DNA from: Natrialba swarupiae
GTDB taxonomy: Archaea > Halobacteriota > Halobacteria > Halobacteriales > Natrialbaceae
Assembly (NCBI RefSeq): GCF_008245225.1
Contig: NZ_VTAW01000001.1
Location: 1 to 64,000 of the forward strand
Length of the DNA stretch: 64,000 nt
Direction: 5' to 3'
Below are positions 1 to 64,000 of the stretch, one piece after another. The first letter of the stretch is position 1. The number at the start of each line of letters is the position of its first letter. The position numbers and the translations under genes are program-made. The notes under the pieces were generated by a model. The model had not been told where the DNA came from. It made no database searches and saw only the letters and a program-made list of their open reading frames with translations.

Positions 1-69
1 AGAACAGATCCGGCTCTGATTCGGCGGCAAATCACACTTCAGCGCCAGTTAGCTGAGGCTGATTTGTGA
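1..69 (+). CDS. 3' end of an unidentified gene (partial)
   Basis: Frame 1 is open from the window edge to a TGA at 67-69 and gives 22 residues rich in Arg, Gln and Leu, ending in AEADL. The composition fits the end of a coding region, and two strong hairpins follow directly. The fragment is too short to name. The gene would lie mostly upstream of the window, so this could also be chance open frame. Confidence 0.3.
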   Translation, partial: RTDPALIRRQITLQRQLAEADL

Positions 70-86
70 GGTACTGAGTATATGCT

Positions 87-153
87 CCAAGGCTATTCGC
101 CTTGGTAGGTGGAAACAGACAGAGAGCCTGCCGCTTCCAGCGGCAGCGCTCTC
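87..153 (+). other. Two consecutive stem-loops
   Basis: Hairpin 1 (87-105) has a 7-bp perfect stem, CCAAGGC/GCCTTGG, with a 5-base loop. Hairpin 2 (122-153) pairs GAGAGC with GCTCTC and CTGCCGCT with AGCGGCAG around a TCC loop, interrupted only by one unpaired C. No T-run follows immediately. It may be a 3' UTR or terminator structure of the gene ending at 69, or the end of a mobile element or its RNA. The sequence does not decide between these. Confidence 0.5.
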
Positions 154-166
154 TTGAGCCATCCTT

Positions 167-844
167 TTGATCACTCGTCGACCATTCTACGCACGCCTAC
201 ACCACCAAAATCTGATCTCCTCTCTACAAATTCCACTTGGCCAAACGGTTCTCCTCTCTCAATCGAGTGATTATCCGTCAGACCCAGCCGTAGACCACGG
301 AACGTGTGGTTATACTTCGGAAGTACTGCTAGAACGAGACGAAGAGACGACTTCGAACCCGGGATGGCGGGCCCAGAACGACGAGGTGGCACCTCCGAAG
401 ACGTTCGTCGCCCTCGCCGACGCTCTTCAGGACGGGATCATCGTCCTCGATACGGACAGCGAGATCCAGTACGCGAACCCGGCCATCGAACGGATTCTCG
501 GCTACGGGCCCCGGGACCTCGTCGGTGGAAGCAAACTCAGTATCATTCCCGACCGCCTCCAGGAACGACACCTGAACGCGCTGGACCGATACCTCGAGAC
601 GGGCGAGCGAAACATCGACTGGGAGTACGTCGAACTGCCGGGCCACCACGAGGTCCCACTCGGCATCTCGTTGAACGACTTCGTCTTCGACGACGAGCGG
701 TACGACGATCACGGTCTCAGTTTCACGGATGCAAGCCTCACCGAGTGTGTCGAAGACGAAGCGATCGACGCCGTGCTCAGTTTCGACGACGACTTCGATG
801 GACTCGTCGAGCGGATCGATCCAACGGCAGTAGCGAATCGGTAG
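167..844 (+). CDS. PAS domain joined to a PIN-domain C-terminal remnant
   Basis: The frame encodes 225 residues. Residues about 83-179 look like a PAS sensor domain (LQDGIIVLDTD, then YANPAIERILGY, then DWEYVELPG). After ERYDD at about 179 the PAS pattern stops. Residues 183-222 instead resemble the C-terminal end of VapC-type PIN ribonucleases (GLSFTDAS, then AVLSFDDDFDGLV). The rest of a PIN domain, including its N-terminal acidic residues, is absent, so nuclease activity is unlikely. This looks like a deletion fusion of two unrelated genes. The true start is uncertain: ATG 167 gives an atypical N-terminus, and an in-frame GTG at 386 lies just before the PAS domain. The stop is followed by a palindromic repeat. 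Confidence 0.6.
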   Translation: MITRRPFYARLHHQNLISSLQIPLGQTVLLSQSSDYPSDPAVDHGTCGYTSEVLLERDEETTSNPGWRAQNDEVAPPKTFVALADALQDGIIVLDTDSEIQYANPAIERILGYGPRDLVGGSKLSIIPDRLQERHLNALDRYLETGERNIDWEYVELPGHHEVPLGISLNDFVFDDERYDDHGLSFTDASLTECVEDEAIDAVLSFDDDFDGLVERIDPTAVANR

Positions 845-854
845 CTCGAGACGG

Positions 855-942
855 TCATACGGTTTACTGTCGATCAGTTCCGGTGAGACCGCCGTCCGGG
901 TCGCGGTCTCACCGGAACATCGCGACAGTAATCCGTATCAGT
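855..942. repeat. Palindromic intergenic repeat, full copy
   Basis: An imperfect inverted repeat of 88 bases. The outer arm TCATACGGTTTACTGTCG pairs with CGACAGTAATCCGTATCA, and the inner arm TTCCGGTGAGACCG pairs with CGGTCTCACCGGAA. It fills the space between two convergent genes, and its right end contains the stop codon of the minus-strand gene (TCA at 938-940). It belongs to the family seen at 10201, 15876, 25588 and 45163, with half-arms elsewhere. A bidirectional terminator or a non-autonomous mobile element would both fit. Confidence 0.75.
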
Positions 943-3148
943 CCTCGGTGACCTCGAGGTTCGCCTCCGCTTGGGCCCCGATCGCCTCGACGACGAGTTC
1001 GGCGACGTCGACGATCTCGAGATCGTCCTCGAAGTCGCCGGTCTTGCGGCCGTCCTCGTACATCGTCATGCACATCGGGCAGGCGACGACGAACTTTTCG
1101 ACTGCGCCGCCAGCGTCGGTGTCACAGAGTGCCTCACGCAATCGCTCTTCGCTGGGTTTGGGTTCCTCGTCGAACTCCATCCAGAGGCCGCCGCCACCGC
1201 CGCCACAACAGAAGGAGTCGGCGCGGTTGCGCGGCATCTCGTAGAGGTTACAGCCGGTCGCCTCGATGAGTTCCCGCGGTGCCTCGTACTCGTCGTTGTA
1301 CCGCCCGAGGTGACACGGGTCGTGGTAGGTGACGGTGTACTCGAGTTCGTCGCCCGATAGCTCGAGTCTGCCGTCCTGGACGAGTTCTTCGACGACCTGG
1401 GTCCAGTGTTTGACGTCGATCTCGCCGTCGTCGTTCCACTGGTCGGTGTAGTCGAAGGGCATCATCGGGTCGTCGGCGAACTCCGCGAAGTCGACTTCGG
1501 GGTACTCGTTTGCGAAGGTATTGTAGGAGTGGGGGTCGGTACAGACGATCGTGTCGAACTCACAATCCTCCCAGGTCTCGACGTGGTGGCCGGCAAGTTC
1601 GACGTAGAGAAACTCCTCGCCGACGCGGCGGACGTCGTTGCCGTCGTACTTCTCGTCCTCGAAGAGGATGCCGAAGCTGACGTCGGCCTCCTGGAGGATG
1701 GCAGCGAGCGAACGGGCGACCCGCTTGTTGCGGTCGTCGTAGCTGGGGTAGTCGCCGACGTACCAGAGATAGTCGACCGTCTCTTCGCGGGCGTCGGTGA
1801 GATCGAACTCGAGGTCGTCGGCCCAGTCGGCCCGGTTCCGGGGAGAGTCACCGAAGGTGTTGCCGTTTTGCATGACGTTCTGGAAGACGTCCTGCATGTT
1901 CGAGTCGACGTCACCCTGGTCGGTGAGCTGGCGGTTCAGCCGAGTAAACGACTGAAGATGTTCGATCTCGACCGGGCAGGCGTCCATACAGGCCATACAG
2001 GCCATACAGGACTCCATCGTCCCCGCGTCGATCACGCTCGTCCCGCCGTCCGCGACGATCGGTCGTTCGTCGCCGCCGGCCTCGAGCGACTCGCGGTAGC
2101 GTTTGAGGTCGAGAATGACGTCACGGGGGTCGAGCGGGCGGTCGGAGGCCTTCGCGGGACAGACCGACGAACAGCGCCCGCACTTGGTACAGGCGTCCTG
2201 GTCGAGCAGTTCCTTCCAGGTGAAGTCGTCGATGGACTCGGCGTTGGTCGCGTCCAGGTCGGCAGGAACGTTCGGCAGACGCTGGCCGGCCTTCTCGTCG
2301 CGAGTGACGACGTTCGCGAACGAGGAGATCATGTGGAACGGCTTGGCGTAGGGGATCCAGGCGATGAAGAAGAACGCGAGCAGGGAGTGTGACCACCAGG
2401 CAAGCCAGTGGAGATTTTCGCCAGTGACGACGCCGGCCGAGAGGCTGACCCCCGGCTCGCCCGCCAGCGGAATGGAGAGCGCCTGGAACATCATTGCGAG
2501 CCCGTAGCCGACGAAACTGACGACCTCGTGGTCGGGCATCCCGGTCGCGTAGATGCGCAGACCCTCGAGGAGAAAGCCGCCGACACCCAGTCCGAACAGC
2601 GTCCAGATGAAGATGTCGTCCTCGCTCGAGGTATGACGTCCCCAGAGGCGGCGATTTCGAACCCAGTAGCGCCGGTAGATCGCCATTCCGATCCCGACGA
2701 CGAACAGAAGCCCCATCGCGTCGACGACGAACTGGTAGGCCAGATAGAAATCGCCCTGCCAAAACGAGAGATCCAGGAGCATCTCGGTGGCGTACTGCTC
2801 GAAGCCGATGATCAGCGTCGCAATTAGGAGGGTGAGAAAGCCCCACAGAATAAACGCGTGCATCAGCCCGCCGTAGAGATCCCTGTCGAACTGTTTCTCG
2901 TTCGAGAGAACGATCTTCGACGCGGTGACGATTCGGCGCGGTAACTCGTCGACGCGGGCGAACGGATCGTCGTCGCCCTCGGCGTACCGCGCGAACCGAC
3001 GATAGACGCCGTAGAGGAAGACGAGGATCGTGATCGCGGTGAGGAGATAGAACACCGCGTAACCGGTGGAACTGATCCCCCAGTAGGTCTCCCTCGTCAC
3101 CTCCGTCTGGGTAAGGGCGTTCGTCCACAGCTGCGAAACAGCGTTCAT
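938..3148 (-). CDS. Membrane Fe-S oxidoreductase, EtfD/HdrD-like
   Basis: The product has 736 residues. The N-terminal third is membrane-embedded with several helices between about 30 and 270, like the NarI/HdrE-type cytochrome b module. Two [4Fe-4S] ligand sets follow: CTKCGRCSSVCP near 318 and CMACMACMDACP near 382. CCG-domain signatures come last (DPCHLG, SFCCGGGG near 645, ACPMC). Proteins of this build pass electrons from electron-transfer flavoprotein to menaquinone in fatty acid oxidation (EtfD) or act in heterodisulfide-type reductions; no etf genes lie nearby to choose. A TATA-like box at 3173-3180 supports the ATG at 3148 and a leaderless message. The stop codon lies inside the 855-942 repeat. 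Confidence 0.85.
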   Translation of the reverse strand: MNAVSQLWTNALTQTEVTRETYWGISSTGYAVFYLLTAITILVFLYGVYRRFARYAEGDDDPFARVDELPRRIVTASKIVLSNEKQFDRDLYGGLMHAFILWGFLTLLIATLIIGFEQYATEMLLDLSFWQGDFYLAYQFVVDAMGLLFVVGIGMAIYRRYWVRNRRLWGRHTSSEDDIFIWTLFGLGVGGFLLEGLRIYATGMPDHEVVSFVGYGLAMMFQALSIPLAGEPGVSLSAGVVTGENLHWLAWWSHSLLAFFFIAWIPYAKPFHMISSFANVVTRDEKAGQRLPNVPADLDATNAESIDDFTWKELLDQDACTKCGRCSSVCPAKASDRPLDPRDVILDLKRYRESLEAGGDERPIVADGGTSVIDAGTMESCMACMACMDACPVEIEHLQSFTRLNRQLTDQGDVDSNMQDVFQNVMQNGNTFGDSPRNRADWADDLEFDLTDAREETVDYLWYVGDYPSYDDRNKRVARSLAAILQEADVSFGILFEDEKYDGNDVRRVGEEFLYVELAGHHVETWEDCEFDTIVCTDPHSYNTFANEYPEVDFAEFADDPMMPFDYTDQWNDDGEIDVKHWTQVVEELVQDGRLELSGDELEYTVTYHDPCHLGRYNDEYEAPRELIEATGCNLYEMPRNRADSFCCGGGGGGLWMEFDEEPKPSEERLREALCDTDAGGAVEKFVVACPMCMTMYEDGRKTGDFEDDLEIVDVAELVVEAIGAQAEANLEVTED

Positions 3149-3172
3149 GTACGACTACGAGGGGAGGTGGAA

Positions 3173-3303
3173 CTTAATTCTTGTCACGTGTTCGCAGACC
3201 AACTCCGTCGCTGTCTTGCGAAAATAGTAAACAAATACCAAGTTCATAACCGTTGTTCGTGATCGGTTCCCAGTCGACGCTATCTGGCAACAGGCTTAAA
3301 TAG
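3173..3303. promoter_or_regulatory. Divergent promoter pair
   Basis: On the minus strand GAATTAAG (3173-3180) lies about 28 bases before the ATG at 3148. On the plus strand GCTTAAATAG (3294-3303) lies about 29 bases before the ATG at 3327. Both positions are typical of leaderless haloarchaeal transcripts. The roughly 110 bases between them could bind a shared regulator, but no clear operator palindrome is visible. Confidence 0.6.
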
Positions 3304-3326
3304 CCACCCATCGGGAGTGTCCACCC

Positions 3327-3917
3327 ATGAACGAAAAAACGGAGGAGCTCAAGAACATCTTCACCGACGTTACCGACGGGGAGGAGACCGTCACCGAGTC
3401 ACAGGAGGACACCCGTGGCTCACTCGAGCGCGACGAGCAGACCGACGAAGAGCGAATTGCGAGCGTCATCGAGCAGATGCGCGAGCGATACGCATTCGAG
3501 ACGCCGCTCTCGGACGAGCAACTCCGCGACGTCGCCACGGGGTTTTACGACGGCGACAGCGACGAGGAGATCGCCAGCCGGTTCGAGGTCGAGCCTGCGG
3601 AGATCTTCGAGGCGCGAATGTCGCTTCACCTCATCGCCGAGGACGACGCGGACGAGATCGACCTCACGGCGATCCGCGGCCGCGAGGAAGACGACGCGAC
3701 CCTCGCCGAGGAGTACGGCGTCAGCGAGGATCGCATCCGGCGCTACCGGCGGGTCGCCGCGGCCGAAGACGAGTCTCGGAGGGCAAACGACCGGTACCGT
3801 GACGAGTTCGACAGCCTCCTCGCGGACGCAGAACTCACCGCACGCATGACGACGGACGTCCGCGAGGACGGCCTCGAGGACGCCACCGAGGGGATGGAAA
3901 CCGACGTCGAGTTCTAA
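3327..3917 (+). CDS. Acidic HTH-like haloarchaeal protein (Cmi4-like)
   Basis: The product has 196 residues and is very acidic. Two segments look like resolvase or sigma-type helix-turn-helix units: about 58-95 (LSDEQLRDVATGFYDGDSDEEIASRF) and about 108-135 (EEDDATLAEEYGVSEDRIRRY). From memory it matches the family labelled conditioned medium-induced protein 4 in haloarchaeal genomes; its biochemical role is not established. The start at 3327 is fixed by the promoter at 3294-3303. A DNA-binding role is inferred only from the helix pattern. Confidence 0.7.
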   Translation: MNEKTEELKNIFTDVTDGEETVTESQEDTRGSLERDEQTDEERIASVIEQMRERYAFETPLSDEQLRDVATGFYDGDSDEEIASRFEVEPAEIFEARMSLHLIAEDDADEIDLTAIRGREEDDATLAEEYGVSEDRIRRYRRVAAAEDESRRANDRYRDEFDSLLADAELTARMTTDVREDGLEDATEGMETDVEF

Positions 3918-3952
3918 CGACGGATTGTTCGAGGGACCCGACGTCGGCCGAG

Positions 3953-3961
3953 ACTTTTTAT
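3953..3961 (+). promoter_or_regulatory. TATA-like box deciding the start of the Cas4-like gene
   Basis: ACTTTTTAT lies about 28 bases before a GTG at 3985. The open frame begins earlier at a TTG (3925), but this box would leave that TTG outside the transcript. It therefore supports GTG 3985 as the leaderless start. Confidence 0.55.
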
Positions 3962-3984
3962 CGGAACGGGCGGCCAGACGTCTC

Positions 3985-4671
3985 GTGACTCGATCCCTGG
4001 TCCCGTTTAGCGATCTTCGGACGGCCGCCTACTGTCCGCGGAAGTGTTACTACCGGCGAACGGCGGACGACGACCGCGAGCCGCCGCCGCGCGTCGACGC
4101 AGTTCGAGAGCTCGAGCGGCGATACGAGGAGCTGCTCGAGTCACCGCCCGGCGAGCTCGCCGCGGAACCGATCGGCGTCGCGCCCGTCCGCTACCGCGAG
4201 GCGCTTTCGGCAACCAGGCACCGACTCGAGGAGGCGGGATACTGGGATCGGCTTCGCAACCCGGAGGCGCGTGACGTCCTCGCGACCGGTCGGGACTGTC
4301 GTGGGATCGTCCACAAGGTGCTCGCGGATCCGCTCGAGCCGGTGCTCGTCTCGACCGGCGAGCCGCCCGAACGCGGCGTCTGGGAGACGCAGTCGGTCCA
4401 CGCCGTCGCAGCCGCCAAAGCCCTCGCCTGGGAGGAGCAGACGCGGGTCGACCGGGTCTGGCTCGAGTATCCGGCCTACGGTGTGGTCCGTGACGTGTCC
4501 CTCACCACGCGCCGCAAGGCACGGTACCGGCGTGCGCTCCGGACCGTTCGCAAACTGGACGGGCCGCCGCCGCGAATCGGAAACCGATCGAAGTGCGATT
4601 CCTGTGAGTTCGCGGCCACCTGTGGGGTCAAAACGCGCACGCTACGCTCACTGCTTGGTATCGGTGAGTAG
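3985..4671 (+). CDS. Solitary Cas4-like (RecB-nuclease family) protein
   Basis: The product has 228 residues from the GTG chosen on promoter grounds. An N-terminal Cys pair (AYCPRKCYYR, near 17-21) and a C-terminal set (CDSCEFAATC) match the four-Cys [4Fe-4S] layout of Cas4 and AddB-type nucleases. Between them GIVHKVLADPLEPVLVSTGEPP occupies the place of the nuclease core; the usual D...DxK signature is not evident (VSTG where a DyKtG-like stretch is expected), so activity may be reduced or lost. There is no CRISPR array and no other cas gene in the window. Stand-alone Cas4-like proteins are common in haloarchaea and their role is unclear. Confidence 0.7.
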   Translation: MTRSLVPFSDLRTAAYCPRKCYYRRTADDDREPPPRVDAVRELERRYEELLESPPGELAAEPIGVAPVRYREALSATRHRLEEAGYWDRLRNPEARDVLATGRDCRGIVHKVLADPLEPVLVSTGEPPERGVWETQSVHAVAAAKALAWEEQTRVDRVWLEYPAYGVVRDVSLTTRRKARYRRALRTVRKLDGPPPRIGNRSKCDSCEFAATCGVKTRTLRSLLGIGE

Positions 4672-4735
4672 CTCGTCGGGTCGTCGAGATTCAGAGTCCC
4701 GCGCTCGATCCGTCGATAAATTCGTTTTAGAACCC

Positions 4736-4749
4736 AAAAATATTAAACC
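4736..4749 (+). promoter_or_regulatory. TATA-like promoter of the beta-propeller lipoprotein
   Basis: The AT-rich stretch AAAAATATTAAACC is centred about 27 bases before the ATG at 4770. No ribosome binding site is present, so the message is probably leaderless. Confidence 0.6.
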
Positions 4750-4769
4750 AGACCAAGGGCATTAGTCCC

Positions 4770-5972
4770 ATGAAACGGCGAACTATCCTGAAGGTTGGGG
4801 CAGTCGCCGGAACGATCGGAGCGGCCGGCTGTCTCAGTTCGCTTCGATCAGGGGACGAGCGGTGGGTACACACCGATCACGAGGGTCGGATCCACGACGT
4901 CGTCGTCGACGGAGACGCGTTATACACCGCATGCAAGGACGGGTACGTGCGGAAAATCGATGCCGAAACTGGAGAGACAGTATGGCGATACTCCGACCAC
5001 TGGACGGCCGAACGGTGGGAAGGCAGTAGGAGGATTTCCGAACGGGACTACCCCGTCCAGGCAGTAGCGACCGACGACGACGGGAACGTCTACATCGGTG
5101 CGAGAACGGAAGAAGTGCGGAAAATCAGTCCGGACGGTGAAACGGTCTGGCGATACACCGGACACGTACTCGAGGAGACACCGCCCCAAGAGCGGACGCC
5201 ACGGATCGACAATCGCGTTCTCGCACTCGACGTACAGGGAAACGCCGTCTTCAGCCTCGCTCGGGCAAACGAGATGCACAAACTCCCGCTGGAACCGACG
5301 AACTACACCGACGACGACGTACCGACTGCGACCGTCACCGAGGACGACGTCCCCACGTTCGCGAGTCCACTCTGGACCTACGAAGACGATTCGACGATCC
5401 GGGACGTAACCGTCGTTCCGGACGGGGAGGCGTACATCGGAACTGTAGATGGCATACTGCGGCGGATCGGGGTCGAGTCCGGCCGTGAACGCTGGAGCTT
5501 CGAGGCATTCGATCCACACAGCGACGGTCTCGAGATCGTCACGAGAGACGCCAACGATCGTATCGTCGCGTACAACGCGACGGTCGATAACGAGGTTCAG
5601 AACGTCGATCCCCACAGCGAGCATCGATCGGGCGACGAGAACTCGAGGTGGAAATTTTACCCGGAGACAGAACTCACGATACCGGATATCATCGACGTCG
5701 ACGTCGATACGACCGGCGACGTATACCTGTTTCTTCGTCCAGCCCACCAGCACGCGGAACCTGGAAAGCTACTTCGCGTAGACCACGATCGAACGCCGTC
5801 CGACGGAACCTCGTTCCACCGGGCGGAGACGTACGAAACGGATCTCGGTGGGACCGCACTGGCGGTTACGGACGAGTATCTATACTACGCCGAACACGAA
5901 CTCAGCTCCGGTCTGTTCCAATCGTACGAACCCGTTGCAAACCTGGTTTCCCTGCCGAAATCAGCGTTTTGA
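4770..5972 (+). CDS. Tat lipoprotein with PQQ-like beta-propeller
   Basis: The product has 400 residues. The leader begins MKRRTIL and ends in a lipobox with GAAGC (Cys 20), typical of haloarchaeal Tat-exported lipoproteins. The mature part contains propeller-blade repeats such as YVRKIDAETGETVWRYSDH, VRKISPDGETVWRYTGH and ILRRIGVESGRERWSFE. These match quinoprotein/WD-like blades, but no enzyme signature is seen. It is probably anchored on the outer face of the membrane. Its codon use is somewhat less GC-rich than its neighbours, which may mean later arrival. Substrate or partner is unknown. Confidence 0.75.
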   Translation: MKRRTILKVGAVAGTIGAAGCLSSLRSGDERWVHTDHEGRIHDVVVDGDALYTACKDGYVRKIDAETGETVWRYSDHWTAERWEGSRRISERDYPVQAVATDDDGNVYIGARTEEVRKISPDGETVWRYTGHVLEETPPQERTPRIDNRVLALDVQGNAVFSLARANEMHKLPLEPTNYTDDDVPTATVTEDDVPTFASPLWTYEDDSTIRDVTVVPDGEAYIGTVDGILRRIGVESGRERWSFEAFDPHSDGLEIVTRDANDRIVAYNATVDNEVQNVDPHSEHRSGDENSRWKFYPETELTIPDIIDVDVDTTGDVYLFLRPAHQHAEPGKLLRVDHDRTPSDGTSFHRAETYETDLGGTALAVTDEYLYYAEHELSSGLFQSYEPVANLVSLPKSAF

Positions 5973-6108
5973 TCGGCTTTCTGCCGTGTGGACTCGCTCG
6001 AGTTCGGTCACCACCGAGCTGGCAAATATCCGGCCATCGTTCCGGGATTTCGGTCGTCATTGTACGTGGGTCGCAGGCCTTAACAGCCCTCGTCGCCACC
6101 ATCCAGTT

Positions 6109-6921
6109 ATGACCGACCGATCGGACGATCACGACCACCGCTTCTCCGAAGGTGAGGGGTTCGACGACCCCTACGACGAGTTCGATCTGGATCCGCCGGA
6201 ACTGGACGTCGACCCCTCGAAGGTCGATCCGGTCGACTCCCGGATTATCACCGATACGCTCGACGAGCAGAATATCCCGTCCGACGAGGTCGACGCCGGG
6301 GAACTCCTCGACGTCGGGCTCAACTACATGGGGATCAACCGCTTCGAGCAGGCCACGGCAGCCTTCGAGCGAGCTGCCCGCTTCGCCGACGACGACCGAC
6401 TCGCCCAGGAAGCGTGGGTGAACAAAGGCGTCGCTCACGCCGAACTCGAGGAGTACGACGAGGCAATCGGCGCCCACCGCGAAGCGCTGTGGATCGACGA
6501 CGAAAGCGAACACGCCGCGACGGCCGAGACGAACCTCGCCTACGCGCTCTGGGAGTTCGGCGAGACGGCTCAGGCCTTAGAGCACGCCGAACGCGCCGTC
6601 GAGATCGACGACCGATTCGCCGAGGGCTGGTTCAACCGGGCCTTTTTCCTCTCGGAACGGGGGCTCTCCGAGGAGGCACTGCACTGTATCGACAACGCGA
6701 TCCGCCTCGGCATGCGCAACGGAAAAGTCTTGGAGGAGAAAGCCCGCATCCTCGAGGACCTCGGCGAGTACGACGAGGCCGAAGAGATCGCCGAGGAAGC
6801 AAACGAGATGCGCGAGCGAGCCGAACAGCGAGTGATGGAGCAACGAGAGGAGATGCACGGAGGGACACCCACCTCCGAGGAGGTTGACGCCGGTCCCGAG
6901 CGCGAGTGGGAACTCGAGTGA
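6109..6921 (+). CDS. Tetratricopeptide repeat protein
   Basis: The product has 270 residues from the ATG at 6109; the open frame extends further upstream, but that part has no coding character. An acidic N-terminal 65 residues is followed by TPR units from about 66 to 240, with helices such as ALYNMGINRFEQATAAFERA-like and AEGWFNRAFFLSERG. TPR arrays bind other proteins; the partner is unknown. The DUF424 gene starts two bases after this stop, so the two are almost certainly co-transcribed. Confidence 0.8.
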   Translation: MTDRSDDHDHRFSEGEGFDDPYDEFDLDPPELDVDPSKVDPVDSRIITDTLDEQNIPSDEVDAGELLDVGLNYMGINRFEQATAAFERAARFADDDRLAQEAWVNKGVAHAELEEYDEAIGAHREALWIDDESEHAATAETNLAYALWEFGETAQALEHAERAVEIDDRFAEGWFNRAFFLSERGLSEEALHCIDNAIRLGMRNGKVLEEKARILEDLGEYDEAEEIAEEANEMRERAEQRVMEQREEMHGGTPTSEEVDAGPEREWELE

Positions 6922-6923
6922 CG

Positions 6924-7217
6924 ATGTACCTCACCGAACGAGAGACGCCAGAGGGGTTGCTGGTGGCGATCTGCGACGACGACGTCCTCGGTGAGACGTT
7001 CGAGGAGGGAGAGCTATCGCTTACAGTCACCGAGGAGTTCTACGGTGGCGAATCGGCCGACGAAGCCGCGGTGGTCGACAGCTTAGCGAGGGCGACCGTC
7101 GCCAACATCGTCGGGACGCGAGCGGTCGAACTCGCCATCGACGAGGGCTTTATTCAGGCCGAGAACGTCCTCGAGGTCGACGGAACCCATCACGCACAGC
7201 TGTTGCGGATGTACTGA
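6924..7217 (+). CDS. DUF424 family protein
   Basis: The product has 97 residues from the ATG at 6924, two bases after the TPR stop codon. It contains the archaeal DUF424 pattern: MYLTERETPEGLLVAICDDD at the start, then GETFEEGELSL and ATVANIVGTRAVELAI. The family is nearly restricted to archaea and of unknown function, although it is often near translation or RNA-processing genes. Coupling to the TPR gene suggests a shared role. Confidence 0.8.
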   Translation: MYLTERETPEGLLVAICDDDVLGETFEEGELSLTVTEEFYGGESADEAAVVDSLARATVANIVGTRAVELAIDEGFIQAENVLEVDGTHHAQLLRMY

Positions 7218-7290
7218 TCGAGGCCGTCACGAAGGCGATTCCTCGTGGGGACCGAAGGAGTGTTTTGTGTCGGGCCCTTGCTAGTCGCCA

Positions 7291-8535
7291 ATGAGTCAGC
7301 AGAACCTCGAGTCGCTCGACGTCGCGGCCATCCGCGAGGAGTTTCCCATTCTCGAGCGGGAGTTCGACGGCCAGCAGGTCGTCTACCTCGACAACGCGGC
7401 GACGACCCAGACGCCGGATCCCGTCGTCGATGCGATGAGCGACTACTACCGCGAGTACAACGCGAACATCCACCGCGGCATCCACCACCTGAGCCAGGAG
7501 GCATCGGTCGCCTACGAGGAGGCCCACGACCGCGTCGCCGACTTCATCGGTGCCGACGGCCGCGAGGAGGTCATCTTCACGAAGAACACGACCGAAAGCG
7601 AAAACCTGGTCGCCTACGCCTGGGGGCTGAACGAACTCGAGCCCGATGATCGGGTCGTCCTCACGGAGATGGAACACCACGCCTCGCTCGTCACCTGGCA
7701 ACAGATCGCCCACCAGACCGGCGCCGACGTCGAGTACATCCGGGTCGACGACGATGGCCGCCTCGATATGGACCACGCCCGCGAACTGATCGACGACGAC
7801 GCCGCCATCGTCTCGGCGGTCCACGTCTCGAACACGCTGGGCACCGTCAACCCCGTTTCCGAACTGACGGAACTCGCTCACGAACACGACGCGATCTCCG
7901 TCATCGACGGCGCACAGGCAGTCCCCAACCGCCCGGTCGACGTCGGCGAGATCGACGCCGACTTCTACGCCTTCTCGGGGCACAAGATGGCTGGCCCGAC
8001 CGGCATCGGCGTCCTCTACGGCAAGCAGGACCTGCTCGAGGAGATGGACCCCTACCTCTACGGCGGCGGGATGATCCGCAAGGTCACCTTCGAGGAGTCG
8101 ACGTGGGGCGACCTTCCCTGGAAGTTCGAACCCGGTACACCCCAGATCGCCGAAGCCGTCGGCCTCGTCGCCGCCATCGATTGGCTCGAGGAGATCGGCA
8201 TGGAGCGCATCCAGGCCCACGAGGAGGAGATCGCTCGCTACGCCTACGAGCGACTCGAGGCCGAAGGCGACATCGAGATCTACGGCCCCGAGCCCGGCCC
8301 CGACCGCGGCGGGCTGGTGAGTTTCAACGTAGAGGGCGTCCACGCCCACGATCTCGCTTCGATTATGAACGACCACACGATCGCGGTTCGGGCGGGCGAT
8401 CACTGTACCCAGCCACTGCACGATCGGCTGGGCGTGGCGGCGTCGACTCGAGCCTCCTTCTACGTCTACAACACGAAATCGGAAGTCGACAAGTTGGTTG
8501 CGGCACTCGATGACGCGCGTCAGCTGTTTAGCTGA
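7291..8535 (+). CDS. sufS: Cysteine desulfurase SufS
   Basis: The product has 414 residues, the normal length for group II cysteine desulfurases. It removes sulfur from L-cysteine as a persulfide for Fe-S cluster assembly, using PLP. The PLP-binding Lys is in FSGHKMAGPTG (about K232), and the persulfide Cys is in GDHCTQP (about C372). YLDNAATTQTP and NIHRGIHHLSQ are conserved family segments. SufU lies 1.2 kb downstream with an HD-domain gene between, so donor and acceptor are neighbours; sufBCD is not in the window. An IS200/IS605-like remnant begins just after the stop. Confidence 0.95.
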   Translation: MSQQNLESLDVAAIREEFPILEREFDGQQVVYLDNAATTQTPDPVVDAMSDYYREYNANIHRGIHHLSQEASVAYEEAHDRVADFIGADGREEVIFTKNTTESENLVAYAWGLNELEPDDRVVLTEMEHHASLVTWQQIAHQTGADVEYIRVDDDGRLDMDHARELIDDDAAIVSAVHVSNTLGTVNPVSELTELAHEHDAISVIDGAQAVPNRPVDVGEIDADFYAFSGHKMAGPTGIGVLYGKQDLLEEMDPYLYGGGMIRKVTFEESTWGDLPWKFEPGTPQIAEAVGLVAAIDWLEEIGMERIQAHEEEIARYAYERLEAEGDIEIYGPEPGPDRGGLVSFNVEGVHAHDLASIMNDHTIAVRAGDHCTQPLHDRLGVAASTRASFYVYNTKSEVDKLVAALDDARQLFS

Positions 8536-8540
8536 ATAAT

Positions 8541-8604
8541 AGGGCGCTGAGCCCCCGTCCTCAAGGAGCCAGCTTTTGCTGGCGAGTAGGTAGGGGTAGT
8601 TCAC
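8541..8604 (+). mobile_element. Isolated IS200/IS605-type right end (possible omega-RNA remnant)
   Basis: The segment contains two small stem-loops, GGGC/GCCC at 8542-8554 and CCAGC/GCTGG with a TTTT loop at 8569-8582. It ends TAGGTAGGGGTAGTTCAC (8587-8604). This arrangement is what I recall from the 3' ends of haloarchaeal IS200/IS605 (IS1341-type) elements, where the RNA scaffold of TnpB ends at the element boundary. No tnpA or tnpB is present. It may be a solo element end, a PATE-like non-autonomous element, or a relic. Confidence 0.5.
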
Positions 8605-8753
8605 GTTTGAGAAACGGTCATCGATCTCTTGGCCCCTTCCAGTATCGGCGGCCGATAAACGCGTAGAACCCCGACGAGTTCGGCCCTCAGCAGACGTTGT
8701 CCGGCCGTCACCCGTTCGAAACGATTATCGACGCCACCCGAAAACGGAGATCC

Positions 8754-9386
8754 ATGCTCGAGGCAGTCCGCGCTCGCGCCCGTTCGTACTTCGATGAGGC
8801 TCCACCGGCCCACGACTGGTACCACGTCGAGCGGGTCGAAGCGCTCGCCGAGACGCTGTGTGATCGCTATCCCGAACCGGTCGACGAGCGAGTGGTGACA
8901 CTCGCCGCCCTCCTCCACGATATCGGCCGCGAACGCGAGGATCGTAGCAAGATCGACGATCACGCGGCGTGGGGAGCGGCCGAGGCCGGCGAAATCCTTG
9001 CGGACGTCGGGGCGAGTTCGGAGACGATCGAACGAGTCCAACACTGCATCCGTGCCCACCGGTACTCGAACGCGATCGAACCCGAAACCCCGGAGGCGAA
9101 GCTGCTCTCCGACGCGGACAACCTCGACGCGCTCGGCGCGGTCGGTCTCGCCCGCGTGTTTGCCCACGGGAGCGCGATCGGATCGCCGATCCACGATCCA
9201 GCGATCCCCCTCGCGGAAGACGAGACGACTGCCGGGCGCACGCAGTACAATCACATCCATCGGAAGATCCTCGATCTGCCCGAACGGATGTACACCGACG
9301 TCGGTCGGGACCTCGCCGACGAGCGCGCGGCGTACGTCCGCGAGTTCGTCGAACAGTTCGATGCCGAAGTGGCTGGCGAACGATAG
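8754..9386 (+). CDS. HD-domain phosphohydrolase
   Basis: The product has 210 residues from ATG 8754, chosen because a TATA-like ACGATTATCG lies about 28 bases upstream; an earlier in-frame start at 8697 is less likely. It shows the HD metal-binding pattern: HDWYHVERV near 20, LLHDIG with H55-D56, and later SDADNLDALG. The family hydrolyses nucleotides or similar phosphate compounds; the substrate is not evident. It sits between sufS and sufU on the same strand, with its own promoter. Confidence 0.8.
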   Translation: MLEAVRARARSYFDEAPPAHDWYHVERVEALAETLCDRYPEPVDERVVTLAALLHDIGREREDRSKIDDHAAWGAAEAGEILADVGASSETIERVQHCIRAHRYSNAIEPETPEAKLLSDADNLDALGAVGLARVFAHGSAIGSPIHDPAIPLAEDETTAGRTQYNHIHRKILDLPERMYTDVGRDLADERAAYVREFVEQFDAEVAGER

Positions 9387-9770
9387 GTTCGGAAATATTT
9401 GAACGCGAAAGACGACACTAAACAGCGTTTCTGGGATCGGGCCCCTATGATAGATTTCCGAGATGAGACACGACGTACGAGAAACGCATCGGCCGTTCCG
9501 AACGTGATCCGTTCGACGCCTGCTAGCTGAATCCTCTGACTGGCCAGGGGTCGACGGAGAGGTCGTACCGATCATCAACCGTTCGACGCACCGAGAGCGT
9601 CTCCGATACGGGCGACGACGATCGCTGCCAGTAACCGAAGCGGACCGGTTTCGTAACCGATCATCGTCACGCATTTTTCACGATCGTTCGTCGACGTAAC
9701 CGATAGTGGTAACTGGTTGGGATCGTTCCCCGGAACCCTTTTACAACTCTCCGGTCTATTCAGGGATACG
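9387..9770. other. Gene-free spacer upstream of sufU
   Basis: No convincing coding frame occurs in these 384 bases. The only clear signal is the sufU promoter, CCTTTTAC at about 9738-9745. Several short inverted motifs around GTAACCGAT (9650-9715) may be regulatory, but no motif is recognised. Confidence 0.4.
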
Positions 9771-10190
9771 ATGGGACTGGGCTCGGACATGTACAGACAG
9801 CAGATCCTCGACCACTACAAGAATCCCCGCAACTACGGGGAACTCGAGGATCCCACCTTCAGCCACGTCGGCGAGAACCCGATGTGTGGCGACGAGATTC
9901 GCATGGACATCCGCCTCGACGAGGACAACGAGACGATCAACGCCGTCGCCTTCTCCGGAGACGGCTGTGCGATCAGCCAGGCCTCCGCGAGCATGCTCTC
10001 GAGTGAACTGACGGGCAAAACCGTCGACGAACTGCTCGAGATGGACCGCGACGACGTCGTCGACATGCTCGGCGTCGACATCTCTCCGATGCGGATCAAG
10101 TGTGCGGTGCTCGCCGAGAAGGTCGCACAGGACGGCGCAGAGATCTATCGCGGCGAACTCGAGGTCGAGAAGACGACGACCGAAGACTGA
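9771..10190 (+). CDS. sufU: Fe-S cluster assembly scaffold SufU
   Basis: The product has 139 residues from ATG 9771, about 30 bases after a TATA-like box. SufU accepts sulfur from SufS and passes it to cluster assembly. The three conserved Cys are present: MCGDE (C39), GDGCAISQASAS (C66) and RIKCAVL (C111). The D in CGDE and the insertion DELLEMDRDD after the second Cys mark SufU rather than IscU. Its closeness to sufS supports the pairing. Confidence 0.92.
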   Translation: MGLGSDMYRQQILDHYKNPRNYGELEDPTFSHVGENPMCGDEIRMDIRLDEDNETINAVAFSGDGCAISQASASMLSSELTGKTVDELLEMDRDDVVDMLGVDISPMRIKCAVLAEKVAQDGAEIYRGELEVEKTTTED

Positions 10191-10200
10191 TCGAGCCGAA

Positions 10201-10443
10201 CTGATACGGGTTGTTGTCGCAGTCGTTTTCCGTCAGCGTACTCTTGCTCGTGAATCGCCGGTCAACACGATCAGTGCTGATCGGTAAGTGTTCACAGCGC
10301 AGTCGTCTCGCGATTGCTACACGACAGACGAGTTCGACGTGAAAACGTATCTGCACACTCTCGTACGGTCTGTGACAACTGATTACCGTCGATCGCCGCC
10401 GTTTTCGGTCGACCCGTAACGGCCCATAGCAGTCCGTACCAGT
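10201..10443. repeat. Diverged palindromic repeat arms between sufU and radA
   Basis: The arm CTGATACGGGTTGTTGTCG begins at 10201, just after the sufU stop, and a facing arm ending CAGTCCGTACCAGT lies at about 10429-10442 before the radA 3' end. Inside, TACGGTCTGTGACAACTGATT near 10365 resembles another arm. This convergent spacer seems to hold one stretched copy or two damaged copies of the repeat family at 855-942. No gene is seen here. Confidence 0.5.
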
Positions 10444-10449
10444 CGGAGG

Positions 10450-11481
10450 CTACTCCGCCATCAGGCCGCCATCCTGGACACGCATAACGGCCTCCCCGTC
10501 GGCGAGGTTCGGCGCGTCGACCAGCCGGACGATCCGCTTGTCACCTTTGGACTTGCGGAGGTAGATACGGAACGTGGACTTGTGACCGAGGATGTTACCA
10601 CCGATCGGCTGGGTCGGATCGCCGAAAAAGGAGTCGGGATTCGAGGCGACCTGGTTGGTGACGAGGACGGCCGCGTTGTAGAGGTTCCCGACCTTATCGA
10701 GGTCGTGGAGGTGTTTGTTGAGCTTCTGCTGTCGGTCGGCGAGTTCGCCACGGCCGACGTACTCCGCACGGAAGTGGGCGGTCAGCGAGTCGATCGCCAA
10801 CAGACGAACGGGATACTCCGATTCCTCGTGTTCGCTCGCCAGTTCCTTTGCCTTCTCGGCGAGCAACATCTGGTGATTGGAGTTGAACGCCTTCGCGACG
10901 TGGATCTTGTCGAGGACATCCTCGATGAGTTCGTCCATCGCCTCCTCGTCGCCGGCCGATCCCTCGATCTCACGGTCCTCGAGCGTGGCGTCGATGACGT
11001 CGTCCGGCAGCCCGCGGACCATGTCGTCGATACGCTCCGGACGGAACGTGTCCTCGGAGTCGACGAAGATGGCGCTGCCGTGGAGACCGCCGACCTCCTT
11101 GGGAAGCTGGACGTTGACGGACATCTGGTGGGTGACCTGGGACTTACCGGAGCCGAACTCGCCGTACACTTCCGTGATCGACTGGGTCTCGATCCCGCCG
11201 CCGAGCAAGTCGTCAACTTCGTCGATGTGCCAGCTCAGCTTGCCGATCTGGTTTCGTCGCTCGAGAACGGTCGCACCGGTCTCGAAGCCGCCGATATCGG
11301 CGGCGTCACGGGCGGCACGAACGATGTCGGCGGCCGTCGACTCGCCGACGTCGGCCGTATTAGAGAGTTCCGAGGGCGAGGCGACGGCGAGACTCTGAAA
11401 CGATTCGAAGCCTGCGTCGTGGAGTTTGTCCGCGGTTGCCGGTCCGACGCCGGGGAGCGTCTCGAGGTCTGCTTCTGGCAT
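10450..11481 (-). CDS. radA: DNA repair and recombination protein RadA
   Basis: The product has 343 residues from the inner ATG at 11481 ([13 protein letters not shown]); nine extra upstream codons are not typical of RadA. RadA is the archaeal recombinase that forms filaments on single-stranded DNA for strand exchange. An N-terminal helix-hairpin-helix domain ([16 protein letters not shown]) precedes the ATPase core with Walker A GEFGSGKS (K113). Later come Walker [13 protein letters not shown] and the DNA-binding loops ([28 protein letters not shown]). It is transcribed alone from a TATA-like box at 11504-11513. Confidence 0.97.
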
Positions 11482-11503
11482 ACCCCGACGTAGTTCCGGA
11501 CAC

Positions 11504-11513
11504 CCCATAAAGG
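11504..11513 (-). promoter_or_regulatory. radA promoter
   Basis: On the minus strand CCTTTATGGG is centred about 27 bases before the RadA ATG at 11481, which supports the shorter RadA start and a leaderless transcript. Confidence 0.6.
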
Positions 11514-11669
11514 CTCGTTAACAGGAGAGTGAAAGTGAAAGTGCCGCACGGCGGCAGGGCGTTTGGAACGGTATCGAAGGGGTTAGATAGGAAGGGGAAG
11601 TCGACGCAGGCAGTGGGCGCTCGGCAGGTGCGAGCACCGCGAAACAGCGAGTAGCCGTGGGTGGTGGGG

Positions 11670-12779
11670 CTACGGTTTCGGTTCGCCGGGCGTCCACTCG
11701 AGACGGTAGAGCCGCTCGTCTTCACAGCCGACGTAGAGGGACCGGTCGCCGACCGCAGGCGTGGCCGTGATCGGGGCCGCAAGCGCGTGATACCAGAGGT
11801 GATCGAACTCCTCGGCGTCGATTCCGTAGAGCGAACCTGTCGCGTCACCGACACAGACGACGTCGCCGACGACCACGGGATCCGACCGAACCGGGCCGTC
11901 GAGGCCGACCCCTTTCTTCGAGAACAGCCAGCCCCGGACTTTCCGCCGACCGAACGTCGTGTCTGTGACGTGGAGGTAGCCGTCGTCGGCGCCGACGAAC
12001 GTCGTGCCGCCGTCCTCGAGTTCGTCGTCGACGAGAACGGTGGCCGAGGAAGTAAGCGAGCCACGAACCTGGTAGGTAAACCACGTCTGCCCGGTGTCAC
12101 CGCCGAGTGCGAGTAAGGTGCCGCCGTCGTCGGCGACGTAGACGCGGCCGTCGGCGACCGTCGGCCCGCCAGTTACAGCGCCGTCCGTCGGCACCGTCCA
12201 GCACTCCTCGCCCGTCTCGGCGTCGACCGCGATAGCGGTCTCGTCCTGGGCCCCGACGAAGACGCGCGCGCCACTCCACTCGCGGTCGTCGTCGACGGCG
12301 GGCGTCCCGGCGACGGGCGCGTCGGTTTCGAAGGTCCAGACGAGTTCGCCCGTCTCGGCCTCGAGCGCCGAGAGACCGTCCTCGTGGCCGGCGTACAGTC
12401 GACCACCGGAGCGTGAAAGCGGCGTCGTGAGCGGGGCTGGGAGGTCGGTCTTCCACAGCTCGTCGCCGGTCGCCGGATCCGCCGCGCGGACCGTCCCACC
12501 GCTCGTTCCGAAACACACCCGTTCGCGCGTAGCGACCGGGGCCCAGTCGGTCGGCTCGATCGTCTCGAGCACCCAGCGGCGGCGGCCGGTGTCGGTCTCG
12601 AGTGCGTACAGGTTTCCCCGATCCGTCCCGACGAAGACGGTGTCGCGGTCGAGAACCGGCGAGCCGGCCGAGCCGGTGAGATCGGCCGTCCACCCCTCCT
12701 CGATCCGGTACGGTCCCTCGACGTCGGGAACGATACCGACGTTTCGTCGATCGGCCTTGAACTGGGTCCACTCGGTCAC
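11670..12779 (-). CDS. PQQ-like beta-propeller protein, cytoplasmic
   Basis: The product has 369 residues and no signal peptide (MTEWTQFKADRRNVG). It contains seven or eight PQQ-type blades, seen as repeats of VFVGTDRGNLYALETDTGRR, VRAADPATGDELWKTDL, LSALEAETGELVWTFET and AIAVDAETGEECWTVP. Proteins of this type scaffold other proteins, like BamB, or bind cofactors, but no cofactor residues are evident. A TATA-like ATTATACC at 12803-12810 is placed for a leaderless start. Function is unknown. Confidence 0.8.
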   Translation of the reverse strand: MTEWTQFKADRRNVGIVPDVEGPYRIEEGWTADLTGSAGSPVLDRDTVFVGTDRGNLYALETDTGRRRWVLETIEPTDWAPVATRERVCFGTSGGTVRAADPATGDELWKTDLPAPLTTPLSRSGGRLYAGHEDGLSALEAETGELVWTFETDAPVAGTPAVDDDREWSGARVFVGAQDETAIAVDAETGEECWTVPTDGAVTGGPTVADGRVYVADDGGTLLALGGDTGQTWFTYQVRGSLTSSATVLVDDELEDGGTTFVGADDGYLHVTDTTFGRRKVRGWLFSKKGVGLDGPVRSDPVVVGDVVCVGDATGSLYGIDAEEFDHLWYHALAAPITATPAVGDRSLYVGCEDERLYRLEWTPGEPKP

Positions 12780-12879
12780 TGGGTCGACGTAGTGAACGGA
12801 TCGGTATAATGGGTCCGACGTCCGACGGTGTCGACGACGCGATCAGCTATCGCCGAACGGAACCGTCAGCGTGATCGTG

Positions 12880-13491
12880 TCACTCCCAGGGATGAGTGCC
12901 GCGTCGACTCGGCCACAATGGGTACCAGTACTCCTTGTCGCGTTCGACCTCGAGTTCGCCATCCAGGGCCGCCTCGAGTTTGAACTCGGTACTCGAGTCG
13001 CGTTCGCGACCGGACCGTGGCGCGAAGGGGTAGAACGCGCCCCGGCGGAAGGAGTAGATCCAGTAGGCGGGGTCGCCGCTGCGGCGGTCCTCGTAGCCGA
13101 AGACGGCCGCGAGCAGCCGGGAACCGTAGTCGTGTTCGACGAACGTGTCCGCGGCGAAGTGCATGCTCGTGATGAGATCCTCGGTGTCGTCGTCCTCCAG
13201 AATTACCCAGTGGTAGCCGTGGTCGTCCTCGGAGACGGAGAAGTCGGTTCCGGTCTCCTCGCGGCCGGCCTCGAGGATGGCCACGACCTCGTCGACGGCC
13301 TCGTGAAAGCTGTTCGAGTCGACGCCGGAGAAACAGAGCGCGCCGACACCGATCGACTCGTAGCCGAGTTCGGCATCCATCGTGACGTAGGCGGTGCTCA
13401 TCCCGAAGAGATCGTCGGGGTCGGCGTCGCGTCTGGCGTCGGCCTCGGCGCGCAATCCGAGGGCGGCGCGAAGCCCGTCCAGCAGTCCCAT
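12880..13491 (-). CDS. pspAB: PspA-associated protein PspAB
   Basis: The product has 203 residues, starting MGLLDGLRAALGLRAEAD and containing DPDDLFGMSTAYVTMDAELGY and ALCFSGVDSNSF. These are hallmarks of the haloarchaeal PspAB family, which accompanies PspA-type envelope stress proteins. No pspA lies next to it here. A strong TATA-like GGTTATAAGGG at 13513-13523 supports the start. The mechanism is not known. Confidence 0.8.
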   Translation of the reverse strand: MGLLDGLRAALGLRAEADARRDADPDDLFGMSTAYVTMDAELGYESIGVGALCFSGVDSNSFHEAVDEVVAILEAGREETGTDFSVSEDDHGYHWVILEDDDTEDLITSMHFAADTFVEHDYGSRLLAAVFGYEDRRSGDPAYWIYSFRRGAFYPFAPRSGRERDSSTEFKLEAALDGELEVERDKEYWYPLWPSRRGTHPWE

Positions 13492-13718
13492 AGGCTGTGA
13501 AACGGACTCGAGCCCTTATAACCCATCCGTTGATCGCACCGGCGAAATCGGTGCGAGGCGACAGCGCAGTGGCGGTGGGATGACGCCAAAACGCGCCACG
13601 TGAAACGACGCGTGAGTGATCAGCGATCCTGACGAACACACCCGTTATACGCCTCGAGAGCGTAGTATAGCCGAATAGCCAGCCGACCGCAATCACGATT
13701 TGAACACCCGACGCACCC

Positions 13719-14381
13719 ATGAAAACAATAGCGTCACCGAAAGCACCACTTCCCGTTTCGACGCCCGACCACCTCGAGGAGCGCTCGCGACGCGCGCGGT
13801 CCGAGCCGATGTCCGTCCTGTCGCTTGGCGACGGGCTCTACGAGGTCGAATCGGCCAGCGAACACACCTACCTCGTCGACCTCGAGGCAGGTCGGTGTAC
13901 CTGTCCGGACCACGTCTTCCGCGACGTCCGCTGCAAGCACGTTCGCCGAGTCGCGATGGAGATTACCGAAGGTCGAACGCCCCCACCTGGCGAGGTCGCC
14001 CTCGCATGCCACGACTGTGGCGAGACGGTGTTCGTCGACGAGAACGTTGCCGCCTCGCGCTATCGGGACGGCGCCGACGCCCCTGGCCCGTTCTACTGTG
14101 CGGACCACGCCATCGCGCCGGGCGATACGGTTCGGGACCGCGAGACCGGCAGCAGGCTCACCGTCGTCGACGTCTCCGAGTACCGCGCCGACGCCGTCGA
14201 GATTCGGGCAGCCGACTGTACCGTCGCGGAGTACGAGACCAACGAGGCGTACGATCCGAACGTCCCCGTCGTCGCCGCGGTCTACCCCCACGCCACCGTG
14301 AAACGAAACGGCGTCGTCCCGTCGTCGCTTACGGTCTACACCTTCCCGCGGACGCGCCTCGAGCGGGTCGGGTCTCCGTAA
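13719..14381 (+). CDS. SWIM zinc-finger protein
   Basis: The product has 220 residues. Residues about 45-77 carry the SWIM pattern C-x-C...C-x-H (GRCTCPDHVFRDVRCKHVRRV), a small zinc-binding fold for nucleic acid or protein contact. A second set, CHDCGETVF followed by FYCADHAIAPGDTV, looks like another zinc site. The last 80 residues have no recognised domain. In haloarchaea such proteins often lie near recombination genes; hjc is the next gene, converging from the other strand. Confidence 0.75.
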   Translation: MKTIASPKAPLPVSTPDHLEERSRRARSEPMSVLSLGDGLYEVESASEHTYLVDLEAGRCTCPDHVFRDVRCKHVRRVAMEITEGRTPPPGEVALACHDCGETVFVDENVAASRYRDGADAPGPFYCADHAIAPGDTVRDRETGSRLTVVDVSEYRADAVEIRAADCTVAEYETNEAYDPNVPVVAAVYPHATVKRNGVVPSSLTVYTFPRTRLERVGSP

Positions 14382-14398
14382 CCGCTCGAGTCTCCTCG

Positions 14399-14917
14399 CT
14401 ACTCGAGTAGCTCCGCGGCCTCCTCGACGTCCATCACGCCCTGTTCGACGGCGTTCAGGACCCGCAAAATTTCCTCGTCGGGGCCGTCGTCGGCGTCGCC
14501 GATCTGCTCGAGGGTCACCTTCTCCGAGCGGCCGACGAACTCGGGGAAGTCGACGCCCTCGGCGATCGCCGTCTCCTTTTTGACGCGGTAGTTGCCGCCG
14601 TCGGTGACGTGGAGGTCGGCAGGATGAAAGAAATACCAGTCCTCGCGGTCGAACCGGACGCCGATTCGGGGTTTCGCGCCGAAGTTCTGCGCGAAGTAAA
14701 TCAGCGCCTCGACCTCCTCGCCCGAGAGATAGATCGGTTTACCGGAGCTCGATTTGGCCTCGATCGCGTAGAAGACCTCGCCGTCGCCCGCGAGGACGTC
14801 GGGGAGTTCCCGATCGGTCGCCGCGCCGCTTGCGGGCGCACGCATCACCGCGAACCCCGCCTCGTCGAGTTCGTTGACGAGTTCGCGCTCGCGGCGGTCG
14901 CCCTTCGCATGAGACAT
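14399..14917 (-). CDS. hjc: Holliday junction resolvase Hjc
   Basis: The product has 172 residues from the ATG at 14917, fixed by a TATA-like box at 14940-14950. Hjc cuts four-way DNA junctions made in recombination. The nuclease residues are visible: E10 in [10 protein letters not shown]40 in ELPDVLA and E53-x-K55 in AIEAKSS. A C-terminal extension of about 60 acidic residues ([21 protein letters not shown]) goes beyond the core seen in thermophiles and appears usual for haloarchaea. The gene ends 17 bases from the converging SWIM gene. Confidence 0.93.
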
Positions 14918-14939
14918 GTCCACCACTCGCCGGCGGGCG

Positions 14940-14950
14940 ATATTAAAAGG
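14940..14950 (-). promoter_or_regulatory. hjc promoter
   Basis: CCTTTTAATAT on the minus strand is centred about 28 bases before the ATG at 14917, which selects that start over the GTG codons just upstream. Confidence 0.6.
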
Positions 14951-14982
14951 ACGGACGCGGGCCGACGAAAACGACCGCGGCT

Positions 14983-15816
14983 CTACGAGAGCACGAACAC
15001 GAGGTCGACCACCACCGACTGTGCCGGGTCGGCCACCTCGAGGTCGAACTCGAGGGCGAGATACAGCAGGCCGAACTGGAAGGCGTTGAACGCGGCGTGG
15101 GCGGCCGTCGGGACGACGAGGTTGTCGGTTTCCGCGTAGAGATAGCCGAAGATGAGCGAGCCGCCGAAGACGACGGCGAGCGAGACCGCAGACGCCAACA
15201 GCGCCTCCGGACCGATCGAGAGGAGGTCGCCGGTGGCGGCGAGGTACGCTGGGACGTGAACGAGCGCGAAGATGAGACTCGCGACGACGACGGCCTGATA
15301 GCGGGAGAACGCCGCGTAGAGGCGTTTCTGGATCACGTTTCGGAAGAGAAACTCCTCGGCAGGTGCGTTGAAAAAGAAGACGATGAGGATCATGACGAGG
15401 ATCATCGTCTGGTCGCCGGCGATGTACTCCATCACCTGGTTCTCCGTGGTCGGCAACGAGAGCGTCTGGATGAGGAGACTCACGACGACGTAGAACGCGA
15501 TACTGCCGACGATACCGGCGAGCACGTAGAGCCAGCCTCGTTTCGTCGGCGTTCGCCAGTCGACGTACGCCCAGCCGCGATCGGTCGCCGCGAGATAGAT
15601 CCCGCCGGCGAGCGCGAATCCGAGGAAGTTGAGTACCATGAGGGCCGTCCGCGCGGCGATCGACGCATCGGCTGGCGAGGTTAGCAACGCCGGATCCATC
15701 AGAAACGCCGGAATCGTCGTCAGCTGGGTCGCGGCGATCCCGAAGACGGCGAGGCCGACCGCGATGGCCGTCGTGACGAGCGGGCTCCCGTCACGAACGC
15801 TCGAGGAGGTATCCAT
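14983..15816 (-). CDS. CPBP-family intramembrane metalloprotease
   Basis: The product has 277 residues and is very hydrophobic, with about eight membrane segments. The CPBP (Abi/Rce1-like) motifs are present: EEFLFR at about 154-159, FALVHVPAY with H187, and a later HAAFNAFQF. The family cleaves membrane or prenylated proteins, or confers bacteriocin-type self-immunity. The substrate is unknown. It lies upstream of hjc on the same strand with 65 bases between, so co-transcription is possible, but hjc has its own TATA box. Confidence 0.85.
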
Positions 15817-15875
15817 CGACCGGGTAGTACGATCTAGCCGTAAGTCAGTGTGGCGATTCGTCGACCTCGAACGGG

Positions 15876-15964
15876 TCTCATACGGATTCCTGGACCGATG
15901 GACCGGCGCACCCGCAGCCCGGATCGCGGTTGGGCCGGCACTGACGGACAGTAAACCGTCTCAC
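15876..15964. repeat. Palindromic intergenic repeat
   Basis: The left arm TCTCATACGGATTCCTGG pairs imperfectly with the right arm GGACAGTAAACCGTCTCAC. Read from the minus strand the right arm is GTGAGACGGTTTACTGTCC, and its TGA is the stop codon of the minus-strand gene that ends at 15961. This is the same arrangement as at 938-940. Confidence 0.65.
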
Positions 15965-16464
15965 TCGAGTTCGATCGTCGTCGAAGCGGCGGGCTGGTAG
16001 CGCCCCTCGTGGGTTGTGACGAACGCGCGGATCTCGTACTCTCCGGGTTCGGGGACGATCGACTCGTGTCGACCGCGAGTGCGTTCGAACCGCCCGTTCC
16101 AGGTGATCTGCGCCCGTTTTCGTTCGCCCCGATCGAAGGAAAACGCCGACGGCCGATCCGCGACGAACCGCCGCTCGTCGGTGGCCTCGAGTTCGCCGTC
16201 GACGCTCCACCCCCAGCGTCGTCGGCTCGGAGTCGGAATCTCGACCGACAGCGGTAACCGGTTTTTGAACTCGACGGTGATCTCGACGGGATCACCTGCC
16301 TCGTAGACGTCCCGATCCGTCTCGACGGAGACTGTGATCGCTCGGCGGGCCACCGTGGTCGGAACGAGCGCCGAGAGAAGCGTCGCAGTCGTCCACCGTG
16401 ACCCCTCGGTATCGGAACTCGAGAGAGCGCCAGCGTCCCGTCCGGGCGGCTTCGGGCCGACCAT
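15961..16464 (-). CDS. Hypothetical haloarchaeal beta-sandwich protein
   Basis: The product has 167 residues from the ATG at 16464; an in-frame start five codons earlier is less likely. A central region (VSVETDRDVYEAGDPVEITVEFKN) and an end (PGEYEIRAFVTTHEGRYQPAA) look like the immunoglobulin-like fold of intracellular proteinase inhibitors and related beta-sandwich domains. A hydrophobic patch near residue 30 (TATLLSALVPTTVA) is too weak to call a membrane anchor. Function is unknown. The stop codon is supplied by the palindromic repeat. Confidence 0.6.
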   Translation of the reverse strand: MVGPKPPGRDAGALSSSDTEGSRWTTATLLSALVPTTVARRAITVSVETDRDVYEAGDPVEITVEFKNRLPLSVEIPTPSRRRWGWSVDGELEATDERRFVADRPSAFSFDRGERKRAQITWNGRFERTRGRHESIVPEPGEYEIRAFVTTHEGRYQPAASTTIELE

Positions 16465-16588
16465 GGGCGAGCAACTCACTCCTCGGTACTAACGGTATCG
16501 AACGAAGACGGTCGATTCCTCGAGTGTGATCCAGACGCTGTCCGCGAGAAAGACGTAACGAGACCCCCCAGTCCCGCCCCCTGGTCGG

Positions 16589-16756
16589 TTACCGCCAGGC
16601 CGAAAGCGTCGGTGCCGCCTCGGCCTGCATCGAGAGCCATGCGCCATCGGCCGAGATATCGGCGATGACGTACTCGTCGCGGTCGTTCCTACCGGCCGAG
16701 TCGATCGAGCCAACGATCGTATCGCACTCCGTCGTGGCGTGGGGGTTCATCGCCAT
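16589..16756 (-). CDS. Small haloarchaeal protein (DUF7556-like)
   Basis: A 55-residue reading frame runs from the ATG at 16756 to a TAA. Its core, DEYVIADISADGAWLSM, then APTLSAWR, matches a small conserved haloarchaeal protein I recall as DUF7556. A strong TATA-like GTTTATATG at 16779-16787 is centred 27 bases upstream. The promoter and the family-like core make this a real gene despite its size. Function is unknown. It is divergent from the CBS-domain gene. Confidence 0.65.
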   Translation of the reverse strand: MAMNPHATTECDTIVGSIDSAGRNDRDEYVIADISADGAWLSMQAEAAPTLSAWR

Positions 16757-16778
16757 GTATGAGAGTCACACACACCCA

Positions 16779-16864
16779 CATATAAACTCGTCGATTGAAC
16801 TGTCCGATCCGTAGACCGGTCGTGGTGGGGGTCATCCACGACACGGGAAACACTGGGTTTATAC
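16779..16864. promoter_or_regulatory. Divergent promoter pair
   Basis: GTTTATATG on the minus strand (16779-16787) serves the small DUF7556-like gene, and TTTATAC on the plus strand (16858-16864) serves the CBS-glyS pair. Both lie about 27-28 bases from their start codons. Confidence 0.6.
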
Positions 16865-16888
16865 TCATTTTCGCCGTACCGTGGGGAT

Positions 16889-17740
16889 ATGAACGTAGCC
16901 GACGCGATGACGCCTCGCGAGGACGTGGTGACCGCCGAATTACCGGGCACTCGATCCGACGTCCTCGAGTACCTCCAAGAGCGATCGTTCTCCTCGGTTC
17001 CGGTCGTCAAACCGACCGACGACGGTCTGGAGTACCGCGGACTGGTCTCGCGAGACGTCCTGATCGAACAGCCCGACGAGGACCAACTCGTCATGCTGAT
17101 GGACGACGTGCCGACGACGACTGCGGAGACCACGCTCCCAGACGTCGCGCGAACGATGGTCGAGGAGGACGCGCGCCGCGTCCCCGTCGTCGACGGCGAG
17201 TTCGAGGGGATCGTTACCGTGACCGACGTCGTCCACGCCATCGCGGCGGGCGACCAGGAGACCGACGAGACGGTCGAACGGTACGCGAGCACGGACGTCA
17301 ACACGACCTACGAGGGTGCGCCGTTGCCGGTCGCCGAACGCGAACTCTCCTACGCCAACGTCCCCTACACGGTCGCACTCGACGACGACGGCCGGATGAG
17401 TGGCGTCCTCACGGAGGTCGACATCATCGACGTCGCCCGCATCGTCGAGGGCGAAGAGGAGACCGGCAACAACTTCCCCGACCAGGACTCCCAGTGGTCC
17501 TGGGAAGGCGTCAAAGGCGTCGGCAGCCGCTATCTCCCCACACGGGACATCGAGCTTCCCAACGGGCCGGTCGGCGAGTTCATGACCGAGGAGGTCGTGA
17601 CAGTCTCGGCGGAGACCCCGGTCCAGGAAGCCGCCCAGCGGATGATCAGCAAGGACATCGAGCAGATCCCGATGGTGACCGGCGAACAGCTCGTCGGCAT
17701 CGTCCGGGACGTCGACATTCTCGAGGCACTCTATGAGTGA
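16889..17740 (+). CDS. Four-CBS-domain protein
   Basis: The product has 283 residues arranged as four CBS motifs (two Bateman modules). The repeats are at about 3-62, 66-125, 140-200 and 225-283, seen in AMTPREDVVTAELPGT, EDARRVPVVDGEFEGIVTVTD and EFMTEEVVTVSAETPVQEAAQRM. Such modules bind adenine nucleotides or related ligands and regulate partners. The gene overlaps glyS by 8 bases, so translation is probably coupled. That suggests, without proving, a link between nucleotide sensing and glycyl-tRNA synthesis. Confidence 0.88.
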   Translation: MNVADAMTPREDVVTAELPGTRSDVLEYLQERSFSSVPVVKPTDDGLEYRGLVSRDVLIEQPDEDQLVMLMDDVPTTTAETTLPDVARTMVEEDARRVPVVDGEFEGIVTVTDVVHAIAAGDQETDETVERYASTDVNTTYEGAPLPVAERELSYANVPYTVALDDDGRMSGVLTEVDIIDVARIVEGEEETGNNFPDQDSQWSWEGVKGVGSRYLPTRDIELPNGPVGEFMTEEVVTVSAETPVQEAAQRMISKDIEQIPMVTGEQLVGIVRDVDILEALYE

Positions 17741-19511
17741 GCAAGCACAGACGGACGCAGACGAGACAGCAGCAACGAGCGAGAAGCTGGTCGAACTCGC
17801 CAAGCGCCGCGGCTACTTCTTCCAGTCCTCGGGAGCCTACGGCGGCGTCGGCGGCTTCTACACCTTCGGTCCGCAGGGTGCATCCCTGAAGGGCAACGTC
17901 GAGGACGCCTGGCGCGACCGCTTCGCCGTCGCCGAGGGTAACATGGAGATCGACGCGCCGACGATCATGCCCGAGCCCGTCTTCGAGGCGTCGGGCCACC
18001 TCGACGGTTTCGACGACATGCTGATCGAGTGTCCAGAGTGTGGCGCGAGCAGTCGAGCCGACCACCTCGTCGAGGACAATACGGAGTACGAGGACGCAGA
18101 GAGTCTCCCCATTCCGGAGGTCGAGGAGGTCATCGCCGAGTACGAACTCGTCTGTCCGGAGTGTGGTGCCGGCCTCGCGGACGTCGCCGTCGAGGCATTC
18201 AACCTCATGTTCGCGACGAACATCGGCCCCGGCGACTCCGACCCAGGCTACCTGCGTCCCGAGACCGCACAGGGCATCTTCGTCGAGTTCCCCCGGCTGA
18301 AGGAGTACGCCCGCAACCAGCTCCCCTTCGGCGTCACCCAGATCGGCCGCGCCTACCGCAACGAGATCAGCCCGCGGCGCTCGATCATCCGGACCCGCGA
18401 ATTTACGCAGGCCGAACTCGAGTACTTCGTCGACCCCGAAGAAGACGAGCCAGACCTCGAGAGCGTCGCAGACGTCGAGGTGACGCTTTACCCGGCCAGC
18501 GAGCAAAACAGCGAGGACGGCTCCGAGATCGAGACGACCATCGGCGACGCCGTCTCCGAGGGCATCATCGGCGACGAGTGGGTCGCCTACTTCCTCGGCG
18601 TCGCGAAGCCATGGTACGACTCCGTGGGCGTCGACATGGACCGGTTCCGGTTCCGCCAGCACCTCTCGGGCGAGCGCGCCCACTACGCGGCAGATTGCTG
18701 GGACGCCGAGAGCGAAATAGACGGGAACTGGATCGAGATGGCCGGTTTCGCCTACCGGGGCGACTACGACCTCTCGAAACACGAGGAGTACTCCGACGAC
18801 CGCTTCACCATCTTCAAGCAGTACGACGAGCCCAAGACCGTCGAGCGCGCGACGGTCGATCCCGACATGAGTTATCTGGGACCGGAGTTCGGCGGCGACG
18901 CCCAGGCCGTCGTCTCGGAACTCGAGACCCTCGCAGCTCGAGACCGCGCTGCGTTCGAGGGAGACACCATCGAGATCGGCCTCGAGGGCGAGAGCCACGA
19001 GATTCCCGTCGCAAAGACCGGCTTCGCCGTCGAGGAACAGACCGAGGCTGGCGAGCACATCACGCCCCACGTCGTCGAACCCTCCTTCGGCGTCGACCGG
19101 CTGGTCTACACCGTCCTCCACCACGGCTACCGCGAGGACGAGGTCTCGGGCGAAGAGCGCACCTATCTGGAACTCGAGCCCGAGGTCGCGCCAACCTTCG
19201 TCGGCGTCTTCCCGCTCCAGAGCGACGACGAACTCGTCGCATACGCCGATGAGATCGTCGCCGACCTGCGCGATGCGGGTCTCTCCGTGACCTACGACGA
19301 CTCGGGCAACATCGGTCGGCGCTACCGCCGTCAGGACGAGGTCGGCACGCCGTTTTGCGTGACGGTCGACTACGAGACGGTAGAAGAGACGGAGACGACC
19401 GTCACTGTCCGCGAGCGGGATACGACCGACCAAAAGCGCCTCTCCGTCGACGACCTCGCGGAGACGTTGTCGGCGATTCGAGCCGGCGAGATGGCCTTCG
19501 AGGAGCTGTAG
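17733..19511 (+). CDS. glyS: Glycine--tRNA ligase
   Basis: The product has 592 residues, a class II synthetase of the alpha2 type that charges tRNA-Gly. Near the N-terminus are RRGYFFQSSGAYGGVGGFYTFGP and the motif-1 region. Zinc-type Cys pairs (CPECGASSR near 97, CPECGAG near 140) belong to an insertion common in archaeal forms. Motif 2 is RPETAQGIF...GRAYRNEISPR, and motif 3 is VEPSFGVDRL. The C-terminal anticodon-binding domain starts near 485 (APTFVGVFPLQ). The start overlaps the CBS gene. Confidence 0.96.
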   Translation: MSEQAQTDADETAATSEKLVELAKRRGYFFQSSGAYGGVGGFYTFGPQGASLKGNVEDAWRDRFAVAEGNMEIDAPTIMPEPVFEASGHLDGFDDMLIECPECGASSRADHLVEDNTEYEDAESLPIPEVEEVIAEYELVCPECGAGLADVAVEAFNLMFATNIGPGDSDPGYLRPETAQGIFVEFPRLKEYARNQLPFGVTQIGRAYRNEISPRRSIIRTREFTQAELEYFVDPEEDEPDLESVADVEVTLYPASEQNSEDGSEIETTIGDAVSEGIIGDEWVAYFLGVAKPWYDSVGVDMDRFRFRQHLSGERAHYAADCWDAESEIDGNWIEMAGFAYRGDYDLSKHEEYSDDRFTIFKQYDEPKTVERATVDPDMSYLGPEFGGDAQAVVSELETLAARDRAAFEGDTIEIGLEGESHEIPVAKTGFAVEEQTEAGEHITPHVVEPSFGVDRLVYTVLHHGYREDEVSGEERTYLELEPEVAPTFVGVFPLQSDDELVAYADEIVADLRDAGLSVTYDDSGNIGRRYRRQDEVGTPFCVTVDYETVEETETTVTVRERDTTDQKRLSVDDLAETLSAIRAGEMAFEEL

Positions 19512-19607
19512 TCGGCTCGAGTGGGGCTGTCATCGGCTCGTGAACCGGCGGACAGGTTCGATTCTCGTTCCGTATCAGTTCGGACGGGCAGTTTCGATTC
19601 CCGCTGC

Positions 19608-22241
19608 TCAGCGTGCCCGCTGTAACTCGACGACGAACACGGCACCCTCGGGCTCGTTGTCTTCGACCCAGACCTCCCCACCGTATCTGTCGACGAGGGT
19701 CTCGACGAGGTACAGTCCGATCCCGGTGCCCGCACTCTCGAGTCCTTTCTCGCCTTTCCCGAAGATCGTCTCTTTCTGTTCGTCCGGAACCCCCGGACCG
19801 TCGTCGGCGACGTAAACCGCGACCCGATCGTCGCGCGTCTCGGAACGGACGGTTATCTCCGGGGTTTCCGTATCGTTGTGCTGAACGGCGTTTTTCAGGA
19901 TGTTTCGAAACACCGCAGATAGCATGTCGTCGGCGACGACGTCCGTTCGGGGAAGCGTTCCCTCGACGGTCACGTTCGCTTCCGAATGTGTCGATCTAAC
20001 CTCTGTGATCTCCTCCTCGAGCGTTCGCTGGAGGGAGATCCGTTCGTCCTCGATGTCGGTTTGTAACATCACCTCGGCCAGGTCGCGCGCGGTCATCGTG
20101 AGTTCGATCGCGTTTTCGGCGCTCTGTCTGACCGTGTCGAGTTCGTCTTGCATCTCCTCGGTGACGTTCCCCTCGAGCATCTCGGCGTACGCGTCGACGA
20201 GCTGGAGATCGTTCCGGATGTCGTGGCGGACGACCTCGTTGAGAATCTTGAGGTTGTCCCGCTGCTCTTCGAGTTGTGTCTCGTAATCGACCCGTTCCGT
20301 GATGTCGTGGATGATCGAGAAGAGGAAATCGTCGTCGTCTATCGTAATGGGAGAGGAGTGGACCTCGACCGTTCGGACCTCGCCGTTTGCCAGTTCGTGG
20401 TCGAAGACGAAGTAGTTGCGATCCTCCCGTTCGGCACGCGTGCGTTCCCGGGCCACTTCCTCGGGCGAGAGACGGTTAATCGAGTCGATATTCCTCGAGG
20501 TGAGCGCTTCGACCGAGTAGCCGTAGAACTCGGCAGCGGCTTCGTTTGCATTCCAGATCGAACCCGACTCCGGATCGATCAACAGCATTGGCGCGCTATG
20601 TCGCTCGAACATCCGCCGAAACCGCGTCTCGCGTCGTCGCAGCGCTGCTTCCATCTCCGTGCGCTTGGTGATGTCCTGGATAACGCCGTCGAAGTACGTC
20701 TCTCCGTCGACGGTCGTAGCGATCGCCGTCACAGACCCCCAGAACCGCTCGCCGGAAAGTGTCTCGAGTTCCAGTTCGGATTCAGTAATGCGGCCCTCCG
20801 TCTCGAGACGGCCGGCGAACGCTTGCCGTTCCGTCGAGTCAGCGTAGAGTTCTCGCACGTCGTGGTCGAGCAACTGCTCGGCCGAGTCTGCCTCGAACAG
20901 CTCGACCATCGCCGGGTTGACCTCGAGGAACTCACCCGCTTTTCCCGGCGTGTTCCGGTAGATTCCCACGGGGACGTTGTCGACGAGTTCCTTGTACCGT
21001 TCTAGCTCCCGTTCGTACTCGACGGTCTCGGTTACGTCCCGACAGATTGCGATGAACAGCGGCTCGGCTTCCGCGTCGGGCGTGACTTTGCTCACCCAGA
21101 CGTCGACGGGGTAAGTCGACCCGTCTCGTCGCCGATGAACCCCGCTTACCTCGATGTTGTGTATCAAGCCGGGTTTCATCGACTTCCATCGGTCCTGCAG
21201 TTTCGCGACGTCAGCGCCGACTTCGAAGTCGGGAACGGTCATCGAGCGCAGTTCGTCTCGGTCGTATCCGAGCATGTCGGCGAGCGTCTCGTTGACGTCG
21301 TAGACGGTCCCGTCGGCGTCGTGGACGACGATTCCGTCCGGCGCTTTTTCGAACAGTACTCGGAGTCGTTCTCTGTTTCGATCTAACTCTTGCTCCCGTT
21401 CTTTGCGATCAGTGATGTCGATACCGACACCGATCATTCGATCGGGCTCCCCGCTGGCGTCGGTGATCAGCTCTGCCCGCGTGATATTCCAGATATACTC
21501 GCCCGATTCGTGGCGGATTCTGAACTCGTGTTCGAACCCTTCCGCCTGGTCGAGGGCAGTTTCGACGACGCGTTCGAGTTCGTCTCGGTCCTCGGGATGG
21601 ACCCGATCGAGAAACGCCTGGTAGCTCCCCTCGAACGCACTGGGTTCGATCCCGAGTAACTCCGCCATGGAATCGTTCCAGATTACGGTTCCCGACTGGA
21701 CGTCCCACTCCCAGGCGCCGGCGTCGGCGGCGTCGAGTGCGAGCGATAACCGCCGTTCGATACGCTGGCGTGCGCGTTTGTGGATGTTGCGATCGGTGAC
21801 GTCTCGAGCGACGCCAACCAGTTGCGTCACCGATCCGTCTTCGACGACCGGCGTGAGTTTCGTGTGCCACTCGACGACCCCGGTCGGATACTCGAGGAGT
21901 TCCTCGTACTCGATCGTCTCCCGTCTTTCGACGCAGTCGCGATAGGTGGCGACGACGGTCGCAGCGTCTTCCTCACCGAGAATCTCGTGTGGCCGTCTCC
22001 CCTGAATCGCTTCGGTTGACAGTCCGGTGAGCGCTTCGTGGGCACGGTTGTTGCGGCGAAACGTGAAGGTGTATGCGGACCCGTCGTGACCGACGTCGAC
22101 GAGAAACACCGCGTCGTCGACGGTATCGAAGATGGTTTGGTACTCGGTTTCGATTGCCGACGATCCGTGACCAGACTCGCCCGACCGATCGGGTGGCCGG
22201 GAGGGACCCTCACGGTACTCGGATCCGTTTTCTCCAGTCAT
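19608..22241 (-). CDS. Multi-PAS sensor histidine kinase
   Basis: The product has 877 residues and no membrane segments, so it is a soluble sensor. Five PAS/PAC units run from about 30 to 650 (signs include GRRPHEILGEEDA, WEWDVQSGTVIWND, FEKAPDGIVVHDADG, VPVGIYRNTPGK and MFERHSAPMLLID). The H-box is EVVRHDIRNDLQ with the phospho-His near 671. The ATPase part has N-box NILKNAVQHND and G-boxes DDGPGVP and GTGIGLYLVETL. No receiver domain or cognate regulator is adjacent, as is common for haloarchaeal kinases. Signals are unknown; heme or flavin in the PAS domains is possible. Confidence 0.92.
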   Translation of the reverse strand: MTGENGSEYREGPSRPPDRSGESGHGSSAIETEYQTIFDTVDDAVFLVDVGHDGSAYTFTFRRNNRAHEALTGLSTEAIQGRRPHEILGEEDAATVVATYRDCVERRETIEYEELLEYPTGVVEWHTKLTPVVEDGSVTQLVGVARDVTDRNIHKRARQRIERRLSLALDAADAGAWEWDVQSGTVIWNDSMAELLGIEPSAFEGSYQAFLDRVHPEDRDELERVVETALDQAEGFEHEFRIRHESGEYIWNITRAELITDASGEPDRMIGVGIDITDRKEREQELDRNRERLRVLFEKAPDGIVVHDADGTVYDVNETLADMLGYDRDELRSMTVPDFEVGADVAKLQDRWKSMKPGLIHNIEVSGVHRRRDGSTYPVDVWVSKVTPDAEAEPLFIAICRDVTETVEYERELERYKELVDNVPVGIYRNTPGKAGEFLEVNPAMVELFEADSAEQLLDHDVRELYADSTERQAFAGRLETEGRITESELELETLSGERFWGSVTAIATTVDGETYFDGVIQDITKRTEMEAALRRRETRFRRMFERHSAPMLLIDPESGSIWNANEAAAEFYGYSVEALTSRNIDSINRLSPEEVARERTRAEREDRNYFVFDHELANGEVRTVEVHSSPITIDDDDFLFSIIHDITERVDYETQLEEQRDNLKILNEVVRHDIRNDLQLVDAYAEMLEGNVTEEMQDELDTVRQSAENAIELTMTARDLAEVMLQTDIEDERISLQRTLEEEITEVRSTHSEANVTVEGTLPRTDVVADDMLSAVFRNILKNAVQHNDTETPEITVRSETRDDRVAVYVADDGPGVPDEQKETIFGKGEKGLESAGTGIGLYLVETLVDRYGGEVWVEDNEPEGAVFVVELQRAR

Positions 22242-22417
22242 ATCGAACTATTGTTCTGAAAGCGGTAAAATCCGTTGGGTCGAGCAGTCGTGGTCGCTGG
22301 GAGGTTGCTGCCCCGGGAGACCGCAGCCGTCGCCGGGCCCCACTCGAAAACGACCCAGCGGGCGGAGATAACCGACGGACTGAAGGTCACGTCCTTCGAC
22401 GGAAGACACGGACAGCG

Positions 22418-23005
22418 ATGGCTGACGAACTCAAGCGGCGACTCGTCCACGCGAGCGGCTCCGGGCTCGTCGCACTCTATCTGCTCGCGAACTATCTCGA
22501 GGTCGGCCTCACCTGGCAGTACTTCCGCGTCCTGATGGTCGTCCTCGCGGTCGGTGCCATCGGTCTCGAGTTCCTCCGGCTTCGCGTCGGCCTCGAGTGG
22601 TGGCTCTACGACAAACTCACGCGGGAGTACGAGCAGGATCAGTTCGCCGGCTACGGCTACTACATGCTGAGCATGACGATCGTCGTGGTGGTCTTTCAAC
22701 CGGCGATCGCGCTGCCGGCGATGTTGATGTTGGCGCTGGGCGATCCGATCAGCGGCGCGGTCTCCGACGACTCGCTCAGACGAGTCAAGAGCCCAAAAGT
22801 GCTCGCCACGATGTTCGTCGTCTCGGGAGCGATCGCCGCGCCGTTTCTCGCGAACCCGGCCGCTATCGTGGCCGCAGCGCTGGGTGCGACCGTCGCCGAC
22901 GGAATCACGGTACGGATCGGCGACTTCATCGTCGACGACAACCTGACGATCCCCATCTACGCCGCCGTACTCGCCTGGCTCGCTCTCGAGTTCGTCCCCG
23001 TCTAA
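22418..23005 (+). CDS. Dolichol kinase-like membrane protein
   Basis: The product has 195 residues from ATG 22418 (MADELKRRLVHASGSGLVALY). The open frame extends much further upstream, but that part lacks coding character. It has five or six membrane helices. The signature LALGDPISGAVSDDSLRRVK, and LGATVADGITV later, matches the CTP-dependent polyprenol kinase / phosphatidate cytidylyltransferase family. In archaea such enzymes phosphorylate dolichol or other prenols for N-glycosylation carriers. The histidine kinase diverges from it. Confidence 0.75.
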   Translation: MADELKRRLVHASGSGLVALYLLANYLEVGLTWQYFRVLMVVLAVGAIGLEFLRLRVGLEWWLYDKLTREYEQDQFAGYGYYMLSMTIVVVVFQPAIALPAMLMLALGDPISGAVSDDSLRRVKSPKVLATMFVVSGAIAAPFLANPAAIVAAALGATVADGITVRIGDFIVDDNLTIPIYAAVLAWLALEFVPV

Positions 23006-23141
23006 CCGTGTTTCGACGAACGGATAGTCGGTCGGCGAGCGGCGTCAAAGACTACTGCAACGAAAGAGTACCTCCGATATCGGCAAGGCCGTACCGTTGT
23101 GCAGCCCTCATAGCGGTCGCCACCCAAGCGCCACTACCACC

Positions 23142-24353
23142 GTGTCCAGACTAGTGGGCCTCGAGCGAGCGTCGACGGTGAGGGAGATCCTGTCGGAGGG
23201 GCGCGGGAAGATCCTGTTCGCCGTTGCAGCCGGCTGGTTCCTCTCGATCGGCGTTCGACTCGCCTACCCCGTGTTGTTGCCGTTTCTCCAATCGGATCTC
23301 GGGCTGGGACTGACGGGGGCCGGCGTCCTGTTGTCGGTGCTCTGGCTCGCGTACGCGCTCGGACAGCTTCCCGGTGGCGTCCTCTCGGACCGAATCGGTG
23401 AGGGGAACGTCCTCGTCGCGAGCACGCTCGTCTCGGCGGTTGCGCTCGGGGCCGTCGCGGCCGTCGACTCCGCCCCCCTCGTCTTCGTCGCGACAGCCGC
23501 ATTCGGGTTCGGGACCGCGCTGTACGGCGTCGCCAGGTTCACCATCCTCTCGGACGTCTTCCCCGAACACGAGGGAGCCGCGATCGGTATCACGCTGGCG
23601 GCGGGTGAGGTCGGCAACGCCGTCCTCCCGCTTGCAGCCGGCGCAATCGCGACGACGCTCGCCTGGCAGTACGGCTTCTGGCTGTCCGTCCCCGCGTTCG
23701 GCCTCACGGCACTTCTGCTGTGGTACGCCGTCCCCGGACGAACGTCGGGCGAGACGAGCGCCGTCGACGCCATCTCGAGAGACACCCTCCAGTACGTCGC
23801 CTCACAGCTACGGCGACGACCGATCGTCGTCGTGACGGCGGTCCAGATCCTCACCTACTCCGTCTGGCAGGCGTTTACGGGCTTCTACCCGACCTACCTG
23901 ATCGAGGTCAAAGAACTCTCAGCGCCGGTCGCGACGGGGCTGTTCAGCGCCTTTTTCGCGCTCGGAATCGTCGTTCAGCCCCTCACTGGCGGCGTGTACG
24001 ACCGAATCGGTGCGCGGCGTTCGCTCCCGGTCGTCCTCGGGATCGTGGCGGTCGCACTCGCCGCTCTTCCGTTTCTCGAGGGGTTCTGGCCCCTCGTGGC
24101 GGGGACGGTACTGCTCTCGAGCATCCTCGGCTACGGGACGATCACGCTGCCGTACATGACCGCCGCCTTCCCACAGGACATGAAGGGGACCGGGCTCGGC
24201 TTTCTCCGGACGTTCTACATGACGATCGGGGCCGCGAGCCCGGTGTTATTCGGCGCGTTCGCCGAACGGGGCTTCTTCGACGAGGGGTATCTGGTGCTCG
24301 CCGGCCTCGTGGTCGTCGCGATCGTGCTCACGTGGTGGCTTCCGGAGTTGTAA
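23142..24353 (+). CDS. Major facilitator superfamily transporter
   Basis: The product has 403 residues from the GTG at 23142, with about 12 membrane helices in two halves. The loop after helix 2 is GGVLSDRIGEGNVL, close to the MFS motif A, and a second copy is GGVYDRIGARRS after helix 8. The DxxG region and the lack of an extended loop are typical of small-molecule exporters. The substrate cannot be told. It has no obvious operon partners. Confidence 0.85.
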   Translation: MSRLVGLERASTVREILSEGRGKILFAVAAGWFLSIGVRLAYPVLLPFLQSDLGLGLTGAGVLLSVLWLAYALGQLPGGVLSDRIGEGNVLVASTLVSAVALGAVAAVDSAPLVFVATAAFGFGTALYGVARFTILSDVFPEHEGAAIGITLAAGEVGNAVLPLAAGAIATTLAWQYGFWLSVPAFGLTALLLWYAVPGRTSGETSAVDAISRDTLQYVASQLRRRPIVVVTAVQILTYSVWQAFTGFYPTYLIEVKELSAPVATGLFSAFFALGIVVQPLTGGVYDRIGARRSLPVVLGIVAVALAALPFLEGFWPLVAGTVLLSSILGYGTITLPYMTAAFPQDMKGTGLGFLRTFYMTIGAASPVLFGAFAERGFFDEGYLVLAGLVVVAIVLTWWLPEL

Positions 24354-24393
24354 TGGCCACGGCCGGTCGGCCGAATCTACCGCCGGTGTCGAG

Positions 24394-24894
24394 TCACGCG
24401 TTCAGCCGCCAGATTTCGAAGTTGAGCACAGCCGCGAACGTCACCCACGCGATGTACGGGACGAGCAACGCCGCCGCACGGCGGTCGACCCGGCGGAACG
24501 AGCCGATCGTCGCGGCGACCAACACCCAGAGCATCAGGATGACGGCCAGGCCCACCAGCGGCGCCTCGAGCGAGAAAAAGGCCGGCGTCCAGGCGACGTT
24601 GAAGACCATCTGGAGGGCGAACAACCCGATGGCGAGCCGCCGGCCGTCGGCGTCGGATCGCCAGACGAGCCAGAGCGCGAGACCCATGAGGACGAACAAC
24701 AGCGTCCACGCCACCGGAAAGGCGAGTTCCGGCGGGTAAAACGCCGGCTTCTCGAGGCTCCGGAACCAGGCCGAGTCGGGACTCGAGAGAATTCCGGGGA
24801 CGCCCCCGACGACGTTCACTAAGACGACGAAACCGATCGCTCGGAGTACCGATCCGGGGTCGGGGAGCCGTGATTCGCTCGTTCGAGTCGCCAT
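24394..24894 (-). CDS. TspO/MBR family protein
   Basis: The product has 166 residues and five membrane segments. Conserved TspO features are WFRSLEKPAFYPPELAFPVAWTLL in the first loop and NVAWTPAFFS later. TspO proteins bind porphyrins or cholesterol-like ligands and are linked to oxidative or light regulation of tetrapyrrole metabolism. It converges with the MFS gene, about 40 bases apart. Confidence 0.88.
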   Translation of the reverse strand: MATRTSESRLPDPGSVLRAIGFVVLVNVVGGVPGILSSPDSAWFRSLEKPAFYPPELAFPVAWTLLFVLMGLALWLVWRSDADGRRLAIGLFALQMVFNVAWTPAFFSLEAPLVGLAVILMLWVLVAATIGSFRRVDRRAAALLVPYIAWVTFAAVLNFEIWRLNA

Positions 24895-25006
24895 ACGTCG
24901 GGTACGCGTCGAACTGCCTTGGAGTTACGGCCTCCACTCGACGGATCCGTCTCGAACGTCAATTACGGTTTGCTGGACGTTACTGCAGTGGAGGCTTGCC
25001 AAAGCA

Positions 25007-25498
25007 CTAGCTGTCCCGGTCGCGCTCCTCGATATACCGCTCGACGAGCGCCCGGCAGTTTCCGGGAGCGGTTTCCGTGAACTCCTCGCCCGTTCGCGTC
25101 GCGATCCGAACCCCGCGCAGAGCCGCGGGGGCGGGTTCGTTCGGCCCTCCCGGCAGCGCCACCGTCGCGGGGAGGTCGGTGACCGTCGTCCACTGGTCCT
25201 CGGCTACCACCCCCTGCGTTAGGACGTCCGCTTCCCACGAGAGCACGGTCGCGTGGCTGAACGACCGATGCGTTCCCTCGATGTGGACTCGCTTGCAGTG
25301 GTCGAATCGAACCGCGATGGCGTCTCTGACTGTCATGGTCTCGCTCGAGTCGTCCGCCGTCTCGCTGGCTTCCGTTTCGGTTCGCCGTTCTGTGTCGCCG
25401 GTGTCACCGCCTGCGATTCCGGCCGCCGCGACGGCTGCCGTACCGGTGGCAATGAAAGCGAGAACCGCTCGCCGGGGGCGGGCGTCACAGTCGTCCAT
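25007..25498 (-). CDS. Hypothetical secreted or membrane-anchored protein
   Basis: The product has 163 residues from the ATG at 25498. The open frame runs further upstream through a palindromic repeat, but a TATA-like GGGTATTTAG at 25521-25530 fixes this start. The N-terminus has Arg residues and a hydrophobic stretch (RRAVLAFIATGTAAVAAAGIAGG), like an export signal, with no lipobox Cys. The mature part contains VRFDHCKRVHIEGTH and ATVLSWEADVLTQG, which I do not recognise. Function is unknown. Confidence 0.6.
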   Translation of the reverse strand: MDDCDARPRRAVLAFIATGTAAVAAAGIAGGDTGDTERRTETEASETADDSSETMTVRDAIAVRFDHCKRVHIEGTHRSFSHATVLSWEADVLTQGVVAEDQWTTVTDLPATVALPGGPNEPAPAALRGVRIATRTGEEFTETAPGNCRALVERYIEERDRDS

Positions 25499-25587
25499 GT
25501 CGACCGTCCAACACCCCTCCCTAAATACCCGTTGCCCGCCGCTCACGTCGTGAGACGGTCGGTTGTCTGTCGTTTCAGACGGGGTCC

Positions 25588-25740
25588 TATCATACCGTCT
25601 GCTGTAAATCGTTACCGGCGAAGCCACGAGCCGTCTGTGGTTTCGCCGGTAAACCGTACAGCAATCCGTATCAGTCGGTACCGCCCAACCCGCGACCCGT
25701 CTGGGTTGCACCGGTACAACGGTACAGCAATCCGTATCAC
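25588..25740. repeat. Two tandem palindromic repeat copies
   Basis: Copy 1 (25588-25674) has the left arm TATCATACCGTCTGCTGTA and right arm TACAGCAATCCGTATCAG, with an inner stem TTACCGGCGAA/TTCGCCGGTAA. Copy 2 (25675-25740) repeats the right arm exactly (GGTACAGCAATCCGTATCA) and has an inner stem CCAACCC/GGGTTG. Here the family lies between two divergent genes instead of at gene ends, and the right arms are nearly identical, which suggests recent duplication. Confidence 0.7.
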
Positions 25741-25824
25741 GCGTTCCGGCGTACACCTCCGACGTCCGAACCCAACGGGTCGATCGACCAAATCCATTTG
25801 TGCCCTGCCCACAGACCGTGCGGT

Positions 25825-26598
25825 ATGTCCTGGGAGACAGTTCGACTCGAGATCGACGACGACGTCGCGACGCTTTCGATCGACCGGCCGGACGCGATGA
25901 ACGCGTTGAACGTAGAGACGCTCGAGGGGATGACCGACGCCCTCGCCGAGGCGGCCGAGGAGGACGCTCGAGCGCTCGTCCTCACCGGTTCGGGAGACGA
26001 CGCGTTCATCGCGGGTGCCGACATCGCGCACATGCAGGATCTCCCAACCGAGGAGGCCCACGAGTGGATCGACCTCGGCCACGAGGTCGCCGACGCGCTC
26101 GAGTCGTTTCCAGCGCCGACGGTTGCCGCGATAAACGGCTACGCGTTCGGCGGGGGGTGTGAGATGGCGCTGGCCTGTGATCTCCGGGTCGCGGCCGAAT
26201 CGGCAGTCATCGGTAACACGGAGATCGATCTGGGGATCATCCCCGGCTGGGGGGCGACCCAGCGACTCCCACGGATCGTCGGCGACGAGACCGCGCGCCG
26301 GATGATCTTCCTCGGCGAGCGACTCGACGCCGAGAGCGCGGTCGAGGCGGGACTCGTCGGCGAGGTCGTCCCCGACGAAGAACTCGAGGCCGTCACGACG
26401 GAACTCGCGGAACGGCTCGCGGCGAAGCCGGCCGTCGCGATTCGAGCAGCGAAGGAGTCGATCAACCAGGGGTACGAGGGGTCCCAGACCAGCGGGCTCG
26501 ACTACGAGAAACGGGCGTTCACCGGCCTCTTTGGAACCCACGATCAACGGGAGGGAGTCGCGGCGTTCCTCGAAGATCGGGAGCCAGCGTTCGAGTAG
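25825..26598 (+). CDS. Enoyl-CoA hydratase/isomerase
   Basis: The product has 257 residues from ATG 25825. It hydrates 2-enoyl-CoA in fatty acid or related beta-oxidation. The crotonase motifs are clear: FIAGADIAHM for the first oxyanion-hole segment, GYAFGGGCEMALACDLRVA for the second, and NTEIDLGIIPGWGATQRL with the catalytic Glu position. Chain-length preference cannot be seen. The gene is 44 bases before rpiA, so co-transcription is possible although the pathways differ. Confidence 0.92.
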   Translation: MSWETVRLEIDDDVATLSIDRPDAMNALNVETLEGMTDALAEAAEEDARALVLTGSGDDAFIAGADIAHMQDLPTEEAHEWIDLGHEVADALESFPAPTVAAINGYAFGGGCEMALACDLRVAAESAVIGNTEIDLGIIPGWGATQRLPRIVGDETARRMIFLGERLDAESAVEAGLVGEVVPDEELEAVTTELAERLAAKPAVAIRAAKESINQGYEGSQTSGLDYEKRAFTGLFGTHDQREGVAAFLEDREPAFE

Positions 26599-26642
26599 CG
26601 CGTTCGGTAACGTTTTTCCCGCCGCCGCTCGCGTGAGGACGT

Positions 26643-27350
26643 ATGAAGACGGAGGGTGGCTCCAGGGAAGCGAAACGTCGCGCCGGCGAACGGGCGGCCG
26701 AGGAGATCGACGACGGCGACGTGGTCGGGCTCGGGACCGGCTCGACGGCCGCCCACGCGATCCGGGCGATCGGACGAGCCGTCGATGACGGGCTCACGGT
26801 TCGGGGAATCCCGACGTCGTTCCAGTCGCGTCAACTCGCACTCGAGGTCGGCATCCCGCTTTCGTGTCTCGACGCCGTCGACGGGATCGATATCGCTATC
26901 GACGGCGCAGACCAGATCGCAGACGACCCCGACGCGTCGGGATTCGGCGCGCTCGTCAAGGGCGGCGGCGGCGCGCAGACGCGCGAGAAGCTCGTCGACT
27001 CCGCGGCGGACCGGTTCGTCGTCGTCGCCGACCCGTCGAAACTCTCGGAGACACTCGAACAGTCGGTGCCACTCGAGGTACTCCCCGACGCCCACGCGCT
27101 CGTCGCCGACGAGATCCGGAGGATCGGCGGCGAACCGACGCTTCGCGACGCTACGCACAAAGACGGGCCGGTCGTCACCGACAACGGAAACCTGCTTTTA
27201 GACTGTGCGTTCGGCGAGATCGACGCACCCGACGAACTGGCGACGCGACTCTCGAGCGTACCGGGTGTGGTCGAACACGGCCTGTTCGTCGGGATGGCCG
27301 ACGCGGCCTACGTCGGGACCGACGAGGGGGTCGAGATGCGGGAGTACTGA
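26643..27350 (+). CDS. rpiA: Ribose-5-phosphate isomerase A
   Basis: The product has 235 residues and interconverts ribose-5-phosphate and ribulose-5-phosphate. The family motifs are GLGTGSTAAHAI for phosphate binding, DGADQIADD with the catalytic Asp, and LVKGGGGAQTREKLV with the catalytic region. The stop codon TGA at 27348-27350 is followed by GACGGTT, matching the arm of the palindromic repeat family. Confidence 0.95.
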   Translation: MKTEGGSREAKRRAGERAAEEIDDGDVVGLGTGSTAAHAIRAIGRAVDDGLTVRGIPTSFQSRQLALEVGIPLSCLDAVDGIDIAIDGADQIADDPDASGFGALVKGGGGAQTREKLVDSAADRFVVVADPSKLSETLEQSVPLEVLPDAHALVADEIRRIGGEPTLRDATHKDGPVVTDNGNLLLDCAFGEIDAPDELATRLSSVPGVVEHGLFVGMADAAYVGTDEGVEMREY

Positions 27351-27375
27351 GACGGTTCCCGACGGCTGATTCCCG
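27348..27375. repeat. Half arm of the palindromic repeat at the rpiA stop
   Basis: TGAGACGGTTCCCGACGG starts on the rpiA stop codon and resembles TGAGACGGTTTACTGTCC at 15961. No matching right arm is clear downstream, so this may be a degenerate copy or chance. Confidence 0.35.
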
Positions 27376-27579
27376 GTCGATGGCCGACCGATCGACCGGG
27401 GCAGACCCGTCGCAGTGCGATGGTCTCGAGCGTCGCGAATCCGATCAGGAGGCTCCGTACCATCCCGTGTTGACATCCTATCGCTTTCGGAAACCCTCGG
27501 CTCGGAGTACGGGCTGGTCGAGCGGTCGGAATGGACAGGTTTTCTACCCCGTCGGGACAACCCTTCCTCGAGACGATCG

Positions 27580-28641
27580 ATGCCCGAGACATCCGACAGG
27601 AAAGACGACCACATTCGAATCATCGAAGAAGAAGACGTCGAGACGTCCGGTTCGGGGTTCGCGGACGTCGAGCTCGTCCACGAGGCACTTCCCGAGATCC
27701 ACCGGGACGAGACCGACACGACGACGACGCTACTCGGGCACGAACTGGCGGCTCCGATCGTCATCGAGAGTATGACCGGCGGCCACCCGAACACGACGAA
27801 GATCAACCGGGCACTCGCCGAGGCCGCCCAAGAGACGAACGTCGCGATGGGTGTCGGTAGCCAACGCGCCGGCCTGGAACTCGACGACGAGGGCGTACTC
27901 GAGTCCTACACCGTCGCGCGTGAGGTCGCTCCCGATGCCTTTCTCTACGGAAACGTCGGCGCGGCGCAGTTACTCGAGTACGACGTCGCGGACGTCGAGC
28001 GCGCCGTCGAGATGATCGACGCGGACGCGATGGCGATCCACCTCAACTTCTTACAGGAGGCCGTCCAGCCGGAAGGGGATGTCGACGGCCGCGGCTGTCT
28101 CGCCGAGATCGAACGCGTCGCCGAGGGGCTGTCGGTTCCGGTCGTCGTCAAGGAGACGGGCAATGGTATCTCGCGGACGACCGCACGACGACTCGCCGAC
28201 GCCGGCGTCGACGCGATCGACGTCGCCGGACAGGGCGGAACGACGTGGTCGGGTATCGAGTCCTACCGGGCCGCTGCCGTCGGCGCCGAGCGCCAGGAGG
28301 CGATCGGCCGGCTGTTTCGCGCCTGGGGTGTACCGACGGTGGTGAGCACGCTCGAGGCGGCCAGCCAACACGAGACCGTGATCGCGAGTGGCGGCGTCCG
28401 ATCCGGGCTGGACGTCGCGAAGGCCATCGCCCTCGGTGCGAGCGCGGGCGGGCTCGCGAAGCCGTTTCTCTCACCGGCCGGTCGGGGGACCGACGCGGTC
28501 GTCGACCTCATCGAGACGCTCACGCTCGAGCTCCGGACCGCGATGTTCGTCACCGGCTCGGCGTCGATCCCCGAGCTTCGGTCGGCCGACCACGTCGTCC
28601 TCGGTCGAACGAAGGAGTATCTCGAGCAACGAGAACACTGA
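27580..28641 (+). CDS. fni: Isopentenyl-diphosphate delta-isomerase, type 2
   Basis: The product has 353 residues from ATG 27580; a longer frame upstream lacks coding character. The enzyme uses reduced FMN to interconvert IPP and DMAPP, the precursors of archaeal ether lipids, carotenoids and menaquinone. Motifs are [57 protein letters not shown] and [19 protein letters not shown]. Other isoprenoid genes are not nearby. Confidence 0.95.
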
Positions 28642-28723
28642 TCGGTGTCGGCTCGATCATTCGTGTCCTGTTTTCACAGATATCGCCGCTGACGTGTAGC
28701 CGTCGCTACCTGACGTTGGGTCG

Positions 28724-28742
28724 ATAAAAAAGCACTCGAGTG
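28724..28742 (-). terminator. Hairpin plus T-run after the small histone-fold gene
   Basis: Read on the minus strand, the palindrome CACTCGAGTG (28733-28742) is followed by CTTTTTTATC. It lies 8 bases after the stop of the minus-strand gene at 28750. The pattern looks like a classic terminator; archaeal termination needs mainly the T-run. Confidence 0.6.
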
Positions 28743-28749
28743 GCGTCCC

Positions 28750-28917
28750 TTACAGGTCGCGCGGCTGGACGGTCTTGCGGTCGTTCGCTTCCGCTCGACG
28801 GGCAGCATCTTCGAGGAGTTCGTCGACTTCCTCGTCGAGTGCATCGTAGAAGTCCGAGGCGACGTTCTTGTCATCGAGCGCTTCCTTCACGGCGGCTTTG
28901 ACGATAAGGTCTGCCAT
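28750..28917 (-). CDS. Small DUF1931/histone-fold protein
   Basis: The product has 55 residues: MADLIVKAAVKEAL, then a DALDEEV-type helix and DAARRAEANDRKTVQPRDL. The long central helix and the end ANDRKTVQPRDL resemble the histone fold of NF-Y/HMf-type proteins, and the family is labelled DUF1931. It may dimerise and bind DNA or another protein. The promoter TTTATATGGG (28941-28950) is one of the strongest in the window, and a hairpin with a T-run follows the gene, so a short abundant transcript is likely. Confidence 0.75.
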   Translation of the reverse strand: MADLIVKAAVKEALDDKNVASDFYDALDEEVDELLEDAARRAEANDRKTVQPRDL

Positions 28918-29398
28918 ACGATATACCGATTTCCTTTTACCCCATATAAACATTTTGGTTATTCCGAGAGATACCGGTGAAACAGCGGTTGATTCGCCTG
29001 TTTCGACGACCACTACCACCGGAAAGTATATGTTTGATGAATCACTGACCGGAACCCCCCCTCGCTCGAGCGGTAAAATTGCGCTCGCGCGCGCCCTCGA
29101 GTCCGCTCGCGAACGATCCACCTGATGTGTGGTGGATCCGAGTACGCGTGTCACTGATACGGGCTGGTGTCGTCAATACTACCGTCCCAGGGATCCGTCG
29201 TCCGAGTACGGCGCTAAACAGTCACAACAGACCGTATGAAGAGTGGATAGCACTCGGCCGGGGTGAACAATCGAGCGGTTCGATGATACTGATACCAAAA
29301 ACAAATATCCCGTTATCCAAACACCAAACAGTGTATGGGAAAGCATTTTTAAATTCTCGATGGGTATTGTTCGGTACCGGCTCCGGCCGGTGTGCCCA
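28918..29398. other. Gene-free region, partly AT-rich
   Basis: These 481 bases hold the promoter of the 28750 gene (28941-28950), an arm-like CTGATACGGGCTGGTGTCG near 29156, and an AT-rich stretch (29280-29355) ending in CATTTTTAAATTC, which is the likely promoter of the next small gene. A 31-codon frame from 29030 (MFDESLTGTPP) lacks support. Confidence 0.4.
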
Positions 29399-29548
29399 AT
29401 GCCCAAATGTAACCATTGTGATGCGCACGTCTCAGAACGATTTGCGCGTGTATTCGCCGACGAATCCGGCGAGATCCACGCGTGTATCAGCTGCTCCGCG
29501 AACGCCGGAATCGCGGAGGTAGCGAAAGAACGCGCACGCGGCACGTAG
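29399..29548 (+). CDS. Small zinc-finger protein (DUF7563-like)
   Basis: The product has 49 residues beginning MPKCNHCDAHVSERFARVFAD. Cys pairs CNHC and CISC form a plausible zinc site, and the end ANAGIAEVAKERARGT is conserved in haloarchaeal relatives that I recall as DUF7563. The TATA-like TTTTTAAATTC at 29346-29356 would leave a short leader of about 25 bases. An in-frame ATG at 29360 is probably upstream of the transcript start. Function is unknown. Confidence 0.7.
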   Translation: MPKCNHCDAHVSERFARVFADESGEIHACISCSANAGIAEVAKERARGT

Positions 29549-29641
29549 CGAGAAACGTATCGAGCTACCGGCGGACCCCTTTCGACGACGAACGACGCGT
29601 AGTCGGGTCACTTTTCGACACCGCCTCCGTACGATCGGTCG

Positions 29642-29896
29642 ATGTCCGGAGACGATCACGTCGTCTACGTCCTCGAGTGTGCCGACGAAACCTTCTACAC
29701 CGGCTACACGACCGACCTCGAGCGACGCGTCGCCGAACACGACGCCGGCGAGGGGGCGAAGTACACGCGCGGGCGGACGCCGGTCGAACTCAGGTACCAC
29801 GAGCGCTACGACTCGCGCTCGCGGGCGATGTCCCGGGAGTACGAGATCAAACAGCTGAGCCGCGGGGAGAAAGAGCGACTGATCGGCCTCGAGTGA
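29642..29896 (+). CDS. GIY-YIG nuclease domain protein (UPF0213-like)
   Basis: The product has 84 residues and is a single GIY-YIG domain. [17 protein letters not shown] holds the two tyrosine motifs, followed by [17 protein letters not shown] with the conserved Arg and His, and [18 protein letters not shown] with the metal-binding Glu. Small proteins of this kind (YhbQ-type) act on DNA, but their cellular role is unclear. It lies just before the phosphohexomutase gene, on the same strand. Confidence 0.88.
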
Positions 29897-30005
29897 TCCC
29901 TGAAGTCGGCGTTCGAATCTTCGGAACTGACGTCTCCACTGGATTTCGTTTTCCTGATGTGCACGTCGGCGTCGCCCTTTTTACAACTGATGTCGAGAAT
30001 CACGT

Positions 30006-31397
30006 ATGGGAGCCATTACGTTTGGCACGGACGGCTGGCGGACGACGCTCGAGGAGTTCACGACGCCACGGGTCCGGATGGTCGGGCAGGCGGTCGCCAC
30101 GTATCTCGCCGACGAGGGACTCGAGGGTCCCGTCGTCGTGGGCTACGACGCCCGGGAGAGTTCCCGCGGGTTCGCCGAAGAGCTGGCGCGAGTCCTCTGT
30201 ACCAACGGGTTCGACGTCCTGCTTCCCCAACGGGATCGGCCGACGCCGCTGGTCGCACACGCCATCGTCGAGCGCGACCTCGCGGGCGGACTCGCCGTCA
30301 CGGCCTCGCACAACCCGCCGGAGTACAACGGCGTCAAATTCATTCCCGACGACGGCGCGCCCGCCCTCCCCGAGGTGACCGACGCCATCGCCGACCGACT
30401 CGCCGACCCCGATCCGCTTCCGGAGAACGAACACGGCACCGTCCGCGAGGTCGACCTCGTCACCCCGCACGCGGATGCCGCCGTCGAACTCGTCGAGTCG
30501 ATCACCGGCGACGTCGACCTCTCCGGGCTCACCGTCGCCTACGACGCCATGCACGGCAGCGGCCGCGGAACCACCGACGCCCTGCTCTCGAGTGCCGGCG
30601 CCTCCCTCGAGGGGCTGCGCTGTGAACGTGATCCGACGTTCGGCGGCGGCGCGCCCGAGCCGTCCCCGGAGAACCTGACGGAACTCGTCGGCGTCGTCAC
30701 CGACGACGGGGGGCCAGAGCTCGGGATCGCGAACGACGGCGACGCCGACCGGATCGCACTCGTCACGCCCGAACGCGGCTTCCTCGACGAGAATTTCTTT
30801 TTCGCCGCGCTGTACGACTACCTCTTGGAGGACGACTCGGGTCCTGCGGTCCGATCGGTCTCGACGACGTTCCTGATCGACCGCGTCGCGGCGGCCCACG
30901 GGGAGAGCGTCCGCGAGGTGCCGGTGGGCTTCAAGTGGGTCGCGGAAGCGATGGCCGACGGCGACGCCTTAGTCGGCGGCGAGGAGTCCGGCGGCTTCAC
31001 GGTTCGGGGCCACGTCCGCGAGAAAGACGGCGTCCTGATCGCGCTGCTCGCGGCCGCGATGCACGCCGAGGAGCCGATCGACGACCGCGTCGACCGCCTG
31101 CTCGCCGAACACGGAACCGTCGTCCAGGACAAGACGAGCGTTGCCTGCCCGGATCACGAGAAAGCCCGGGTTATCGGCGCTCTCGAGGAACGAATTCCCG
31201 ACGCGGTCGCCGGAACTGCGGTCGAGGACGTCAACACCGCCGACGGCTTCAAACTTCAGCTCGCCGACGGCTCATGGCTGCTCGTCCGTCCCAGCGGTAC
31301 CGAACCCGTCTTGCGCGTCTACGCCGAGGCGACGGACGGCGACCGCGTCGACGAGTTGCTCGGGGCCGGTGAGGAGTTGCTCGAGGCGCTGGTGTGA
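30006..31397 (+). CDS. Phosphohexomutase (GlmM/phosphoglucomutase family)
   Basis: The product has 463 residues. The alpha-D-phosphohexomutase signatures are in order: FGTDGWR at the N-terminus, phosphoserine loop TASHNPPEYNG (S101), metal loop NDGDADRI (D244, D246, D248), sugar loop GGEESGGF, and the phosphate-binding RPSGTEP near the C-terminus. The enzyme moves phosphate between C1 and C6 of glucose, mannose or glucosamine; the sequence does not settle which. The promoter CCTTTTTACA at 29976-29985 fits the ATG. A methyltransferase remnant directly follows the stop. Confidence 0.9.
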   Translation: MGAITFGTDGWRTTLEEFTTPRVRMVGQAVATYLADEGLEGPVVVGYDARESSRGFAEELARVLCTNGFDVLLPQRDRPTPLVAHAIVERDLAGGLAVTASHNPPEYNGVKFIPDDGAPALPEVTDAIADRLADPDPLPENEHGTVREVDLVTPHADAAVELVESITGDVDLSGLTVAYDAMHGSGRGTTDALLSSAGASLEGLRCERDPTFGGGAPEPSPENLTELVGVVTDDGGPELGIANDGDADRIALVTPERGFLDENFFFAALYDYLLEDDSGPAVRSVSTTFLIDRVAAAHGESVREVPVGFKWVAEAMADGDALVGGEESGGFTVRGHVREKDGVLIALLAAAMHAEEPIDDRVDRLLAEHGTVVQDKTSVACPDHEKARVIGALEERIPDAVAGTAVEDVNTADGFKLQLADGSWLLVRPSGTEPVLRVYAEATDGDRVDELLGAGEELLEALV

Positions 31398-31608
31398 GCA
31401 GTGCGTCGGCGTCCTGCTGGTGATCGTCGGGCAGGCGCTTCGCTTTCGATCCGTCTCGATCTGCTGGTGGGCCGCCGGCTGCTGGATCGGCTTTCACAAT
31501 CGAGTCCTCGAGTACGAGGAGCCACACCTGGCCGAGGCGTACGGCGAGGAGTACGACCGCTACCGCGAGCGCGTTCCCCGGTGGCTCCCCCGCGTGCGCC
31601 GACCGTGA
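31398..31608 (+). pseudogene. C-terminal remnant of an isoprenylcysteine methyltransferase-like protein
   Basis: The frame after the phosphohexomutase stop encodes VGVLLVIVGQALRF, a second hydrophobic helix, then HNRVLEYEEPHLAEAYGEEYDRYRERVPRWLP. This is the characteristic end of ICMT/PEMT-type membrane methyltransferases (the EEPxL...YxxRVPRW pattern). The N-terminal part is missing and no good start exists; a GTG at 31420 would give about 62 residues. A deletion that joined the phosphomutase to this tail is the simplest reading. Confidence 0.6.
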
Positions 31609-31709
31609 CGTGACACTCGAGTCGTACGCGTTTTCGGATCGTCTGGTCCCCGCGGCTGGTTGCGTGCTCCGGGCCCGCGTTTACCCGCCCGGAGGCCGTT
31701 CGATCCAGT

Positions 31710-32063
31710 ATGAGCGGACGCAACGAGAAGGCCGCCTACACCGAACTGACGCCGGACTCGTGGCACCAAAACGAGGAGGGAAACTACTACATCGACTGCC
31801 CGGCGTGTGGCTCCGCGGCGTCGCTGATGAACGTCGTCGAACACAACCGCTGTAACGGCTATCTCGATCAGGAGGAAGGGGATACCGAACTCGACGAGGA
31901 GGCGTTCGACTGTACGGCGAAGCTCTGGTTCGAACTCGGCTACGTCTCCGATCCTGAGGACGCGGTCGGCGAATCCGCGAGCGACGTCGAGAGTGAGGAT
32001 GGCGTCTCCGCCGAGGGGTCACCGCCGGGAACCGACGGGGCGGTCAGCGACGACCAACAGTAG
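31710..32063 (+). CDS. Small haloarchaeal zinc-ribbon protein
   Basis: The product has 117 residues. WHQNEEGNYYIDCPACGSAASLMN carries a CxxC pair, and HNRCNGYLD and AFDCTAKLWFELGY provide two more Cys, so a single zinc site is likely. The last 40 residues are an acidic low-complexity tail. A TATA-like GTTTACCC about 28 bases upstream supports the start. I do not recognise a function. Confidence 0.65.
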   Translation: MSGRNEKAAYTELTPDSWHQNEEGNYYIDCPACGSAASLMNVVEHNRCNGYLDQEEGDTELDEEAFDCTAKLWFELGYVSDPEDAVGESASDVESEDGVSAEGSPPGTDGAVSDDQQ

Positions 32064-32134
32064 TGATGGTGTCGGTCGACGAGCGACGCCGTCGGGAACG
32101 TTTTGCGGACTCGCTCGAGTCGAATCGGTCTGGC

Positions 32135-32647
32135 TCACTCGCCGATCGGCTGTGCCGGTACGCCAGCGACGGTAGTCCCCGCGTCGACGTCGCCGGTGAC
32201 GACCGACCCCGCGCCGACGGCGGCATTCTCGCCGATCGTGATGTCGCCGAGCAATGTCGCGTTCGCACCGATCTTCACCCCGTCCTCGACCGTCGGATGT
32301 CGTTTCACGGGCTCGTTCGTGTCCCCGCCGAGCGTGACGCCGTGGTACATGTGAACGTCGTCACCGACCACGGCCGTCTCGCCGATGACGACGCCCATCC
32401 CGTGATCGATCGTCACCCGCCGGCCGATCGTCGCGGCAGGGTGGATTTCGACGCCGGTCAGTAGGCGGACGAGCTGCGACACGAGCCTGGCGACGAGCCG
32501 AAAGTCGGTGTTCCACAGCCGGTGGGTAATCCGATGTCCCCAGACCGCGTGAACGCCGGGATAGGCCAGTGCGACCTCGAGACAGCGTTTCGCCGCCGGG
32601 TCGCGCTCGCACATCGCCCGGGTGTCCTCACGCAGCTGTCCGAACAT
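32135..32647 (-). CDS. cysE: Serine O-acetyltransferase
   Basis: The product has 170 residues, the short EpsC/CysE type. It transfers acetyl from acetyl-CoA to serine, the first step of cysteine synthesis. The N-terminal helix pair contains [17 protein letters not shown] and HAVWGHRI. The left-handed beta-helix then shows hexapeptide repeats ([48 protein letters not shown]). The His residues in DHGMG and MYHGVTLGG match the active site. No cysK is adjacent. Confidence 0.9.
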
Positions 32648-32847
32648 CGCTCGTCGGTACCTCGAGGACGCGTTCGGTGGACTGGCGATGTCGTCGCCTC
32701 GAGACTGACGATGGTGACCGACAACACCGGGCCACGGCGCGGCGGGATCGTTCGATTCCGGTGCACGCGACGCAGCCTGGCACTACCATGGTCGACAGTA
32801 GCGGCGGCGTTCGCATAAAATGGTTGTTTCTATAGCGCTCCCTCGAG

Positions 32848-33516
32848 TTACTTCCCGCGCGTGAGACGCGTCCCGATCCGCTCGGGAAGGTCCGTCGCCG
32901 CCACGGCCTCCTGGACCGCCTCGACGTCGTACTCGACGCGGTGGCTCTCGACGGTCATCGCCTCGAGGTCGACGACGGCGTACCCCGCCCGCGGATCGCC
33001 GTCGCGGGGCTGTCCGACGCTGCCGGGGTTGATGACGATCCCCTCGGCGTACCGTTCGACACCTTGAACGTGGGTGTGACCGAGCACCAGCACGTCCTCC
33101 TCGCCGAGCAGCCGCGGAGAGAACTCCTGCGGGTACGTGTAGCGGCTGTACCGGTCTGGATCGTCCGGATGCCCGTGAACGAGTTTGACCCGGCCGTCAC
33201 ACTCGAGACGTTCGGCTGGACGGTCGGCGAGCCACTCGAGGTGGTCCTCGGAGAGGTGACGTTTCGCGTACTCGACGCCCGCTCGTGCCATCCCGTTGAA
33301 CCGAAACGGTGTCTCGGCGGCGACGGCCGCGTCGTGGTTTCCCATCACCGTCGGGACGTCGCGCTCCCGGAGTTCGTCGACACACTCGGCCGGCCAGGGG
33401 TTGTATCCGACGACGTCGCCGGCACAGAGCACCTCGTCGACCGGCGGCATCGCAGAGAGGACGGTCTCGAGGGCGACCCGGTTGCCGTGAACGTCGGAGA
33501 TGAGTCCGACTTTCAT
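32848..33516 (-). CDS. Metallophosphoesterase (YfcE-like phosphodiesterase)
   Basis: The product has 222 residues. Metal-binding motifs of the calcineurin-like fold are in order: ISDVHGN, AGDVVGYN, MGNHDAAV, VHGHPDD and LGHTHVQG, followed by NPGSVGQPRDGDPRAGYAVVD, which is typical of YfcE-type enzymes. It probably hydrolyses phosphodiesters; substrate unknown. A TATA-like GGATAATACATA (33541-33552) overlaps the end of purO upstream, so this gene can be expressed separately. Confidence 0.88.
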   Translation of the reverse strand: MKVGLISDVHGNRVALETVLSAMPPVDEVLCAGDVVGYNPWPAECVDELRERDVPTVMGNHDAAVAAETPFRFNGMARAGVEYAKRHLSEDHLEWLADRPAERLECDGRVKLVHGHPDDPDRYSRYTYPQEFSPRLLGEEDVLVLGHTHVQGVERYAEGIVINPGSVGQPRDGDPRAGYAVVDLEAMTVESHRVEYDVEAVQEAVAATDLPERIGTRLTRGK

Positions 33517-33546
33517 ACGGAAGGGTACAGCGGCCAGCGGTATGTA

Positions 33547-34137
33547 TTATCCGCCGTTCTCGAGTGCCGTCTCGAAGCCGTCGTCGGTTCGAACGACGCC
33601 GGCCGCACAGACCGCGTGTTCGAACTCGAGGCCGTAGGCGTCGCTCGCGGCCTCCTGGGCGCTCTCCGCGTCGAACTCGATCGGTTCGGGTGCGTTCGTC
33701 TCGTAGGTCGCGACCATCGTCGGCTCGTCGACGGTTTCGACGAGAAGCGCGTCCGTTCGCACCGTCGCGATCAGCGCCTCGCCGTCGGCACCGATCGTCG
33801 CGGCGATGCGGGGCGTGTCGTAGTCGTCTTTCTCGTAATCCAGCGCGAGTAGACTCTCCGCGAGGGCGTCTCGGGCGGGATAGCCGAGTTCGAGTTTCTC
33901 GGCGATGGGATCGACGTGTGAGCCGTTCCCGAACGCGACTGTCTCGCCGGTCGGTGTCTCGACCGCCCGCAGACAGTTGTAGGAGACGTAGGGGTTGTCC
34001 GTCTCCGGGGCGTCCGCGGTGGGCCCCACCGTGAGGGCCTCGTCTCGAGCGGTGATCTCTCGGTTCGGGAACGACCGCGAGGAGACGCGGTACGCGCCCA
34101 CGTCCGGGCCGACGACGACGAATCGTCCGACGTACAT
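33547..34137 (-). CDS. purO: IMP cyclohydrolase, archaeal PurO type
   Basis: The product has 196 residues from the ATG at 34137. PurO closes the last ring of IMP in purine synthesis and replaces the cyclohydrolase half of bacterial PurH. The start [20 protein letters not shown], then [18 protein letters not shown] and [15 protein letters not shown] match the family. The open frame extends upstream, but a TATA-like ACCCCTTTTCCC stretch around 34157-34168 fixes the start. The stop codon lies within the promoter of the next gene. Confidence 0.9.
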
Positions 34138-34349
34138 ACCCGGGAATCCGCGTGAGAAGGGAAAAGGGGTGTCGGTTCGCACTCGAGGTCGGCCGGACTC
34201 GCTCGCTGCGTCGTTCTCTGTGCGAACTGCCAGCGACTGGAACGCTACGACTCTCCAACACCGTGACTTCGACCGAGTTCGTAACACTCTAATACGAACG
34301 ACAACTACCAGTGTGTACGTCGTCGAAGCAGAACTCGGCGAACATGTCA

Positions 34350-34422
34350 AGTCCATTAGGGTAGTGGCCAATCCTGAAGCCTTCTGGGGGCTTCGACGCT
34401 GGTTCGAATCCAGCATGGACTA
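34350..34422 (+). tRNA. tRNA-Gln (anticodon CUG)
   Basis: A complete cloverleaf of 73 bases without intron or encoded CCA. The acceptor stem AGTCCAT/ATGGACT is perfect, with discriminator A (34422). The anticodon arm AAGCC-TTCTGGG-GGCTT puts T33 before CTG at 34384-34386, reading CAG. The T arm GCTGG-TTCGAAT-CCAGC is perfect, and the D arm contains GGGTAGTGGCCAATCC. The acceptor and anticodon agree on glutamine. Confidence 0.93.
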
Positions 34423-34552
34423 CTTCTCCTCGTTTCGACTCGAGCACACTCCCCAGCGTCACCTGTCGATCTCCACCTGAAACGAAGGGGTCTCCTTCTG
34501 TCGATCACCGCCACCAGAACCCCTATTTGCACGACGTTCCTACTCGTTGCCA

Positions 34553-35296
34553 ATGAATCGACGGCAGTATCTCGTCGCGGGAACGGCCGCTGCCGTGACG
34601 GCCGTCGCCGGCTGTCTCGGCGGGAACGGGAGTTCCGACGGCTACGGCCCGGAACCGGACGACACCCCCGAGGAGCGATCGATCGACACCGACGCCTACG
34701 AGACGAAGTCGTTTGGCGGGATCGACGTTCCGCTCGCACCGCTCGAGGACGTCCACTACTGGTATCAGCGCCAGGAGGCGCGTATAGTCGACACTCGCGG
34801 GCGCGACCAACACGACGCGGTTCGGATCACCGGCTCGGTCCTGAGCAGTGCCCCGGACGGCGTCTCGAACGACCCGGTCGCGACCTGGCCCGAGGAAGAT
34901 CGGATCGTCACCTACTGCGTCTGCCCGCATACGCTCGCCGGCCAGCGAGCGGCGACGCTGATCGCCAACGACTACGAGAACGTCTACGCGCTCGACGACG
35001 GACTCCAGGCCTGGATCGAACACCAGTATCCGATCGAGGGAACCGAGGCGAGCCAGAGTCTCGCCTCGTACGACGTTCGCGGTGTCTCCGACCCACAACA
35101 CGCCGGCGAGTTCGTCACCGTTCGGACGGTCGACGGCGACCAGAGCGAGGTCAGTGCCGTCGAAGACGACGGGAGCTACGAACTGACGCTTTACTTCACC
35201 GACGTCGACGACGGCTCCCTCCTCGAGGTCGAGACGCCGGGCTACACCCGTGAGTTGACCCTCGAGGAGGCGACGAGCGACGTCGTCACGGCCTAA
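34553..35296 (+). CDS. Rhodanese-like Tat lipoprotein
   Basis: The product has 247 residues from ATG 34553 (MNRRQYLVAGTAAAV), with an RR leader and lipobox AVAGC. A rhodanese domain spans about 60-170: ARIVDTRGRDQHDAVRITGS leads to the active-site loop TYCVCPHTLAGQRA, where the first Cys is the likely persulfide carrier, and then LDDGLQAWIEH. The C-terminal 75 residues look like a small beta domain. It is probably anchored outside the membrane; sulfur or redox substrate unknown. It starts 130 bases after the tRNA-Gln gene. Confidence 0.85.
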   Translation: MNRRQYLVAGTAAAVTAVAGCLGGNGSSDGYGPEPDDTPEERSIDTDAYETKSFGGIDVPLAPLEDVHYWYQRQEARIVDTRGRDQHDAVRITGSVLSSAPDGVSNDPVATWPEEDRIVTYCVCPHTLAGQRAATLIANDYENVYALDDGLQAWIEHQYPIEGTEASQSLASYDVRGVSDPQHAGEFVTVRTVDGDQSEVSAVEDDGSYELTLYFTDVDDGSLLEVETPGYTRELTLEEATSDVVTA

Positions 35297-35329
35297 GCCG
35301 TTCGCGGTCCGCGATCGTCACACCGTCGA

Positions 35330-36685
35330 TCAGCGCCGGTCGTAGACGCCCTCGCGCTCGAGTTCGCCGCGCTCTCGAAGGACCGACGGCGTCCGACAGA
35401 TTCCCGGTGCGCCGGTCACCTGGGGGACCGTACAGTTGTTACAGCTCTCACAGAGCGCTCGCTCGTCGGATTCGACGGCGTCGGATCCGTTGTGCTCGAG
35501 CAGTCGCGCGCCGAGTCGCGGTTCGGCGTAGAACGGACGGGCCATGCCGACCATGTCGCAGGCGGCTGTTGCCGTGGTATCGCCGCCGGAGCCGAGCAGC
35601 CGGTCCATCTCGCCACGTTCGCGAATCCCGCCTTCCGCGAGGACGGGGATCGACACCTGCTCGCGGACCCGCCGGCAGAACGACTCGTTCCACGCCGGTT
35701 CGGTGTCGTAGACGACCGACTCGAGGCGGTTGCCGAACGCGACGAGCTTGCGCCGACCGGAGCCGCCGAACGCCGCGTCGTACTCCCGGCGGAGCGCCTC
35801 GTTCGTCCAGGCGCGCTCGGGATACTCCCCGCGGACGATGCTCATGTCCCAGACGACCGAGGTACGGACGGGAACGACCGCGTCGTAGCCGATCCGCTCG
35901 AGTCGCCGGGCGATTTCGACGCCGTCGGCGAGCGAGAGCGTCCGGCGAACGATCGGCGACGGCGGTGACGGCGTTTCGGCCGGCACCTTGGTCATCAGGG
36001 GGACGTCGCCGGCCCGATCCCTGATCTCGTCGTGGACGAGCGCGAGGAACTCGAGGCGGGCCTCGGGCGAGCCGCCGAACTCGTCGTCTCGACGGTTGTA
36101 AAACGGCGAGAGAAACTGCTGGACGATTCCCATGTTCGCCCCGGAGAGATGGATGCCGTCGTAACCCGCGTCAACGGCGTACGCGGCCGAGCGGCCGAAC
36201 TCCGCCGCGAGGTCGTACACTTCGTCGGTCGAGAGGACGTGGGGATCGTACGAGAGAAATCCCAGACGGTCGAACAGCCGCAACTGCCACGGCAGTTCCG
36301 AGACGGCGAGTTGCTCGAGGTCCGGATGCCCCCGGCGGTACTCGGCGTGCCAGGTTTCCATGCTCCGCAGGCCGCCGTGTTCGAGTTGCAGGAAGATGCG
36401 GCTTCCGTGGTCGTGAATCCGATCGGTGAGCCGCGACAGTCGCGAGACGAACGACGGATCGTGGACGCGGGTCATTCCCGGCGCCGCACAGCCGCCCTCG
36501 GCACTGACGATCGTCGCCCCCTGACAGAGGAGTCCGACGCCCGACTCCGCGGCGGGCTCGAGGTCCTCGATCAGCGTCTCGACGGCGTCGGGACCGTTGC
36601 CCGCACACTCGAGCACCGGCGCTCGATAGAGTCGGTTGGCTATCCGAACGCCACCGATCTCGATCGGTTCCTCGAGCGTGGCCAT
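35330..36685 (-). CDS. NADH:flavin oxidoreductase, old-yellow-enzyme family
   Basis: The product has 451 residues from the ATG at 36685. It is an FMN-dependent TIM barrel: LYRAPVLECAGN at the start, GLLCQGATIV, FLQLEHGG, GYDGIHLSGANMGIVQQFLSPFYNRRDDEFGGS, and VLAEGGIRERGEMDRLL near the phosphate site. After the barrel, CESCNNC plus a later Cys (APGIC) resembles the [4Fe-4S] loop of the 2,4-dienoyl-CoA reductase type, but the C-terminal FAD/NAD domains of that type are absent. The reaction is unknown; ene reduction is the usual one. Confidence 0.85.
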   Translation of the reverse strand: MATLEEPIEIGGVRIANRLYRAPVLECAGNGPDAVETLIEDLEPAAESGVGLLCQGATIVSAEGGCAAPGMTRVHDPSFVSRLSRLTDRIHDHGSRIFLQLEHGGLRSMETWHAEYRRGHPDLEQLAVSELPWQLRLFDRLGFLSYDPHVLSTDEVYDLAAEFGRSAAYAVDAGYDGIHLSGANMGIVQQFLSPFYNRRDDEFGGSPEARLEFLALVHDEIRDRAGDVPLMTKVPAETPSPPSPIVRRTLSLADGVEIARRLERIGYDAVVPVRTSVVWDMSIVRGEYPERAWTNEALRREYDAAFGGSGRRKLVAFGNRLESVVYDTEPAWNESFCRRVREQVSIPVLAEGGIRERGEMDRLLGSGGDTTATAACDMVGMARPFYAEPRLGARLLEHNGSDAVESDERALCESCNNCTVPQVTGAPGICRTPSVLRERGELEREGVYDRR

Positions 36686-36798
36686 ACTCGGGCTATCACG
36701 GGAGCGCACAAGAGCGTGCCGTCCGTCGGAGAGTTGCGGCGTCGGCTGGCAGTCGTAGTGCCCGTACACCTTTCCGACGGCCGATCGTTCGAACGATC

Positions 36799-37080
36799 AT
36801 GGCTCCGATTACGCGACTCGTCCTCGACGTCCTGAAACCACACGACCCCAGCGTCGTTCCCTTCGTCTCGCAGCTGGGGGATCTGGAGGAGATCGACGCC
36901 GTTACCGCGACGGTTATCGAGGTCGACGAGAACGTCAAGACGCTCCGCGTGACGATCGAGGGTGGAAACCTCGAGGTAGATGCGATCCGCGCCGAGATCG
37001 GGGACCTGAGCGCGTCGGTCCACTCGATCGATCAGGTGGCCTGTGGTTCCCGAACCGTCGACGATCCATGGCTCGGCTGA
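36799..37080 (+). CDS. DUF211 family protein
   Basis: The product has 93 residues, the usual length for this archaeal family (MAPITRLVLDVLKPHDPSVVPF, then VTATVIEVDENVKTLRVTIEG). DUF211 proteins have a ferredoxin-like fold and form oligomers; their role is not established. The start of the VIT1-like transporter gene lies inside this gene (13-base overlap), so the two are translated together. That points to a regulatory or metal-related partner role. Confidence 0.85.
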   Translation: MAPITRLVLDVLKPHDPSVVPFVSQLGDLEEIDAVTATVIEVDENVKTLRVTIEGGNLEVDAIRAEIGDLSASVHSIDQVACGSRTVDDPWLG

Positions 37081-37664
37081 CGATGGGATCTCGAGTTGCC
37101 CGGCTTCGACGCGTTCTCGGAAAGGAGGACGTTCGATCGATCTCGCGTCGGTACTTCATCGCCAACGGGTTCGACGGCACGCTCACGAGCATCGGCGTCG
37201 TCGTCGGCGCGTATCTCTCGGGTATCGGCGACGGATTCACCGTCATCGCGATCGGTCTCGGCGCAGCAGTTGGCCTCGGCACGTCGGGCGTCTGGAGCGT
37301 CTGGGAGATCGAACGCGCCGAGGCGCTCGCCCAGCGCCAGCGGATCGAGCGCGCGATGCTCACCGAACTCGAGGATACGCGCGTTCAGCGCGAACACCGT
37401 GCCGCTCAGATCGTCCACGCCGTCGCGAGCGCGTCCGGGCCGTTGCTGGCGTTTACACTCACGCTCGTCCCGCTCGCACTCGAGGGTACTCTCTTTACGA
37501 TGTTTCAGGCGGTGCTTGCCTCGATCGTCGTCGGCGTTCTGGTGTTGTCCGTCTTCGGCATCTATCTCGCCTCGATTTCCCGTCAGCGGTGGTACGTCGC
37601 GGCGATCAGAATGGGGCTCGCCGGAATCGTCGTGGCGGGAATCAACGTGCTCCTGCCCGGATGA
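37068..37664 (+). CDS. VIT1/CCC1-type transporter
   Basis: The product has 198 residues with about five membrane helices. RRYFIANGFDGTLTSIGVVVGAYLSG matches the first helix of the VIT1/CCC1 family, which exports Fe(II) or Mn(II), and the central charged stretch (WEIERAEALAQRQRIERAML) corresponds to the cytoplasmic metal-binding region. The ATG at 37068 overlaps the DUF211 gene by 13 bases. Metal choice cannot be read from the sequence. Confidence 0.8.
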   Translation: MARLTMGSRVARLRRVLGKEDVRSISRRYFIANGFDGTLTSIGVVVGAYLSGIGDGFTVIAIGLGAAVGLGTSGVWSVWEIERAEALAQRQRIERAMLTELEDTRVQREHRAAQIVHAVASASGPLLAFTLTLVPLALEGTLFTMFQAVLASIVVGVLVLSVFGIYLASISRQRWYVAAIRMGLAGIVVAGINVLLPG

Positions 37665-37709
37665 CGTTCGGTCGACGTCTCGCTGGAGTCCGATTGTCGC
37701 GGTCGGTAC

Positions 37710-38927
37710 TCACGGGAACGATGTCAGCGTCTCGTCGTCCTCGACACCGTCGACGCGTTCGTCGCTATCGTCTACATCGTCGTCGACGTGTTCGTCCCTG
37801 TCGTCTCCACGATCGTCGGTTTCCTCGAGCAGGCCGTTTTCCTCACTCGAACCGACGACGACGCCGTGGTCCGCGAGTTCGCTGTCGTCGGGCGTCGCCC
37901 ACGGCGCGAACGTACAGCCCTCCGACTCGAGATCCGACTCCTGGTCGACGAAAATTGCCGTCGTCATCTCGTACTCACACTCGATCGCATCGCCTTCGGG
38001 TGGGACGGTCACCGTTTCGTCGTTGATCTGCATCGCCAGTTGGGCGCGCATCTCCGCGTCCGTGACCTCCTCGTTGTCGACGTGAGTCGCGAACCACTCG
38101 ACGACATCGTCGTTGTCGAGTGTCACGACGAACGTGATCTCGCGGCTCTCACCGGGCGGAATGTGCGTATCCGACGTCCCGCCGACGACGTCGACGTCGT
38201 GGGCGTCCCACTCCGCGACGGGCCGATCGTTGAACACCATCTCGCCGGTGAACACGGGCGTCGCGAGCGGGTACGCGTTCGGGTTATGGACGTCGAACGT
38301 GAGGTGGATCTCCGTTCGTTCCTCGTCGACGTCACCCCACGCCGCGTCGGTATCTTCGATCTCGACGCGGGGCTCGAGGGCCGCCTCCGAGAGATCGGAC
38401 GCGCCCGGCGACAGCGAGTGTTCGCCCTCCATCTCCGCGAGTGACTCGGCGATCATCGACTCGAGTTCGGTCTCGATCTCGTCCTCGTGGGCGTGTGATG
38501 GCGACCCCGAGAGCGGTCCGACGTCGGCGTGGACGGTCACGTCGGCTCCTACGTCGCTCACCTCGCCACTCTCGATGTGCGTCGCCCACCACACGGGAAG
38601 CTGGTGGTATCGGAGGTCGGTCCGTAGCTCCGTCGTCGAGTTCCCCGATGGCACGGTGACGTCGGTCGCCTCCCCGTCGGCGAGTGAGACGCCGTTCATC
38701 GCGAGCGCGTACTCGACGTGTATGTCGTCGATCTCGAGACCGGGATTCGGGTTGTCGACCCAGACGGTCGTGAGCACCTCGATGCGCTCGTCGTCGACCT
38801 CGCCCCAGGCGTTGTCCTCGAGGCCGGCATCGGGAATTCCGAGCACCCCCGTGACGAACAGCCCGCCGAGGACGACGACAAAACAGACGACGACTACACC
38901 GCCAACTGTCGCCACCTTCTTCAGCAT
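37710..38927 (-). CDS. Membrane-anchored double LEA2/WHy protein
   Basis: The product has 405 residues. A single N-terminal helix (TVGGVVVVCFVVVLGGLFVTG) anchors it. Two LEA type-2 (WHy) domains follow, at about 38-135 (VWVDNPNPGLEIDDIHVEYALAMNGV) and about 190-300 (FDVHNPNAYPLATPVFTGEMVFND). Such domains are linked to desiccation and osmotic stress. The last 60 residues are an acidic Asp/Glu/Arg tail. The promoter CTATATTGGA (38951-38960) fits a leaderless start. Confidence 0.85.
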   Translation of the reverse strand: MLKKVATVGGVVVVCFVVVLGGLFVTGVLGIPDAGLEDNAWGEVDDERIEVLTTVWVDNPNPGLEIDDIHVEYALAMNGVSLADGEATDVTVPSGNSTTELRTDLRYHQLPVWWATHIESGEVSDVGADVTVHADVGPLSGSPSHAHEDEIETELESMIAESLAEMEGEHSLSPGASDLSEAALEPRVEIEDTDAAWGDVDEERTEIHLTFDVHNPNAYPLATPVFTGEMVFNDRPVAEWDAHDVDVVGGTSDTHIPPGESREITFVVTLDNDDVVEWFATHVDNEEVTDAEMRAQLAMQINDETVTVPPEGDAIECEYEMTTAIFVDQESDLESEGCTFAPWATPDDSELADHGVVVGSSEENGLLEETDDRGDDRDEHVDDDVDDSDERVDGVEDDETLTSFP

Positions 38928-39060
38928 ACGTCACCATCCATGGACCGAATTCCAATATAGATGAGTGGTTCAGTACGTGTCGCTACACCATCTAATTCCG
39001 ACCAAGCAGTGCTGTTGAGGGTGAAACAGGAGTTCCGTTTCGTTTCGTTTATCAACTAAA

Positions 39061-39621
39061 TTATTTTTCTACCTCGAGCAACGTGACCCGTTCGTGAACC
39101 AGCATCGGGAGCGAGGCGTCGGTCGCCTCGCGCTCCGCATCGGTGACGTCGAAGAACGCACACAGCCGACTCTCGTCGCGGTCGTCGAGTGTTCGCTCGG
39201 TGGCGACGACTGCCTCGAGATCGCGGACCGCCTCGAGCGCACGGGCCTCGGCATCCGCTCGATCTGCGCTCGCTCGGTCGGTGATTTCCCCGTGGCGTTC
39301 GTCGGGTTCGACCGGGAGCGCGTCGATCAGCACGACTGCCGGATTCACTCCCTCGCTGACGCCCATCTCGAGGGCCCGGTCGATCTGTCGGCGACCGGCG
39401 GCGTACAACAGGATCTCGACGGCGCGGTCCCGGGCGACGTTTTCGCCGCGATCGATCGACCTGTCTGCTAGCTCCACCGCCCGCTCGAGGTGACGCCGGT
39501 CCGCGACGTAGCGGGCGTCGAACGCCTGGATCGTCACGTCGAACCGGTCGCCCAGTTCGGCGAGGTCGGCGACGAACGGGTCGAGGTCGTCGATCGCGAG
39601 GCAACACTCGAGCAGTTTCAT
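39061..39621 (-). CDS. cgi121: KEOPS complex subunit Cgi121
   Basis: The product has 186 residues from the ATG at 39621 (MKLLECCLAIDDLDPFVADL). Cgi121 belongs to the KEOPS complex, which makes t6A in tRNA together with Kae1, Bud32 and Pcc1, and binds the tRNA 3' end. The family pattern includes QAFDARYVADRRHLERAVELA, ARDRAVEILLYAAGRRQIDRALEMG and NPAVVLIDALP. It is 28 bases downstream of hel308 on the same strand, a neighbourhood seen in other euryarchaea. Confidence 0.9.
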   Translation of the reverse strand: MKLLECCLAIDDLDPFVADLAELGDRFDVTIQAFDARYVADRRHLERAVELADRSIDRGENVARDRAVEILLYAAGRRQIDRALEMGVSEGVNPAVVLIDALPVEPDERHGEITDRASADRADAEARALEAVRDLEAVVATERTLDDRDESRLCAFFDVTDAEREATDASLPMLVHERVTLLEVEK

Positions 39622-39649
39622 CGGTACACACCTCCCGTGAGTCGCGCCA

Positions 39650-42013
39650 TCAGAAATCACCCAGGCTCGACTGGCTCTCGTCGGCTCGCTCGTCCGTCGA
39701 CGTCTCGCCGGATTCGGTGGGTGTATCGCGGCCGCCACTCGAGTCCAGTATCGTTCCGTTCCCGGGATCGGCTGGCTCGACGCCGTCCATCGTGGGGTCC
39801 TCTCGGCCCGCGTTCTCGAGGATCGTTTCGGCGGTCTTTTTCCCCTTCAAGACCGCGAGGACGACGCCCTTGTCGGCGGTCCGCAGGTCGGCGGGCTCCT
39901 CGATGCCAGCCTCGTAGAGCCGGCGGGCGCGCTTGCGGCCGACGCCGCCAACCGAGACGAGTTCGAGCAACTCCTCGCCGACGCCGTGTTCGACGCGGGC
40001 GCGGGCCTCCCGCACCGCGACGGTCCACTCGCTGTCGACCTCGCGGGCGAGTGACTCGGCGGCCCCGAGCAACCACTCGGCGGTGTCGACTTTCCCCCGG
40101 AGGTCGCCGGGACCGATTTTGTACCGCTCCGTGATCGTCTCCTCGTCGGTCTCCTCGGCCCAGTCCTCGAGCAGTTTGCCGGTTTTGAGGGCGGCGAGCC
40201 AGTCCTCGAAGCGGTTCTCTTCGAACTCGCTGGGGGCGTCGCCGAGCAGCTCTCGCTCGCGTTCGTAGTAGAGTTCGCCGAATGTCTCGTCCTCACCGGA
40301 TCGGAGGTAGAGTTCGTACATATCGGGGGTGCGCGAGACGAGCTGGTAGAGCCCCAATGCGGTCGGACGCTCCTTGGCACCCTCGAGCCCGTGGACGATC
40401 TCGGCGGCGCTCATCGGATCGAGGTAGAGCCTGGAGACGGTGTGGCCGAGGCTCGTCGCCTCGAGTTCCTCCTCCCGGCTCGCTTGCTCGGCGAGGTCGG
40501 CGGCAGAGGTGAACGCGCCGTCCGCGTCGTCGTCGGCCCCACTGCGGCCGCCCGAGCGCTCGATGAAGTCGTTGCGCTCGAGATAGGAGAGGACGTCGTC
40601 GGTGACGGACTCGAGGCGACCCGCCTCGGTCGACTGGCTCGCATAGAGGGTGGCCTCGAGAAACTCGAGCAGCCCCGAGCGGGTGCGGGCAAAGCCCGAA
40701 GCGATGGTAGCGAGGGCGTGTGTTCGCAGGGCGGGTTCGGCGGCGAGCTTCGAGCGGACGTCCTCGGGTTCGGCCCAGACGTAGCGGTCGAACAGCTCCT
40801 CGCTCTCGTCGTGGCTCTTCGCCAGCAACACGGCCTCGCCGTAGGGGTCGAGCCCGGGTCGGCCCGCCCGCCCCATCATCTGGTGGACCTCGAGTACGTC
40901 GAGTGGGGCCATCCCGCCGGCGCTCGGGTCGAACCGTCGCCAGTCGCGGACCACGACGCGGCGAGCGGGCGTGTTGACGCCGGCGGCGAGCGTCGGCGTC
41001 GCCGAGATGACCTTCAGCAGGCGGTCGCGAAAGGCGTCCTCGACCAGGCTCCGCTGGGTCGAGGAGAGCCCGGCGTGGTGAAACGCCGCGCCGCGTTCGA
41101 CGCAGTCGGCGAGATCCTGACTGGTCTCGGTGTCGCTGTCGTCGCGGATCTCCGCGGCGAGGTCGGTCAGCTCCGTCCGCTCCTCGTCGGTGAGTTCGGG
41201 ACTCGAGACGCCGCCCAGTCTGCGGGCCGCGGCCTCGGCGTTTCGTCGGGAGTTGACGAACACGAGCGACGAGCCACCTTCCTCGAGGATGTCGCGGACG
41301 AGTGCGGCCTCCTGTTTCTCCGATCCCTCGATCGGCACCTCGCGGCTCGAGCCGTCGTCGAAGTTGAGCGCGTTGCCGTAGTGGACGCCCGTCCGGAGGT
41401 CGATCGGCCGCCAGTCGGAGTCGACGAGCGCGGCGTCGAGCCAGTCGGCGATCTCGTCTGCGTTGCCGACCGTCGCCGAGAGCGCGACGACCTGGAGGCC
41501 GGGATTCAACTGGCGGAGCTTCGCCAGGGTCACCTCGAGCGTCGGTCCGCGGTTGCGGTCGTCGATGAGGTGGACCTCGTCGCTGACGACGCAGGTGAGA
41601 TCCGAGAGCCAGTCGGCGCCGTTTCGCACGAGCGAGTCGACTTTCTCGCTGGTCGCGACGATCAGATCCTTGGTGGCGAGCCACTCGCTAGTCGACTCGT
41701 AGTTGCCGGTGGCGACGCCCGTCGTGACGCCGAAATCCTCGTAGGCGTCGAACTCGGCCTTTTTTTCGCTGGCCAGGGCGCGCAGCGGGACGATGTATAG
41801 TGCCTTCCCGCCGCGTTCGATCGCCGACAGCATCGCCAGGGCGGCGATCATCGTCTTGCCGCTTGCGGTCGGCACCGCGGCGACCAGGTTCTCGCCGTCG
41901 GTCGCGCCAGCTTCGACGGCCTCGGCCTGGGGCGGGTAGAGCTCCTCGATGCCCTCCTGGCGAACGTGCTGGATGGCACCGGGCGGGAGCCCCGACAGCT
42001 CCTCGACGTTCAT
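39650..42013 (-). CDS. hel308: ATP-dependent DNA helicase Hel308
   Basis: The product has 787 residues from the ATG at 42013. Hel308 is a 3'-5' helicase that works on stalled forks and recombination intermediates. Motif I is [10 protein letters not shown] (K53), motif II DEVH (145-148), motif III SATVGN, motif [12 protein letters not shown]. The C-terminal part contains the winged-helix and ratchet domains, and a helix-hairpin-helix ([23 protein letters not shown] near 700). The last 45 residues are Ser/Glu-rich and poorly conserved. It is probably co-transcribed with cgi121. Confidence 0.95.
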
Positions 42014-42095
42014 TACCCGTCGTTGGTGCGTCCCGTGGTTTAAACTGTCGTCTCTCACTGGCACACGGTGGGGCTCTCCCCTCGGCGATAGACCG

Positions 42096-42569
42096 ATGCA
42101 CCTGGCGGTCGAACGTCGCCCCGTGACCCCGCCTGATCAGGTTCTCGTCCCGACGCTCGCCCGCCCACGGGAGAGCGAGGCACTCGCGTACGCCCTCGAG
42201 ACGTTTCCCGACGCCGACGTCACCCTGCTGGCCGTCGTCACGCCACTCGGTGCCCCGCTCAGCGAGGGTGGCGTTCTCGAGCGTGACGAGCAACGGACGG
42301 AAGCGGCGCGCGAGCGGGCGGAATCGGTACTCGAGTCGACCGCCGAGTCGATCGACGACCGGGCGGCGATCGATCGAGTTCGCGTCGAGGTCGTGGCGGG
42401 ACGACCTGGAACCGTCGTTCCCCGGTACACCGACGAGGAGGGGGTCGACCACGTCGTCATGTACGGCCACGAGCGGCGTTCGACGGGGTTGACCCGCCGG
42501 TTGCTCGGCCGCGGCGTCGCGGCGACGGTCGTCGAACGAACCGCCAGCCCCGTGACGGTGATCAGATGA
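42096..42569 (+). CDS. Universal stress protein (UspA family)
   Basis: The product has 157 residues from ATG 42096; a GTG at 42123 is an alternative that would begin at [11 protein letters not shown]. The Rossmann-like UspA fold is seen in [35 protein letters not shown]. The C-terminal part shows the nucleotide-binding pattern [37 protein letters not shown], close to the ATP-binding G-2x-G-9x-G(S/T) motif. Its partner is unknown. Confidence 0.85.
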
Positions 42570-42594
42570 GCCTCGAGCGGGAATCGATCGAACG

Positions 42595-42822
42595 ATGAAG
42601 CCGGTGTACTACTGTCGACGCTGTGGCGAGGAGATCTCACGGCACGCCGAGGAGTGTCCCCACTGCCGGTACAATCCCCAGTCGATCGCCTGGCGGTTCG
42701 GCGTCGGCGCACTCATCTTCGGTACGGCGCTGGCGCTCGTCTCGCCGCCGGTCGGCCTGTTCGGCGTCTTCGTCGGGATCCTCGCTGTCGGCGGGAGCTA
42801 TCTGCTCTCCCCGGCGGGATAG
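42595..42822 (+). CDS. Zinc-ribbon membrane protein
   Basis: The product has 75 residues. An N-terminal zinc ribbon (YYCRRCGEEISRHAEECPHCRYNP, four Cys) is followed by two hydrophobic helices (FGVGALIFGTALALV, LFGVFVGILAVGGSYLL). It lies 25 bases after the UspA gene on the same strand. Zinc ribbon plus two-helix proteins are widespread in haloarchaea and have no defined function. Confidence 0.75.
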   Translation: MKPVYYCRRCGEEISRHAEECPHCRYNPQSIAWRFGVGALIFGTALALVSPPVGLFGVFVGILAVGGSYLLSPAG

Positions 42823-42864
42823 CTCGTCGATTCCGTCGCCATCGTCGTCTCGAGTCGACCGATG

Positions 42865-44073
42865 TCAGCCGCCGAGAGCCGTCGCGAGCAACCGATAGAG
42901 CCCGTAGCCGACGGCGATCGAACTGCCGAGGGTGAGCAGCCAGAAGGTGATCGTGAACGCGATCTTTCGCCGTGAGACGCCCGCCGAGCCTGCGGCCAGT
43001 CCGCCGCCGATGACCCCCGAGAGGATGATGTTGTTGAGCGAGATCGGAATACCGAGGGCGATCGCCAGCTGGGCGATGACGAAGCCGGGGACGAGCGCGG
43101 CGATCGAGCGCCGAACGCCGAGCTGGGCGTACTCCCGCGAGGTGGCCTGCAACAGTCTGGGGGCGCCCATCCAGGCGCCGGCGAGGATACCCGCCGCACC
43201 GAGTGCGAGCAGCGTGATCGCAGGTAGACCGAGTTCCACCCGAAAGAGGTTCTCGAGGGGACCGGTCGCGAGCCCGACCTGCGAACCACCGGAGGAGAAG
43301 GCGACGATGCCGCCGAGGACGAGCAGGAACGACCGGATACCCTCTTCGACGGAGGCGAGAATGCGCGTTCGAACCCAGTAGAACGCGAGCACGCCGAGGA
43401 CGATCGTCACGAGCACGGTTCCGAGGTCGACGTCGGCGACGAGCGTCGGGCCGCCGCCGAACTGCCGAGAGAAGAACCTCGCGATAGTTCCCTGGTCGGC
43501 CGTCGGGTCCGGAATGACGCCCAGTCGGACGTTCGCGACGATGGTGCCGACGACGCCAGCTAACAGCGGGACGCCGACCGACTCGGGAACGTCGTCTCGA
43601 CGCAGGACGACCGCCGTCGTGTAGGCCAATCCGCCGGACATGATCGGAACGAGCAGCCAAAACGTGCCGAGGCGCTGGTAGGTGTCGAACGCCGGGTCGC
43701 CGCCCAGCGAGAGGCCGACGCCGACCATCGCGCCCGTCGTCGCGAACGCAGCGGGGATCGGATACCGCGTGTAGATCCCGACAGCCATGAACGTCGCCGC
43801 CGTCAGCAATCCGGCTGTCGCCGCAAGTGGCGTGATCGCGACGCCGTCGATGAGATCCGCACCGACAGTCTCGGAGATGCTCCCGCCCTGCATAAGCGCT
43901 CCCGCGGCCGCGAGCAGGCCGATTACGAACGCCGCACGCATCGTCGAGATTGCGTTCGCGCCGATCGCTGGCGCAAAGGGCGGTGAGTTGCTGTTCGCAC
44001 CCAGTACCCACGCCATGAACAGGCACGTCACAATTGCGGTCCCCACGAGGACTGCAAACGACAGCGCAACCAT
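42865..44073 (-). CDS. Inorganic phosphate transporter, PiT family
   Basis: The product has 402 residues and about ten membrane helices. The PiT signature is present in both halves: AWVLGANSNSPPFAPAIGANAISTMRAA near the N-terminus and GGIVAFSSGGSQVGLATGPL near 250. PiT permeases carry phosphate, often as a metal-phosphate complex, with protons or sodium. No phoU-like gene is adjacent, although haloarchaea often place one beside pit genes. Confidence 0.9.
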   Translation of the reverse strand: MVALSFAVLVGTAIVTCLFMAWVLGANSNSPPFAPAIGANAISTMRAAFVIGLLAAAGALMQGGSISETVGADLIDGVAITPLAATAGLLTAATFMAVGIYTRYPIPAAFATTGAMVGVGLSLGGDPAFDTYQRLGTFWLLVPIMSGGLAYTTAVVLRRDDVPESVGVPLLAGVVGTIVANVRLGVIPDPTADQGTIARFFSRQFGGGPTLVADVDLGTVLVTIVLGVLAFYWVRTRILASVEEGIRSFLLVLGGIVAFSSGGSQVGLATGPLENLFRVELGLPAITLLALGAAGILAGAWMGAPRLLQATSREYAQLGVRRSIAALVPGFVIAQLAIALGIPISLNNIILSGVIGGGLAAGSAGVSRRKIAFTITFWLLTLGSSIAVGYGLYRLLATALGG

Positions 44074-44215
44074 CTCGTCACCCGATATTCAACGAGGTAT
44101 CGGATAAGCGTTCGTCCGATCTCGAGACGAACCGGAACTGTTAACCTACCATCACCGTCGGCGTCTATCTCGTCGCCGCCGTCGTCTTCGACCGGTGTCT
44201 GACGGCTCGAGGCGT

Positions 44216-44362
44216 GTTTGTGGCCGACGGGCTGCGATCCTGTTCGGGATCGGGTTCTCCGTCGGCTGGGGTGGTCGGCTTTCGTTCGTCAGTTGGCTCG
44301 TCGTGAACGTCGTGCTCTGGGTGGCCTTTGTTCGGCTGTTCTTGGACTTTCGTACTCGGTGA
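44216..44362 (+). pseudogene. Frameshifted remnant of a small membrane protein
   Basis: The frame ending at TGA 44360-44362 encodes a clear membrane pattern: AAILFGIGFSVGWGGRL, then WLVVNVVLWVAFVRLFLDF. No start codon is found in this frame. A different frame just upstream (about 44158-44215) encodes another hydrophobic helix (VGVYLVAAVVFDR). A small two- or three-helix protein broken by a frameshift is the simplest reading. I do not recognise the family. Confidence 0.4.
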
Positions 44363-44441
44363 GCCCCCTCGGATGGCGATCATTCTGGCGGTAACGGGTG
44401 ATCCCGTCACTGCTTTACCTGCATCGGTCCAACCGTGGGCT

Positions 44442-44687
44442 ATGAGAGTCGAATTCGACGAGGATACGTGTATCGGCATGTACCAGTGTGTCGCCGAGTG
44501 GGACGCTTTCGAGGAGGACAAAGCGAGGGGGAAGGCAGTCCTCGAGGGCAGCGACGAGACCGAGGACGGAGTGTTCGTCCGTGAGGTGCCCGAAGACGAG
44601 GAACTGGACGCGAAGTTCGCCGCACGGACGTGTCCAGTCGACGCGATCACGATCTACGACGACGACGGCGAGCAGTTGATTCCCTGA
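44442..44687 (+). CDS. [3Fe-4S]-type ferredoxin
   Basis: The product has 81 residues from ATG 44442. The ligands are C10-x5-C16 in CIGMYQC and C64 in TCPVDAI. The middle Cys of a [4Fe-4S] site is replaced by Met13, which is the pattern of [3Fe-4S] ferredoxins that often feed electrons to cytochrome P450. A P450 gene lies 1.4 kb downstream on the same strand. TATA-like GCTTTACC at 44412-44419 fits a leaderless message. The stop codon TGA is the first part of TGATACGG, a palindromic-repeat arm. Confidence 0.85.
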   Translation: MRVEFDEDTCIGMYQCVAEWDAFEEDKARGKAVLEGSDETEDGVFVREVPEDEELDAKFAARTCPVDAITIYDDDGEQLIP

Positions 44688-44703
44688 TACGGACTGCCGT
44701 CCC
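44685..44703. repeat. Repeat arm on the ferredoxin stop codon
   Basis: TGATACGGACTGCCGTCCC starts on the ferredoxin TGA and matches the arm TGATACGGATTACTGTCG. A partner arm is not obvious within 100 bases. Confidence 0.45.
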
Positions 44704-44734
44704 GGTGTGCTGACGGGTCCCAGTCACACTGAAA

Positions 44735-44910
44735 ATGGCTTCCGACCCGTACGATGCTCTCGACGAGCGAACCGCTTCGACGAGTGGTTCCCAGTCGCGG
44801 ACCGCCAGTTGCGCCCCGCTTCCGTCGTGGGACGATTCGAAAGTGGACGGACACTCGCGGAAGCCGTGTCGCTGCTGTACAGTAGACCGCGTGGGAAACC
44901 GGTCGAATGA
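44735..44910 (+). pseudogene. Possible small frameshifted ORF
   Basis: ATG 44735 opens MASDPYDALDER in one frame. At about 44770 the coding pattern seems to move to another frame, which continues NRFDEWFPVADRQLRPASV and then ESGRTLAEAVSLLYSRPRGKPVE to a TGA at 44908-44910. Joined, they give a protein-like sequence of about 59 residues. The family is not recognised, and chance cannot be excluded. Confidence 0.3.
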
Positions 44911-45342
44911 CGTGGTGGATGGTTATGATGCCAGGGGTACTCACCGGTGACCTTCCGCGAGTGTAATCAGAAGTTTCACGGTGGATACAAAGAGCGTGTG
45001 GCCAAACAGTGTTGGCCCAGATCGCCGATCTCCACGTCGGTATCACCCCCCACAAACCGCCCATGCAACCGAATGGGAAATCCGTAGGAGGTTCACCCCC
45101 GAAGGACCGACCGGTCTCCCGTCGGCATCGATAGGCGACCGCTTCCGCCGGGAGACCACCCACTGATACGGACCGCGATGCGTCGGTCCCGGTCGATCGC
45201 AGACCGGCGGGTGATCGACCGGTAATCGGTCATCGCAGACCGTACGAGCGATCCACACGGAGGACACGAGCGCACGCACGCCTCTCTCTCGACACTCTGC
45301 TCTCTCCTCTTTGTACTCCCCCCCGGCAGTTCTTCCGACTGC
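44911..45342. other. Gene-free region between ferredoxin and regulator genes
   Basis: No convincing reading frame is present. It contains the palindromic repeat at 45163-45248. The remaining sequence shows nothing recognisable. Confidence 0.4.
45163..45248. repeat. Palindromic intergenic repeat
   Basis: The left arm CTGATACGGACCGCGATG faces the right arm CATCGCAGACCGTACGAG, and the inner stem CCGGTCGATC pairs perfectly with GATCGACCGG. The size (86 bases) and the outer arm match the copy at 855-942, although the inner sequence differs. Confidence 0.6.
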
Positions 45343-45999
45343 TCACCGTCGCAACGCCGCATCCACGAGTTCGGCCTCGGCCGTCCGCAGGAGCGTCGAG
45401 GCCGCGCTCTCCGAACACTCGAGTGCCGCCGCTACGTCGGCGAGCGACCCGCTTCGAGGGACGTCGTAGTAGCCGGCCGCCCGTGCCGTCTCCATCGCCT
45501 CGAACTGACGGGCCGTCAGTCGACCCGCCAGCGTCTCGGCTTTCCGCTGGTGGTCGCTCACCCGCTCGACCTCGACGCGGACGTCGTCGGGGAACGCCTC
45601 GAGCACCGACGAGAGCGCGTCGGGTTCCCCGAGGACGGTCGCGTGGACGGTCTCCCGGCCGGTGTAGACGACCGGTGGGACGACCACCAGTCCCGAAACG
45701 TCGAACGCACCCAGCAACATCGCGTCGGATTCGCGCAGATCCATCTCGACGTAGCCGTAGAACGTGTCGTCGTCGACCCGGGAGATGTCGTACCGGTGGA
45801 CGAACTCGAGGTCGGTGACGACCTCCTGTATCCCCTCGAGATCGCCGACGAACAGCGAGAGAAAGCGGACGGTTTCCGACTCCGAATCGACGTGCCAGGA
45901 GAGCAACTCCTCTCGGTGAAGTACGGATTCGACCGCCAGCTCCGGCACCGGCATCCGCATCGACGGCGGCAGCCGAAGCGTCAGGTCGGCCGACTGCAT
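45343..45999 (-). CDS. Bat-type HTH transcription regulator
   Basis: The product has 218 residues. The N-terminal 150 residues form the sensor-like domain typical of haloarchaeal bacterio-opsin-activator (bat) regulators (LLSWHVDSESETVRFLSLFVGD, FYGYVEMDLRESD). The C-terminal HTH_10 domain is LTARQFEAMETARAAGYYDVPRSGSLADVAAALECSESAAST. It diverges from the cytochrome P450 gene, so it may control that gene. The ligand is unknown. Confidence 0.88.
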   Translation of the reverse strand: MQSADLTLRLPPSMRMPVPELAVESVLHREELLSWHVDSESETVRFLSLFVGDLEGIQEVVTDLEFVHRYDISRVDDDTFYGYVEMDLRESDAMLLGAFDVSGLVVVPPVVYTGRETVHATVLGEPDALSSVLEAFPDDVRVEVERVSDHQRKAETLAGRLTARQFEAMETARAAGYYDVPRSGSLADVAAALECSESAASTLLRTAEAELVDAALRR

Positions 46000-46074
46000 A
46001 CTCGCCCGTTATCACTTATAGAAGTTCAGTGCTTCGGCACAACGGCGACACTTCTGGAACGCCACTCTCGAGGT

Positions 46075-47541
46075 ATGAGTCGTTCAGGACCGCCGGCGGA
46101 TGGACGAACGGGAGGAAACGACCGCGACCGACCGCTCGAGGGCCGGAGCGGCGAGACCGAGGCGGACGAGGATGTCGGCGTCGAGGCGGCGTCGCTCCCC
46201 GGGCCGCGCGGGTTTCCGCTCGTCGGGAACACGGTTTCGTTCACCCGTGATCCGGTCGGGTTCCTCGAGTCACTCGGCGAGTACGGCGACGTCGTCGGCT
46301 ACGAAGCCTACGGTCGCGAGTTCGTCGCGTTCTGCGATCCGGAACTCGTCGAGACGGTCCTCGTCTCCGAGAGCGACGCGTTCTGGCGCGGCGAGTTCGA
46401 ACACGAGTTCGGCGAGGCCATCGATCTCCAGGGCGTGCTCTTCGCCGAGGGCGACCGGTGGAAACGCCAGCGGCTCCTGTTGCAGTCGGCGTTCACCCCG
46501 GATCGAATCCGGTCGTACGCCGACGATATGGTCGAGGAGACCGTCCACACGGTCCGGGGCTTGGACGACGGACAGGTGATCGACCTCGAGGAGACGCTGT
46601 CGACGCTGACGCTCCGCGTTCTCGCACGGACGCTGTTCGACCTGGAGCTGACCGACGAGCGCGGGGCCGTCGTGCGGCGATGGGTACAGGCCATGAACGA
46701 GTACACGGATCGCGAGATGTTCGGGGTTCGCGCGTTACTCCCGTCGTGGCTCCCGAGTGCGACCGAACGCGAGTTCGACCGTGCCGCGACCGACGTCGGT
46801 GTGTTGGTCGACGAACTCGTCGCCGAGCGTCGCGAGGCGGGCGCAGACGGCGACGACCTGCTGTCGTTGCTCGCGACCGCAGAGTACCCCGACGGGAGCC
46901 GTCCGTCCGCCGAGGAGATCGGCGACCAACTGAAGACGTTCCTGCTCGCTGGCCACGAGACGACTGCGACGGCGCTTACGTACGCCTGCTGGCTGCTCGC
47001 AGGCCACGAGAGCGTTTGGGACCTCCTCGAGCGCGAGATCGACGCCGTCTGTGGTGACCGCGAGCCGACGATGGCAGACCTTCCCGACCTCGCGGTGACG
47101 GAGGCTGTCGGCCGTGAGGCCATGCGGCTGTATCCGCCGCTACCGTTTCTCAACCGCGAGCCGCTCGAGCCGGTCGACGTCGGCGGTTATCGACTCACGC
47201 CGGGAACGGTCGTCCAGCTCCCGATGATCGCCATCCACCGCGACGAGCGGTGGTGGGACGACCCCGACGCGTTCCGGCCGGGGCGGTGGCTCGAAGGGGG
47301 TGCTGACTCCGTTACGGACGCGGTGCTCGCCGACGGCGACCGGCCGGAGTACGCCTACTTCCCGTTCGGCGGCGGCCCGCGCCACTGCATCGGGATGCGC
47401 TTTGCGATGACCGAACTGCAGTTGACGCTCGCGACGCTGATCCGGCACGTCGAACTCGAGCGGATCGGCGACTCGATCGACGCGGGCGTCGGCGTAACCC
47501 TCGAGCCCGGGACGGTCGAGACGCGCGTTCGACGCCGATAG
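46075..47541 (+). CDS. Cytochrome P450
   Basis: The product has 488 residues from ATG 46075. A disordered acidic N-terminus of about 40 residues precedes LPGPRGFPLVGNTVSF. The I-helix oxygen motif is AGHETTATAL near 293. ExxR is E348-R351, and the heme loop FGGGPRHCIGMRFA puts the ligand at C438. There is no fused reductase, so it needs outside electron donors; a [3Fe-4S]-type ferredoxin is encoded 1.4 kb upstream. The substrate is unknown. A bat-type regulator diverges from it. Confidence 0.95.
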   Translation: MSRSGPPADGRTGGNDRDRPLEGRSGETEADEDVGVEAASLPGPRGFPLVGNTVSFTRDPVGFLESLGEYGDVVGYEAYGREFVAFCDPELVETVLVSESDAFWRGEFEHEFGEAIDLQGVLFAEGDRWKRQRLLLQSAFTPDRIRSYADDMVEETVHTVRGLDDGQVIDLEETLSTLTLRVLARTLFDLELTDERGAVVRRWVQAMNEYTDREMFGVRALLPSWLPSATEREFDRAATDVGVLVDELVAERREAGADGDDLLSLLATAEYPDGSRPSAEEIGDQLKTFLLAGHETTATALTYACWLLAGHESVWDLLEREIDAVCGDREPTMADLPDLAVTEAVGREAMRLYPPLPFLNREPLEPVDVGGYRLTPGTVVQLPMIAIHRDERWWDDPDAFRPGRWLEGGADSVTDAVLADGDRPEYAYFPFGGGPRHCIGMRFAMTELQLTLATLIRHVELERIGDSIDAGVGVTLEPGTVETRVRRR

Positions 47542-47606
47542 CTGTCGGTCGGAGCGCTCGGTCTCGGGGGTGATAGGTCGAAAAACGAGAACGGTCGAAT
47601 CCGCGA

Positions 47607-48521
47607 CTACGCGATCTTCTCGTACTGATCGGAGAGTTTCTCGGCGGCCTCGCCAAGCTGGTTGCGTTCGAACTCCGTGAGATCCCACTCGACGATCTCC
47701 TCGACGCCGTCGGAGCCGAGTTTCACGGGGACGCCGAAGGCGGTGTCCTCGTGGCCGAACTCGCCCTCGAGTGTGACGCTCGCGGGGAGCACTTCGCCGG
47801 TGTCCCGGAGGATGGCCTCGACCATGTGGCCGACGCCGGTCGCCGGCCCCCACTCGGTCGCGCCTTTCTTCTCGATGACGTTCATCGCCGAGGTCTGCAG
47901 TTCTTCGAGGAGTTCTTCCTTTTCGTCCTCGTCGAACTCGAGATCCCGACCGTTCACTCGCACTTTGGAGAAGACGGGGACCTGCGCGTCGCCGTGTTCG
48001 CCGAGGATCGTCGCCTCGACGTTCTGAACGGGGACGTCGTAGCGCTGGGAGATGACGTACCGGAAGCGCGCGGAGTCGAGTCGGCCGCCGAAGCCGATCA
48101 CTTGCTCGCGGGCGCGGTCGCCGGCCTCGTAGAGGTGGCGGTTGAGCAGGTCGACCGGGTTCGAGGTGGTGACGGTGACGAAGTCGTCGTTGTGCTCGGC
48201 GAGCGAGGAGCCGATGTCCTCCATGATCGGCGCGTTGTCGCCTGCGAGGTCGATTCGGGTCTGACCCGGCTGGCGCGGAATGCCGGCCGTGACGACGACG
48301 ACGTCCGACCCCGCCGTCTCCTCGTAGCCGCCCTGGCGGATCACGGTGTTCGAGTCGTACGCCGCACCGTGGTTCGTATCCGCGGCCTGTCCGATCGTCG
48401 TATCTTCCTGGTCCGGAATGTCCACGAAGACGAGTTCGTCCGCGACGTCCCGAAGCGCGATGTTGTAGCCTGCGGCGGCCCCGACCGTCCCGGCCGCGCC
48501 GACTACGCTAACTTTCGTCAT
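47607..48521 (-). CDS. mdh: Malate dehydrogenase
   Basis: The product has 304 residues, the LDH-like type described from haloarchaea. It interconverts malate and oxaloacetate with NAD. The dinucleotide site is [13 protein letters not shown] with FVDIPD after it, where Asp favours NAD over NADP. Substrate Arg residues are in [16 protein letters not shown], and the catalytic His is in [12 protein letters not shown] (H176). A TATA-like GGATTTAAC lies about 30 bases upstream of the ATG. It converges with the P450 gene. Confidence 0.95.
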
Positions 48522-48705
48522 ACCACGTAACGATCCGCCTGCCCCCGCGTTAAATCCGTCGAATCCGGCTCTCTCGAGTAATTTGACGATATTTAAATCG
48601 ACGATTGTCGAAACTCGGCGCGCCGGAACGGGAATCGATCAGAATGGGAGGTCCACCCCCTGCCATCGCGGTTCGAACCGACTGGAAAATACCACTCGTA
48701 ACCGG

Positions 48706-48717
48706 ATAATTTATGAT
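48706..48717 (+). promoter_or_regulatory. TATA-like promoter of the CRTAC1-like gene
   Basis: ATAATTTATGAT is centred about 28 bases before the ATG at 48740. It is probably the promoter for both this gene and the haloperoxidase-like gene four bases after it. Confidence 0.55.
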
Positions 48718-48739
48718 GTAAACGAGGAGATGCTGTGGT

Positions 48740-50407
48740 ATGCGTTACCGAATGGGTGTCTGCTGTCTCGCGGTTTGTATCCTGCTTTCGGGCTGTGTCG
48801 GCGGTGCGCTCGAGGATAGACCCCCGTTCGGCGACGAGCCACCCGAGCCGACGACCGACGACTACGCCTTCGAGGAGGTCTCTACCGAGGCGAATCTCGA
48901 GTACGAGTCGATCGGGATCGGCGCGATAAACGGCAACGACGGCATCTACGCGGTCGACTACACGAACGACCTCGAGACGGATCTGCTCGCGATCGGCGGC
49001 GGACAGCCGGTCCTGTTCGAGAACACCGGCGGCGAGTTCGAGCGATCCGACGACCTCCCGCCGGTCGAGGGAACCGTCCAGGGCGCGCTCTTTGTCGATC
49101 ACGACAACGACGGCTGGGAGGATCTGCTTCTCTTGCGCCGCGGCGACACGCCGGTGTTCTTCGAGAACGACGAGGGAACGTTCCGCGAGCGCGACATCGG
49201 CTTCGACGACGAGTTCGTCGTTCCGGTCTCTGCGACGGCGGCCGACGCGACCGGCAACGGCTGTCCCGACGTCTTCGTCATCGACTACAACGACTGGCTC
49301 GACGAGCAGCCGATGGGGTGGCAACACTACCTCAACCTGACCGCCGAGGAGGACAACGGCCAGCCCAACGCCCTCTACGAAGGGACCTGCGGCGAGTTCG
49401 AGCGGGTCGACGACGCCGGCATCGAGGGCGACCACTGGAGCATGGCGACCAGCTTCGTCGATCTGACCGGCGACGGCAACCCCGATATCCACGTCGCGAA
49501 CGACTTCTTCGAAGACGAGATCTACTACAACCAGGGCGACGGCAGCTTCGAACGGGAGTACCTCGGCGAGGCGACGGACCGAAACGGGATGTCCTCACAG
49601 CCGGTCGACGTTACCGGCGACGGCCAACTCGAGCTCTTCGTCACCAACATCTACTTCCCACAGAGCCGCTGGGCCGAGATTCCCGACTCCCAGCGCCAGC
49701 TGTTCGTCGACTTCATGACCTCACGGATCGGCGACCGCAATCAGGGGAACAACCTGCTCGTGCACACTGAGGACGGGTTCGAGGATCAGGGCCAACAGCG
49801 CGGGCTGAACGAGGGCGGCTGGGGGTGGGGCTCCGCCGTCGAGGACTTCGACGGCGACGGACAGGTCGACGTCTTCCACGCGACCCAGTTCGAGGTCCGC
49901 TTCGACGAGCGCGAACCGACGTTCGTCCGCGGAATGTTGTTCGCCCAGCAGGACGGCCAGTTCCACCGTCTCAACACGAGCGAGGTTGGGTTCGAGGAGG
50001 TCGACGAACGCGGCGTCGCCGCGCTGGATTACGACGCGAGTGGATCGATGGACGTCGCCGTCGCGGCCAACGAAGCGCCGTACCGCCTCTACAGCAACGA
50101 GGGCGACCAGGGTGACAGTCTCCAGGTCGTCGTCGGCGGAAGCGAGGACCTCGAGCACACGACCCTCGGCACGACCGTCGAGGCGACCGCCGACGGCGAC
50201 ACGCAGCTTCGGGTTCGAAACGCCAGGGCGGACTACCAGTCACAGGATACGCGGACGCTTCACGTCGGGGTCGGCGAGACCGACTCGGTCGACGAACTCA
50301 GGGTGACCTGGCCCGACGGCACCGAACGGACGTTCGAGGACGTCGAGACCGGTCAGCGCATCCTCGTGACGCCCGACGGAATCGAAGACCGCCGATCGTA
50401 CTCGTAG
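48740..50407 (+). CDS. CRTAC1-like FG-GAP lipoprotein with ASPIC/UnbV domain
   Basis: The product has 555 residues. The signal ends in a lipobox, ILLSGC, so it is a surface lipoprotein. FG-GAP/integrin-like calcium-binding blades follow, with Asp-rich loops such as DHDNDGWEDLLLL, DATGNGCPDVF, DLTGDGNPDIHVAND and DVTGDGQLELFVTN. The C-terminal ASPIC/UnbV domain is about 465-545 (VGVGETDSVDELRVTWPDG). It ends four bases before the haloperoxidase-like gene. Adhesion or a structural partner role is inferred. Confidence 0.88.
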   Translation: MRYRMGVCCLAVCILLSGCVGGALEDRPPFGDEPPEPTTDDYAFEEVSTEANLEYESIGIGAINGNDGIYAVDYTNDLETDLLAIGGGQPVLFENTGGEFERSDDLPPVEGTVQGALFVDHDNDGWEDLLLLRRGDTPVFFENDEGTFRERDIGFDDEFVVPVSATAADATGNGCPDVFVIDYNDWLDEQPMGWQHYLNLTAEEDNGQPNALYEGTCGEFERVDDAGIEGDHWSMATSFVDLTGDGNPDIHVANDFFEDEIYYNQGDGSFEREYLGEATDRNGMSSQPVDVTGDGQLELFVTNIYFPQSRWAEIPDSQRQLFVDFMTSRIGDRNQGNNLLVHTEDGFEDQGQQRGLNEGGWGWGSAVEDFDGDGQVDVFHATQFEVRFDEREPTFVRGMLFAQQDGQFHRLNTSEVGFEEVDERGVAALDYDASGSMDVAVAANEAPYRLYSNEGDQGDSLQVVVGGSEDLEHTTLGTTVEATADGDTQLRVRNARADYQSQDTRTLHVGVGETDSVDELRVTWPDGTERTFEDVETGQRILVTPDGIEDRRSYS

Positions 50408-50411
50408 GAAC

Positions 50412-51884
50412 ATGTTCAATCCACGCACGCGATACGTCGACACGGATCGAACCGGCCCTGAAACGGATCGAACCGCCCTCGATCGTTCCAGCACGGAACG
50501 TTCGAGTGACGGCGTCGTCTCGAGTGCTGGCGAGGACAGTTCCTGCTCGAGTACTGGCGAGGACGATCCCTCCTCGAGAACGGCGACCGACGCACGCCCC
50601 TCGCGGAGCCGTCGCTCGGTGCTCGGGGCTCTGGGTACGGCCGCAGTCGTCGGCTTCGCGGGCTGTACCGAGGTCCTCGGGACGGGAGTGGTGCCGGCCG
50701 ACGAACCGCTGTGTCTGTGGAACGAACGGTTCGTCGAGGAGATTCAGCACTTTCGGGGCGGGAACTTCGCCCCCACGCGTCGCGGTGCGTTGTTGAACGT
50801 CGCGATGTTCGACGCCGCAAACGGCGTCGCCGCAGCGGCCGGCGACGACCACTTCGAGCCCTACCTCGTCGATCCGACCGACGCTCCGGCGGACGCGTCG
50901 GTGCTGGCCGCCGCGGCCGGTGCGGCCCACGAGACGATGACGGAACTGTACGGCGGCGAGTTCGACGACGACCTCCAGGCGACGCTCGCGGCGGCGGAAG
51001 GCGGTGACGTCGACGCGGGCGAACAGTGGGGACGAACGGTCGCGACCGTGCTACTCGAGCATCGCGACGACGAGTACGCGACCGACATCTACATCCCCTG
51101 CGAGGAGCCGACCCAGCCCGGCTGTTTTCGCCGGGACTGGAATCCCGTCCACGCACGCGTCGAGCCGTGGGCGATGGACTCCCGCGACCAGTTCCGATCG
51201 GACGGGCCGCCGGCCCTCGAGAGCGAGGCGTACGCCGACGACTGGTGGGAGGTGTACGAACTCGGAAACGACGCCGACGACCGGCCCCAGGAACACGTCG
51301 ACGTCGCGGCCTTCTGGCGTGGCGCGGCGGGCTCTCCACGGCCGCCGAACATGTGGAACGTTATCACCCAGAAAATCGTCGTCGACGAGTCGCTGTCCGT
51401 CCTCGAGGAGTGTCGGCTGTTCGCGTTGCTTTCGCTGGCGCTTGCGGACGCGGGCATCGCGGGCTCGGAGGCGAAGTACGAGTACGGCTTCTGGCGGCCC
51501 CGGACGGCGATCCACGAGGCCGACCGCGACGGCAACCCGGAGACCCACGCGGACGGGACTTGGGCACCGCTTTCGGTCGGGGGGTCACCCGAGTACACCT
51601 CGACGCTCGCCGCCTACGGCGGGGCCGGCTGTGCCGTCCTCGAGGGCGTCCTCGGGAGCGGCGAGTACGCTTTCGAGTTCGGCTCGGACATCCGGACCGG
51701 AACCGCCGGAGAGGACGAGGGGGTGGTCAGGTCCCACGACAGCCTCGGCGACGCGCTCGAGGAGTCGATCGACAGCCGCATCTACCTCGGAAATCACTTC
51801 CGTTCGGCGATGGTCGACGGCCGCGAGCAGGGCGAACGGATCGGCGAGTGGCTCCTCGAGAACTCGCTGCGTCCCGTCGAGTGA
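50412..51884 (+). CDS. Vanadium-haloperoxidase-like PAP2 protein
   Basis: The product has 490 residues. After about 55 disordered residues comes a Tat-type leader with RRSVLGALGTAAVVGFAGC. The PAP2/VHPO helices then follow. K355-x6-R362-P (KYEYGFWRP) and R456-x5-H462 (RIYLGNH) match the vanadate-pocket residues and spacing known from chloroperoxidase. The middle motif, normally PSGH, reads TSTL (S397-T398-L399), and the Asp four residues after the last His is Ala466. The vanadate pocket may be partly kept, but the catalytic His is missing. Activity is uncertain. Confidence 0.8.
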   Translation: MFNPRTRYVDTDRTGPETDRTALDRSSTERSSDGVVSSAGEDSSCSSTGEDDPSSRTATDARPSRSRRSVLGALGTAAVVGFAGCTEVLGTGVVPADEPLCLWNERFVEEIQHFRGGNFAPTRRGALLNVAMFDAANGVAAAAGDDHFEPYLVDPTDAPADASVLAAAAGAAHETMTELYGGEFDDDLQATLAAAEGGDVDAGEQWGRTVATVLLEHRDDEYATDIYIPCEEPTQPGCFRRDWNPVHARVEPWAMDSRDQFRSDGPPALESEAYADDWWEVYELGNDADDRPQEHVDVAAFWRGAAGSPRPPNMWNVITQKIVVDESLSVLEECRLFALLSLALADAGIAGSEAKYEYGFWRPRTAIHEADRDGNPETHADGTWAPLSVGGSPEYTSTLAAYGGAGCAVLEGVLGSGEYAFEFGSDIRTGTAGEDEGVVRSHDSLGDALEESIDSRIYLGNHFRSAMVDGREQGERIGEWLLENSLRPVE

Positions 51885-51938
51885 GCCGACGACGAATCGG
51901 TCGATCGAATCAAGGGACCGTGCTGACAACGAACGGGC

Positions 51939-52391
51939 ATGCGCGTCAGCGTTATCGGCGGCGGGACGATCACGGACCGGGAGCGAGCGGTTGCCGAGGA
52001 CGTCGGACGGGAACTCGGGGCACGCGGCCACACGGTGGTCTGTGGCGGTCGCGGCGGGACGATGGCTGCCGTTTGCCAGGGTGCCAAGGCGGAGGGCGGA
52101 ACCACGATCGGGATCCTCCCTGGCGACCGCCGAGGGGCGGCGAACGAGTACGTCGACGTCCCGATCGCGACGGGGCTCGGCCACGCCAGAAACGCGCTCG
52201 TCCCGATGAACGGCGACGGCGTGATCGCGCTTTCGGGCAGCGCCGGCACGCTCTCGGAGATCGGCTTCGCCGGGATCTACGGTCGGCCGGTCGTCGGCCT
52301 CGGAACCCACGAGATCGCCGACCTCGAGATCGAGGTCGTCGAGACGCCCGCGGAAGCGGCACGGGCGCTCGAGGCCGCCGTCTCCGAGTAG
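51939..52391 (+). CDS. TIGR00725/LOG-like nucleotide-binding protein
   Basis: The product has 150 residues with a single Rossmann-type domain: MRVSVIGGGTITDRERAVAEDVG, VVCGGRGGTMAAVCQGAK, GLGHARNALVPMNGDGVIALSGSAGTLSEI. It matches the TIGR00725 family, related to DprA and cytokinin-activating LOG proteins. The GGxGT(M/L)xE-like region points to nucleotide or sugar-phosphate binding. Function is unknown. It starts 54 bases after the haloperoxidase-like gene. Confidence 0.85.
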   Translation: MRVSVIGGGTITDRERAVAEDVGRELGARGHTVVCGGRGGTMAAVCQGAKAEGGTTIGILPGDRRGAANEYVDVPIATGLGHARNALVPMNGDGVIALSGSAGTLSEIGFAGIYGRPVVGLGTHEIADLEIEVVETPAEAARALEAAVSE

Positions 52392-52451
52392 TACTCCACC
52401 CTCGAGCGACGGAAGTATGCCTTTATAGTTCCTTGCTGACAACTACCGGTC

Positions 52452-52925
52452 GTGAACCGCAGAGCCCTCCTCCGGGCCGGCGCAGTCGGGGTGGTCGGTG
52501 TGACCGCCGGCTGTCTCGACGCCGTCGACCGGATCACCTGGAGTACCGGCGTCGGATCCCTCCATCGTCCCGGCGACGTCACCGTTGACGACCGCGACGC
52601 CGTGGACGACGGTGGTGTCGCGGCGATTCTCACGGACGAGGACGAAACCCGCCGGATCGCGGGAACCGAAGCGGCGGCCGAGTTCGTCGACGAGACCGAC
52701 TTCGAGTCGTACGGCCTCGTCGCCGTCCAGATCAGCCGGCCCGCCGTGGACGCCGCGTCGCTCTCGTTCGAACTGGGCGGGCCGGAGCGTGTCAGCCTCC
52801 GTGGGCTGTCGACCGTCGTCGACCTCGAGCCGTTTGGCGACCTCCCCGACTCGCTCGCCGATGCGGAGCGACTCGAGTACACGATGGCCCAGCGCTTCGA
52901 TCGCCCAGCGCTTCGATCGCCCTGA
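52452..52925 (+). CDS. Tat lipoprotein, frameshifted near its end
   Basis: The frame from GTG 52452 reads MNRRALLRAGAVGVV with a lipobox TAGC and ends early at 157 residues (FDRPALRSP). A 16-base tandem duplication at 52888-52919 shifts the frame. If one copy is removed, reading continues as AQRFDRPDALSPQTASITL to a TAG at 53002-53004, giving a natural ending of about 178 residues. The protein is probably outside the membrane, and no known domain is seen. The current product would lose its last 27 or so residues. Confidence 0.7.
   Translation: MNRRALLRAGAVGVVGVTAGCLDAVDRITWSTGVGSLHRPGDVTVDDRDAVDDGGVAAILTDEDETRRIAGTEAAAEFVDETDFESYGLVAVQISRPAVDAASLSFELGGPERVSLRGLSTVVDLEPFGDLPDSLADAERLEYTMAQRFDRPALRSP
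52888..52919. repeat. 16-base tandem duplication causing a frameshift
   Basis: The unit CCCAGCGCTTCGATCG occurs twice, head to tail (52888-52903 and 52904-52919). Sixteen is not a multiple of three, so the extra copy shifts the reading frame of the lipoprotein gene. Confidence 0.9.
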
Positions 52926-53151
52926 CGCGCTCTCTCCGCAGACTGCGTCGATCACGCTCCGGGACTCGGGTGGCGACCGAATCGGCCGCCTCGAGACGGA
53001 CTAGCTCGAGTCGATGTGGACTCGAGCCCGTGGGCGTTATCCGGCGAGTCGAACGTGTCGGTCGGTCGACCACACACACCGGCGAGGCGATCGACCGACA
53101 ATCCGTCTGAGTGTCGTAGCCTTTTCGACGCCCGAGGACCTGTAGATGGAC

Positions 53152-53931
53152 ATGAGCGACTTCGACAAGGAAGCCGAGCGCGAGAAGCTTCGGGAGAAGT
53201 ACGAACGCGACAAGAAAGAACGGGAGGCGACCCAGCGGATGAGCGACCTCCTGCTCAAGGGGGCGACGATGACGAACTCCCACTGTGGAACCTGTGGTGA
53301 TCCGCTCTTCCAGCAAAACGGAACCACGTTCTGCCCCAGCTGTCACGGCACCCCCGATGCCGTCGAGGGAACCGACCTCGAGGCCCAGTCGACCGAGGAG
53401 GTATCGACCGACGACGGTTCGGCCGCTGGCGAAAACGGGGCAACCCAGGCAGCCGATGCCGGATCCACGGCCGGGGACTCCGCGTCGTCGGAGGCGCTCG
53501 ATGACGCGACGACGGAACCCAGTCGACGAGATTCTGAGACCGACCGACCGGATCAGACCGGTCGCCAGGACCAGGCCAGTCGATCGGACCGATCTCGAGC
53601 CGAGCCGGGCGACCGTACCGATTCACCGTCTCGGGCGCGCGGATCGGAGACGTCGCGACCGACGGACGATCCGCGACGGGAGCCAGCGAACGCGGCCACC
53701 AACTCCGCACCACCACGGGACGAGCCGAGTCGGCCGGCTCCCGAGGCGTCGGCCGGTCGCCGTCCCGCTCAGCCCGCAGTCGACGGCGATCTCGATACCG
53801 CTCGTGACTCGCTCGTCCGCGCACTCGAGAAGTTCGCCGACGAAGCGGCGGCTACCGACGACCCTCGCTACGCGCGAGAGTGTCTCGAGGCCACACGGGA
53901 GGCAAGCGAGACGCTGAACGCGCTCCGCTAA
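53152..53931 (+). CDS. SSSCA1/autoantigen p27-like zinc-ribbon protein
   Basis: The product has 259 residues from ATG 53152; an ATG two codons earlier is possible. The N-terminal 70 residues carry a charged helix (KEAEREKLREKYERDKKER), then MSDLLLKGATMTN and the zinc ribbon HCGTCG...FCPSCHG. This matches the Sjogren syndrome/scleroderma autoantigen 1 family. The middle 140 residues are low-complexity Ser/Asp/Arg, probably disordered. The last 40 (DTARDSLVRALEKFADEAA) form a helical domain. Function is unknown. Confidence 0.8.
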   Translation: MSDFDKEAEREKLREKYERDKKEREATQRMSDLLLKGATMTNSHCGTCGDPLFQQNGTTFCPSCHGTPDAVEGTDLEAQSTEEVSTDDGSAAGENGATQAADAGSTAGDSASSEALDDATTEPSRRDSETDRPDQTGRQDQASRSDRSRAEPGDRTDSPSRARGSETSRPTDDPRREPANAATNSAPPRDEPSRPAPEASAGRRPAQPAVDGDLDTARDSLVRALEKFADEAAATDDPRYARECLEATREASETLNALR

Positions 53932-53952
53932 CTCCCCGACGTTTCCGCGAAC

Positions 53953-54399
53953 TCAGTCGAGAAACCGCGACTGTACGTCCTCGCTCGGCATCATACACTG
54001 GTCTTTCTTGCCGAACAGCCGGTACCGATTGGCCGCGACGACGTCGTATCCGAAATCCCGGAGTCGACGCGGGAGGTACCGAAGTGGTCCGGCGAGCCTG
54101 TAGACGCCGCCGAGAAGCGTGCCGATCCGGAGCGCAGCCGTCGATTTCACGTACACCTTCTCGCCCTCGATGAGGACGATCGAGTCGAGATCGTGATTCT
54201 CGAGGCCGTAGTCGTCGACGAGTTGCTGGCCGACGTCGGACTGCAGGGATGCGAAGTGGAAGATCCCCTCCGGATCGCGGGGGATGAGAAATTGGACGAA
54301 CCCGGTACAGAGGTTACAGACGCCGTCGAAGAGAACGACCGCGCCGTCCTCGGGAATCACACCTGGGGTCGTCCGATCGTCCGGAACCTCTTCACTCAT
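53953..54399 (-). CDS. DCC1-like thiol-disulfide oxidoreductase (DUF393)
   Basis: The product has 148 residues. VVLFDGVCNLCTGFVQFLIPRD holds the DxxCxxC motif typical of the family, and the later FASLQSDVGQQLV and GDYDVVAANRYRLFG-like stretch match DUF393. The two Cys form a thioredoxin-like active site. It is 60 bases downstream of the HTTM gene on the same strand; DCC and HTTM proteins are often adjacent or fused in bacteria, so they probably act together. Confidence 0.85.
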   Translation of the reverse strand: MSEEVPDDRTTPGVIPEDGAVVLFDGVCNLCTGFVQFLIPRDPEGIFHFASLQSDVGQQLVDDYGLENHDLDSIVLIEGEKVYVKSTAALRIGTLLGGVYRLAGPLRYLPRRLRDFGYDVVAANRYRLFGKKDQCMMPSEDVQSRFLD

Positions 54400-54459
54400 C
54401 GGTCGTCCGTAGTTGGATCCGTCGGTAGTTCAGGGTTCCGGTCACCGACCTGGACGCGG

Positions 54460-56061
54460 TCAGAGGTCGTCCGGTGGCGGTCCGATCTCCATCGGCTCGT
54501 GTTCGTCACCGCAGGGGTTTTTCTGGATGAGCGTCGCGTAGCGCTCGCGCTCTTCGTGGTCGTCGATGGTCTCCATCGTGATGTCCTCGGTGACGTAGTA
54601 CATGTTCACGTGAGTTAGCTCGATACCATGCTCCTCTTCCCACGTCTCACAGATGTGTTCGGCCATCACGTCCGGCGCGTCGTTTCCGGCACTCGAGCCG
54701 CCGCGGCGGACGCTGTTCATGTAGAAGCGCTCGCGGTACGTGCCGTACTGTTGCTGTAGCTGGTCGTACGGTCTGTCGTAGGTGAGCGGCCGGTCGTTGT
54801 AGACGTCGATCAGGTCGCCATCGGCGGTCTTCGCGGGGAAGACGTGGTACCGGTCGGACGTTCGCGGATGGGGAGCGAAGACGGTCCAGTTCGGTTGGTC
54901 GGCGGCGACGATCGAGGCGATGCCGTCGATCTCGTCGTCGGGATTGACGTCGTCGCCCACGACCGCGCCCATCGGTGCGTGCGCAAAGAGCAGGAAGACG
55001 ATCAGCGAGGCGGCGACGACGGTCAAGCTCACGTCGTACACCGCGGCCCTCGCCTGCGACAGTCGCTCGTCGTCGAACCCGACCGTCGGGAAGTAGTCGG
55101 CGACGCACTCAAGTCGGGAGAGCCGGTCGGTGATCCGCGACGGCTCGACGTTCGCGTACCGCAGCAGGCTCTTGCCGTCCTCCCACACCTGTCGCTGGAC
55201 GAACAGGAGTAATCCGGCGATGGCGACGTAGGCGAACGCGCCGATCCGGACCGTCACGGCGAACGACGCGTGGGCGATGACGAACGGCAAGACGAGTACC
55301 ATCCGCTTTCGGCCGACGACGAGGAGGAGCACCCACGAGAACAGCAACATGTAGTACCACTTCAGGCCGCCGAGCTGGAGCAGCGTCGGGAACTGCCGCA
55401 TCGGCTCCGCGAGCAGAAACGTCATGTCGTCGAGCCCCATGATCAACGGGGTCGCCTCCCCGCTGGTCCACAGGTCGGATTCCATCTTGTGGACGCCGTT
55501 GTGGACGTACATGTAGACCATCTGAAACAGGATCAACGCCGAGGCGAGGCCCGCGACGCTCGCTTGTGGCTCGCGGTCGGCCTGGACGGCGTCGACCGAC
55601 CACCGCTCGCCAAGCGGGAGGAAGATCGCCCAGAACAAAAGCAGGCGGAACAGGATGTCGGCGTAGCTCGTGACCAGCGGATTGTGGTGGTCGAGTGAGA
55701 CGACGAACAGGAACGTCAGGATCGTCGCGATCCGCGTCTTGTAACCGACGATAAGCTGGACCGCGATCAGCGCCTGGACGACGAACAGCGCGGCGATCAC
55801 CGTCGGATCGGTCGTGTAGTGAAATACGGAGAACGCACCGCTCGAGGAGAGGTCGTGTGCGAGCGACTGCGGAACGACACCGTCGTTCGTATAGAAGTAC
55901 GAGAAGTTCCGGCTTCGGGCGACCAGATCAGCCAGGACGAGTATTCCGGCGAACACCCGAAACACGGCGAGGGTCCGCGTGTCGATCCGTACGCGATCCG
56001 CAACGCCCTCACGGACTCGAGTGGCGAGATCCAATCGACGAAGCGATAGCTCGGAAGTCAT
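54460..56061 (-). CDS. HTTM-domain membrane protein (gamma-carboxylase-like)
   Basis: The product has 533 residues from the ATG at 56061 (MTSELSLRRLDLATRV). The HTTM domain covers about 30-330 with several helices: TLAVFRVFAGILVLADLV, FYTNDGVVP, SLDHHNPLVTSYADILFRLLLFWAIFLPLG. The HTTM fold is shared with vitamin-K-dependent carboxylase. The C-terminal 140 residues are soluble (NWTVFAPHPRTSDRYHVFPAK) and may lie outside. A DCC1-like gene follows. Quinone-linked chemistry is a guess from the family. Confidence 0.82.
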   Translation of the reverse strand: MTSELSLRRLDLATRVREGVADRVRIDTRTLAVFRVFAGILVLADLVARSRNFSYFYTNDGVVPQSLAHDLSSSGAFSVFHYTTDPTVIAALFVVQALIAVQLIVGYKTRIATILTFLFVVSLDHHNPLVTSYADILFRLLLFWAIFLPLGERWSVDAVQADREPQASVAGLASALILFQMVYMYVHNGVHKMESDLWTSGEATPLIMGLDDMTFLLAEPMRQFPTLLQLGGLKWYYMLLFSWVLLLVVGRKRMVLVLPFVIAHASFAVTVRIGAFAYVAIAGLLLFVQRQVWEDGKSLLRYANVEPSRITDRLSRLECVADYFPTVGFDDERLSQARAAVYDVSLTVVAASLIVFLLFAHAPMGAVVGDDVNPDDEIDGIASIVAADQPNWTVFAPHPRTSDRYHVFPAKTADGDLIDVYNDRPLTYDRPYDQLQQQYGTYRERFYMNSVRRGGSSAGNDAPDVMAEHICETWEEEHGIELTHVNMYYVTEDITMETIDDHEERERYATLIQKNPCGDEHEPMEIGPPPDDL

Positions 56062-56535
56062 CGGTTCACGACCGCCTGACGGTCGAACGGCTGTGCTCTG
56101 TGAACGCACATCGCTCGTCCGTTCGTCGCCGTCCGTTCTCTCTGGCTCGTCATCGTGGCTTCCGTTTCGCCCGGTTCTCGACCAACTGTCGATCGAACGC
56201 CGGGTCGGGGACTCACGGCGTCGGTTCGGGAGGGATGACCGGGTATCTCTCCCAGTATCGCGAGCCGTCTCCTATATATTTTCTGTTCACCGCCGATCGA
56301 CGGGAACGGTGAATCAGTTCGCACACCGGTACTCGAGTACATGCCTCGCCACCTACCCGTCGGGTTTTGCGGCCCGGTCGCGCGCCCGCTTCGGTGTCAC
56401 CGGACTGCGACGCTCGGCGACCGTCGATCAGGGTCGTCTGTCAGACAGTTTCACCTGCCACGTCCCATCAGGAGCTCGTCCGCTGTCCCTTTGTTACGGC
56501 CTCGTCCGCTGTCTCTCCGTCCAGGACCTCGTCGG
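56062..56535. other. Gene-free spacer between HTTM and hef
   Basis: Several frames are open by chance, but none has coding character. An AT-rich CCTATATATTTTCTG at about 56270-56284 could be a promoter, but it is more than 200 bases from the HTTM start. Nothing else is recognised. Confidence 0.35.
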
Positions 56536-59001
56536 CTACGTTCCTCCTGTGTACTGGCTGCCGACGACCTCGCGGATCCGTTCGGCCGTCACTGCGCCGA
56601 CGCCGTCGGCTTCCTGTAACTCCTCTTCGCTCGCGATCATCACCGCCTCGACCGTGCCGAACTCCTCGAGCAACGATCGGGCGGTGACGGGACCGATCTC
56701 GGCGATCGAGGAGACGACGTACTCCTGTTGTTCGCCCAGCGTCTTCGCCTGTTTCTCACCGTGAACTGATACCTTGCGGTCGCTGAGGTCCTGCTCGCGG
56801 CCGGCGATGACGGCGAGCAGTTCGGTCGTCTCCGCCTCGCTTTCGGTCCGCAGAACCGAGGCACCGAAGTCGACAGCCAGACTCGATAGCGCCCCCCGGA
56901 TCGCGTTCGGGTGGACGTCCCGCTGGTCGTAGAGTCCGTCGCCCTCGACGACGACGATCGGCCGCGAGTAGTGTCTCGCCATCGCACCGACCTGTTCGAA
57001 GACCGACCGGTCGCCGCCGACGAGCGAGTCGACGAAGTCGGCGACCGACTTGCGTTCGACGACGACGCGATCCGAGAGGACGTAGTCGCCGACGTCGAGC
57101 GTCTCGAGACGAACCTCAACCCCCTCGCGCTTCGAGAGATCGCGGGCGATATTTGCGTCCATCTCGCGCTGGTCGGCGACGATCTCGATCGCGTCACCCT
57201 CGGCGGACGGTTCGTGGGTTTCGACGTCGCCGTCAGTGTCCGCCGAATCCGCGGACTCGCCGTTGGCACTCGAGTTCGAGTCAGCTTCCGCGAACTCCTG
57301 TAATCCGGGCTGTGTTCGATCCCCCTCGCTTCCACTGGAAGAGTCGCCGCCTGCGTCGGGTTCAGTGGTGTCGCCGTTTACTTCCGCTTCGCTTTGATCC
57401 GCGTCGAAATCGGCGAGTGACTGCTGGGAGTCGTCGAGTTCCTCCTCGAGATCGGTGGCGATCCCCTTCAGTTCGCGGAGTTCGTTCTCCATCTCCTTCT
57501 CGCGGCGACGAGAGATCCAGAAGTAGGCCTCGTCGCGGGTGTCCTCGGCCATGAGCACGACGACCCGCCCCTCCGACTGGCGGCCAGTTCGCCCCTTGCG
57601 CTGGATCGACCGGATCGCCGTCGGGACGGGTTCGTAGAAGAGCACGAGGTCGACCTCGGGGACGTCTAGTCCCTCCTCGGCGACGGACGTCGAGACGAGT
57701 ACCTCGAACTCACCCGCCCGGAAGTCGTTCAACACCTCCTGTTGTTGGTTCTGGGTCATCCCGTCGGACCCCTCGCGGTCGCCCTGGCCGACGAACCGCT
57801 TCGCGTCGAAACTCTCCGAGAGGAAGTCGGTCAGCGCTTCGGCGGTGTCCCGGGACTCGGTGAAGACGATGACGCGCTCGCCGCCCTCGAGTCCCAGCGT
57901 CTCGGCGAGCAACATCCGGGTTTTGCGGTACTTCGGGTGGAGTTGATCGAAGTCCTCGGCCCGGCGCATCGCCTCCCGAACGCGGGGATCGCTCACGAGT
58001 CGCTGGCTCGCCTTCGAGGCGCCCGACGAACGCGCCTGGTTGCGCTGGCGTTCGAAGTACCGCTCCAGGGCCTCGACGCTTTGCGTTTCGACCAGGGTGA
58101 CCGCCTGGCGGAGCTTCATCACCTCCGCGTGGATCGACATCCCCTCGAACCCCTCCGACTGATCGTTGTCGATCAACTGCTGGAGTTCCGCGCGCATCCG
58201 GTTCAGATCCGTCTGTGACTGGTCGGGTTGGGTCGAAGAGGCGATACCGAGTTCTTTGAGCTTCTCGAGGCGGTCCCTGACGACGTCGTTCAGCGCGTCC
58301 CTGATCTCGAGTACCTCCTCGGGGAGGTCGATGCGTTCCCACTCGACGTCGGTGTCGTGGGTGAACTCGCCAACGTCGGCGTCCTCTTCGGTCATCACCT
58401 CCACCTCCTGGATACCGAGGTTCTCACAGACCTCGAGGATGGCCTCCTCGTCCCCGCCCGGTGAGGCCGACATGCCGGTGACTAGCGGCCGGTCGGCGTC
58501 GGCGTGGTAGCGCTCGGCGATGTAGTTGTAGGCGTAGTCGCCGGTCGCGCGGTGACACTCGTCGAACGTACAGTGAGTGACGTCGGCAAGCGAGATCCGC
58601 GAGCCGACGAGGTCGTTTTCGATCACCTGCGGTGTGGCCATCACGACCGTCGCCTCCTGCCAGGTCTCGGCGCGGTCGTCGGGACTGACGTCGCCGGTGA
58701 AGACGACGATCTCCTCGTCCGGTATCTGGAGGGCCTCCCGGTAGAACTCCGCGTGTTGCTGGACGAGCGGTTTCGTCGGCGCGAGCATGAGCGAGGTGCC
58801 GCGGACCTCCTCGAGTCGCCGCGCGGTCACGAGCAGGCTCACGGTCGTCTTCCCCAGCCCCGTCGGCAGGCAGACCAGCGTGTGGTCGTTTGCGGCCGTA
58901 CCGGCGAGTTTCAGCTGATAGAGTCGTCGCTCGAGGAAGTCGGACTCGAGCAGCGGGTGCTCGATCGACGGCGGCTCCGTCCCCTCGTCCGTCGTTGCCA
59001 T
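56536..59001 (-). CDS. hef: Hef helicase-nuclease
   Basis: The product has 821 residues. Hef repairs stalled replication forks and is the archaeal relative of FANCM and XPF. The SF2 helicase half has Walker A PTGLGKT (K51), a DECH box (147-150) and motif VI QRKGRTGRQ. After a low-complexity acidic linker (about 520-610), the ERCC4 nuclease shows VADQREMDANIA, DVGDYVLSDRVVVERKSVADF. A C-terminal helix-hairpin-helix pair (IGPVTARSLLEEFG, DGVGAVTAERIREVV) binds branched DNA. All nuclease residues are kept. Confidence 0.95.
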   Translation of the reverse strand: MATTDEGTEPPSIEHPLLESDFLERRLYQLKLAGTAANDHTLVCLPTGLGKTTVSLLVTARRLEEVRGTSLMLAPTKPLVQQHAEFYREALQIPDEEIVVFTGDVSPDDRAETWQEATVVMATPQVIENDLVGSRISLADVTHCTFDECHRATGDYAYNYIAERYHADADRPLVTGMSASPGGDEEAILEVCENLGIQEVEVMTEEDADVGEFTHDTDVEWERIDLPEEVLEIRDALNDVVRDRLEKLKELGIASSTQPDQSQTDLNRMRAELQQLIDNDQSEGFEGMSIHAEVMKLRQAVTLVETQSVEALERYFERQRNQARSSGASKASQRLVSDPRVREAMRRAEDFDQLHPKYRKTRMLLAETLGLEGGERVIVFTESRDTAEALTDFLSESFDAKRFVGQGDREGSDGMTQNQQQEVLNDFRAGEFEVLVSTSVAEEGLDVPEVDLVLFYEPVPTAIRSIQRKGRTGRQSEGRVVVLMAEDTRDEAYFWISRRREKEMENELRELKGIATDLEEELDDSQQSLADFDADQSEAEVNGDTTEPDAGGDSSSGSEGDRTQPGLQEFAEADSNSSANGESADSADTDGDVETHEPSAEGDAIEIVADQREMDANIARDLSKREGVEVRLETLDVGDYVLSDRVVVERKSVADFVDSLVGGDRSVFEQVGAMARHYSRPIVVVEGDGLYDQRDVHPNAIRGALSSLAVDFGASVLRTESEAETTELLAVIAGREQDLSDRKVSVHGEKQAKTLGEQQEYVVSSIAEIGPVTARSLLEEFGTVEAVMIASEEELQEADGVGAVTAERIREVVGSQYTGGT

Positions 59002-59305
59002 TGTCCGTGGTTTGCCGTCGCCGCTGTTAAGGATTCGTAAAGCGAGGTGGAAGTGAAGAGGGGAGACCGGTTCGTCCCGGAATCGCTCGACTCGGTCTTC
59101 GACGTCGTCGAAATCGCCGTCGGTATTTATCGATTGCTGTACCGATTTACCGGCTCGGCGAGGGAGTTATCGAACGACTCGCGTGGTGTTCGTTTCGTCC
59201 CATTCGGACTGAACTATCAGTTCCAGTTACGTGCGTATTGAGCGGCGAGTATTCTATCAGTCTGGAAAAACAGAAGAAAACTCGGCAACTCGATCACGCT
59301 ATTCG
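59002..59305. other. Gene-free spacer with a repeat arm
   Basis: CGATTGCTGTACCGATTTACCGG-like sequence at 59131-59153 matches the inverted right arm of the 25588 repeat copy (GGATTGCTGTACGG, then TTTACCGG). The second arm is not visible. A 64-codon frame at 59047 has no coding support. Confidence 0.4.
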
Positions 59306-59479
59306 TTAGACGATTTGAAGATGTTCTTCTCGGAGCTCGTCATCTGAGAACTCCTGTCCGTGAACCTCTTTCATGTGTTTCTTAGCCAATTCAACAGTCT
59401 CTTCTTCGTTTTCCGATTGAATAATGAACCGGCATGTATCCGATACTGATTCACAATCGAGTTTGTGTGCGTCTGCCAT
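59306..59479 (-). CDS. Small DUF1059 protein
   Basis: The product has 57 residues: MADAHKLDCESVSDTCRFII, then QSENEEETVELAKKHMKEVHG and DDELREEHLQIV. This is the DUF1059 pattern, with two Cys near the N-terminus. A real Shine-Dalgarno-like AGGAG stands 9 bases before the ATG, which is unusual in this window. The codons are AT-rich (AAA, GAA, TTG, CAT), unlike the neighbours, so the gene may have been acquired. Function is unknown. Confidence 0.75.
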   Translation of the reverse strand: MADAHKLDCESVSDTCRFIIQSENEEETVELAKKHMKEVHGQEFSDDELREEHLQIV

Positions 59480-60136
59480 GGGTTTTCACTCCTGTTTGGC
59501 CGCGGAGACTGGTACCCGATATTGCGTCCAATGCTACCAAGCACCAAATGACGTACGTCAGTAGATTACTTATCTATTTTTGTCGGAATATAACCACAAC
59601 CTGAGAAGAAGTTCCAGCGAGCAATCAATTTATCTGCCGACGTTCCCCTCGCGAGCAGTACGCAGATGTGGCGAGCGGACGGGTCACCGGGTTCAGAGTG
59701 AAAAAACGAAGTCGTCGTGCTACACTAGTGGCGTCCCAAGCCTGCACTGATGGGTGAAACCGTGTGTGGGTGACTGGTTTCACCCATCAGTCAACGCTTG
59801 GGACGGTACTAGTCCGCTATATCTATCGGTAACTGTTAACACAGAACAGATAGATCGGTAGCCGCTTCGGTAACCGCTTGACCAGTGTAGAACGCTGACG
59901 CTTTCACGACCCGATCAAAATCTTGTGCGGCATTCGCGTTGTATGTTCGGTAAATCCCATCTCTCGACTACTGGAGAAGCATGAAACGAAACCACGGGTC
60001 CTGTCCTCTCCCATCGAGTATTCGAGGAGCGCGACTGACGACGGCGCGCTCGAGAACCCGTCAGGGAAGCCGCTCACAAACGCTCGAGACGACCGCCGCC
60101 TAGAAGCTTTTTCCCTGCCTCCGTGGTCTGCCTCCC
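59480..60136. other. AT-rich, gene-free island before the ABC exporter
   Basis: It contains the 90-base palindrome at 59724-59813, then a smaller inverted repeat ATCTATC...GATAGAT near 59820-59856. GCTTTTTCC at about 60106-60114 is the likely promoter of the ABC exporter genes. No coding frame is convincing. Confidence 0.4.
59724..59813. repeat. 90-base near-perfect palindrome (MITE-like)
   Basis: The arms are 38 bases with 33 matches. Both start ACTAGT, then share CGTCCCAAGC and end ACTGATGGGTGAAACC, around a 14-base loop. The identical ends and long arms look like a non-autonomous inverted-repeat transposon. It is unrelated to the TGATACGG family. No transposase is nearby. Confidence 0.7.
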
Positions 60137-60943
60137 ATGGCGAGTTCGGACGTCGCAGTCAGCCTCGAGAACGTACACAAGACTTACCGGCTGGCGGAGC
60201 CCGTCTACGCCCTCGACGGCGTCTCCCTCGAGGTTCCACGGGGATCGTACACCGCGATCATGGGCCCGAGCGGGTCGGGGAAGTCCACCCTGATGAACCT
60301 CGTGGGCTGTCTCGACACGCCGACGGAAGGTGTGGTCGTCGTCGACGGACGGGACGTGACCGCCCTCGACGGGAGCGAACGGACCGCCCTTCGGGGGGAG
60401 CAGGTCGGGTTCGTCTTCCAGACGTTCAACCTGATGCCGCGGCTGTCGGCGCTCGAGAACGTCGCGCTTCCGCAGTTGTTCCTGGGCGTCGGCCGGGCCG
60501 AACGACGGGAGCGAGCGCGGGAGCTCCTCGAGCGGGTCGGCCTCGGCGATCGGACGGACCACCTGCCGAACGAGCTCTCGGGCGGTCAGCGCCAACGAGT
60601 CGCGCTCGCGCGGGCGCTGGTGAACGATCCCGCACTCGTCCTGGCCGACGAACCCTCCGGGAACCTCGACACCGAGACGGAAGCCGACGTCCTCGACCTC
60701 TTCGCCGAGTTCCACGACGCCGGGACGACGATGGTGGTCGTCACCCACGAGCGCCACGTCGCCGAGCGCGCCGAACGGATCGTCCACCTGTTGGACGGGA
60801 GAATCGAGCGGATCGAAGAACTCGAGGGCGTCGGCGAGCCAGCCAGGCCGGATCCCGCGTCGGGTTCCCGGCCCGGTTCGGCCGTCGAGCCGAAAGGCGC
60901 GGACAGCGACGACAAAACGAGAGCCGAGGACGAGCACGAATGA
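60137..60943 (+). CDS. ABC transporter ATP-binding protein, MacB/LolD type
   Basis: The product has 268 residues. Walker A is GPSGSGKST (near 44), the Q-loop is FVFQTFNLMPRL, the signature is ELSGGQRQRVALARAL, Walker B is VLADEPSGNLD and the switch His is VVVTHE. The insertion RTALRGEQVGFVFQTFNLM and the overall form match the MacB/LolD class, which works with FtsX-type permeases. The C-terminal 45 residues are low-complexity. It overlaps the permease gene by 4 bases (ATGA). Confidence 0.93.
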   Translation: MASSDVAVSLENVHKTYRLAEPVYALDGVSLEVPRGSYTAIMGPSGSGKSTLMNLVGCLDTPTEGVVVVDGRDVTALDGSERTALRGEQVGFVFQTFNLMPRLSALENVALPQLFLGVGRAERRERARELLERVGLGDRTDHLPNELSGGQRQRVALARALVNDPALVLADEPSGNLDTETEADVLDLFAEFHDAGTTMVVVTHERHVAERAERIVHLLDGRIERIEELEGVGEPARPDPASGSRPGSAVEPKGADSDDKTRAEDEHE

Positions 60944-62244
60944 GACCGCTCGAGCACGCCCGCCTCGCGTGGCGGTCGATCCGTGGACACAAACTCCGGT
61001 CGGCGCTGACGACGCTCGGCGTGATCATCGGTATCGCCGCGGTGATCGCGTTCGTCACGCTCGGGGCGAGCCTGCAGGCGGGGATCGTCGGCGACATCAG
61101 CCCCGACGACCAGCGAAACCTCTACGGCTGGGCTGCCGAGCCGGAGACCGAAGGCGGGCCGCTGGCGGGCGCTCAACCCGTCGTCAGCCAGGACGATCTC
61201 GAAGAAATCGAGGAGTTCGACGAGGTGTCGGCCGCCTACGGCTACGCGACCGTTCCGACGCAGGCCGTCTCGGACGGCGACGAACAGGTCGCACTCGGTG
61301 ATGGTCTGGTCGCGACGGGACCGTCGTACGTCCGAGAGGGAGAGCTCGCGGAGGGGCGGAGCTTCGAGGCGGGCGAGCGCGAGGCCGTGCTCAACCCGGC
61401 GGCTGCCGAACAGTTCGAGGAGAACGTCACCGTCGGCGACGAACTGGTAGTCACGACCGTCGGCGGCGGCCAGACGACCGTCGACGTCGTCGGGATCACG
61501 GCGACCTCCGAGGGGTTGAGTCCGTTCGAAGGGTTCGAGGCGTCGCCGCGGATCTACGTCCCGACCGATCCGTACTACGCCGAAGGGGCGGCCGGCATCG
61601 GGTTCGGGGACGGACTCGGTGGCGATCCGGGCAGCGGTTCCGAAGCCGAACCGACCGACGATCTCCGGTATCTCGCCGTCGTCGTCGAGGCCCAGTCCGC
61701 CGAGGAGGCGGACGTCGACGCCGCTCGCGATCGGGCGGTCGAGTACCTCGAGAGCGAGGAAGCCGACGCGAGCGAGTTCGTCGGCGGTGGCGAGGATCTC
61801 GAGGTGACGTTCCAGACCAGCACCGAGTTGCTCCAGCAGCTACAGGATATCCTCGAACTCTTACAGAACTTCATCGTCGGCATCGCGGCGATCTCCCTGC
61901 TCGTCGGCTCGATCGGCATCGCGAACATCATGCTGGTGAGCGTCACCGAGCGCACCCGCGAGATCGGGATCATGAAAGCCGTCGGCGCGCAGAATCGGGA
62001 AGTACTCGGACTGTTTCTCGCCGAAGCAGTGATCCTTGGCGTCGTCGGTGCCGTCCTCGGGACCGCACTCGGTCTGCTCGCGGGTTATCTGGGTGCGCTG
62101 TACGTCGACCTTCCGCTCGTCTACCCCCTCGAGTACGTCGCCCTTGCCATCCTGGTTGGAATTCTCGTTGGCGTCCTCTCGGGACTGTATCCGGCCTGGC
62201 GAGCGGCCCGCACGGATCCGATCGACGCGCTCCGATACGAGTGA
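60940..62244 (+). CDS. ABC transporter permease, MacB/FtsX type
   Basis: The product has 434 residues, starting at an ATGA overlap with the ATPase gene. It has one N-terminal helix (LTTLGVIIGIAAVIAFVTLG), a large extracytoplasmic domain (about 45-300), and three C-terminal helices in the FtsX domain (FIVGIAAISLLVGSIGIANIM, AEAVILGVVGAVLGTALG, LAILVGILVGVLSGLYPAWRA). The family transfers energy to outside substrates, often to export peptides or lipids; the substrate is unknown. The stop codon TGA is followed by GACGGACTGTCG, matching the repeat arm. Confidence 0.92.
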   Translation: MRPLEHARLAWRSIRGHKLRSALTTLGVIIGIAAVIAFVTLGASLQAGIVGDISPDDQRNLYGWAAEPETEGGPLAGAQPVVSQDDLEEIEEFDEVSAAYGYATVPTQAVSDGDEQVALGDGLVATGPSYVREGELAEGRSFEAGEREAVLNPAAAEQFEENVTVGDELVVTTVGGGQTTVDVVGITATSEGLSPFEGFEASPRIYVPTDPYYAEGAAGIGFGDGLGGDPGSGSEAEPTDDLRYLAVVVEAQSAEEADVDAARDRAVEYLESEEADASEFVGGGEDLEVTFQTSTELLQQLQDILELLQNFIVGIAAISLLVGSIGIANIMLVSVTERTREIGIMKAVGAQNREVLGLFLAEAVILGVVGAVLGTALGLLAGYLGALYVDLPLVYPLEYVALAILVGILVGVLSGLYPAWRAARTDPIDALRYE

Positions 62245-62260
62245 GACGGACTGTCGTCAC
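62242..62260. repeat. Repeat arm on the permease stop codon
   Basis: TGAGACGGACTGTCGTCAC begins on the permease TGA and matches the arm TGAGACGGTTTACTGTCC. No second arm is clear before the converging gene ends at 62272. Confidence 0.45.
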
Positions 62261-62271
62261 TGGTTACCGCT

Positions 62272-62877
62272 TCACTCGCCTCGCCGATGGTCGTCTCGGT
62301 CGTCCTCCCCCTCTTCGCGCCACCGCGTCGGCTCCGTCGGATCGGTCGACGGCGATCCGCCCGGTTCGCCAGGCGCTGACCAGCCGGTGTCGCTCGATTC
62401 GAGGTCCGTTCCGGCCCGTGATCGGGTTCGGTCCCCCCGACTAGTCGGACGTCGACCGATCCGTTCGTCCTCGCTCATACCGATCGTTCGGCGGGCGTTG
62501 GTTCGCTTCTCTGGATACTCGTTTGCGAGATAGGCACCAAGATAGCCACCCAGTAGCGCCACGCCGACGGTGTAGAGGAGTAACGCCGTCGCTCCGACGA
62601 GGATGAAAAACAGGACGAACGCGAACCCGCTGGCCGGCGCGCCCGAAACCCCGAACCCGAAGCCGACGAAGACGAACGCGAGGAGTGCGAACGCGGCGAC
62701 GGGCAGAAACGTGATCGCACCCGCCAGCGCCCCCACGATCGCGCCCTCGCGCGTGTCCGGCCCCTCGAGAAATCCCGCGACTGCGCCGCCGATCACGGTC
62801 GAAAACGGGATGAACGAGAGGACGATCCCGACGATGGCACCGATGATCGCGTGAATGAGTGTCCGACTACTGACCAT
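62272..62877 (-). CDS. DUF5518 membrane protein
   Basis: The product has 201 residues from the ATG at 62877. Three or four glycine-rich helices are seen (HAIIGAIVGIVLSFIPFSTVIGGAVAGFL, VALLGGYLGAYLANEY). The first 130 residues fit the haloarchaeal DUF5518 family. The tail of about 70 residues is charged, low-complexity and probably cytoplasmic. A TATA-like ACATTTTTCTCC at about 62897-62908 fits a leaderless start. Function is unknown. Confidence 0.75.
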   Translation of the reverse strand: MVSSRTLIHAIIGAIVGIVLSFIPFSTVIGGAVAGFLEGPDTREGAIVGALAGAITFLPVAAFALLAFVFVGFGFGVSGAPASGFAFVLFFILVGATALLLYTVGVALLGGYLGAYLANEYPEKRTNARRTIGMSEDERIGRRPTSRGDRTRSRAGTDLESSDTGWSAPGEPGGSPSTDPTEPTRWREEGEDDRDDHRRGE

Positions 62878-63025
62878 ACCGAACGAACGACGAGCAGGGA
62901 GAAAAATGTCTGTGTACCGAAACACCGAGAGGTTGGGATCACCAGAGCGCAAACGGTGACTCGAGACCGACGCGAGTCGACAGCAACTCGACGACGGATG
63001 GGGGTCAACCTCGATCGAGAGGGGA

Positions 63026-64000
63026 TCAGTGGTCCGCCGGTCGCGAACGGGACTCGTCGAACGTCGCTTCGGTGTCCGATTCGGGTTCGGATGACTGTGC
63101 GCCGGAATCGTCAGTGGCGTCCACATCAAGCAGATCGGCGACGTCGGCGTCGCCGTTGACCTCGTCGGCGAGCAGATCGACGGCCTCGACGAACACCGCG
63201 ACGATCAGCGGGCCGACGACGATGCCGATCGCTCCGAGCGTAAACAGACCGCCGGTGAATCCGACGAAGTAGAGGCTTCCGGGAAGACCTGCCGATCGAC
63301 GCGCTAGACGCGGACGAACGGCGATATCCGGAAGCCAGGCGACCAGTGCGATACCGAGAACCCCCACCAGAACGGCGGCGGCCAGTTCGCCCGCAACGAC
63401 GTGATAACCTGCGATCGGTAGGATGAGAAGACTCGGACCGATGATCGGGACGAACTGCAAGATCGCCGCGATGATCGCGAGCGTAAACGGAATCTCGTAC
63501 CCGAGCGCCCAGAACAGCGGGTAAGCGATGAACAGCGTCGCGGCCGATGTGGCGAGTTGTAACACGTAAATCGCGTACAGCGTCTCCCGAGCCCGCGTCG
63601 CCAGCGCGTCGACGATGTCCCGGTAGTCGTGGGGGACCGGTGCGATGGCGGCTCGAGCAGCTTCCTCGCCCTTGAGGACGAGCGCGAACAGCAGGATGAC
63701 GAACAGCGCGAACTTGATCGCGAGGACGGGAAGCGCCGAGACCAGCGAGAAGGCGGTGCTCGTGAGCAAGTCGATTGCGAACGTCTGTACTTCCGCGACT
63801 TCGATCGTGTACGTGACGTCGAAAGCGGTAATCGGGATCTCCGGCGGGAGCCCCTCCACGATGTCGACGATCTCGTCGACGTTGACGTACAGCGTCAGGA
63901 CGATCGGCGAGAAGACGGCGACGGCGACGACGAAACCGACGCCGGTCGCCGCGAGGGCACCTGTCCACTCGGTGAATCCGCGTCTGACGAACCAGCGCTG
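63026..64000 (-). CDS. AI-2E family transporter (partial)
   Basis: The frame is open from the window edge to 63026 and gives about 324 residues, the C-terminal part; the start lies beyond the window. Many hydrophobic helices are present, with FVPIIGPSLLILP and FTGGLFTLGAIGIVVGPLIVAVF typical of the AI-2 exporter-like (PerM/YdiK) family. The end is acidic (DATDDSGAQSSEPESDTEATF). The transported compound is unknown; some relatives export autoinducer-2 or act as sodium/proton antiporters. Confidence 0.88.
   Translation of the reverse strand, partial: QRWFVRRGFTEWTGALAATGVGFVVAVAVFSPIVLTLYVNVDEIVDIVEGLPPEIPITAFDVTYTIEVAEVQTFAIDLLTSTAFSLVSALPVLAIKFALFVILLFALVLKGEEAARAAIAPVPHDYRDIVDALATRARETLYAIYVLQLATSAATLFIAYPLFWALGYEIPFTLAIIAAILQFVPIIGPSLLILPIAGYHVVAGELAAAVLVGVLGIALVAWLPDIAVRPRLARRSAGLPGSLYFVGFTGGLFTLGAIGIVVGPLIVAVFVEAVDLLADEVNGDADVADLLDVDATDDSGAQSSEPESDTEATFDESRSRPADH

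Follow-up and report, generated by a model that had tools for sequence, protein, structure and literature searches.

A CRTAC1-type lipoprotein gene in Natrialba swarupiae is paired with a gene for a haloperoxidase-fold protein of a clade in which the Ser-Gly-His histidine is replaced by leucine

The window analyzed here is a stretch of 64,000 nucleotides of Natrialba swarupiae (contig NZ_VTAW01000001.1, positions 1 to 64,000). Two genes on its forward strand follow one another with only GAAC between them (Table 1), which agrees with the four-base spacing given in an earlier sequence-only reading of this DNA. The first gene, ORF1, codes for a CRTAC1-type protein, in which FG-GAP repeats (FG-GAP_3, E 1.3e-28) and a C-terminal UnbV_ASPIC domain (E 5.3e-16) were detected with Pfam, and judged on domain content it is an ordinary member of its family. 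To our knowledge, no function has been established so far for CRTAC1 proteins. The second gene, ORF2, codes for a protein with the vanadium haloperoxidase (VHPO) fold. Both products had been read as exported, and the signals bear this out: a Sec-type lipobox is present in ORF1, and a Tat motif together with a lipobox in ORF2.

Each of the two genes occurs as a single copy in the host genome. Orthologs of ORF1 in three relatives are 75–79% identical to it. The host stands close to Natrarchaeobius, and two of the three nearest orthologs belong to Natrarchaeobius chitinivorans strains AArcht4 and AArcht7, in which the pair is syntenic with the window and is flanked by a putative malate dehydrogenase gene and a SLOG-family gene. 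The ortholog pair in genome G122 lies in a different gene context. Elsewhere in the window (53953-54399 and 54460-56109, minus strand), a gene for an HTTM-domain membrane protein (Pfam PF05090) adjoins one for a small putative DCC-type thiol oxidoreductase, and these neighbors are kept in both Natrarchaeobius relatives. In the literature searched, no paper contained CRTAC1 together with a haloperoxidase.

Table 1. Features of the gene pair, in window coordinates
Feature	Positions	Strand	Basis
CRTAC1-type lipoprotein gene (ORF1), 555 aa	48740..50407	+	ORF; FG-GAP repeats, C-terminal UnbV_ASPIC (Pfam)
Lipobox LSGC (C19) of the CRTAC1 protein	48785..48796	+	sequence motif
VHPO-fold protein gene (ORF2), 490 aa, His-to-Leu clade	50412..51884	+	ORF; phmmer; Foldseek
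Tat motif SRRSVL (residues 66-71)	50607..50624	+	sequence motif
Lipobox cysteine C85 (FAGC)	50664..50666	+	invariant in alignment A2
W302-R-G-A-A306, VCPO Asp292 region, no acidic residue in Leu clade	51315..51329	+	
K355, equivalent of VCPO Lys353	51474..51476	+	
R362, equivalent of VCPO Arg360	51495..51497	+	
G390-G391-S392 in place of PPF loop (VCPO Phe397 region)	51579..51587	+	
S397-T398-L399 in place of Ser-Gly-His (VCPO 402-404)	51600..51608	+	
R456, equivalent of VCPO Arg490	51777..51779	+	
H462, equivalent of vanadate-ligand His496; sole invariant His of clade	51795..51797	+	

Searches of Pfam and NCBIfam gave no family match for ORF2. An AF2 model of its core (pLDDT 85, pTM 0.89) has the helical fold of VHPOs, and these ranked first when the model was compared with the PDB by Foldseek (4usz, E 3.7e-15, TM 0.77/0.74); the best matches were the Zobellia iodoperoxidase (ZgVIPO) and the Curvularia chloroperoxidase (VCPO), with acid phosphatases far behind. 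Sequence comparison with ZgVIPO gave E 9.1e-14 (phmmer to 4cit) and E 2.2e-39 (profile). Residues K355, R362, S397, R456 and H462, which had been assigned to the vanadate pocket from the letters alone, aligned with the KxxxxxxRP...SGH...SRxxxGxH anchors of both ZgVIPO and VCPO. In the latter enzyme, Lys353, Arg360, Ser402, His404 and Arg490 hold vanadate and His496 is the ligand (PMC10278073). With the anchors kept in 11 divergent homologs in addition to the Foldseek score, the relationship of ORF2 to VHPOs is far beyond chance.

His404 of VCPO is the acid-base residue. Its place in ORF2 is taken by Leu399, the Gly-His after the Ser being Thr-Leu as previously read, and the alignment of SGH with STL was stable in phmmer, profile and hhalign comparisons with ZgVIPO or its relatives and in the profile alignment to VCPO. 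The acid at the Asp292 position is likewise absent (WRGAA). The Ala that follows H462 in place of Asp was also read correctly, but as a sign of lost function it is ruled out, since ZgVIPO, a proven iodoperoxidase, has Ala at the same place (HYRAA).

A VHPO-like homolog was detected in 10 of 392 sampled haloarchaeal genomes, including the host, and the other homologs are 42–76% identical to the window protein. Position 399 is Leu in all readable haloarchaeal homologs, and also in two bacterial metagenome-assembled genomes (Salinibacteraceae and Phycisphaeraceae), while the preceding residue is Gly or Thr; it is therefore Leu, and not the Thr-Leu pair, that is fixed, and an SGH retained in the clade with only this copy deviating, as the earlier reading had allowed for, was not seen. 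The patterns of the alignment-driven genome scan favored Leu-type sequences, and SGH relatives were therefore sought by profile search. The 12 Leu-bearing sequences (haloarchaea and the two bacterial genomes) were monophyletic in a 69-row tree (SH-aLRT 94), with relatives outside this Leu clade mostly having SGH, and when the tree had 78 rows, a Nonomuraea protein with SGH (L211) was the sister of the clade (support 97).

In an alignment of 11 clade sequences, the K, R, R and H anchors and Leu399 were present in all, and the Ser in 10; one member, L007 (the same gene as in L018), has lost the Ser anchor. Clade-specific conserved positions include R310, D469, W206, W243 and W278. Among close orthologs of the VHPO-like gene dN/dS was 0.20-0.30, similar to CRTAC1, so the gene is not decaying. 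Thus, the His-to-Leu change is clade-wide and under purifying selection, and is not peculiar to the window copy. It could be argued that ORF2 is an ordinary haloperoxidase which was misaligned, or in which another His occupies the pocket, and two candidates, H147 (9/11) and H368 (8/11), are indeed frequent in the clade. However, SPEYxSxL of the Leu clade aligned with FPEYxSGH in phmmer, profile and hhalign comparisons and no His besides H462 was invariant in the 11 sequences, so that this explanation is very improbable and the absence of the acid-base His, as originally claimed, stands.

Several isolated sequences should also be mentioned. A planctomycete VHPO homolog (L045) has Cys-Gly-Leu instead of Ser-Gly-His, but it lies outside the Leu clade and is a separate case. 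One genome has a near-identical second VHPO-like copy (L020, about 9504, G065:C6) in which TGA stands in frame where R456 would be encoded. A scan of viral sequences (IMG/VR) yielded only two homologs (L171 and L172), both with SGH and near contig ends; they keep the His and have no acid after the Trp.

The loss of His is accompanied by other changes in the active site. An acidic residue after the Trp302 position, at the place of VCPO Asp292, was found in 57 of 62 His-bearing homologs and in none of 13 Leu-bearing homologs, although it is not strictly universal among SGH proteins. At first His and acid went together without exception (55/55 versus 0/13), but five added sequences that have His without the acid weakened this association, and the losses on the tree represent too few independent events for significance. 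In addition, members of the Leu clade have GGS in place of the PPF loop that precedes the Ser. The Nonomuraea sister keeps SGH, lacks the acid and already has the GGSPEY loop; judging from this one sequence, the acid and the loop probably changed before the His in a stepwise loss. The Leu clade and its SGH-containing, Asp-lacking sister may thus be viewed as a natural series in which a VHPO site was dismantled or repurposed. These co-losses, of the acid and of the loop, go beyond the sequence-only reading.

The H404A and D292A mutants of VCPO lose chloride oxidation and retain some bromide oxidation. The earlier suggestion that halide may not be oxidized is therefore unsupported as stated, and ORF2 could be a weak haloperoxidase that still acts on bromide or iodide, though not on chloride, its protons being relayed by water or the substrate. 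The intact vanadate anchors and the behavior of the two mutants (both are in the PDB, 1vng and 1vne) are consistent with this, but fixation of the His loss over a deep clade, together with that of the acid and the PPF loop, implies that the halide function was released, and we regard weak halide oxidation as unlikely. A phosphatase or phosphotransferase in which H462 would act as the nucleophile, in the manner of PAP2 enzymes, is less probable still. The fold and the nucleophile are common to PAP2 acid phosphatases, which gave weak Foldseek matches, and Pfam PAP2 matched 3 of 9 members. It did not match the window protein, in which, of the PAP2 motifs KxxxxxxRP, PSGH and SRxxxxxHxxxD, PSGH is TSTL and the final Asp is Ala. 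Moreover, PAP2 phosphatases use the very His that is missing here as their leaving-group acid, and the protein that usually occupies the place of ORF2 in haloarchaea (see below) is not a phosphatase.

Of the 392 haloarchaeal genomes, 48 have CRTAC1, and most of these lack a VHPO-like gene. Among 53 haloarchaeal CRTAC1 copies, 40 had a gene for DUF7405 (PF24152, Tat-exported) as a neighbor, six (including the window) had the VHPO-like gene, none had both and seven had neither. That DUF7405 is the usual haloarchaeal CRTAC1 partner is likewise new relative to the sequence-only reading; the name occurs in no paper found by our literature search. The CRTAC1 clade of the window is nested inside DUF7405-partnered CRTAC1s (support 100), and the VHPO-like gene therefore probably took over the slot from DUF7405, with the pairs in L018 and L019, which are on long branches, as what may be separate events. 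DUF7405 appears to be a distant relative of DyP peroxidases, although the link is weak: Dyp_perox_C was matched with 27.7 bits in one member (cut-off 20) and weakly in three others (4 of 11 members at E < 0.1, best 2.6e-6), and the only PDB matches of the DUF7405 profile were DyP-type peroxidases at E ~0.1. Nothing was found by hhalign against single EfeB and YfeX sequences, so the link rests on Pfam. One His of DUF7405 is invariant (H346 in L165). The VHPO-like protein itself did not match PF24152 or Dyp_perox, and its profile comparison with DUF7405 by hhalign (probability 1.4%) indicates unrelated sequences. As separate observations, three DUF7405-CRTAC1 pairs directly adjoin a putative GH3 glycosidase gene (L164, 8077-10308; L165, 8122-10353; L166, 7725-9956), and in L168 and L207 (G025:C53) several CRTAC1-like genes cluster with putative PQQ-type propellers and have no adjacent DUF7405.

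The earlier statement that CRTAC1-haloperoxidase pairs occur in bacteria proved accurate for one phylum. Among 22 loci of Bacteroidota, the phylum of the Salinibacteraceae genome, mostly with ZgVIPO-like proteins, CRTAC1 was found in the fetched stretch in 13, and in 11 it and the VHPO gene were immediate neighbors of the same orientation; it was found in none of 18 other bacterial loci. A published study describes genes of the CRTAC1 family that adjoin homologs of the subunits of hydrazine synthase, one of them similar to dihaem cytochrome c peroxidases (PMC12758564). Taken together, the DUF7405 pairs, the pairs with canonical VHPOs in Bacteroidota and the hydrazine synthase-type neighbors suggest that exported proteins of the peroxidase type are the partners of CRTAC1 and that the VHPO-like protein fills that slot. 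A slot filled by unrelated proteins of this type offers a direct hypothesis for CRTAC1 function. Its broadest form, in which CRTAC1 is a general subunit of exported peroxidases whose folds are unrelated (VHPO, DyP-like, dihaem) and the peroxidase subunit in the ORF2 clade is a new vanadate enzyme that needs no classical acid-base His to oxidize a substrate other than halide, seems rather unlikely to us.

Our preferred explanation, advanced tentatively and with somewhat less than even confidence, is that the two genes encode a two-protein unit of the cell surface, in which a propeller lipoprotein of the CRTAC1 type is joined by a lipoprotein with the VHPO fold from a derived clade. The latter keeps the residues that cradle the oxyanion (Lys, Arg, Ser, Arg and the vanadate-ligating His), but without its acid-base His, without an Asp292-type acid and without the PPF loop it would no longer be a standard haloperoxidase. 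It may bind vanadate or another oxyanion and oxidize an organic substrate at the surface in the manner of a peroxidase, for which CRTAC1 would provide docking or present the substrate, in the place given to DyP-related DUF7405 in other haloarchaea. The data show the fold, the residues, the clade-wide fixation, the purifying selection, the gene pairing and the switch of partner. Retention of the cradle after loss of the acid-base and loop residues points to binding of an oxyanion but not to standard turnover of halide, and the partner slot points to work of the peroxidase type; the two pull in different directions with regard to catalysis, which is why our confidence is limited. We infer the bound oxyanion, the peroxide chemistry, the physical complex and the substrate. 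Against a peroxidase role, the lost His and acid serve peroxide and halide turnover, and another proton route would be needed. Furthermore, some members of the Leu clade (L020-L023, L030 and L032) have no CRTAC1 neighbor, and the weak DUF7405-DyP link also counts against the model, as does the small number of independent losses of acid and His. A possible but more doubtful explanation is a pseudoenzyme that binds phosphate, vanadate or nothing and serves CRTAC1 as a structural or sensing partner without catalysis. The loss of His, acid and loop around a preserved anion cradle, and of the Ser as well in L007, would fit this, but divergent members show no variation at the anchors, among them the vanadate-ligand His, and the same slot is elsewhere taken by peroxidase-type proteins. 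Independent of its chemistry, ORF2 represents a genuine variant of the VHPO fold that is shared by its whole clade, and the rule by which its gene is partnered in the genome was not expected.

The closest known systems are the vanadium iodoperoxidase of Zobellia galactanivorans (4cit, 4usz) and its Bacteroidota relatives, which have the fold and the vanadate anchors in common with ORF2 (about 21-22% identity to the Zobellia enzyme in structure alignment). The relatives of the Zobellia enzyme frequently have a CRTAC1 gene directly upstream, as here. Unlike ORF2, the iodoperoxidase and its relatives keep SGH and the acid after the Trp and form a separate clade, and their CRTAC1 partners are larger, ~1100 aa, whereas ORF1 is a short archaeal lipoprotein. 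The vanadium chloroperoxidase of Curvularia inaequalis (1vnc) also has the same fold and all five anchors in common with ORF2, but its His404 corresponds to Leu399 and the Asp292 and Phe397 positions are not conserved. In other haloarchaea the position next to CRTAC1 is taken by DUF7405, the sequence of which is unrelated to that of ORF2. Finally, NapH3 (8cxl), a VHPO homolog from napyradiomycin biosynthesis that was also matched by Foldseek, belongs to a different lineage (17-18% identity to ORF2 in structure alignment); it carries out an alpha-hydroxyketone rearrangement and provides a precedent for the VHPO fold with other chemistry.
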